Source: a virus. From it: a stretch of 27,081 nt of DNA. Under the pieces are notes generated by a model, which was given only the letters and a program-made list of their open reading frames with translations, searched no databases and was not told the origin of the DNA. Both the position numbers and the translations under genes were made by a program. The stretch is from positions 1 to 27,081 of IMG/VR virus record IMGVR_UViG_3300005253_001213. The stretch is one strand, 5' to 3'. Of this stretch, positions 1 through 27,081 are shown one piece after another; positions within the stretch are counted from its first letter, which is position 1, and each line of letters begins with the position of its first letter.

Positions 1-2
1 TC

Positions 3-980
3 ATCGTAGTGCGCGCCGACGCGGGCGACACTATCACGGTGCGACATAACGACGCTGGCGGTGGGGCAGGTCGAAAGATTCTGCTGAATGACAATGCCGA
101 CCTCGCTCTCGTAGGCAACGACGAAGACAACGTGACGCTCATGTACGATGAGTCGCTTGATGGCGCAAATGGTGCGTGGTTCGAGATCAGCAGGGGCGAG
201 GGCGGCGGAGGGGCTGTTGACGCATCGGCCGTTACCTATACACCCGCAGTGCTGGCTGACTGGGATGGTGACGCTGACCCAGGCAATGTAGACGGCGCAC
301 TTGACGAACTGGCCGAGCGCACCACCGACATAGAGGAGCGCGGCGTCTATGAGTACTCATCTTCCTCTGTAGCTACCTTCGGCTTTGCTTTAGGATGGTT
401 GGGCAACACTCCCTTTGTAGGTACTTGTAATGGTGTACCAGCCGCAAAGACCACTATTGCTTACAATCATACCTCGGGAGAAAATTCTATCTTCCTGGGT
501 ACGGTACTTCATAATACTACTAAGGGGGAACAGGTACGAATTATCTCTGTCGACTTGGGTACTAATACCATTACCTGCGAAGCAGACAGTCCTGACGATG
601 CCACTACATGGTCTAACCTTGATGCCATTACAACAGCAAGCCAGACGAACCTTGGACGAGGGGGTGTCTTTGTGGACATTGACCCGACTCCCTGTCTTGA
701 CACATCCAACGGCGACCCCATTGCAATCATTACGAACACGGATGTTACGAACAGGAATGCGGATGTTTGGTTCCTAATTTTCCATCCCTGTGAGGCCTAT
801 GATGTGGACAAGGAAATGGCCATGAAGGGGCACACGGACGAACACTTCACTCAATTCATTGTCCCTCTTACAAAGGTAGGGTCGAGGTACTTCTTCACTG
901 TAGCTTTGATTGCTCTAGCAGCGGACAACGCCTTCGTCATTTCCCGCTTCCAGGGCCAGTTTACGAAGCTGGTCAGCTAG
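3..980 (+). CDS. Virion tail/fibre protein, 5'-partial
   Basis: This is the C-terminal part of a probable tail fibre or receptor-binding virion protein. The frame is open to the left edge, so the true start lies outside the window; a GTG at 9 is only the first internal start codon. The first part holds the Gly/Asn/Asp-rich sheet-like pattern common in phage fibres (ITVRHNDAGG, ILLNDNADLALVGN, GAWFEI). Then comes a linker around residues 77-105 with the pattern TYTPAVLADWDGDADPGNVD, followed by ALDELAER, which is frequent before the distal domain of fibre proteins in phages and prophages. The C-terminal 200 residues are Thr/Asn/Asp-rich with no motif I can name and probably form the exposed beta-structured tip. 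Codon use in this C-terminal part is clearly less GC-rich than in the replication genes downstream, which fits an exchanged host-range domain. The virion role is inferred from sequence style only. Confidence 0.7.
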   Translation: MVVRADAGDTITVRHNDAGGGAGRKILLNDNADLALVGNDEDNVTLMYDESLDGANGAWFEISRGEGGGGAVDASAVTYTPAVLADWDGDADPGNVDGALDELAERTTDIEERGVYEYSSSSVATFGFALGWLGNTPFVGTCNGVPAAKTTIAYNHTSGENSIFLGTVLHNTTKGEQVRIISVDLGTNTITCEADSPDDATTWSNLDAITTASQTNLGRGGVFVDIDPTPCLDTSNGDPIAIITNTDVTNRNADVWFLIFHPCEAYDVDKEMAMKGHTDEHFTQFIVPLTKVGSRYFFTVALIALAADNAFVISRFQGQFTKLVS

Positions 981-986
981 TACGCC

Positions 987-1016
987 TTGACACCGCCCCG
1001 CTATTGTCTGTATGAT
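987..1016 (+). promoter_or_regulatory. Sigma70-like promoter P1
   Basis: A perfect TTGACA (987-992) is separated by 18 nt from TATGAT (1011-1016), just downstream of the tail gene stop. The 11-mer ATGATTAACAC (1012-1022) overlaps the -10 box and recurs in promoters at 1312 and 7258. It would drive the gene at 1043 and probably the replication block beyond. Confidence 0.75.
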
Positions 1017-1042
1017 TAACACACAGAGGGAGGAGATGCGCT

Positions 1043-1315
1043 ATGCCTAGGACTACGGACAAGACCCCAACGCCTGCGCCGGAGCCGGAGCCAGACACTC
1101 CACTGGAGCTGAACGCGGCGCAGCTACAGCAGCGCGGACGGCGCCTGGCTGTTGAGCACCGCCGACTCAAGGTGGCGTTCGCCGACACCTACGTGGAACT
1201 CATGGGAGTCCGCGAGCAAAACGATCGGCTCAACGGCATCATCCAGGAGCAGCAGCGCGTGATGCACGAGCTGCACGAGAAGCTGCCGAAGGACGAGCCC
1301 GAAGCCACACCTTGA
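1043..1315 (+). CDS. Small coiled-coil protein, unknown function
   Basis: This encodes 90 residues. The first 20 are Pro/Glu-rich (PTPAPEPEPDTP) and look disordered. Residues 25-83 are strongly helical with heptad-like hydrophobic spacing (LQQRGRRLAVEHRRL, ELMGVREQNDRLNGIIQEQQ) and should form a coiled coil. The start is supported by a GGGAGGAG ribosome-binding site in a leader ending GATGCGCTATG, nearly the same as the leader of the helicase gene at 3183. The stop codon overlaps the -35 box of the next promoter. It is the first gene after promoter P1. It resembles small coiled-coil proteins found near phage replication genes, but I cannot name a family. Confidence 0.7.
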   Translation: MPRTTDKTPTPAPEPEPDTPLELNAAQLQQRGRRLAVEHRRLKVAFADTYVELMGVREQNDRLNGIIQEQQRVMHELHEKLPKDEPEATP

Positions 1316-1340
1316 CAATGATTAACACCTGTGCTATGCT
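1312..1340 (+). promoter_or_regulatory. Sigma70-like promoter P2
   Basis: TTGACA (1312-1317), a 17-nt spacer, then TATGCT (1335-1340). The -35 box overlaps the stop codon of the preceding gene. The 11-mer ATGATTAACAC lies in the spacer at 1318-1328. It is placed about 40 nt upstream of the sliding clamp start and should drive the clamp, methyltransferase, helicase and polymerase block. Confidence 0.8.
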
Positions 1341-1381
1341 CAGCACGTGACCCAATACGCCCACACCGCAGGAGGAAGCAC

Positions 1382-2476
1382 ATGAAGGTATCAGACTTCA
1401 AGGCGTTCGTACGCCTGACGGCACTCTCAGCCCTCGACCCCGGCGCAGCCCAGCTCGGCTTCAGAGGCAAGCCGCGGCTGCTCGCCTGGTATCAGGGGCA
1501 GCACCTCGGCGCGATGACCGCTGCGGAGAGCACTGTCACCATCAAGGGCCTATCGGGCGAGAGCGCGTCCTGCGCCGTTGACGCGGAGCGCCTCGCGGCC
1601 GCGCTGCGCTTGTTCCCTGACGACGACGCGCCGCTGACGGTGACGTTCGCGCCGCCGGACCTGACGCTCTCTGTCTCCGGCATGCGCCTGACGCTGCGTA
1701 CGACAGCGGACTCCACGCCGCCTCAGATGGGCAGCAAGGGCGCCGACCAAGCGTTCACTGTCGCCGAGGCCGACCGGGCACTGCTGAGCACGGCACTGGG
1801 CCTCCTCAGCGATGTGTCGGGGACGCGCCCACTCAAGCCCGTCCTGTCCGGCACGCAGGCGTCCGTCAAGGACGGCAAGCTGCGTCTGATAGCGACGGAC
1901 TCCATCTCCGCCGTGCTCCTGGAGATTCCAGTCGAGGGCGCGGACGGCGACTACGGCATCATTCCCATCGCCGACCTGTGCGCCGCGCTGGCGACATTCG
2001 GCGATGAGAAGCTGAAGGTCAGCCTGCAAGGCGGCTGTGCCGACCTGACGTGCGGCAAGACGAAGATACGACTGGCGCTGCACGCCGGCGGAAGCTTCCC
2101 CGACCTCCTGGCTACCGTGCCGAAGAAGTACGCTCAGACGGTAGAGCTGTCCACCCAGGCGCTGGTCTCGGCCGCGAAGGCCGCGGCGGTCCTAGGTGCA
2201 TCGTCCCGCGTAGTGCTCAAGGCGCGGCAGGGCAAGATCGTGCTCCTGGTCAACACGCAGGAGCTGGGCTCCTTCCAGACGGTCGGAGGCGCCGGCGCTC
2301 TGGACTGCGAGCTCACGATCGACGGCGGCTACCTGGAAAAGGCTCGCGCCTTCGACGAGACGATCAAGCTCCACATCAACGATGCGAAGTCGGCGGTCAT
2401 GATCGAGAGCACCAGTGAGGGCGCGCGCTCGGGCTGGCGCTACTGGGTCGCGCCGATGGTGACACAAACCAGTTGA
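1382..2476 (+). CDS. DNA polymerase sliding clamp (DnaN-like beta subunit)
   Basis: This encodes 364 residues, the usual length of a bacterial-type beta clamp with three repeated clamp folds. The clearest family match is the second-domain signature SVKDGKLRLIATDSISAVLL (about residues 161-180), followed by IIPIADLCAALATF and then FPDLLATVPKKYAQTVELST (about 240-259), which parallels the FPD/P-x-xY region at the domain 2-3 junction. The protein should encircle DNA as a ring and tether the polymerase at 4826. The start is the ATG at 1382, with GGAGGAA 5-11 nt upstream; a GTG at 1331 lies inside the -10 box of P2 and is rejected. The last base of its stop starts the next gene (TGATG). A phage-encoded clamp beside a family A polymerase suggests a self-sufficient replisome. 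The C-terminus ends MVTQTS rather than the common MPMR-like end. Confidence 0.88.
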   Translation: MKVSDFKAFVRLTALSALDPGAAQLGFRGKPRLLAWYQGQHLGAMTAAESTVTIKGLSGESASCAVDAERLAAALRLFPDDDAPLTVTFAPPDLTLSVSGMRLTLRTTADSTPPQMGSKGADQAFTVAEADRALLSTALGLLSDVSGTRPLKPVLSGTQASVKDGKLRLIATDSISAVLLEIPVEGADGDYGIIPIADLCAALATFGDEKLKVSLQGGCADLTCGKTKIRLALHAGGSFPDLLATVPKKYAQTVELSTQALVSAAKAAAVLGASSRVVLKARQGKIVLLVNTQELGSFQTVGGAGALDCELTIDGGYLEKARAFDETIKLHINDAKSAVMIESTSEGARSGWRYWVAPMVTQTS

Positions 2477-3153
2477 TGCGCCCCTACTACCAAGACGCCT
2501 CCGTGAAGATCTACCACGCGGACTGCCGCGAGGTGCTCGCTGCAATGAAGCCCGGAAGCGTCGATCTGGTGTTGACGGATCCGCCGTATGGGGTGGACGG
2601 TGGTAGGGGTGGCGATAGTCGTGCCCACGGAAAGGCAAAGTATCAGGCAGCATGGCGGGATACGCCAGAGTACATTGCTTCCCTTGTGAATAGTGTGATC
2701 GTGCCATTCATTGAGGACGGCCTTCGGGTTGTCCTCACTCCGGGGATTCGGTGTCTGCACCTATACCCGCCGCCCCGCGATATGGGATGCTTCTGGCAAC
2801 CCGCCGCAATGACTCATGGATCGTGGGGCTTCTCAAACTTCAATCCGATTCTCTATTATGGTTCTGATCCGCGGGCGGGTCGCGCCCAGACAGGAACGGG
2901 CATGCAGCTCACCGAACGGGCTGAGAAGACCGGACATCCATGCCCGAAGCCACTGCGCGCGTGGGGCTGGCTTCTGAACAAAGCGTCTGCCGACCCCGCC
3001 GACCGCATACTCGATCCCTTCATGGGCTCAGGCACGACGCTACGCGCAGCTAAGGATCTCGGCCGCAAAGCCATCGGCATCGAGATCGAGGAGAAGTATT
3101 GCGAGATCGCCGCGAAGCGTATGCAGCAAAGCACGCTAGGTCTCGGCCTGTGA
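2476..3153 (+). CDS. DNA N4-cytosine/N6-adenine methyltransferase, beta class
   Basis: This encodes 225 residues of the N6_N4_Mtase family. The catalytic motif IV, TDPPYG, is near residue 35, and the S-adenosylmethionine-binding motif I, DPFMGSGTT, is near residues 180-188. The order catalytic motif first, cofactor motif last defines the beta class. Between them lies a short target-recognition stretch with no recognisable specificity. The C-terminal IGIEIEEKYCEIAAKRM is the typical motif II-III helix. The ATG at 2476 overlaps the clamp stop by one base, so translation is coupled. No restriction endonuclease is adjacent, so it is probably an orphan enzyme protecting phage DNA from host restriction. 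It may relate to the GATC cluster at 13960-14007 if it proves to be a Dam-like enzyme; that is speculation. Confidence 0.88.
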   Translation: MRPYYQDASVKIYHADCREVLAAMKPGSVDLVLTDPPYGVDGGRGGDSRAHGKAKYQAAWRDTPEYIASLVNSVIVPFIEDGLRVVLTPGIRCLHLYPPPRDMGCFWQPAAMTHGSWGFSNFNPILYYGSDPRAGRAQTGTGMQLTERAEKTGHPCPKPLRAWGWLLNKASADPADRILDPFMGSGTTLRAAKDLGRKAIGIEIEEKYCEIAAKRMQQSTLGLGL

Positions 3154-3182
3154 CAAGTACCACAGAGGGGAGGTGATGCGCT

Positions 3183-4590
3183 ATGGTTCCCCCATCCGAC
3201 CTCTACCCCTACCAAGTCCGAGCGGCCAAGAAGCTGATTCGGCTTGACGGGCGCGGAGGGCTCTTTCTCGATATGGGAACTGGTTGACAAGACCAGGACA
3301 GCCCTCTCCATTGCCTGGCACCTTCGCTGCTGCAAGCTGCTCATCGTGGTCCCGCTGTCGGCGGTAGGCGTATGGCAGGCGGAGACCACTATCTTCTGGC
3401 CGAAGCTGCGCGTATGCGATGCCACCGTAGGCACCATCGCCAAGCGCGCCGCTCGGGTTCAGGAAGGCGAGTGTCACGCGTACCTCGTCGGCTACGAGAC
3501 GTTCTGGCGCGAGCCGCTCCGTAGCGCGATCCTGAAGTGGCAACCGCACATGGTCATCTATGACGAGGCCCACAGGCTCAAGGGACGCTCGTCGAAGCAG
3601 TCGCGGTTCGCCGGCCGGCTGGTGGATGTCATACCGCGGCGCCTCGCGCTGACGGGGACACCGATGCCGAACGGGCCCGAGGATCTGTTCGGCCTCTACC
3701 GTGCCATCGACCCGGCCATCTTCGGCTCCCGCTGGGCGGACTTTGAGCGCGAGTACATCGTCAAGGGAGGCTACCTCAACTACCAGATCGTCGGCTACCG
3801 CAACGTCCACGAGCTCAAGATGAAGCTAGCTAACAGCGCGACGCGGGTGACGAAGGCGAACGCGTTGGAGCTGCCACCGCAGGTCGACGTCACTGTACCG
3901 ATCACGCTCGGTCGTGCGACGCGTGCGCTGTACGATGAGATGCGGAAGAAGGCCATCGCCGAGGTCGAAGGCTACTCGGGGGGCAAGACGGTCGCTGGCG
4001 TGACGCTGGCGCGGAGCGTGCTGACGAACATCCTCCGGCTGCAGACCATTACGGGCGGCTGGACGAAGCTGGCCAGCGGTGAGATCGTAGACCTGTCTTA
4101 TGAGAAGGAGAAGTTGCTCCTAGACCTGCTCAGCGACGCCGTGCCACAGGTGGGACGAGTGGTCATCTTCTGCCGCTTCCGCCACGACATCGATCGGCTG
4201 ACCGCGGCGCTGGAGGGCAAGGATCGCACCTTCGTCCTGGACGGGCGTGTGCGTCCCGCGACGCGGACGGAGCTGCTTGAACGCTTCCGCGAGGCGAAGT
4301 ACGCGCACCTCATCGCACAGGTCGCTGTCGCATCGCTCAGCATTGACTTGACATGCTCGCACCTGGGGGTGTTCTACAGCAGCGACTACAGCTTCGCCAA
4401 CTACGAGCAGTGCCGCAATCGCCTTCACCGGCACGGGCAGGAACAGAAGGTCACATATCATGCGCTCGTAGCCACCGACACCATTGACGAACGCATCTAC
4501 AAGGCGCTCCAGGACAAGTCTGAGCTATCGAAGTCGATCCTGGACGTAGACGCGGCACGGGAGTTGTTTGGGGGAGGGAATACGATCTGA
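3183..4590 (+). CDS. SNF2/SF2-type helicase, frame broken in Walker A
   Basis: This is a DEAD/H-box superfamily 2 helicase of the SNF2 type, but it is not one continuous frame. From ATG 3183 the frame reads YPYQVRAAKKLI (Q-motif region) and LFLDMGTG and then hits TGA at 3285. The rest of motif I (KT, then RTALSIAW) and everything after is in the +1 frame to 4590: VIYDEAH (motif II), LTGTPMPNG (III), VVIFCRFR (IV), DLTCSHLGVFYSSDYSFANY (V) and QCRNRLHRHGQ (VI). Removing the 4 nt TGAC at 3285-3288 would restore GTGKT exactly. The start has a GGGGAGG leader; a TTG at 3244 is only an out-of-frame artefact. The downstream half is otherwise intact, so the lesion is recent, a sequence error, or recoded. 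The gene should remodel DNA or translocate during replication, and it is coupled by TGATG to the next gene. Confidence 0.82.
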
Positions 4591-4829
4591 TGGAATCACT
4601 ACCAGACTTCAGTCCTGTGGTAGGGCATCGCTTCGATTACCGCGTAGACGTGGTGAATCATAACGGCAAGGTAGTGCATGGTGTCACTTGGGAGATTGTA
4701 GGCCAGAATAAAGGACACGTGCCCTATGTTTCCCGCGTGGTACATGGGAAGTGCCAGATGCGAGAGTATGCTGGGCCAATGTTTACCCTCATGGCCAAGC
4801 GCCTACTTGAGGCGTTAGTAGGTATATGA
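4590..4829 (+). CDS. Small unknown protein between helicase and polymerase
   Basis: This encodes 79 residues (MESLPDFSPVVGHRFDYRV at the start) with a mixed beta pattern and a helical end (FTLMAKRLLEALVGI). I recognise no domain. The ATG overlaps the helicase stop by one base (TGATG), and the TGA overlaps the polymerase start (ATGA at 4826), so helicase, this gene and the polymerase are translationally coupled. The position suggests a role as a replisome accessory, but nothing in the sequence proves it. Base composition is less GC-rich than the two flanking genes. Confidence 0.75.
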   Translation: MESLPDFSPVVGHRFDYRVDVVNHNGKVVHGVTWEIVGQNKGHVPYVSRVVHGKCQMREYAGPMFTLMAKRLLEALVGI

Positions 4830-7252
4830 CCCTACGCTTCGACTCAGCCTGTACGCGGTGCCTCCTCTCTGAGTGCCCGCGCTCGGCTGGGATGCACGTC
4901 TGCGTCCCCGGCATGGGCCCTGTCCCGTCCGGCATCCTAGCCTACGGTGAGGCACCAGGAGCCAAGGAGGAGCAGGAGGGGCGCCCCTTCCAAGGGAACG
5001 CTGGCGGACTGCTGGACGAGGTGCTAGGCATGGCGGGGCTAACGCGCGACGACCTCTACATCGGCAGCGTGCTACGTTGCCGACCGCCGGGGAACCGCAA
5101 CCCCAGCACTGACGAGCTGGAGGCCTGTCGGCTCTACACATCGCGGGAGCTGGAGGCTGTCCAGCCGAAGGTGATCGTCACGCTCGGCGGTGTACCGCTG
5201 AAGGCGCTTACCGGCAAGACGGCCATCGGTGAGAACCGAGGCAAGCTACTCCCGCTGCTGCCAGCCTACCGCTCCAGCGTCCGCGTCATACCGTCCTACC
5301 ACCCGGCGTCGATCCTGCACCAGCCGTCGATCCGCGCTGTGCGGATGCAGCAGATCGCAGACGACCTGAAGCTAGCCAAGAAGTTCACCGACGGTGGAGT
5401 ATGGGACGCGACGATAGTGACCAACCCCGCGAAGGTACCGCGAGCTCTGGACCTGCTCAGCCGCTGTGACAGCCTAGCGTGCGACCTGGAGTGGGAGGTA
5501 TTCCCGGGACGGAAGATGGCCTGGCCCTGGTCTCGGCTGGACGGGCGCACTCCGCGGCTGGTAAGCTTCGGCCTCGCGGGGCGTGTGGATGGACGCCTCC
5601 TATCCTGCTCGTTTGATGCTGAGGACCTTTCGCTAGTTAATCCCGTCCGAGAGCTGCTGCTGCGGATACCGTCCATCTACCACAACGCCGTCGCCGACGT
5701 GATCTGGCTACTCTCTCGCGGCATCCACCCGACCATCGCTGGTGACACCTGGATTCTCGCGTTCCTCCTGAACATCCAGTCGTCGCTGAGCCTCAAGGCG
5801 CTCGCGCCGACGCTGACCTCGGTCCCCGCAGGCTGGGGCGACGAGATGGGCGACCTGCTCGGCGCAGTGCCTGCGACACCAGAGGAGTGGCAGCAGACCA
5901 AGGAGTACAACGCCAAGGACGCGGTGGCTACGTTCCTGCTTGACGAGGAGCTCGCGACACGCTCGGAGGGGAAGCCCTTCATGCCGCTGTACCGCGAGGT
6001 TCTGCTGCCGGCCGCTCTGCGGCTGTCGGAGGCCAGCCTCGCCGGCGTCCCGTTTGATGTCGAGCGCCTGCACGAGTTGGCGGCGGCGGCACAGGTGCGG
6101 ATCAAGACGCTAACCACCCGGATTCGTGACACGGTCGGTAGTTCCCGACCAATGGACGCCGCCTACGCCGTCGAGCGCGTCGCTGGGATTACGCTACCCC
6201 GGACGGAGAAGACGGAGCGGCCCTCGATCTCCGCAGAAGCGCTGCTCCCGTACCGCAACCGACACCCGCTGGTGAAGGATATGCTGACGGTCAGCAAACT
6301 CCAGAAGATGGACGGTACGTACCTGCGTCCGTGGGGCAGTCTCCTCGATGAGCAGGGCGACCAGCGGCTCCACAGCATCTATCGCCTAGCAGGCCCCCGT
6401 ACCGGACGGACGGCGGCTGAGCAGGAACGGGGCGGGACAGCCCAGCAGTATCCGCGCTGGCAGCCGTTGCGACAGTGCCTCCAGGCGCCGCCGGGCTGGA
6501 AGATCATCTCCGCCGACCAGTCGCAGATCGAGTTGCGGGTCGGCGCGTGGGTGGTGCAGGAGCGCCAGATGCTGGCCTTCTTCCAAGAGGAGCGCGATAT
6601 CCACACCTGCACGGCCTCCTGGATCAAGGCGCTAACTGCCGGCTGCTCGCTAGCTGAGTGGAAGCGCGATATGGACGCGTGGATGGTCAAGGTCGGGAAG
6701 GCGGATAGGCAGTCGGCCAAGCCGGCCAACTTCGGCTTCCTGTTTGGGCTACAGGTGCCGGGCTTCATCAAGCAGGCGCTGAAGGAGTACGGAGTCATCT
6801 TCACGGTCGATACGGCCACTGCGGCGCGCACAGGGTTCTTCGAGATGTATCCCGACATCGAGCCCTGGCACGAGCACGCGTGGGAGTGGGTACATCAGGG
6901 CTACGTTGACACCAGCACGGGGCGGCGTCGGATGCTTGGGGGTGAGGACAAGAACGCACTGCATCGGAAGGCGATCAACACACCGATTCAGGGACCGTCA
7001 TCGGACCTGTCACTGGCCGGCGGCGTCAAGGCCTGTCAGCGGCTGGAGGACGAGGGACTGCTCGGGCGCTCCGTCTTCTACCTCGGCTTCGTCCACGACG
7101 ACAACCTCTTTATGGCAGAGGACAAGATCGTGTCGGGAGCGTCCGAGATCATCGAGTACGAGATGGAGCACCCCGGCCTTGAGCAGATTGGCATGGGCGA
7201 CTTTGACGTGCCGCTGAAGGTCGAGGCGAAGGTGTCGCAGACGTGGAGTTGA
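4826..7252 (+). CDS. Uracil-DNA glycosylase / family A DNA polymerase fusion
   Basis: This encodes 808 residues with three modules. Residues 1-185 match family 4/5 uracil-DNA glycosylases: GEAPG at 41, GRPFQGNAGGLLD, CRPPGNRNP, SYHPASIL near 157-164, and four cysteines at 9, 12, 85 and 101 with the spacing of the 4Fe-4S cluster. Residues 195-400 are a 3'-5' proofreading exonuclease: CDLEW (D220, E222), HNAVADVIW (N287, D291) and YNAKD (Y361, D365). Residues 400-808 are the polymerase: motif A SADQSQIELR (D564), motif B RQSAKPANFGFLFG (R628, K632), motif C FVHDDN (H757, D758, D759; the usual HDE reads HDD). The fused glycosylase could scan or remove uracil ahead of synthesis. ATGA overlap couples it to the gene before. 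Its processivity factor is probably the clamp at 1382. Motifs for all three activities look intact. Confidence 0.93.
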   Translation: MTLRFDSACTRCLLSECPRSAGMHVCVPGMGPVPSGILAYGEAPGAKEEQEGRPFQGNAGGLLDEVLGMAGLTRDDLYIGSVLRCRPPGNRNPSTDELEACRLYTSRELEAVQPKVIVTLGGVPLKALTGKTAIGENRGKLLPLLPAYRSSVRVIPSYHPASILHQPSIRAVRMQQIADDLKLAKKFTDGGVWDATIVTNPAKVPRALDLLSRCDSLACDLEWEVFPGRKMAWPWSRLDGRTPRLVSFGLAGRVDGRLLSCSFDAEDLSLVNPVRELLLRIPSIYHNAVADVIWLLSRGIHPTIAGDTWILAFLLNIQSSLSLKALAPTLTSVPAGWGDEMGDLLGAVPATPEEWQQTKEYNAKDAVATFLLDEELATRSEGKPFMPLYREVLLPAALRLSEASLAGVPFDVERLHELAAAAQVRIKTLTTRIRDTVGSSRPMDAAYAVERVAGITLPRTEKTERPSISAEALLPYRNRHPLVKDMLTVSKLQKMDGTYLRPWGSLLDEQGDQRLHSIYRLAGPRTGRTAAEQERGGTAQQYPRWQPLRQCLQAPPGWKIISADQSQIELRVGAWVVQERQMLAFFQEERDIHTCTASWIKALTAGCSLAEWKRDMDAWMVKVGKADRQSAKPANFGFLFGLQVPGFIKQALKEYGVIFTVDTATAARTGFFEMYPDIEPWHEHAWEWVHQGYVDTSTGRRRMLGGEDKNALHRKAINTPIQGPSSDLSLAGGVKACQRLEDEGLLGRSVFYLGFVHDDNLFMAEDKIVSGASEIIEYEMEHPGLEQIGMGDFDVPLKVEAKVSQTWS

Positions 7253-7257
7253 TGGGG

Positions 7258-7287
7258 TTGACAATGCCCCGCGAGTTGCCGTATGAT
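7258..7287 (+). promoter_or_regulatory. Sigma70-like promoter P3
   Basis: TTGACA (7258-7263), an 18-nt spacer and TATGAT (7282-7287), 5 nt after the polymerase stop. The 11-mer ATGATTAACAC occurs at 7283-7293 over the -10 box, exactly as in P1. It should drive the nuclease, Sak4-like and DUF669 genes. Confidence 0.78.
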
Positions 7288-7320
7288 TAACACACAAGCA
7301 GGACAGGAGGAGGAGAGCAA

Positions 7321-8358
7321 TTGAGAATCACATTCTCGTCCGGCACTAGCTGGCGGCGCTGCCAGCAGCTTTACTACTACGAGTACATAGAGGGCCTCAA
7401 GCCGAAGCAGGAGTTCGCGCCGCCACTCCAACTGGGGCGTGTGGTCCACCGCTACCTGGAGAGTTTCTACGGGGCGCTCATCTCCAAACGGAAGACGCCG
7501 ATCAAGCCATCGACACGCCACGCCAACGCGCTCATGAGGATCGACCATGAGTTCACTGAGCCGACGCGGCAGCTCGCCGTTGCGGCACAGGTAGCCGGCG
7601 AGGACGAACTCGGCAAGGAGCTGCTCGGGCTGGTGCCGAAGGCGGCGCGGCTCTGCCAGGCCTACTTCGAGTTGCGCGGCGGCAGCGATGAGCACCGCGT
7701 TCTCTTGTGTGAGGAGTACGTCAAGTTCCCGCTCACCGACAAGGACGAGGTGGTGGCGGTGATCGACCTCGTGACACAGGACGAAGCCGGCAACGCGTGG
7801 ATCTGGGAGCACAAGACGACCAAGAACGTGCCCATGCAGGGGCGGCGCCTCCGCGACCTACAGACGATCCTCGGTGCAGTGCTCCTAGAGGAAGTGCATG
7901 GTGTGAAGCCTGCCGGCGTCATTTGGAACTACTTCCGCACGCAGGAGCCCGCCGAGCCGCGGCTGCTCAAGGATGGTACGCTGAGCCGGGCTAAGCAGGA
8001 CACTACCTGGAAGGCGTACGAGAGGGCGCTCGCAACACACCAACTCGACCACGCTGACTACAAGGAGATGTATCATCTCCTGGCTGACAAGGAGGAGAAG
8101 GTCTTCTTCCCGCGCATGCAGATGCAGCTCTTCCAGTCGGAGGCGGTGCTGCTGCGCGACCTCATCTCAACCTGCGGAGAGATTCGTGCGGCCGTCAGCG
8201 ATCCGGGCTTCGTTCCGGTCCGTAACATCGGACAGAACTGCGACTGGTGTCGCTACAACAAGGTCTGCGAGGCGGCGCTGCTGGGCGGAGACGAAGCCGA
8301 ACTCAAGAGAATGCTATTCGTAGCGAAGGGAGTACGAGATGGCTACAGCGCCGACTAG
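7321..8358 (+). CDS. PD-(D/E)XK nuclease, Cas4/AddB-like with Fe-S cysteines
   Basis: This encodes 345 residues. The core nuclease motifs are VAVIDLVT (D149) and WIWEHKTTK (E163, K165), with H43 in the LGRVVHRYLE helix and Q181 after the lysine, as in RecB-family (PDDEXK_1) nucleases. A cysteine near the N-terminus (C14, WRRCQQLYYYEY) and three at the C-terminus (C307, C310, C316; CDWCRYNKVC) have the spacing of the 4Fe-4S cluster in Cas4 and AddB. Its role is likely DNA end processing, making single strands for the neighbouring Sak4-like ATPase. The start is TTG at 7321, 5 nt after a strong AGGAGGAGGAG site; no ATG fits as well. No cas genes or repeats are near, so it is a phage recombination nuclease and not part of an adaptation module. 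Its end overlaps the next gene by 20 nt. Confidence 0.88.
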   Translation: MRITFSSGTSWRRCQQLYYYEYIEGLKPKQEFAPPLQLGRVVHRYLESFYGALISKRKTPIKPSTRHANALMRIDHEFTEPTRQLAVAAQVAGEDELGKELLGLVPKAARLCQAYFELRGGSDEHRVLLCEEYVKFPLTDKDEVVAVIDLVTQDEAGNAWIWEHKTTKNVPMQGRRLRDLQTILGAVLLEEVHGVKPAGVIWNYFRTQEPAEPRLLKDGTLSRAKQDTTWKAYERALATHQLDHADYKEMYHLLADKEEKVFFPRMQMQLFQSEAVLLRDLISTCGEIRAAVSDPGFVPVRNIGQNCDWCRYNKVCEAALLGGDEAELKRMLFVAKGVRDGYSAD

Positions 8359-9166
8359 CGCATCGAAAAGTATTGCCGACCGGATCGCCAAGCCGTCGGC
8401 GAAGACAACCTACGTGGCAGCGACCATCTTCGGCAAGGGAGGAGTCGGCAAGACCTCTCTCCTAGCCACTATGCCAGGGAAGGGACTGGTCATCGACATC
8501 CCGCAGGTCGAAGGAGGCACGAACGTACTCTCTGACGCCGACAACATCCGCGTCTTCCCCGGCGACGGGGCACCTGTAACGTGGGACGAACTGGACAAGG
8601 TCTACAAGTACCTCCAGGAGGGCACGCACGACTTCAAGTGGTACGCCATTGACACCATCACGGCTACTGGAGAGTTGGCGAAGCGGAAGACGCTCGGCGA
8701 ACGCGACCTGTCGGCAGACCCGCGTATCGTTACGATGCAGGACTGGGGCAAGATCGGCGAGCTGCAGAAGGACCTGTTCTACCGCTTCCGGTCGCTGCCG
8801 ATGCACGGCATCTTCCTCGCGCAGGAGAAGCTGCGCGGAGGCGGTGAGGACGGAGCACTTGAGTACCAGCCTGACATCTCGCCGTCGGCGCTAGGTGGGC
8901 TGGTACCCTCCATGTTCCTGATCGGGCGCATGTTTACACGGGAGATCGAGAATCCGAAGACGAAAGAGCTAGTGACAGAGAGGAGGCTGCGAGTCGGCAC
9001 ACACGCGCTGTCGGTTGCCAAGGTTCGAGCACTACCCACCCGACAGCTTCCCCCAGTGCTCAAGAATCCGCACTTAGGTCGGACCTTCGCCTGGCTACTC
9101 GGGAGCCCTAAAGCGACGTGTCCCGAGGCAGCAAGCGCAGACCCAGACCTGTTCGCTGGCGGCTAG
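8339..9166 (+). CDS. Sak4-like RecA-fold ATPase (AAA_24)
   Basis: This encodes 275 residues. Walker A is GKGGVGKTS (residues 32-40), and Walker B lies in FKWYAIDTIT (D105). The stretch SPSALGGLVPSMFLIGRMF and the overall size match the AAA_24/Sak4 family of phage single-strand annealing and recombination ATPases, which are RecA-like cores without the filament N-terminal domain. It probably acts with the nuclease before it and the DUF669 protein after it in homologous recombination and replication restart. The ATG at 8339 lies inside the end of the nuclease gene, with AAGGGAG upstream. The last 25 residues are low-complexity and acidic (ADPDLFAGG), like the tail of the following DUF669 protein, and may bind a partner. 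Confidence 0.88.
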   Translation: MATAPTSASKSIADRIAKPSAKTTYVAATIFGKGGVGKTSLLATMPGKGLVIDIPQVEGGTNVLSDADNIRVFPGDGAPVTWDELDKVYKYLQEGTHDFKWYAIDTITATGELAKRKTLGERDLSADPRIVTMQDWGKIGELQKDLFYRFRSLPMHGIFLAQEKLRGGGEDGALEYQPDISPSALGGLVPSMFLIGRMFTREIENPKTKELVTERRLRVGTHALSVAKVRALPTRQLPPVLKNPHLGRTFAWLLGSPKATCPEAASADPDLFAGG

Positions 9167-9199
9167 CCACAGGACCGGAGATTCATAGAAGGAGAAGCT

Positions 9200-9787
9200 A
9201 TGGCCAACACAATGGAATTTGACTTTACTGGAGCGCCGCCAGCGCAGGGGAAGGCGGGGGGTGATAGGATCGCACCCGGTACCTACCTGATGGAGGTCGG
9301 CACTCTGGACTCAACGCCGGCCAAGTCCGGTCGGGCGATGGTCACTGCCACACTGGTGGTGAAGAACGACGGCCCCGCTGTCGGCAAGAAGCTGGTCGAG
9401 CGGTTCGCGTTCCCGAAGCCGGGCAGCGACGACTCCACCTTCGGCCTTCAGCGCTTCCACGCCTTCCTGGTCGCATGCGGCATGAAGGAGCGGAAGGGCA
9501 CGCTGTCGCTGGACCTCGACAAACTTGTCGGCAAGGAGCTAGTGGCGGAGGTCGACGACGAGTTCCAGGAGGCGTCCGGCAACTTCGCGGCGCGCACCGT
9601 GTCGCGGCCGCTTGCGTTCCACCGCACGAAGTCACCGGAAGCCGCGAACGTCGGCCAGACCACTGCCGTGCCCGCCGCCGCTCCGGCATCGGCGCCCGCC
9701 GCCGTAGCTGAGGCCCCTGTCGCGGCTGAGGCGCCGGCACCCGCAGAGACAGCGGAAGACGACGATCTCTTCGCGGACCTGGAATAG
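9200..9787 (+). CDS. DUF669-like ssDNA-binding protein
   Basis: This encodes 195 residues. The N-terminal 150 residues match the DUF669 pattern of phage proteins that accompany Sak4/AAA ATPases (APGTYLMEVGTLDSTPAKSG, then LVVKNDGPAVGKKLVERFAF). An Ala/Pro-rich linker (residues 150-185) leads to an acidic tip EDDDLFADLE, the arrangement seen in single-stranded DNA-binding proteins, where the tip recruits partners. The likely job is coating single strands made by the nuclease at 7321 and loading the ATPase at 8339. The start has AGAAGGAGAAG upstream. The gene is followed by a strong stem-loop at 9806-9838, which probably ends or attenuates this transcript. Confidence 0.85.
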   Translation: MANTMEFDFTGAPPAQGKAGGDRIAPGTYLMEVGTLDSTPAKSGRAMVTATLVVKNDGPAVGKKLVERFAFPKPGSDDSTFGLQRFHAFLVACGMKERKGTLSLDLDKLVGKELVAEVDDEFQEASGNFAARTVSRPLAFHRTKSPEAANVGQTTAVPAAAPASAPAAVAEAPVAAEAPAPAETAEDDDLFADLE

Positions 9788-9805
9788 GCGGACTGTACCT
9801 GATAT

Positions 9806-9838
9806 CCTGGAGCGCTCTCCGAGCGGGGGCGCTCCAGG
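9806..9838 (+). terminator. Stem-loop, probable terminator or attenuator
   Basis: A perfect 10-bp stem, CCTGGAGCGC (9806-9815) with GCGCTCCAGG (9829-9838), has a 13-nt loop. It lies 19 nt after the DUF669 stop and is followed by TTGAGGAGG, the next ribosome-binding site, rather than a T-run. Without a U tract it may act as a partial terminator, an mRNA-stabilising element, or a translation control for the next gene. Confidence 0.55.
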
Positions 9839-9860
9839 TTGAGGAGGAACGGACAGACAA

Positions 9861-10121
9861 ATGCCACCACAAAGACGCCTGTGTCAACTGCAAGGCCAGT
9901 TCCCGGACCTGCCTAGCTGTAGCGACCCCGTGACCTACTCGGAGCGCGGGCACCGCCTCGCTGGCGACTACTGCGACAGCCACGGCCTAGCCGTCCACAG
10001 ACTGCGGCGCGGGTCACCGTGCTCCTGCAAGCATTGCAATGCAGCGCGTGGACGGGTGCAGCGGAAGATCGAGCGGGAGGTCGCGGACGCGGCCGCGAAG
10101 CCCAGCAACGAGGAGGAGTAG
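9861..10121 (+). CDS. Small Cys-rich basic protein
   Basis: This encodes 86 residues with a GAGGAGGAA site upstream. There are cysteines at CQLQ, PSCSD, DYCDSH and a closing CSCKHC, so a small zinc-binding fold is likely. The centre (SERGHRLAGDYCDSHGLAVHRLRRGSP) and the end (GRVQRKIEREVADAAAK) are basic and helical. I do not recognise the family. It is the first gene after the stem-loop at 9806, so its expression may depend on read-through. Confidence 0.65.
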   Translation: MPPQRRLCQLQGQFPDLPSCSDPVTYSERGHRLAGDYCDSHGLAVHRLRRGSPCSCKHCNAARGRVQRKIEREVADAAAKPSNEEE

Positions 10122-10124
10122 AGC

Positions 10125-10295
10125 ATGGAGGTCATGATTCGGACTAACGAGGGCAGTCTCCCCCATGTATATAAAGAGGTCATTGATGCCTATGCGGAGG
10201 GGCTATTGTACTACGTTATCGTCAAGAAGGGTGACAAGCGGATTACCTACATGTTTTCGATCCCCGCGCTCTTCCTGATTGTCAAGGAGGAGTAG
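10125..10295 (+). CDS. Short unknown protein, 56 residues
   Basis: A short open frame begins MEVMIRTNEGSLPHVYKEV and ends LIVKEE with TAG. It begins 4 nt after the preceding stop, with AGGAGGAG (10110-10117) at good spacing. The residue mix is ordinary for a folded alpha/beta domain (YKEVIDAYAEGLLYYVIVKK). No motif is visible. Placement in the tight gene series and the strong ribosome-binding site argue that it is translated. Confidence 0.55.
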   Translation: MEVMIRTNEGSLPHVYKEVIDAYAEGLLYYVIVKKGDKRITYMFSIPALFLIVKEE

Positions 10296-10309
10296 ACGGG
10301 AAGTCTCTG

Positions 10310-10609
10310 ATGCCGACTGAGACGCGCATCGTTGCGCAGATTCTGGCTATGCTGCGGCGCTATGGAGCGGAGGCCTATAAGAATCATGGCAGTCCCTTTC
10401 AGCCTCGCGGCCGGCCAGACATTGAAGCATGCTTACATGGTAGGTTCGTTGCCTTTGAGGTCAAGCGACCGGGGCAGGCTCCCGACAGAGATGATCTTAA
10501 TCTACAGCTCCACGCACTGGAACGGATTCGGGCGGCAGGAGGCTGTGCTGCGATGGTAGAGAGCCTGCGCGAAGCGGAGATGGCAATACATGCTTGGCAC
10601 CTCGTCTAG
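10310..10609 (+). CDS. VRR-NUC domain nuclease
   Basis: This encodes 99 residues, the size of a stand-alone phage VRR-NUC protein. Motifs are MPTETRIVAQILAMLRRYG (helix with the conserved E), GSPFQPRGRPDIEA (the D of PD), FVAFEVKRPG (E-x-K), and LQLHALERIRAAGGCAAMV (the Q motif and final strand). The fold is PD-(D/E)XK, related to Holliday-junction resolvases, and the family is believed to cut branched DNA. This suits a position between the recombination genes and the primase-helicase. The ribosome-binding site (GGGAAG) is weaker than in its neighbours. The 3' end overlaps the next gene by 20 nt. Confidence 0.87.
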   Translation: MPTETRIVAQILAMLRRYGAEAYKNHGSPFQPRGRPDIEACLHGRFVAFEVKRPGQAPDRDDLNLQLHALERIRAAGGCAAMVESLREAEMAIHAWHLV

Positions 10610-10817
10610 CCCCCGACTCGCGCAGGCCCGCGACATCATCCGCCGCAAGGCCAAAGTGGTAGGTGAGTCGGGGCTGCTTGATCTCTTCTACGTACTGAAC
10701 TGGTTTGACCAGGTCCACTACGACGAGGAGGGCATTCTGCAACTGAGAGACCTCGGAGACCTACAGACAGTGGCGCTTGCTGGCGCGCTTGTCGCCTACG
10801 CGGAGGGAGTACGATGA
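10590..10817 (+). CDS. Unknown helical protein, 75 residues
   Basis: The protein is mostly helical (LAQARDIIRRKAKVVGESG, then LLDLFYVLNWFDQVHYDEEG) with an Ala/Leu-rich C-terminal helix. It starts inside the VRR-NUC gene and ends with an ATGA overlap onto the next gene. The GCGGAGATGG stretch in the VRR-NUC gene may serve as ribosome-binding site. I recognise no family. The overlaps on both sides suggest it is translated. Confidence 0.6.
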   Translation: MLGTSSSPRLAQARDIIRRKAKVVGESGLLDLFYVLNWFDQVHYDEEGILQLRDLGDLQTVALAGALVAYAEGVR

Positions 10818-11008
10818 CTATTCAGCAGGAGTACCGCACCGTTCGCCAATACGTGTACCGCAGTTTGTGTGCAATCTACGAAACGGAGGAGTTTGTCTTC
10901 GGCTCCCACCAAGAGCCATCGTGTTCGCATCTGTGGTGTCATGGTGCTCTTGACGTGTTGAACAGAGTGAGTAGTCGTATGCTGCAGCAGCACTTGGCCA
11001 CATACTAG
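10814..11008 (+). CDS. Unknown protein, 64 residues
   Basis: It starts on an ATGA overlap with the previous stop, with GGAGGG upstream. The protein has an N-terminal helix (EYRTVRQYVYRSLCAIYETE) and two cysteines plus histidines (PSCSHLWCHGAL) that could bind a metal. No family is recognised. It ends 14 nt before the primase-helicase start. Confidence 0.55.
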   Translation: MTIQQEYRTVRQYVYRSLCAIYETEEFVFGSHQEPSCSHLWCHGALDVLNRVSSRMLQQHLATY

Positions 11009-11022
11009 CCGCCTGGATATAT

Positions 11023-13878
11023 ATGAACAAGACCAAGACCGCCGCGCTACAATTCGCCGACGCGGGTCTGCCCGTACTGGCACTCCACTTACCGGACGGG
11101 ACGGACGGTTGCACGTGCTCAACTCCCGACTGCGAACATCCAGGTAAGCACCCTCGTGCTGATCTCTGTCGGCACGGAGTCCTTGACGCGACGACCAACG
11201 CGGACGTAATCTCCGCCTGGCCAGACGATATCAACATTGGTGTGGCGCTCGGTGAAGCCGCTGGCGGCGTCATGGTCTTCGATGTGGACCACCTGCAGAT
11301 CGCGGCGCAGTTCCTTGACCCCGAGTTCGGCCTGCCAGACCAGACCGCTGTCGCGTCCAGCGGGCGCCTCGGCGCACACATCTGGTTCCGCACGACGGGT
11401 CCGACGAAGACGTTCCACCTCCGCGCCTCGACGGGCGAGAAGATCGGCGAGGTGCGGGGTGACGGCGCCTATATTGTCGTCCCGCCGTCGCTGGCAGTGA
11501 CCGGCAGGCGCTACCAGTGGGTCGGACAGCCCGCTAGGGTGGACGTGGTGCGCTTTCACAGCACAGACGACCCCCGACGCTACATTGAGGGACTCCTAGC
11601 CGACGTGGGCGTTACTGTGGGCACTGGTGGCGTCGGCGGGACTGCCGCGACGCCGGACAAGTATCGTCAGATGCCTCTCGCTGCGATTGACATTCCGGAG
11701 CGTATCCGGACGCACTCCCTCATGCAACGCCTACGGCAGCAGCTAGCAGGCCACCACGCGAAGCCCGCCGGCAAGTCCGACCCCGACCGTTCCAAGCGGC
11801 TGATGGGTGTGGGCTTCGCCGCACGCGACGCGGCAAAGGAGATGCACCAGTCTCTAACGCTGGAGGAGTGTGCAGGCATCGTCAAGATGGCTGTCATCGG
11901 CTGGTACGGCAAGTACGACGAGGGCCGCACCGATATGGACTTCCAATGCTGGAGCATTGCCTGGAAGGCGTTCGACGAGATCGACGTCACCGAGACCGGC
12001 ATCCCGACGGCAGCCGCCGGCAAGCCAAAGTACAGCGCCGATAACTACTTCTGGGACGAGGCGGATGGCAAGGTCTACAAGCGGGTTCTCCGCAAGGACG
12101 GATCCGAAGACGGCCTGGAGATCTGCAACTTCCTCCCCGAGATCATTGAGGACATTGAGCTTGACGCCGGCAGTGACACCGACGACGGCGAACGCGTCTG
12201 GCGCGTACGCTTCACCCGCCCGGGCAGTGACGTCCACGAGCTGGTGCTGCGCGTTGACGACCGCACACGCAAGAAGGGGCGGCTGGAGGCGGCGCTGGCT
12301 GGTAGTCTCCTACCGAGCGACTTCATTGTCTGCGCACGGCATGCGCCCGAGGTGCGAGAGGCGATGCAGGCGTTGAGCAATCCCGAACGGCGGAAGGCGT
12401 TCGCGGTCACCGGCTGGATGGACGACCACACCGTCTACGTACTCCCGGGCGCCGACGGAGGTATCTCGGCTCAGGGCGTGGACGAGCTGCGGCGGATCGA
12501 TCCTGATCGGCTCCCCACAGGCGCTATCGTGATTCGGTCCGAGCTCATGCTCTACGGGCAGGGTGTGCGGCCGCCGGCGACGCCAGAGGAGCTGACAGCG
12601 TCGTGGGAGGCGTTCCGCACACTGATCAGCGTAGCGCCACCCCGCGTGTCCGTCCCCATCGTCCTCCAGGTCCTGGCCGGCCCGCTGGCGTCCAGCGGCA
12701 TTGGAGCCGTTCCGCCGCTAGTACACGTCATGGGGAAGACTGGCATTCTCAAGACGAGCTTCTGCCTCGCGGCGCTCTCGCTCTTCGGGAAGTTCAAGAA
12801 CAACGCACCCACACCGTGGACCTCAACGACGACGTTCCTCACCTCATTCCTCCACACTGCTAAGGACCTGACGGTGCTGGTAGACGACTACAAGCGCAGC
12901 GTCGTCAAGCCAACCGAGTTTACCGCCTTCATTCAGAACTATGCCGACCGCACCGGCCGCGGTCGCGGCAACCCCGACGGCACGGCCCGCGTCACACAGA
13001 TCGCGCGTGGGCTGATGCTGAGCACCGGAGAGGACAAGTGGGAGGGTGAGGCGTCCGTAGAGGCGCGTACCATTATCGTACCGCTACAGGGCGGTGACAT
13101 TGATCTTGAGCGGCTGAGCGCCACCCAGGCGCTGGTACAGCGGCAGGAGCTACAGCTCTTCGGCGGCGCATACCTGCTCTGGCTGGCGAAGCATGGCAAG
13201 CTGCTAGGAGAGAATGCGCTGGACGATACCTGTGAGCGGTGGCGCCTAAAGTTGGTAAAGGCCACCGGCCAGGGCGACGGCATACACCTACGCATTCTCA
13301 GCTCCTACGCGTCCCTATTAGCTGCCGGCGAGGTCGTCGTCAAATTCGTCCGCGCCACCTACGGCAAGGAGGCCGGGAAGGAAGTCATGGACTGGATCAC
13401 GGAGGCCACGAAGACGTTGGTGGCCGGGGCTGAGGAGCAGGCCAAAGATATCGCCAGTTCGTCGCCGTTTCGGAAGATGGCGACGGCGCTAGCCGAGGGC
13501 ATGGCGGCGCGGAAGATATGCCTCATGCCAGCGGTAGGCGTTGACACGTCGCACCACAGGCACCCGTCCGGCGCGGTTGCGGCTGAGACAGTGGGGTACT
13601 GGGAAGAACGGCACGGTGTCGTGTTCGCGCTGCTCACCCGAGAGAGCACATACGGCTGGTATGAAGGTGTCCAAGTCCGGCGCGGTAGCCGTGTCGGCTT
13701 CTCATGGGCGGCGGTGCTGAAGGAGGCGGTGGACGAATTTGGTGGAGAACGTGTCGAACGCAAGCGGGTGCAGGTGGGAGAGAAGACCGCACAACTCAGC
13801 GGCGTCCTTGTCCCGTTGGACACCCTAACTCAAGAAAACGACTCACAAGACTCACAAGACTCACAGGATTTCGAGTAG
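11023..13878 (+). CDS. Primase-polymerase / helicase fusion
   Basis: This encodes 951 residues. The N-terminal 165 residues are a bifunctional primase-polymerase (prim-pol) domain: a Cys-rich insert (C30, C32, C37; CTCSTPDCEHPGKHP), the catalytic VFDVD (D87, D89), SSGRLGAHIWF (H119) and GEVRGDGAYIVVPPS. The centre (about 340-540) resembles the region that precedes DUF927-type helicases. The ATPase core has Walker A MGKTGILKTSF (571-578) and Walker B TVLVDDYK (D621, D622). The protein should unwind the fork and synthesise primers. The C-terminus ends DSQDSQDSQDFE, coded by three exact-register 9-bp repeats that are the first part of the repeat region downstream, so the DNA element probably shapes the protein tail. 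The ATG at 11023 has only a weak ribosome-binding site in TGGATATATATG; a later start would cut into the prim-pol helix. Confidence 0.9.
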   Translation: MNKTKTAALQFADAGLPVLALHLPDGTDGCTCSTPDCEHPGKHPRADLCRHGVLDATTNADVISAWPDDINIGVALGEAAGGVMVFDVDHLQIAAQFLDPEFGLPDQTAVASSGRLGAHIWFRTTGPTKTFHLRASTGEKIGEVRGDGAYIVVPPSLAVTGRRYQWVGQPARVDVVRFHSTDDPRRYIEGLLADVGVTVGTGGVGGTAATPDKYRQMPLAAIDIPERIRTHSLMQRLRQQLAGHHAKPAGKSDPDRSKRLMGVGFAARDAAKEMHQSLTLEECAGIVKMAVIGWYGKYDEGRTDMDFQCWSIAWKAFDEIDVTETGIPTAAAGKPKYSADNYFWDEADGKVYKRVLRKDGSEDGLEICNFLPEIIEDIELDAGSDTDDGERVWRVRFTRPGSDVHELVLRVDDRTRKKGRLEAALAGSLLPSDFIVCARHAPEVREAMQALSNPERRKAFAVTGWMDDHTVYVLPGADGGISAQGVDELRRIDPDRLPTGAIVIRSELMLYGQGVRPPATPEELTASWEAFRTLISVAPPRVSVPIVLQVLAGPLASSGIGAVPPLVHVMGKTGILKTSFCLAALSLFGKFKNNAPTPWTSTTTFLTSFLHTAKDLTVLVDDYKRSVVKPTEFTAFIQNYADRTGRGRGNPDGTARVTQIARGLMLSTGEDKWEGEASVEARTIIVPLQGGDIDLERLSATQALVQRQELQLFGGAYLLWLAKHGKLLGENALDDTCERWRLKLVKATGQGDGIHLRILSSYASLLAAGEVVVKFVRATYGKEAGKEVMDWITEATKTLVAGAEEQAKDIASSSPFRKMATALAEGMAARKICLMPAVGVDTSHHRHPSGAVAAETVGYWEERHGVVFALLTRESTYGWYEGVQVRRGSRVGFSWAAVLKEAVDEFGGERVERKRVQVGEKTAQLSGVLVPLDTLTQENDSQDSQDSQDFE

Positions 13879-13917
13879 AATCGTATCTAGTGTGAGTAGT
13901 GTGAGTGTTGTGAGTAT
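13840..13917. repeat. Repeat module 1: ACTCACA x3, TCGTATCT, TGTGAGT x3
   Basis: Three ACTCACA heptamers start at 13841, 13850 and 13859 (9-bp period), inside the end of the primase-helicase gene. After the stop and TCGTATCT (13881-13888) come three TGTGAGT heptamers, the reverse complement, at 13891, 13900 and 13909, again at 9-bp period. The two triplets can pair as an imperfect stem of about 25 bp. The same order recurs in module 2 at 14037-14105. Confidence 0.85.
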
Positions 13918-13959
13918 GAAAAAAAGTATATATATATAGGAGAAGAATGAGGGTGTATA

Positions 13960-14007
13960 GATCAGAAAAGGGGGATCAATTGATCAACAGATCAGCAGAT
14001 CAGGATC
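13960..14007. repeat. GATC array with 8-bp period
   Basis: Six GATC sites lie within 48 bp at 13960, 13974, 13982, 13990, 13998 and 14004. Four of them are spaced exactly 8 bp apart. The first pair in the periodic series forms the 12-bp palindrome GATCAATTGATC (13974-13985). Such clusters occur in origins controlled by adenine methylation; whether either beta-class methyltransferase of this phage targets GATC is unknown. Confidence 0.8.
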
Positions 14008-14036
14008 TCTATACATACGTCTGTCCCCCAAAACAC

Positions 14037-14105
14037 CCTCACAATACTCACAACACTCACATTCGTATCTGAAAACGTGTGAGATAGGGTGTGAGGGTAG
14101 TGAGA
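14037..14105. repeat. Repeat module 2: C/ACTCACA x3, TCGTATCT, degenerate TGTGAG
   Basis: CCTCACA at 14037 and ACTCACA at 14046 and 14055 keep the 9-bp period. TCGTATCT follows at 14063-14070, then TGTGAGA at 14078, TGTGAGG at 14090 and AGTGAGA at 14099. It repeats the order and orientation of module 1 about 200 bp away, with the right triplet decayed. It ends 36 nt before the start of the HTH gene. Confidence 0.8.
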
Positions 14106-14141
14106 GAACGGCTCGGCCAGATACAAAAGGAGGCAGTGGCC

Positions 14142-14342
14142 ATGAACAAGCGACAGAAGACCTGGACCCCGACGAAGATCAAGCGCCTACGCAAGCGGCG
14201 GCTCGCGTCGCAGACGGCCTTCGGCATGCAGCTCGGTGTGTCGATCATGACCGTCTCGCGCTGGGAGCGGGGCACCACGAAGCCGGCGCCTCGCCAGATC
14301 GAAGCGCTGGACAAGCTAGCGGGAGACACGGTCAGTGCCTGA
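14142..14342 (+). CDS. Small XRE-type helix-turn-helix protein
   Basis: This encodes 66 residues. A Cro/C1-type HTH covers residues 9-62: WTPTKIKRLRKRRLASQTAF, then GMQLGVSIMTVSRWERGTTK, where TVSRWERG is the recognition-helix signature. The first ten residues are basic (MNKRQKTW). The start is the ATG at 14142 with AAAAGGAGG 9-16 nt upstream; a GTG at 14091 falls inside repeat module 2 and is rejected. The protein directly follows the repeat region, so it is the best candidate to bind the heptamers or the ATGATTAACAC promoter element. It overlaps the next gene by 8 nt. Confidence 0.85.
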   Translation: MNKRQKTWTPTKIKRLRKRRLASQTAFGMQLGVSIMTVSRWERGTTKPAPRQIEALDKLAGDTVSA

Positions 14343-14688
14343 TCAAGGCCTCTCGATCTACGGACACGACAAGGCGACCGATCCACGCTACGCGCCGGTT
14401 GACGGAATTGTTCCGCGCGGCGTAATCCGGTACTACGCATGTTGTGAGACCGAGGAGGCTCCGCGTGATCTAGTGGCATTCGGTCTGCCCTACGGATCAT
14501 CCGCCGAGTTCCTGCTCGGACGGATAGACAGCACGCGTCCACGCCAGTTATGGCGACGTGTAGGCTTTCCCACGCCACGTGGAGTTCAGCTCCTAGAGTG
14601 CGTCGGCCAGTTTCCATGTACGAGGATGCCAGATGAGCCACACGAATGGTGGACGTGGCAGTGGAAAAAGGAGCAGCCCAGTGCCTGA
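14335..14688 (+). CDS. Unknown protein, 117 residues
   Basis: It starts with GTG in the context CAGTGCCTGATC, overlapping the HTH gene by 8 nt. The start of the endolysin gene at 14681 has the same ten bases, GTGCCTGATC. The protein has Trp/Pro-rich ends (PRQLWRRVGFPTPRG, HEWWTWQWKKEQ) and no motif I recognise. It lies between the HTH gene and the endolysin, so a lysis or host-interaction role is possible but unsupported. Confidence 0.6.
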   Translation: MPDQGLSIYGHDKATDPRYAPVDGIVPRGVIRYYACCETEEAPRDLVAFGLPYGSSAEFLLGRIDSTRPRQLWRRVGFPTPRGVQLLECVGQFPCTRMPDEPHEWWTWQWKKEQPSA

Positions 14689-15529
14689 TCTCATTCGCGT
14701 AGTGGACGTCAGCGAGTACACGACCACGATCTCGCACGAGTGGTGGCGCACCGTGCGCGACCGGCACGGCGTCAGGGCCGCTGTGGTGCAAGCCTGGGGT
14801 GGTGGCTACGTTCCGGGACGCCGCAACGAGCACTTCGCCCAGCACGTGGAGGGGGCGCTCAAGGCGGGCCTAGGCGTCGCTGCCTACGTATGGCCTCCGC
14901 GCGACTACGAGGGCGCCTTTCGCTGGATCGAGCAGTCCGGCTACAAGTCCGAGCTCGCGTTCTACGCCCACGATATCGAGCAAGGTGCCGGCGTCACACA
15001 GCGGTGCGTCGAAGCCGCGGATCAGTGGCTCGGTCGCCAGTCCTGGATCTACGCGTCGCCTAGTTCATGGCGCGAGATCATGGGACGCGCTTCGCAGTAC
15101 GCCGACCACCCGCTGTGGCTGGCACGCTACCCGCTGTCCCCAGAGCGGCTCGGTGGCAATAGCGTCTGGTGGCCGCGTGACGACGCCGACCCGTTCGGCG
15201 GCTACGCCGTGGGCGCCTGGCGCGAGGCTCGTGGCTGGCAGTTCCAGGGCACGACCGCTATCGGCGGCGAGACCTGCGACCTCAACCTGTTTCACGACGA
15301 CGCATTCCGCATTCAGCAAGAAGGAGATGAAGACATGTGGCTTGACGAGTTTGTTCTGGACTTCAGCGGAGCGCAGCACCGGTTCCCCGTGCTCCAAGCG
15401 GACTTGACGGTGCGCCAAAAGTCGCTGACCCATCGGCAGTGGATTCACCTTAGCGCGCTCGGCCTGATCGTGCCGCCGACGCTGGCGCAGGGTCCACACA
15501 AGCACATCGGCACGGTCGTGGTGAAGTAG
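14681..15529 (+). CDS. Endolysin, GH25 muramidase with C-terminal domain
   Basis: This encodes 282 residues. Residues 1-205 are a glycoside hydrolase 25 (lysozyme) domain that would cut the N-acetylmuramic acid to N-acetylglucosamine bond of peptidoglycan. Key points are VVDVSEY (D9), VVQAWGGGY, FYAHDIE (D98, E100 as the catalytic acids), SWIYASPSSW, PLWLARY, WQFQGT (W187, Q188) and CDLNLF (D200). Residues 219-282 are a separate C-terminal domain (MWLDEFVLDFSGAQHRF at its start), presumably for wall binding or anchoring. The GTG at 14681 is chosen because AAAAAGGAG sits 8 nt upstream and the gene then overlaps the previous stop by 8 nt; an ATG at 14633 is possible. No signal peptide is visible, so release needs a holin, perhaps the protein at 15878. 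An internal start lies at 15335. Confidence 0.87.
   Translation: MPDLIRVVDVSEYTTTISHEWWRTVRDRHGVRAAVVQAWGGGYVPGRRNEHFAQHVEGALKAGLGVAAYVWPPRDYEGAFRWIEQSGYKSELAFYAHDIEQGAGVTQRCVEAADQWLGRQSWIYASPSSWREIMGRASQYADHPLWLARYPLSPERLGGNSVWWPRDDADPFGGYAVGAWREARGWQFQGTTAIGGETCDLNLFHDDAFRIQQEGDEDMWLDEFVLDFSGAQHRFPVLQADLTVRQKSLTHRQWIHLSALGLIVPPTLAQGPHKHIGTVVVK
15320..15337 (+). promoter_or_regulatory. Internal ribosome-binding site and ATG in endolysin
   Basis: GAAGGAG (15320-15326) stands 8 nt upstream of the in-frame ATG at 15335. Starting there gives a 64-residue protein made only of the C-terminal domain. The site lies exactly at the domain border, and its ribosome-binding site is at least as good as that of the full-length start. 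Confidence 0.6.
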
Positions 15530-15540
15530 GGAGGCATAGC

Positions 15541-15831
15541 ATGCTTACGAGACTGCGACAATTTCTTAACCGTCGGGTTTGGCGCAACTACACGTTCGCC
15601 AGTTGGCATCTGCAATGTCAGTGCCAGCGTTGCGATCTGCATGGTGGGCGCTGCCCGTTCCCGGAGAACGGAGAACGGTACACCCCTGCGTGGAACAGCA
15701 TCTTGAGTCTCTGCACGGCCTGCGCCATGCGCCGCACTGACCTGACACTAGACCGTCCCGGATACGGCGATACAACTGCGTGGGAACGGCAGCAGATGGA
15801 CTTCGGCAAGGATGGGGTGTTCCGCACTTGA
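15541..15831 (+). CDS. Cys-rich protein, 96 residues
   Basis: The start is an ATG with GGGAGG upstream, 11 nt after the endolysin stop. The N-terminus is basic (LTRLRQFLNRRVWRNYTF). The centre has CQCQRCDLHGGRCPF and SLCTACAMRR, a pattern that should hold one zinc ion by two CxxC-like pairs. The family is unknown to me. The stop codon (TGA 15829-15831) lies within the -35 box of promoter P4, as happens at P2. Confidence 0.68.
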   Translation: MLTRLRQFLNRRVWRNYTFASWHLQCQCQRCDLHGGRCPFPENGERYTPAWNSILSLCTACAMRRTDLTLDRPGYGDTTAWERQQMDFGKDGVFRT

Positions 15832-15856
15832 CAAACATGATTAAACGTGCTATGCT
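15828..15856 (+). promoter_or_regulatory. Sigma70-like promoter P4
   Basis: TTGACA (15828-15833), a 17-nt spacer and TATGCT (15851-15856). As in P2, the -35 box overlaps the previous stop and ATGATTAA (15837-15844) lies in the spacer. It is followed by GGGGGAGGAGGAG and the membrane-protein gene, and probably drives the long run of small genes. Confidence 0.78.
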
Positions 15857-15877
15857 GCGGGGGAGGAGGAGAAGATT

Positions 15878-16108
15878 ATGCTAACCCTGATTATTATCGG
15901 AGCAGCTAGCCTGTACGTTCTGTGTGGGCTGCTGGCGTACAAGGCGACGTTTGCGTTCTTCCAGAAGGAGTACCCCGGTATAGCCGAATCTCAACAGGAT
16001 ACTGACCGCAGACGTGCCTGGTGCATGGCAGTGTGTGGCCCCGTGGGTCTACTCGTTGCCTTTCTGTGTGGAGACCTCTTCCGGCACGGGTTCACGACGA
16101 AGTCATGA
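15878..16108 (+). CDS. Two-helix membrane protein, holin candidate
   Basis: This encodes 76 residues with two hydrophobic segments: about residues 2-24 (LTLIIIGAASLYVLCGLLAY) and 48-66 (CMAVCGPVGLLVAFLCGDLF), joined by a charged loop (EYPGIAESQQDTDRRR). The size and two-helix form fit a holin or a small inner-membrane protein, and the gene lies two genes after the endolysin. The family match is not decisive; similar small membrane proteins of unknown function occur in actinobacterial phages. The GGGGGAGGAGGAG leader is strong. ATGA overlap with the next gene. Confidence 0.72.
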   Translation: MLTLIIIGAASLYVLCGLLAYKATFAFFQKEYPGIAESQQDTDRRRAWCMAVCGPVGLLVAFLCGDLFRHGFTTKS

Positions 16109-16398
16109 CCGACCCGACCCCACAGGACGCACCCGACGCCACGGCGGATCGCAGTACGCTTCTTGCATGGTACCGCGACGTGGTGCAGACCTACATAGCC
16201 TGTCACAATTACGAAGCCGTACGGGGGCTATGCTATTGGTGTCTCGCCGACGAGCAGCAGTTCAGATCTCGCGGCGCCAACCGCTACGACACGGTCAAGT
16301 ATTGCACTCCACGCTGCGCCGACGCCGCCGACGCGTACCGCACCAAGGTCCTATGCGCCGGCAAGGCTTCGGCACCTGCGTCGGAGGACGTGGCATGA
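16105..16398 (+). CDS. Cys-rich protein, 97 residues
   Basis: The ATG at 16105 overlaps the preceding stop (ATGA); upstream in-frame ATGs fall inside the membrane-protein gene. The protein has a helix (LLAWYRDVVQTYIACHNYEA) and a CYWC...YCTPRC arrangement that should bind zinc. The end is Ala/Ser-rich. No family is recognised. It overlaps the next start (ATGA at 16395). Confidence 0.62.
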   Translation: MTDPTPQDAPDATADRSTLLAWYRDVVQTYIACHNYEAVRGLCYWCLADEQQFRSRGANRYDTVKYCTPRCADAADAYRTKVLCAGKASAPASEDVA

Positions 16399-17114
16399 CC
16401 GACCGCGATAGCATCATCGAGAAGGTCCAGGCGCTGTTGGCGAAGGTGCCTGAGCGCGGCGCGACGGAGGCCGAGGCCGCGACGGCGCTGGAGATGGCAC
16501 ACCGTCTCCTGCTCAAGCACAACCTGTCGATGGCGGAGGTCGAGATGATCAGTGGCGAGGCCGGGCAGGTCGTTGAGGAACGCGAATATGCGGTCGCGGC
16601 TGGCGGGACGATGCGACGCGGCTCCGGCGGCTGGCAGGGTATCCTGGCTACCGTGATCGGCAACCATTTCTTCGTCCGGGTGCTTGGTGTGAAGGGCAGT
16701 GGTGTCCTTGTCTTCGTCGGTCGGCCCGACAACGTGGCCACCGTCCGGGAACTTAATGCCTGGGTCGTGCGTCAGGTCGCACGGCTAGCGCTGGAGGCCT
16801 GTCACGAGGAGGGACGCGTAGCTCGGTACGAGAAGGCATGGCTGGAATCGTGCCGCATCGGCATCCTTGCCCGCATCAACCAACGGCTAGGGGACATGGT
16901 GGCAGCCCGCGCAGCGGAGGACGTGAAGATTCGCGCGCTCGTTGTACGCTACGGCGATGAGAATGCGCAGTTTGTCAAGGACCGACATGGCGAGACGGAG
17001 ACCGGCCCAGATCGTACGCTGCTGCACCCCGAAGGATACGAGGCCGGCCTAGAGACCGGCGACAGGGTCAGCCTTCACCCAGCGTCGAAACAGGTACAAG
17101 GAGGATCTCAGTAG
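16395..17114 (+). CDS. DUF2786-domain protein
   Basis: This encodes 239 residues. The N-terminal 45 residues match DUF2786: IIEKVQALLAKVPERGATEA, EAATALEMAHRLLLKHNLSM. The rest (ILATVIGNHFFVRVLGVKGS and RIGILARINQRLGDM) fits the C-terminal region usually found with DUF2786 in phage and plasmid proteins. The function of the family is unknown. ATGA overlap at the start places it in the coupled series from promoter P4. After its stop comes a 171-nt gap that could fold into a cloverleaf-like RNA. Confidence 0.8.
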   Translation: MTDRDSIIEKVQALLAKVPERGATEAEAATALEMAHRLLLKHNLSMAEVEMISGEAGQVVEEREYAVAAGGTMRRGSGGWQGILATVIGNHFFVRVLGVKGSGVLVFVGRPDNVATVRELNAWVVRQVARLALEACHEEGRVARYEKAWLESCRIGILARINQRLGDMVAARAAEDVKIRALVVRYGDENAQFVKDRHGETETGPDRTLLHPEGYEAGLETGDRVSLHPASKQVQGGSQ

Positions 17115-17127
17115 TGACCACCATCGC

Positions 17128-17258
17128 GGGACCAGTAGTGGCCAAGAGGCCAGGGGAGAAGTGGTCGGGGGTGTGCGTTCCCTCGTTAGTTTTCCTCCCC
17201 CTCCCATTGCGACCACAGCATAATTGGGCGCCGTTCAATCCGGCAACTGGTCCCACCA
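17128..17258 (+). ncRNA. Possible tRNA-like RNA fold
   Basis: GGGACCAGT (17128-17136) pairs with ACTGGTCCC (17246-17254), directly followed by ACCA. Inside are TGGCC-AAGA-GGCCA (17139-17152), GTGGTCG (17161-17167) with CGACCAC (17210-17216), and GCCG-TTCAATC-CGGC (17230-17244), whose loop fits the T-loop consensus TTCRANY. The four helices nest as a cloverleaf. There is no normal anticodon arm: the third arm has a 42-nt loop. It could be a decayed or interrupted tRNA, a tRNA mimic, or chance. Confidence 0.25.
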
Positions 17259-17285
17259 ACCTGACAACATTCGAGGAGGAACACT

Positions 17286-17480
17286 ATGCTCCAGCACGTC
17301 GGTAAACAGTGCCCGCGGTGTTTGGGATCGATGTTCCCCGAACGCGATACGTACGGCACGACGTTCTGTTGCCTCCAATGCGGGCACGAGATTGAGATGC
17401 AGAACGGTGTGGCAGTAGCTCCCGAGCCGCCCCTCCTAGGCTACGCGCCGCGACGGCGGCGGAGGATGCCTTGGCAATGA
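17286..17480 (+). CDS. Small zinc-ribbon protein
   Basis: This encodes 64 residues with GAGGAGGAA upstream. CPRCLGSMFPERD and FCCLQCGHEIE form a two-knuckle zinc ribbon. The end is basic (APRRRRRMPWQ). Small zinc ribbons of this form are common in phage genomes, without known function. The stop overlaps the next start (ATGA at 17477). Confidence 0.75.
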   Translation: MLQHVGKQCPRCLGSMFPERDTYGTTFCCLQCGHEIEMQNGVAVAPEPPLLGYAPRRRRRMPWQ

Positions 17481-17686
17481 GCGCAACGAAGTGCGTCCAC
17501 CGCTGGTGGATTCCCGACGCAGCCGACGATCCGGGCCCGATGGCCAACTCGGTCTGCCGGCGCTGCGGCGCTCGGCGTCAGTTCCCGCGGTCGCTGCCGC
17601 GGCAGTGGTCGCCAATAAGGATTTCGCGGAAGATGCTCGCAGAGATGAACGAGAACATGCGCATAGCGGAAAGGCAAGCACAATGA
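17477..17686 (+). CDS. Small zinc-ribbon-like protein
   Basis: This encodes 69 residues. The ATG at 17477 overlaps the previous stop. Cysteines and a histidine in KCVHRWWIPD and SVCRRCGARRQF suggest a single zinc site; a pattern of CxH followed by CRRCG is common in small phage proteins. The C-terminal helix is MLAEMNENMRIAERQAQ. ATGA overlap with the next gene. Confidence 0.68.
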   Translation: MSATKCVHRWWIPDAADDPGPMANSVCRRCGARRQFPRSLPRQWSPIRISRKMLAEMNENMRIAERQAQ

Positions 17687-18387
17687 CAGCAGACAAAAAT
17701 GAGTCAGTTATACTGGCGGCAAAGGCGGTGGGACGCGAGGACGAGATGAGCATAGAGCTCGTATCGACCGCGGAGGCGCTGACGATAAAGACTACTGAGG
17801 AATTGGGAGCCAGTACCGACCTTCTCCAGACAGTCAAGAGTCGGCAGAAGGCGCTGACCGACATGCGCCTGTCGATCACCCGACCGATGGACGCGGCCAA
17901 GAAGCGAGTCATGGAGCTGTTCCAGCCCGCCGTCGATCGCCTAGCGACCGCTGAGCAGACAATCAAGACGGCTGTCCTCGCCTACACCCAGGAGCAGGTA
18001 CGCCTACAGCGGGAGGCGCAGGACCGGCTCGATGCGGAGGCGGAACGCGAGCGCGTGCGCCTAGCGACCCTGGCGGAGAAGCAGCGTGTGGCTGGCAAGG
18101 ACGACCGCGCCGAGGCGACCGAGGAGCGCGTCGCTGATGTGGTAGCGCCAACAGCGGCAGTGGCGGAAGCCCCGATCGGAGCCGTCCATCTCCGCACGAC
18201 CTGGCACGCCGAGGTGACTGACTTGAAGGCGTTAGCGGCATTCGCGAGCCGCACGAATCGGCTTGTGCTAGTCCAGCCGAACATGCCCGAATTGAACGCG
18301 CTGGCGCGTTCGCTGAAGAACGATCTCGACATCCTAGGTGTCAGGGTAGTGTCTGAGGAAGGCGTATCGGCGCGAGCGCAGTCATGA
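17683..18387 (+). CDS. Coiled-coil phage protein, unknown function
   Basis: This encodes 234 residues. The N-terminal region (about 25-100) and the Glu/Arg-rich stretch DRLDAEAERERVRLATLAEK are long helices, including KSRQKALTDMRLSITRPMDA. A compact C-terminal domain follows (HLRTTWHAEVTDLKALAAFA, then LNALARSLKNDLDILGVRVV). Similar proteins are found near phage recombination genes, but I cannot assign a function. The start is the ATG at 17683 (ATGA overlap); in-frame codons further upstream lie inside the previous gene. Confidence 0.75.
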   Translation: MTADKNESVILAAKAVGREDEMSIELVSTAEALTIKTTEELGASTDLLQTVKSRQKALTDMRLSITRPMDAAKKRVMELFQPAVDRLATAEQTIKTAVLAYTQEQVRLQREAQDRLDAEAERERVRLATLAEKQRVAGKDDRAEATEERVADVVAPTAAVAEAPIGAVHLRTTWHAEVTDLKALAAFASRTNRLVLVQPNMPELNALARSLKNDLDILGVRVVSEEGVSARAQS

Positions 18388-18734
18388 TCACTGTCGGACC
18401 GCCTCCGTCCCCTGTCAGTTCGCGCTGGTGCGACGCCTGTGCCGAGGGCTGGCACGCCGGTTGCGTGCGGCTCTGGGAGTGTACGTGCTACGCCTACGGC
18501 TACTGCACAACACACCGACCATTCAGACGCAAGATTGAAGCGTACGGTTATGAGCATGCCCCGAGGCGTCGGGTATGGTGCTTCATGGGTTGGCGCTGGC
18601 CGTTCGCTAGACTGTCGGAATGCTATTGTCCGGCCTGTCGTCGGTGGAAGGCACCACTGCCGTGGAACGGCGCGACTGGTCTGTGCAGCGCCTGTTCCTA
18701 TCAGGATGGTATGGAGGCGCTGCCCCGTGTCTAA
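18384..18734 (+). CDS. Cys- and Trp-rich protein, 116 residues
   Basis: It starts on an ATGA overlap. There are about 12 cysteines in short clusters (WCDACAEGWHAGCVRLWECT, CYCPACRRWK, LCSACSYQD), so at least two metal sites are likely. I recognise no named family. It overlaps the next gene by 8 nt (GTGTCTAA). Confidence 0.62.
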   Translation: MITVGPPPSPVSSRWCDACAEGWHAGCVRLWECTCYAYGYCTTHRPFRRKIEAYGYEHAPRRRVWCFMGWRWPFARLSECYCPACRRWKAPLPWNGATGLCSACSYQDGMEALPRV

Positions 18735-19047
18735 CGTCGGCCGCGAGAACTTCTATATCTGCGGCGCCTGCGGCGGCATTATGGTGACCGTGGATGTGGA
18801 CGAGGGCACGACGCCGATGCTGACCGACTGCCGTGCTGGCGGCTGCACTGGCCTAGCTCAGTCGGGCTGGTACGAGCCGAAGCCTGTAGGCGCCGGCGCT
18901 GTCAAGTGGGAATGGTACCTGCCCAGCAAGAAGGAGACGCGCGGACTGAGCACCGAGACGAAGCTGCACTGCTCGCTCGGCGGGCTGCTGCTGCGGCCAC
19001 GGGAGCAGTCGGAAGAGCAGTGGTGGGAGGACGAGGAGACGCCGTGA
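18727..19047 (+). CDS. Conserved phage zinc-binding protein, unknown role
   Basis: This encodes 106 residues. The start is GTG at 18727, overlapping the previous stop by 8 nt. The sequence YICGACGGIMVTVDVDEGTT, then TDCRAGGCTGLAQSGWYEP and VKWEWYLPS, and a final GGLLLRPR, follows a pattern I know from many small phage proteins with a CxxC knuckle and an E/D-rich loop. The function is unknown. Confidence 0.72.
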   Translation: MSNVGRENFYICGACGGIMVTVDVDEGTTPMLTDCRAGGCTGLAQSGWYEPKPVGAGAVKWEWYLPSKKETRGLSTETKLHCSLGGLLLRPREQSEEQWWEDEETP

Positions 19048-19358
19048 CCAACCCGAACATGCTGCTGCATCTGGCGCACGCCATCATCGGTGCCCCCAGC
19101 CGTGAGCACGCTGCTAACGTCTTCGCGCAGATGTGTCTTCAGGACAGGGCGGCAGCGGTGCACCTAGCCGAGTTCCTGGCGTACGTGATCCCAGACACCA
19201 CCGAGATCTGGGCTGGCATTCTCCAGGGGGTAGCCGAGCACCAGGCGGAGCAGCAGACGCCACCATTCACCTGGGAGGACGCAGACTCCGTAGACACCGC
19301 CGCGTCCATTGACGCACACCTGCACGAAGGAGGAGACCATGCCCCCAATACCCAATGA
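19044..19358 (+). CDS. Unknown helical protein, 104 residues
   Basis: It starts with GTG in a GTGA overlap. The protein is helical and Ala-rich (MLLHLAHAIIGAPSREHAAN, AAAVHLAEFLAYVIP) with an acidic C-terminal part. No motif is recognised. The next gene starts 20 nt before its stop. Confidence 0.58.
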   Translation: MTNPNMLLHLAHAIIGAPSREHAANVFAQMCLQDRAAAVHLAEFLAYVIPDTTEIWAGILQGVAEHQAEQQTPPFTWEDADSVDTAASIDAHLHEGGDHAPNTQ

Positions 19359-19578
19359 CCTCGTACTCCCGCCGGGCATCCGCCCGCCCAAGACAGTGCC
19401 GAAGTGCCCAGGCTGCCAGACCGAATTCGAGCCCGGCCAGCTCATCGTTCACTTCATTGGTGCGGTCGCACCGGGAGCGCTGAAGACGGCGCCTATCCAC
19501 TTCGGCTGTGCTCTGGCGACGGCGCAGCAGGCCGCGTCTCTGGAGGCGGAGGCGGAGGAGGCAGAGCCTGGTGGCTGA
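19339..19578 (+). CDS. Small CxxC protein, 79 residues
   Basis: The ATG at 19339 has GAAGGAGGAG upstream. The protein begins with a Pro-rich segment (PPIPNDLVLPPGIRPPKTVP), then KCPGCQTEFEPGQ and a later H-F-G-C that could complete a zinc site. The C-terminal helix is acidic (ASLEAEAEEAEPGG). No family is recognised. Confidence 0.6.
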   Translation: MPPIPNDLVLPPGIRPPKTVPKCPGCQTEFEPGQLIVHFIGAVAPGALKTAPIHFGCALATAQQAASLEAEAEEAEPGG

Positions 19579-19756
19579 CACACAGCGGCGGGATAAGGCG
19601 TCGTTTCTTCGGCGGCTTTCGCCGGAGGCTCTGGCGCGCATAAACGCTGCGCTGGATCGGCTGGATGTGGTGGAGCGCACTACCGAGGCCAGACGTGCTC
19701 GGGTGCAGTGGGATCCGAAGCGGCGAATGCCGGTGATACGGCCAGCGAAAGAGTAG
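19571..19756 (+). CDS. Small basic helical protein
   Basis: This encodes 61 residues from GTG 19571, in the 8-nt overlap GTGGCTGA with GGAGGAGG upstream. It is one long basic helix (SFLRRLSPEALARINAALDR, then LDVVERTTEARRARV) with a short basic tail, as in small nucleic-acid-binding or coiled-coil proteins. The family is unknown. Confidence 0.55.
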   Translation: MADTQRRDKASFLRRLSPEALARINAALDRLDVVERTTEARRARVQWDPKRRMPVIRPAKE

Positions 19757-19766
19757 GAGGTGCGAA

Positions 19767-20066
19767 GTGAACGTCTACTTTGTCAACGCAGGAGAGGTCA
19801 CGACCTATGACTGCATCGATCGTGAGGCGGGTCTGTACGTGCCCGAGGAGGGGTGCCTCGTTGAGCTCGTCGCGGCGTGGACGCGGAAGCAGGCTATCTA
19901 CACGATGTGGAAGGCACACAAGCACGACTTGGGAGATCTGACCGACCAGCGTTGGATAACGATGTGCATCGCCAAGCGGGTCGACCGACCGCGCGGTATC
20001 TTGCCGCCCAACGATCCGCTGTGGCGGTCGCCGAAGTTCTGCGGGCCGGAGGAGGAAGTAGCATGA
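19767..20066 (+). CDS. Unknown protein, 99 residues
   Basis: It starts with GTG at 19767 after GGAGGTGC. The sequence MNVYFVNAGEVTTYDCIDRE and WTRKQAIYTMWKAHKHDL suggests a compact alpha/beta fold. No catalytic motif is evident. ATGA overlap with the next gene. Confidence 0.6.
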   Translation: MNVYFVNAGEVTTYDCIDREAGLYVPEEGCLVELVAAWTRKQAIYTMWKAHKHDLGDLTDQRWITMCIAKRVDRPRGILPPNDPLWRSPKFCGPEEEVA

Positions 20067-20392
20067 GCCACAACAGATTCTACATCGGCAAGAAGGACCA
20101 GGCAGACATGGACGGGACGTTGGAGGAGTGGATCGATGACAAGATTCCGAATCCTCCCGAAGGTACGAAGTGCGAGTGTGATCGCGGCACGTGCCACGAT
20201 CTCGAAGAGACGGATACTGAGTGCTTCCGCCTCGCCACATCGTACCTCTACAAGATCGATGGTGAGCACGTATGCTATACCTACGTCTGCTTCGATTGCG
20301 GCGAGACGGGCTGCGATGATGAGTACCTCGCGGACCGGGAGTATCCGGTCACTGGCGGCGGCTACGCGGTGACGCCGAGGCACTGCGCATAA
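20063..20392 (+). CDS. Cys-rich acidic protein, 109 residues
   Basis: It starts with ATG at 20063 (GGAGGAAG upstream). It has nine cysteines, with KCECDRGTCHD, YVCFDCGETGCDDE and RHCA, so one or two zinc sites are likely. The protein is acidic. I do not know the family. The stop TAA shares one base with the next ATG (TAATG). Confidence 0.62.
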   Translation: MSHNRFYIGKKDQADMDGTLEEWIDDKIPNPPEGTKCECDRGTCHDLEETDTECFRLATSYLYKIDGEHVCYTYVCFDCGETGCDDEYLADREYPVTGGGYAVTPRHCA

Positions 20393-20916
20393 TGAAAAAG
20401 CTATATCTGATTGGCTCACTGCGGAACCCCGAAGTCCCGCTCCTAGCCAACCGCATCCGCGAGCTTGGCTTCGACGTATTTGATGATTGGTGGGCTCCTG
20501 GATCTGAAACGGACTCATATTGGCAGGCGTACGAAACGGCTCGCGGTCACTCCTACGGTGAGGCGCTGCACGGCCGTGCGGCGGAGAATGTGTACCACTT
20601 CGACCGCCAACACCTGAATGAGTCGGATGCCGCCGTGCTGCTACTACCGGCAGGCAAGTCGGGACACCTTGAGCTCGGCTACATTCGCGGCCAGGGCAAG
20701 CCCGGGTACGTGCTCTTTCCGGAGCCACCAGACCGTTGGGACATCATGTATCAGCTAGCGACGGACGTGTTCTTCGAGGAGGAGGCGCTGCTCGGTGCGC
20801 TGACCGCGCTGCTGGCGTCGACCAACGTGCGGGACTGGCAGGCGTCGGAGGCGCAGGTGCTACACTATCGTCGGGGGCGGCGGATTCCGATGGACAAGTT
20901 TGACGAGGAGTTGTGA
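20392..20916 (+). CDS. Nucleoside 2-deoxyribosyltransferase-like protein
   Basis: This encodes 174 residues with a Rossmann-like start, KKLYLIGSLRNPEVPLLANR, then FDVFDDWWAPGSE, and the motif AAVLLLPAGKSGHLELGYIR, which holds the catalytic E of the nucleoside deoxyribosyltransferase superfamily (family signature: GxSxHxExG). The reaction of the family is transfer or hydrolysis of the base from a 2'-deoxynucleoside. In a phage this may salvage nucleotides, remodel the pool, or act on nucleotide signals. The long 60-residue extension after the core (TDVFFEEEALLGALTALLAS) is unusual in size and may mediate multimers. TAATG coupling to the previous gene. Confidence 0.75.
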   Translation: MKKLYLIGSLRNPEVPLLANRIRELGFDVFDDWWAPGSETDSYWQAYETARGHSYGEALHGRAAENVYHFDRQHLNESDAAVLLLPAGKSGHLELGYIRGQGKPGYVLFPEPPDRWDIMYQLATDVFFEEEALLGALTALLASTNVRDWQASEAQVLHYRRGRRIPMDKFDEEL

Positions 20917-20917
20917 T

Positions 20918-21304
20918 ATGACAGCAGAAGACGACGCACGCCAAGACGTATTCGACGCGGTCGATGATCTCCGCGGTCCGGCGTGCCTGATACCCTCGGT
21001 GCGCGTCCAGCGCCAGTACGAGTTCGAGCGGCTGCTGAACGTGCTCGTGGAGGTAGCCACTGAGGATGCGGCTGCTGGCAGCTTCTCAGACGGTAAGGAC
21101 GAGGGCTTTGAGTTGGGCAAAGAGGAGGGCTATAACGACGGCGTCTCGGACGGCCAACGCGATGGCGAACGGGATGGCGATGCGGCGGGTTACTCTCGGG
21201 GATACGATCAAGGTAAGGATGAGGGTTCCCGATTGGGCGACGAGGAGGGCTACGAGCGCGGCTACCGAACGGGCTTCGACGCAGGGACGCGGGGGAGTAA
21301 CTGA
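20918..21304 (+). CDS. Gly-X3 tetrapeptide-repeat protein
   Basis: This encodes 128 residues. The first 50 residues are an ordinary helical domain (FDAVDDLRGP, EFERLLNVLVEVATED). From residue 59 to 123 glycine occurs at every fourth position, 17 times without a break (KDEG FELG KEEG YNDG and so on to YRTG FDAG). This is the pattern called deca-GX3, best known from the eukaryotic Yae1/Lto1 proteins, and it also appears in uncharacterised phage and bacterial proteins. The other positions are mainly Asp, Glu, Arg and Tyr. A glycine-zipper-like helical array is the likely structure. The start is the ATG at 20918 with GAGGAG upstream. Confidence 0.7.
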   Translation: MTAEDDARQDVFDAVDDLRGPACLIPSVRVQRQYEFERLLNVLVEVATEDAAAGSFSDGKDEGFELGKEEGYNDGVSDGQRDGERDGDAAGYSRGYDQGKDEGSRLGDEEGYERGYRTGFDAGTRGSN

Positions 21305-21306
21305 AC

Positions 21307-21402
21307 ATGATAACACACTGTCCACGCTGCGGGTACAAGAGCTTGGTGACGACGGACGGGCGCACTTACTGCTTCCGTGCTGCGTGTGGATACAGCTCAT
21401 GA
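21307..21402 (+). CDS. 31-residue zinc-ribbon microprotein
   Basis: The open frame reads MITHCPRCGYKSLVTTDGR and then ends FRAACGYSS. Cysteines at 5, 8, 22 and 27 form a minimal two-knuckle zinc ribbon. GGGGGAG stands 11-17 nt upstream, and the stop overlaps the next start (ATGA at 21399), so it fits the coupled series. It is among the shortest plausible genes here. Confidence 0.55.
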   Translation: MITHCPRCGYKSLVTTDGRTYCFRAACGYSS

Positions 21403-21584
21403 GCGGCTCTGCTCAGCTCATCTACTCCCGACTCTTGGGCGAGTGGGTGATGCGTGCGCGGTGCGTCAAATGCACCAACCGTCGGCATGTCCACCCGGAG
21501 TCGCGGATTTGTCGCCCCTGCGGGATTCTTGAGGCGCTGGACAGGGCGCGCGGGGAGGATGCAGAGGAGGGCTGGTCAGCATGA
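21399..21584 (+). CDS. Small zinc-binding protein, 61 residues
   Basis: It starts with ATG at 21399, overlapping the previous stop. MRARCVKCTNRRHVHPES and RICRPCGILEALDRA give two CxxC pairs, 15 residues apart, for one zinc ion, followed by a helix. This resembles other small phage zinc proteins. ATGA overlap with the next gene. Confidence 0.62.
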   Translation: MSGSAQLIYSRLLGEWVMRARCVKCTNRRHVHPESRICRPCGILEALDRARGEDAEEGWSA

Positions 21585-21997
21585 AGCGACTCACCAACAA
21601 GCAGCAGGCGGCGCGGATCGACCGCATCATGGACCGATGGCTCCGGCGCCTCGATCTCTACAATACGTGGGATATTTGTGTTGAGCTTGTGTGCGGATCA
21701 CACTTCCCATCCCAACCCGACGACACAACGGTGCTGGCGTCTATCGAGTTCAACGAGCCGTACAGGAGGGCAACGATCTCGCTCAACTGCGGACTCGCAG
21801 CAATCATGAGCGATGCGGACCTAGAGCACAATCTGCTGCACGAGTTGGTGCATGTGCTGGTGCGGCCTGTGGTGGCCGCAGCGGTGGACCATATTCCGAA
21901 GGTTGCCACGGAGCACTTCCGGCAGGCGCACGAGTCGGTGACGGACACGATCACGCACCTGCTGCTGTGGGACAGAAAAGGAGAGCGCAACAGATGA
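21581..21997 (+). CDS. HExxH metallopeptidase-like protein
   Basis: This encodes 138 residues. The zinc-protease motif is LLHELVHVLV (H87, E88, H91), and a later HESVTDTITH could supply the third ligand. Before it, a strand (ATISLNCGLAAI) and a helix (SDADLEHNLLHEL) match minimal zincin folds in small phage proteins. The substrate is unknown; candidates are host repressors or virion proteins. It is coupled by ATGA to the genes on both sides. Confidence 0.72.
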   Translation: MKRLTNKQQAARIDRIMDRWLRRLDLYNTWDICVELVCGSHFPSQPDDTTVLASIEFNEPYRRATISLNCGLAAIMSDADLEHNLLHELVHVLVRPVVAAAVDHIPKVATEHFRQAHESVTDTITHLLLWDRKGERNR

Positions 21998-23382
21998 CGC
22001 AGGGCCTCATCATCGTAGGCGACGTCTTGGACGGCCTAGCGCGGCTGGACGATAACTCCGTCGACGCGGTCGTTACGGATCCGCCCTACGAGCTCGCCTT
22101 CATGGGCAAGAAGTGGGACGCGACCGGCGTCGCCTTCCGCCAGGCGACCTGGGAGGCATGCCTGCGCGTCCTGAAGCCCGGCGGCTATCTGCTAGCCTTC
22201 GGCGGAACGCGAACGCACCACCGGCTATGGTGCGCTGTTGAGGATGCGGGCTTCGAGGTACGGGATACGCTGATGTGGCTCTACGGCCAGGGCTTCCCGA
22301 AGTCACTGGACGTGAGCAAGGCCATCGACAAGGCGGCAGGAGCGGAACGGGAAGTAGTCAGTACGTCACCTAGTGGTGGGTATAAACGCTTGATGATAAC
22401 GAACAAGGAAGCCGATTTCCGGCCCAGTGACTATTATCCCGAAGGCAACAAGTTCACTTCTAAAGTACCGATTACCGACGAAGCCAAACAGTGGGAAGGC
22501 TGGGGCACGGCGCTCAAGCCCGCCTGGGAGCCGATCCTGCTGGCCCGGAAGCCGCTAGAGGGCACGGTGGCGGAGAACGTGCTAGCGCATGGCGTAGGCG
22601 GGCTGAACATTGACGCGACGCGGATTGGGACGGATGAGCAACTTGCGCGATCACCGAGTTATGCGGGCAGCCAGATCTATGCGCAAGACGAGTGGACGAA
22701 GACACATCCCTCCTTTGGTCGCGGGCACGAAGCGGGACGCTGGCCCGCGAACGTGATCTTCGAGTGTACCTGCGACGACGATGCCGAGGGCGGCCATGAG
22801 CCGGACTGTCCGGCGGGGATGCTGGACGCGCAGAGTGGTGCGCTTGGGGATACCCAACGTCCGAATCGGGTTGAGGGGCAGCAGGTGTCGGATTCTATGT
22901 TCGGGCGGCGGACACTCAGTAAGACACATGGAGGTTCCGGCGGCGCCTCGCGGTTCTTCACGACCGTACGCTTTCGCTACGTGGCTAAAGCGTCCCGAGC
23001 GGAGCGCGAGCGCGGCCTGGAGGACTTCGAGCCGATCACAGGCGCTGAGGCTGTCAACCGCAAGCCGGACACCGCCGGCCTGAAGTCGCCACGTGCCGGC
23101 GCTGGAAGAACTGCTAAGCAGGTCAAGTGCGGGCATCCTACGGTCAAGCCTATCGCTCTCATGCGCTGGCTGGTGCGGCTCGTCACGCCACCAGGCGGCA
23201 TCGTCGTAGACCCCTTCTGCGGCAGCGGCTCGACACTGATCGCCGCACGCGAGGAGGGGCACGACTTCGTCGGTGTGGACCTGAGCGCGGAATATTGCCG
23301 TATCGCACAGGCACGCGCAGGCGGCGCAGAGCTGGTCCAGGCGGAGGCGCCAGAGGACACGGAACCGGAGTGGGAGGAGTAG
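21994..23382 (+). CDS. DNA methyltransferase, beta class (second)
   Basis: This encodes 462 residues. Motif IV is VVTDPPYELAFMGKKWD (D29), and motif I is VVDPFCGSGSTLIAA (D406-T414), which is the beta-class order. The long segment between them holds the target-recognition region, with pieces typical of phage enzymes such as LKPGGYLLAFGGTRTHHRLW and WEPILLARKPLEGTVAENVL. It would methylate the exocyclic amino group of adenine or cytosine; the target is unknown. The start is the ATG at 21994 in an ATGA overlap with AAAAGGAGAG upstream. With the enzyme at 2476 and the C5 enzyme at 23385, the phage carries three methyltransferases of two chemistries, probably against host restriction. Confidence 0.9.
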   Translation: MTQGLIIVGDVLDGLARLDDNSVDAVVTDPPYELAFMGKKWDATGVAFRQATWEACLRVLKPGGYLLAFGGTRTHHRLWCAVEDAGFEVRDTLMWLYGQGFPKSLDVSKAIDKAAGAEREVVSTSPSGGYKRLMITNKEADFRPSDYYPEGNKFTSKVPITDEAKQWEGWGTALKPAWEPILLARKPLEGTVAENVLAHGVGGLNIDATRIGTDEQLARSPSYAGSQIYAQDEWTKTHPSFGRGHEAGRWPANVIFECTCDDDAEGGHEPDCPAGMLDAQSGALGDTQRPNRVEGQQVSDSMFGRRTLSKTHGGSGGASRFFTTVRFRYVAKASRAERERGLEDFEPITGAEAVNRKPDTAGLKSPRAGAGRTAKQVKCGHPTVKPIALMRWLVRLVTPPGGIVVDPFCGSGSTLIAAREEGHDFVGVDLSAEYCRIAQARAGGAELVQAEAPEDTEPEWEE

Positions 23383-23384
23383 AG

Positions 23385-23888
23385 ATGGCTACATTTGGTA
23401 GTCTCTTTTCCGGCGTGGGCGGTATAGATTTAGGTTTGGAGCGAAGCGGTATGGAGGTGGTATGGCAATGCGAACGAGATCCTTTCTGCCGCCAAGTTCT
23501 TAACAAGAACTGGCCTGGTGTGCCGTGCTATGATGACGTGAGGGATGTTGATGAGAAAGCACCGAAAGTTGACCTCATCTGCGGGGGGCCACCCTGCCAG
23601 CCGGTCTCGCACGCGGGCCGGAGGAAAGGCGCCGAAGACGAGCGCTGGCTCTGGCCCGAGTTCGTCCGAGTCATACGCGCAGTTAGGCCCCGATGGGTCC
23701 TGGTCGAAAATGTTCCAGGCCTCCTGTCAATCGACGCTGGACGGCTCTTTGGTGGAGTGCTCAGGGACTTGGCCGAGAGCGGGTATGATGCGGACCACGA
23801 TTGCATCTCTGCGGCTGCTCTCGGGGCACCCCATATCAGAGATCGCGTCTTCATTGTCGCAAGGAGGAACGACTTATGGCCCATATGA
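23385..23888 (+). CDS. C5-cytosine DNA methyltransferase, N-terminal half
   Basis: This encodes 167 residues, about half a normal enzyme. Motif I is FGSLFSGVGGIDLGLERSG (4-22), motif IV is GGPPCQPVS with the catalytic C71, motif VI is VENV (107-110), and motif VIII is ALGAPHIRDRVFIVA (145-159). The frame then runs eight residues into the start of an HNH gene (RRNDLWPI) and stops. So the catalytic half is complete, while the target-recognition region and motifs IX-X lie downstream at 24429-25253. It may be inactive, or the two halves may assemble as in two-subunit C5 enzymes such as M.AquI. Start: ATG with GGAGGAG upstream, 2 nt after the previous stop. Confidence 0.88.
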   Translation: MATFGSLFSGVGGIDLGLERSGMEVVWQCERDPFCRQVLNKNWPGVPCYDDVRDVDEKAPKVDLICGGPPCQPVSHAGRRKGAEDERWLWPEFVRVIRAVRPRWVLVENVPGLLSIDAGRLFGGVLRDLAESGYDADHDCISAAALGAPHIRDRVFIVARRNDLWPI

Positions 23889-24436
23889 GAAGCTTTGCGC
23901 CTGCGAGACGGTGCGAATCCTGCACCACATTATTCAGGCCACGGAAGGACGCGATAGCGAAGGGGCGCGGGCGCTTCTGCTCTCAAGGGTGCGTCGGCTT
24001 GAGCCAAGCGAAACCTGTTGTGAATGTAAGTCGCGTTCTGCATCTCTACGTAGAGGAGGGCAAGGGGATTCGCCAAGTAGCAGCCGAGGTCGAGGCGGGG
24101 TGGAAGCAGGTACAACGGCTGCTGAAGAGGCATGGAGTGCTACGGCCTGGTGGACGATACGCGCCGAGCTCCTATTCAGCGAAGCTGTACCGCCAAGCAG
24201 CGGCGAAGAAGCTAGGGCGAGTGCTGCGCCGTGGGGAGTTGGTACACCACATCGACGGGGACCACGCGAACATGACGGAGAAGAACCTATTCGTGACGAA
24301 CAGGAGCGGCCACCAACTACTACACCGTCAGCTAGAGCGGATGGCCCTTCGCCTAGTCAGGAACGGGCTGATCCAGTGGCAGGACGATTCCTATACCTTC
24401 TCTTCGGAGATGGAACGGCAGTTGAAGCATGTCTAG
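23876..24436 (+). CDS. HNH homing endonuclease inserted in methyltransferase
   Basis: This encodes 186 residues. An N-terminal zinc knuckle (C13, C16, C35, C39; RRCESCTTLF, RFCSQGC) and a helix-turn-helix (VEEGKGIRQVAAEVEAGWKQ, VQRLLKRHG) are followed by the HNH nuclease core GELVHHIDGDHANMTEKNLF (H124, H125, D127, N137) and a closing H146/H150. Such modular HNH proteins are typical homing endonucleases of phages. The ribosome-binding site AAGGAGG directly follows the codons of methyltransferase motif VIII, and the last codons overlap the start of the downstream methyltransferase fragment, so the gene has been fitted between the two halves. A cut near this site in phages lacking the insert would promote its spread. 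Confidence 0.88.
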   Translation: MAHMRSFAPARRCESCTTLFRPRKDAIAKGRGRFCSQGCVGLSQAKPVVNVSRVLHLYVEEGKGIRQVAAEVEAGWKQVQRLLKRHGVLRPGGRYAPSSYSAKLYRQAAAKKLGRVLRRGELVHHIDGDHANMTEKNLFVTNRSGHQLLHRQLERMALRLVRNGLIQWQDDSYTFSSEMERQLKHV

Positions 24437-25253
24437 CGACAACGATGTATCGGCGGCCGCCCTTGGTGCCCCGCACATCCGCGATCGGGTCTTCATTGTG
24501 GCCCACGCCACAGGTAGGGGGCCAGGGAGGGAGGCACCAGTGGGCGAAGGATGGCAAGGGGGGTCGGGACTTGACGAGCGAGGTGCAGGCGGCGGAGCGA
24601 ATGTGGCCCACGCCCAACGTGCCGAACGGCGGAAGAAGCCCAGCGACGGGTACGATGTCCCGGACGGGCATGACACCCGACGGCAAGAAGCGCCAGGTGG
24701 ACTTGGGGCAAGCCGTGAAGCGCTGGCCGACACCCCAGGCGCACGACACAGCGAAGGGGAACGCAGCGAGGGTGGGGCGATACGGGACGAAGCACGGGGG
24801 CCGCAACCTGAACGACGAGGTAGCGATGTGGCCGACACCGAAGGGGAGCCCGGAACACTACGGGCAACCGCGGGAGAACGACCGGGGCGACCTACAGGCT
24901 GCGGTATTCCGCACACCCCAGGCCAGGGACGGGGACGAGAGGGGTCCGTCTTCGCCGGAGCGGCGGAAGAAACAGGGGCACTCAGTCTCGCTGCACGATC
25001 AGGTGGGTGGACAGCTCAATGCCGACTGGGTGAGCCTGCTCATGGGCTTCCCGGAAACATGGACTGTGGTGGATGGGAGTGCGGAGTGCCCCGAACGGTG
25101 ACGGGTCAGAAGGATCGCGTACATCGGCTCCGGGCACTCGGCAACGCCGTCGTCCCGCAAGTCGCCGAGTACGTTGGGCGCCTGATAATGGAGGCGGAGC
25201 GTGACGCACAGGCCCGAGCAGACGACGCTGGGGATACCGCTGTGATATGCTAG
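24429..25253 (+). CDS. C5-cytosine methyltransferase, C-terminal fragment
   Basis: This encodes 274 residues. It begins SSDNDV and then repeats the motif VIII segment SAAALGAPHIRDRVFIVA (residues 8-25), already present in the N-terminal half, and ends with motif X RLRALGNAVVPQVAEYVGRL (233-252). The part between (28-215) is Gly/Arg/Glu-rich with VAHA, ADT and VADTEGE repeats, as seen in this frame in other phage C5 enzymes. However, the +1 frame over the same DNA (24445-25101) has better third-position GC and typical WPTP and LNADWVSLLMGFPETW segments of C5 enzymes. The true product of the middle may therefore be in the other frame. The ATG at 24429 overlaps the HNH stop by 8 nt. Confidence 0.7.
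   Translation: MSSDNDVSAAALGAPHIRDRVFIVAHATGRGPGREAPVGEGWQGGSGLDERGAGGGANVAHAQRAERRKKPSDGYDVPDGHDTRRQEAPGGLGASREALADTPGARHSEGERSEGGAIRDEARGPQPERRGSDVADTEGEPGTLRATAGERPGRPTGCGIPHTPGQGRGREGSVFAGAAEETGALSLAARSGGWTAQCRLGEPAHGLPGNMDCGGWECGVPRTVTGQKDRVHRLRALGNAVVPQVAEYVGRLIMEAERDAQARADDAGDTAVIC
24445..25101 (+). CDS. Overlapping +1 frame, WPTP-type methyltransferase region
   Basis: A 218-residue frame starts with ATG at 24445 (MYRRPPLVPRTSAIGSSLWP), inside the C-terminal methyltransferase fragment and in a different frame. It carries four WPTP units (LWPTPQ, MWPTPN, RWPTPQ, MWPTPK), then GGQLNADWVSLLMGFPETWT, a segment usual near the end of the target-recognition region in phage C5 methyltransferases. 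Third codon positions are strongly G/C, as in the rest of the genome, and the composition is that of a real protein. WPTP and VAHA/VADT are the same bases in two frames. It may be the real coding frame of the region (two frameshifts), or a second gene. No good ribosome-binding site precedes the ATG. Confidence 0.5.
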   Translation: MYRRPPLVPRTSAIGSSLWPTPQVGGQGGRHQWAKDGKGGRDLTSEVQAAERMWPTPNVPNGGRSPATGTMSRTGMTPDGKKRQVDLGQAVKRWPTPQAHDTAKGNAARVGRYGTKHGGRNLNDEVAMWPTPKGSPEHYGQPRENDRGDLQAAVFRTPQARDGDERGPSSPERRKKQGHSVSLHDQVGGQLNADWVSLLMGFPETWTVVDGSAECPER

Positions 25254-25272
25254 AGGAGAAGGAGGGTACCCG

Positions 25273-25662
25273 ATGACACGACTAGTGACAGTCACGACCG
25301 AGCTAGACCTGGAGACCGAGGAGTGCTGCCGGTGTGGAATCACATTCGCTATGCCAGCATTCTTTCGTCAGCAGCGCTCCCGTCAGAAGGACGAATTCTA
25401 CTGCCCCGCCGGCCATCCGCAGGCCTACAAGGGCAAGACGCACAATCAGGAGTTGCGAGAGGCGCAGGCGCACGCCCGGGACCTAAGCATCTCCAACACG
25501 TGGCTCGCCGACGACAACATGGATCTAGCCAACAAGAACACGGGGCTGCGCCGGAAGAACACCGACCTCCGCAAGCGTGCCAAGAACGGGACGTGCGGCT
25601 TCTGCCATCGGACGTTCCGCAATGTGCAGCGGCACGTCGAGACCCAGCACCTGGACGCTTAG
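25273..25662 (+). CDS. Zinc-finger protein with C2H2 finger
   Basis: This encodes 129 residues. An N-terminal knuckle (ECCRCGITFAMPAFF, then FYCPAGH), a helical middle (REAQAHARDLSISNTWLADD and the Asn/Lys/Leu repeats DLANKNTGLRRKNTDLRKRA) and a C-terminal C2H2 finger (CGFCHRTFRNVQRHVETQH) are clear. This three-part form is known from small phage proteins of unknown function; the final finger suggests DNA or RNA binding. The ribosome-binding site is GAGGAGAAGGAGGG, the strongest in this area. Confidence 0.8.
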   Translation: MTRLVTVTTELDLETEECCRCGITFAMPAFFRQQRSRQKDEFYCPAGHPQAYKGKTHNQELREAQAHARDLSISNTWLADDNMDLANKNTGLRRKNTDLRKRAKNGTCGFCHRTFRNVQRHVETQHLDA

Positions 25663-25673
25663 GAGGTGCTGAA

Positions 25674-25973
25674 GTGGTGGAGATGGGTGTAACCTGCGTG
25701 ACCTGCGAGCAGGTGCTGACGGGCGGACGATGTACTAACAGGATGTGTCCGAGCTACGCGCCGCTGGAAGATGACGAGCACGAGGAGTGCCAGCAGCGCA
25801 ACGTCGAGCTGGAGGGGGAGGTGACGCGGCTGCGGGACTTCGTAGTTGAGCGCGTCTGCTTCAGATGTTCAGAAGATTTCATGCTTGATGGGGCGGTGGA
25901 AGAGGATTGCGGCGAGCTGGAGTGTCAAGAGGCCCGCGCCGCCCTCGCGCCGAATAGCGCCACGGAGAGGTGA
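25674..25973 (+). CDS. Cys-rich acidic protein, 99 residues
   Basis: It starts with GTG at 25674, 8 nt after AGGAGG. TCVTCEQVLTGGRCTNRMC and VCFRCSEDF, with later CGELEC, give four cysteine pairs. Between them is a short coiled coil (NVELEGEVTRLRDFVVERV). Two zinc knuckles joined by a helix is the likely form. No named family. The stop shares one base with the next ATG. Confidence 0.6.
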   Translation: MVEMGVTCVTCEQVLTGGRCTNRMCPSYAPLEDDEHEECQQRNVELEGEVTRLRDFVVERVCFRCSEDFMLDGAVEEDCGELECQEARAALAPNSATER

Positions 25974-26194
25974 TGGAGGGGGTGCAATTAGTTCCAGCAC
26001 GGGCAGAATGGACGAACAGGCTCATCAAGATAAGCCGTCACTGCGGTTACAGAGAGACTACTTGGGCTGGCAATACTTGGTGTCCCGAATGTGGGCGTGG
26101 CCTAGAGCTTATCCTGCTCGAACTTCCGCGCAAGCCCGCTGCGCCCCGCGTCCAGCATCCATTCGCTGCATTCGAGAGGTGGGCACGTTCATGA
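25973..26194 (+). CDS. Small CxxC protein, 73 residues
   Basis: ATG 25973 overlaps the previous stop by one base; a GTG at 25970 is equally placed. SRHCGYRETTWAGNTWCPEC holds three cysteines and a histidine that could bind zinc. The C-terminus is basic and Pro-rich. The family is unknown. It overlaps the next start by ATGA. Confidence 0.55.
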   Translation: MEGVQLVPARAEWTNRLIKISRHCGYRETTWAGNTWCPECGRGLELILLELPRKPAAPRVQHPFAAFERWARS

Positions 26195-26241
26195 GCGACA
26201 AACGAGAACTACAGATGACGGCCATTAAGGAGCCGGGATGA
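26191..26241 (+). CDS. 16-residue micro-frame, coupled on both sides
   Basis: MSDKRELQMTAIKEPG starts on an ATGA overlap with the gene before and ends on an ATGA overlap with the gene after. It may act only as a bridge that passes ribosomes from one gene to the next. No function can be given. Confidence 0.25.
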   Translation: MSDKRELQMTAIKEPG

Positions 26242-26450
26242 TAGACGCCGTCGGTCGTGATGCTTTACGGAACTTAGATGTTGCCTTGAGGTACATCACC
26301 AAGCTGCGGGCGGGTGTGGAGTTGCTGGTGTCCCTTTGTCACACACAGCATCATACGCATCCGCAAGCGAGTCGCCAGGGGTGGGAGCACTGCTCGCTGG
26401 CAGAATGTGTAGCAGCGCGAAAGGTGCTTGCGCAGAAGTCCGATGCATAG
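26238..26450 (+). CDS. Unknown helical protein, 70 residues
   Basis: It starts on an ATGA overlap with AAGGAGCC upstream. It has a helix (DALRNLDVALRYITKLRAGV) and a His/Cys-rich stretch (LCHTQHHTHPQ) that may bind a metal. No family is recognised. It is followed by a 74-nt gap with only a weak 5-bp stem-loop (26464-26480). Confidence 0.58.
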   Translation: MIDAVGRDALRNLDVALRYITKLRAGVELLVSLCHTQHHTHPQASRQGWEHCSLAECVAARKVLAQKSDA

Positions 26451-26524
26451 CAGCCGTAGGTATAGCCTGTCTCTTAGGCTCTGTGCAAGAACGGTATTAG
26501 CAGTTGTGCATATAGGAGCACGAG

Positions 26525-27076
26525 ATGGCTGAGGGACGATCCCACCAGAAGAAGCGGAAGAGCAAGGTTCGGACCATCTACAATCCGAAGGCGATTCAGC
26601 GCATGCACCAGGCATGGGAGCTCTACACCCTCGGTTACTCGACCCACGCCATTTCGGTGAAGCTCAACTGTCACTGGCACACGGCGGACAAGGACATTCA
26701 ACGTGCCCAGGAGATGTGCGATGCCGGCCACCTTCGGCGTGCCGAGGATGCTCGGGAGGCGGCGATTCGGACCCGGCGCGGCGTCCAGCAGCTAGCGCTG
26801 GAGGATCGTGAGGTGGCGGAGCCCAAGGATCGCGCTCAGCTTCTTCGGGTAGTGCTAGACGGGCAGAAGGGCATCGAAGACTTGGAAGGTCTCCATCAGG
26901 AGGCGCCGTTGGTGCAGGTCGGCCCTGCCGTCTACCAGATCGCCGGCGGTCCCCTCCAGCCGCTCACTGAACTTACCGACGATGAGCTGGAGGTGGCCGA
27001 TGCGCATCTCGGGTCGGAGCTCGCGGCACTGCCGCCGGCGCCGGACGATGCGGAGGAGCCTGCGACTGAGGCCTAG
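26525..27076 (+). CDS. Probable terminase small subunit
   Basis: This encodes 183 residues. The N-terminal part is basic (SHQKKRKSKVRTIYN) and carries a helix-turn-helix typical of small terminases: ELYTLGYSTHAISVKLNCHW, followed by TADKDIQRAQEM. A helical middle (DREVAEPKDRAQLLRVVLDG) suits oligomer formation, and the C-terminus is acidic and Pro-rich (ALPPAPDDAEEP), as in the tail that meets the large subunit. The role would be to recognise phage DNA for packaging. Its place at the right edge, 74 nt after the last small gene and with no promoter seen, fits the start of the packaging and head genes outside the window. A different HTH regulator is possible. Confidence 0.7.
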   Translation: MAEGRSHQKKRKSKVRTIYNPKAIQRMHQAWELYTLGYSTHAISVKLNCHWHTADKDIQRAQEMCDAGHLRRAEDAREAAIRTRRGVQQLALEDREVAEPKDRAQLLRVVLDGQKGIEDLEGLHQEAPLVQVGPAVYQIAGGPLQPLTELTDDELEVADAHLGSELAALPPAPDDAEEPATEA

Positions 27077-27081
27077 TCCCC

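Follow-up and report, generated by a model that had tools for sequence, protein, structure and literature searches.

What does an array of short opposed repeats do when it begins inside the last codons of a primase-helicase gene? Such an array lies in a viral stretch of 27,081 nucleotides (IMG/VR record IMGVR_UViG_3300005253_001213; hereafter the window, meaning this whole stretch). An earlier note, made from the letters alone, had proposed a replication origin there, with an operator or a partition site as alternatives. In this study, we compared the element with related contigs, with other primase loci and with known origins. Our analysis of sequences and of a predicted structure indicates that the element is very probably the replication origin of this phage, and that the abutting primase-helicase gene encodes its own initiator.

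The array behind the primase-helicase gene

The array comprises 12 TGTGAG/CTCACA sites at 13841-14104 (11 exact, one with one mismatch) in two opposed modules. Each module consists of three CTCACA facing three TGTGAG, and the last site is degenerate (Table 1). Neighbouring sites are 9 bp apart throughout, save for one 12-bp step in the fourth triplet. The primase ORF ends ...DSQDSQDSQDFE inside the first triplet; hence, the array both follows the gene and forms its last codons, as the earlier note had said. The coordinates it gave for the heptamers, for both TCGTATCT copies (13881 and 14063), for the A7 and (TA)6 tracts and for the six GATC sites were also correct, and so was the exact 9-bp spacing of the first three triplets. 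Mirror symmetry, which it had claimed as well, is imperfect in module 2. Between the modules lies a spacer of 121 bp with a GC content of 37%, against 62% for the window. This spacer carries A7 at 13919-13925, (TA)6 at 13927-13938, and GATC at 13960, 13974, 13982, 13990, 13998 and 14004. GATC occurs 140 times across the whole window (1-27081), whereas base composition would predict about 92 occurrences.

Table 1. Coordinates of the primase-helicase gene and of the array elements in the window.
Feature	Position	Strand	Remarks
Primase-helicase gene	11023..13878	+	N-terminal Prim-Pol; C-terminal DUF927 / SaPIbov1 Rep-type self-loading AAA+ helicase
Codons of C-terminal winged-helix-like domain (aa 855-931)	13585..13815	+	AF2 model; putative iteron-binding domain
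Module 1, left set	13841..13865	-	ACTCACA x3 at 9 bp (minus strand TGTGAGT); CTCACA cores at 13842, 13851, 13860; gene reads DSQDSQDSQ
TCGTATCT, first copy	13881..13888	+	TCGTAGCT in L004
Module 1, right set	13891..13915	+	TGTGAGT x3 at 9 bp; TGTGAG at 13891, 13900, 13909; register kept in L004
AT-rich spacer	13916..14036	.	A7 and (TA)6; putative melting site
Module 2, left set	14037..14061	-	CCTCACA, ACTCACA, ACTCACA at 9 bp; CTCACA cores at 14038, 14047, 14056; degenerate but in register in L004
TCGTATCT, second copy	14063..14070	+	Conserved in L004
Module 2, right set	14078..14104	+	TGTGAG at 14078 and 14090, AGTGAG at 14099 (one mismatch); spacing 12 then 9

The pattern of 9-bp-phased triplets, with up to three mismatches allowed, occurred in none of 100 shuffles of the window. 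Moreover, the mirrored-phased score of the array is 6, whereas 4,999 of 5,000 dinucleotide shuffles scored 0 and the remaining one scored 2. In sliding windows across the 27 kb, this score was non-zero only where they touched the array, and no similar site was found elsewhere. The cumulative GC skew of the window showed no turn at the array and was uninformative.

The sole close relative that we found is a viral contig of 72.9 kb (L004), whose primase is 91% identical. The earlier note had reasoned that an origin should be kept beside the same primase in related phages, and in this one relative the array is indeed present. It retains one TCGTATCT, the TA tract and an AT-rich spacer (38% GC), all four iteron sets have kept their register, and the right set of module 2 reads TGTGAG, TGTGAG, TGTGAT with unchanged spacing. 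No second iteron cluster was found across the 72.9 kb. Several L004 iterons are degenerate, which counts against the origin reading. In addition, the GATC array is gone, with one site in the L004 spacer against six in the window. Thus, of the AT tract and GATC array named in the earlier note, only the former is a conserved trait.

The L004 contig also bears on the view that the array is an operator, bound by a small HTH protein that would repress a promoter within the element. The HTH_31/HTH_3 gene of the window (14142-14342) starts about 40 bp after the array, and operators too can show repeated opposed sites. In L004, however, the array stays by the primase, while the homologous HTH gene (8862-9062) lies 1.8 kb past it, beyond a group of genes that includes a ParB-like/methyltransferase gene. 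Hence, the array travels with the primase and not with the HTH gene. In addition, part of the array lies within coding sequence, and comparable arrays behind primases of other families are followed by different genes. These data weaken the operator alternative of the earlier note, and we consider it very unlikely.

Its other alternative, a centromere-like partition site, draws on the fact that parS/parC sites also carry iteron arrays. Nevertheless, the genes linked to the array are primases and not partition genes, and no ParA- or ParM-like protein was found among the window proteins scanned, which represent part of the ORFs. The ParB-like gene beside the L004 array looks, by eye, like a fusion of a ParB fold and a methyltransferase. 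A partition role is therefore extremely improbable.

A further possibility is that structure, and not sequence, is recognised, as in a cruciform or hairpin origin similar to the stem-loop located 3' of orf904 in pRN1. That stem-loop, which lies behind a prim-pol/helicase gene, is essential (PMC4234260), and module 1 of our array forms a strong hairpin (folding z -6.5; -4.3 in L004). On the other hand, the hairpin of module 2 is weak (z -2.9; -2.4 in L004), and hairpins are to be expected from any mirrored iteron set. The iteron changes in L004 are not compensated at all pairs, yet the 9-bp register is kept. Moreover, phased arrays of other families have long spacers that make compact stems impossible. 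As module 1 folds strongly and module 2 only weakly, the cruciform is the lesser reading and, in our estimation, a highly improbable one. At the level of sequence, the linkage between array and primase, together with the phased arrays behind other primase genes described below, supports a replication origin.

The primase-helicase as putative initiator

The primase-helicase matches the Pfam families PF09250 (E 3.9e-22) and PF06048 (E 7.3e-8). When a four-sequence profile of its second half was compared with all PDB sequences, it retrieved 8tch, the Rep protein of SaPIbov1 (E 4.4e-6), and 5dgk, the Cch protein of SCCmec (E 0.0022). A single-sequence structure prediction gave a pLDDT of 35, and an alignment of 11 homologues was used instead. 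The resulting AF2 model of residues 481-951 reached a mean pLDDT of 71.5 and a pTM of 0.65. Foldseek placed 5dgk (E 4.6e-7) and 8tch (E 2.1e-5) at the top with this model. In agreement with this, VIA-align gave a Z of 19.0 for 5dgk over model residues 3-454 and of 16.4 for 8tch over residues 2-460. MCM helicases came next (Z at most 10.6) and aligned over the helicase part alone. The alignments with Cch and SaPIbov1 Rep run through the C-terminal winged helix, whereas the MCM matches do not. In the model, the 80 residues that precede the tail encoded by the iterons adopt a winged-helix-like arrangement (beta-beta-helix-helix-beta-beta). Judged by profile and predicted fold, the helicase half is homologous to the SaPI/SCCmec initiator helicases over nearly its whole length.

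The neighbouring genes form a replication module with a beta clamp, a UDG-PolA protein, Sak4 and an SSB-like protein. In the ORF at 4826-7252, a uracil-DNA glycosylase domain (PF03167) is fused to a DNA polymerase of family A (PF00476). Altogether, initiator homology, position and comparative evidence lend good support to the earlier proposal of an iteron origin served by an initiator.

These features suggest how the origin may work. The C-terminal winged helix would bind the TGTGAGT iterons, and the protein would form rings on both six-site modules, perhaps a single hexamer on each. Two hexamers have been proposed for SaPI Rep (PMC7581432), and one ring per six-site module is consistent with that proposal. 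The 121-bp AT-rich spacer would then melt and the helicases load. Subsequently, the Prim-Pol domain may make primers, which would be extended by the phage-coded polymerase A with the sliding clamp and the SSB-like protein. The earlier note had assumed in-phase binding on one DNA face. However, 9 bp fall short of a full helical turn; each site is turned by about 50 degrees relative to the next, and the sites are therefore not aligned exactly on a single face. We infer that strict binding to one face accommodates this rotation less well than does a spiral arrangement of subunits.

Arrays beside other primase genes

A motif-led scan of viral contigs with CTCACAnnnCTCACAnnnCTCACA, which selects for the TGTGAG core, yielded 44 loci. 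In 16 of them, a primase/helicase gene ended at or close to the array, against 1-2 of 41 for the reversed control pattern. These 16 loci comprise the families DUF7146+Toprim, Toprim+DUF5906, D5_N+Pox_D5, Toprim+AAA_25, Prim-Pol+AAA_25, Prim-Pol and VapE, and family counts take in near-identical loci. Opposed double arrays also stand behind DUF7146-type genes in alphaproteobacterial genomes. A protein-led set was collected from the DUF7146 primase alignment alone (80 loci, 64 distinct 3' regions) and scanned for periods of 8-12. The best phased hexamer had a period of 9 in nearly all 64 regions, which usually held 3-6 phased pairs, whereas upstream windows of the same genes held at most one. 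Across background windows, mirrored phased pairs appeared in 29 of 1,685, with true origins still among them. When 7-mers were counted leniently, with one mismatch allowed and both strands included, origins could not be told apart from control windows, but the phased-pair score did distinguish them.

Iterons in the DUF7146 family vary by clade (TGTGAGCCT, TGTGAACCT, GGGGAACCT, TGGGGACCT and GTGAATGTT). Clade-specific iterons at a shared period indicate that geometry is retained while sequence drifts in concert. A universal TGTGAG core was ruled out, given that families collected without bias use other sequences, with GGGGAACCT-type arrays lacking the core; the motif scan had itself selected for TGTGAG. 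A universal TGT anchor was discarded on the same grounds.

Two DUF927 homologues, L203 and L207, carry mirrored arrays of 9-bp period (TGTTAC and TGAACA, respectively) with AT-rich spacers, starting in or near the last codons. Of the 11 distant DUF927 homologues from viral contigs, the other nine lack such an array, as do the two from fecal phages; therefore, a DUF927 helicase alone does not imply one. Prim-pol homologues in plasmids and in the Serratia, Manatee Spring and Thermaerobacter records have no array either. Behind the D5-type primases of the Mycobacterium phages Shadow1, Yuna and Patt (L263, L269 and L096), we found mirrored phased repeats of TGTTCT, TGTGCC and TGTCCC, which are candidate origins with diverged iterons. 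Most other named phages with D5 primases that were sampled showed no mirrored phased array under a strict test. By eye, the Streptococcus thermophilus phage CHPC1148 and the Listeria phage PLM26 show opposed repeats with a different spacing.

Other repeats were noticed in the course of this survey. After a Prim-Pol gene, L027:3055-3474 holds many ACTCACAAA units within longer repeats of about 50 bp. Short intergenic inverted repeats of the form TGTGAGnnnTGTGAG...CTCACAnnnCTCACA occur at L108:1682-1766, L109:2619-2703 and L111:487-572. Two of them lie in one contig, no identified primase adjoins them, and they are perhaps operators or terminators.

Iterons that extend into a gene are also translated. 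The tripeptide tails CEPCEPCEP, SQGSQ, CENCENCEN and DSQDSQDSQ are 9-bp iterons read as codons (L005, L022, L025, L037 and window positions 13841-13878). For this reason, it would be wrong to take them for protein motifs. In the DUF7146+Toprim genes (L115-L193), the last 180 bp or so contain a perfectly alternating purine-pyrimidine tract between opposed iteron sets, for example at about 5747-5776 of L120. Its median length is 28 nt, and 44 of 49 regions have a tract of 15 nt or more, compared with none of 607 control windows. It is coding, and synonymous recoding gives such runs at P 0.001-0.035 in 11 of 13 genes and at about 0.09 in the other two. Could these Z-DNA-prone tracts be a substitute for an AT-rich unwinding element?

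We tentatively put forward, as a reading that is less likely than not, a broad class of phage origins that has so far gone unrecognised. Its 9-bp (three-codon) iterons would run through the coding tail of primase-helicase genes from unrelated families and on into their 3' flank, with conserved geometry and iteron sequences changing in concert, and a Z-DNA-prone, strictly alternating purine-pyrimidine tract would replace the AT-rich element in GC-rich members. The origin plan itself is already known from SaPI/PICI and P4, but novelty is possible for the wider pattern, in which iterons are read as tripeptide tails and one family has Z-DNA-prone tracts.

These observations provide a concrete candidate DNA site for a prim-pol initiator, whereas for pRN1 the motif bound was reported as not identified (PMC4234260). 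Initiator, iteron and predicted melting region can be read from one sequence. They also suggest an easy criterion for locating origins in uncultured phages, namely opposed repeats in 9-bp phase where a primase gene ends. Finally, the odd tails of many phage primases (CEPCEPCEP, SQGSQ, DSQDSQ) would be explained as the translation of DNA sites that the gene runs through.

Comparison with known origins

The earlier note knew of no described origin with this layout, but both PICI/SaPI origins and P4 crr are built in a similar way. A PICI origin directly follows the initiator gene on its 3' side, and its AT-rich region is in every case bordered by two sets of iterons (PMC6092414); the C-terminal domain of SaPI Rep recognises iterons directly downstream of its own gene (PMC7581432). 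Similarly, the phage element stands directly 3' of the gene for a self-loading helicase of the Cch/SaPIbov1 Rep fold with a predicted C-terminal DNA-binding domain, and three TGTGAGT and three CTCACA flank a spacer of low GC content. The array here begins in the last codons. A primase is linked in both cases, although here the Prim-Pol is fused to DUF927. Unlike in SaPI/PICI, the iterons are of the TGTGAGT type, lie partly in coding sequence and form two opposed modules, within a phage genome that has its own polymerase, clamp and recombinase and is not a satellite island. The small island size, integrase and gene order that characterise PICI satellites are not seen in the window, whose 27 kb carry genes for phage replication, for lysis and for methyltransferases. 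The contig of the close relative measures 72.9 kb.

According to the annotated P4 genome (NC_001609), crr follows the alpha gene directly and is built of two direct repeats of 120 bp. It carries opposed type 1 repeats of 8 bp (TGTTCACC), some of them 9 bp apart, in an AT-rich context. The phage element resembles this replicon II in its duplicated module, its opposed iterons and its position directly 3' of a primase-helicase gene. However, the iteron is TGTGAGT here and TGTTCACC in P4, and the P4 alpha initiator combines a Zn ribbon, Toprim and a D5-type SF3 helicase, in contrast to Prim-Pol and DUF927. P4 also has a second origin, ori, besides crr.

The element shares with pRN1 its place directly 3' of a prim-pol/helicase gene. 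In pRN1, the site is a stem-loop of about 100 bp without iterons, served by an SF3 helicase; its binding motif was reported as not identified and specific protein binding was not found (PMC4234260). By contrast, iterons are present here and only module 1 folds strongly. Taken together, these comparisons suggest that the window element works like an origin of the SaPI/P4 type with an initiator of the SaPIbov1 Rep type. It is, however, neither part of a PICI nor a P4 crr.
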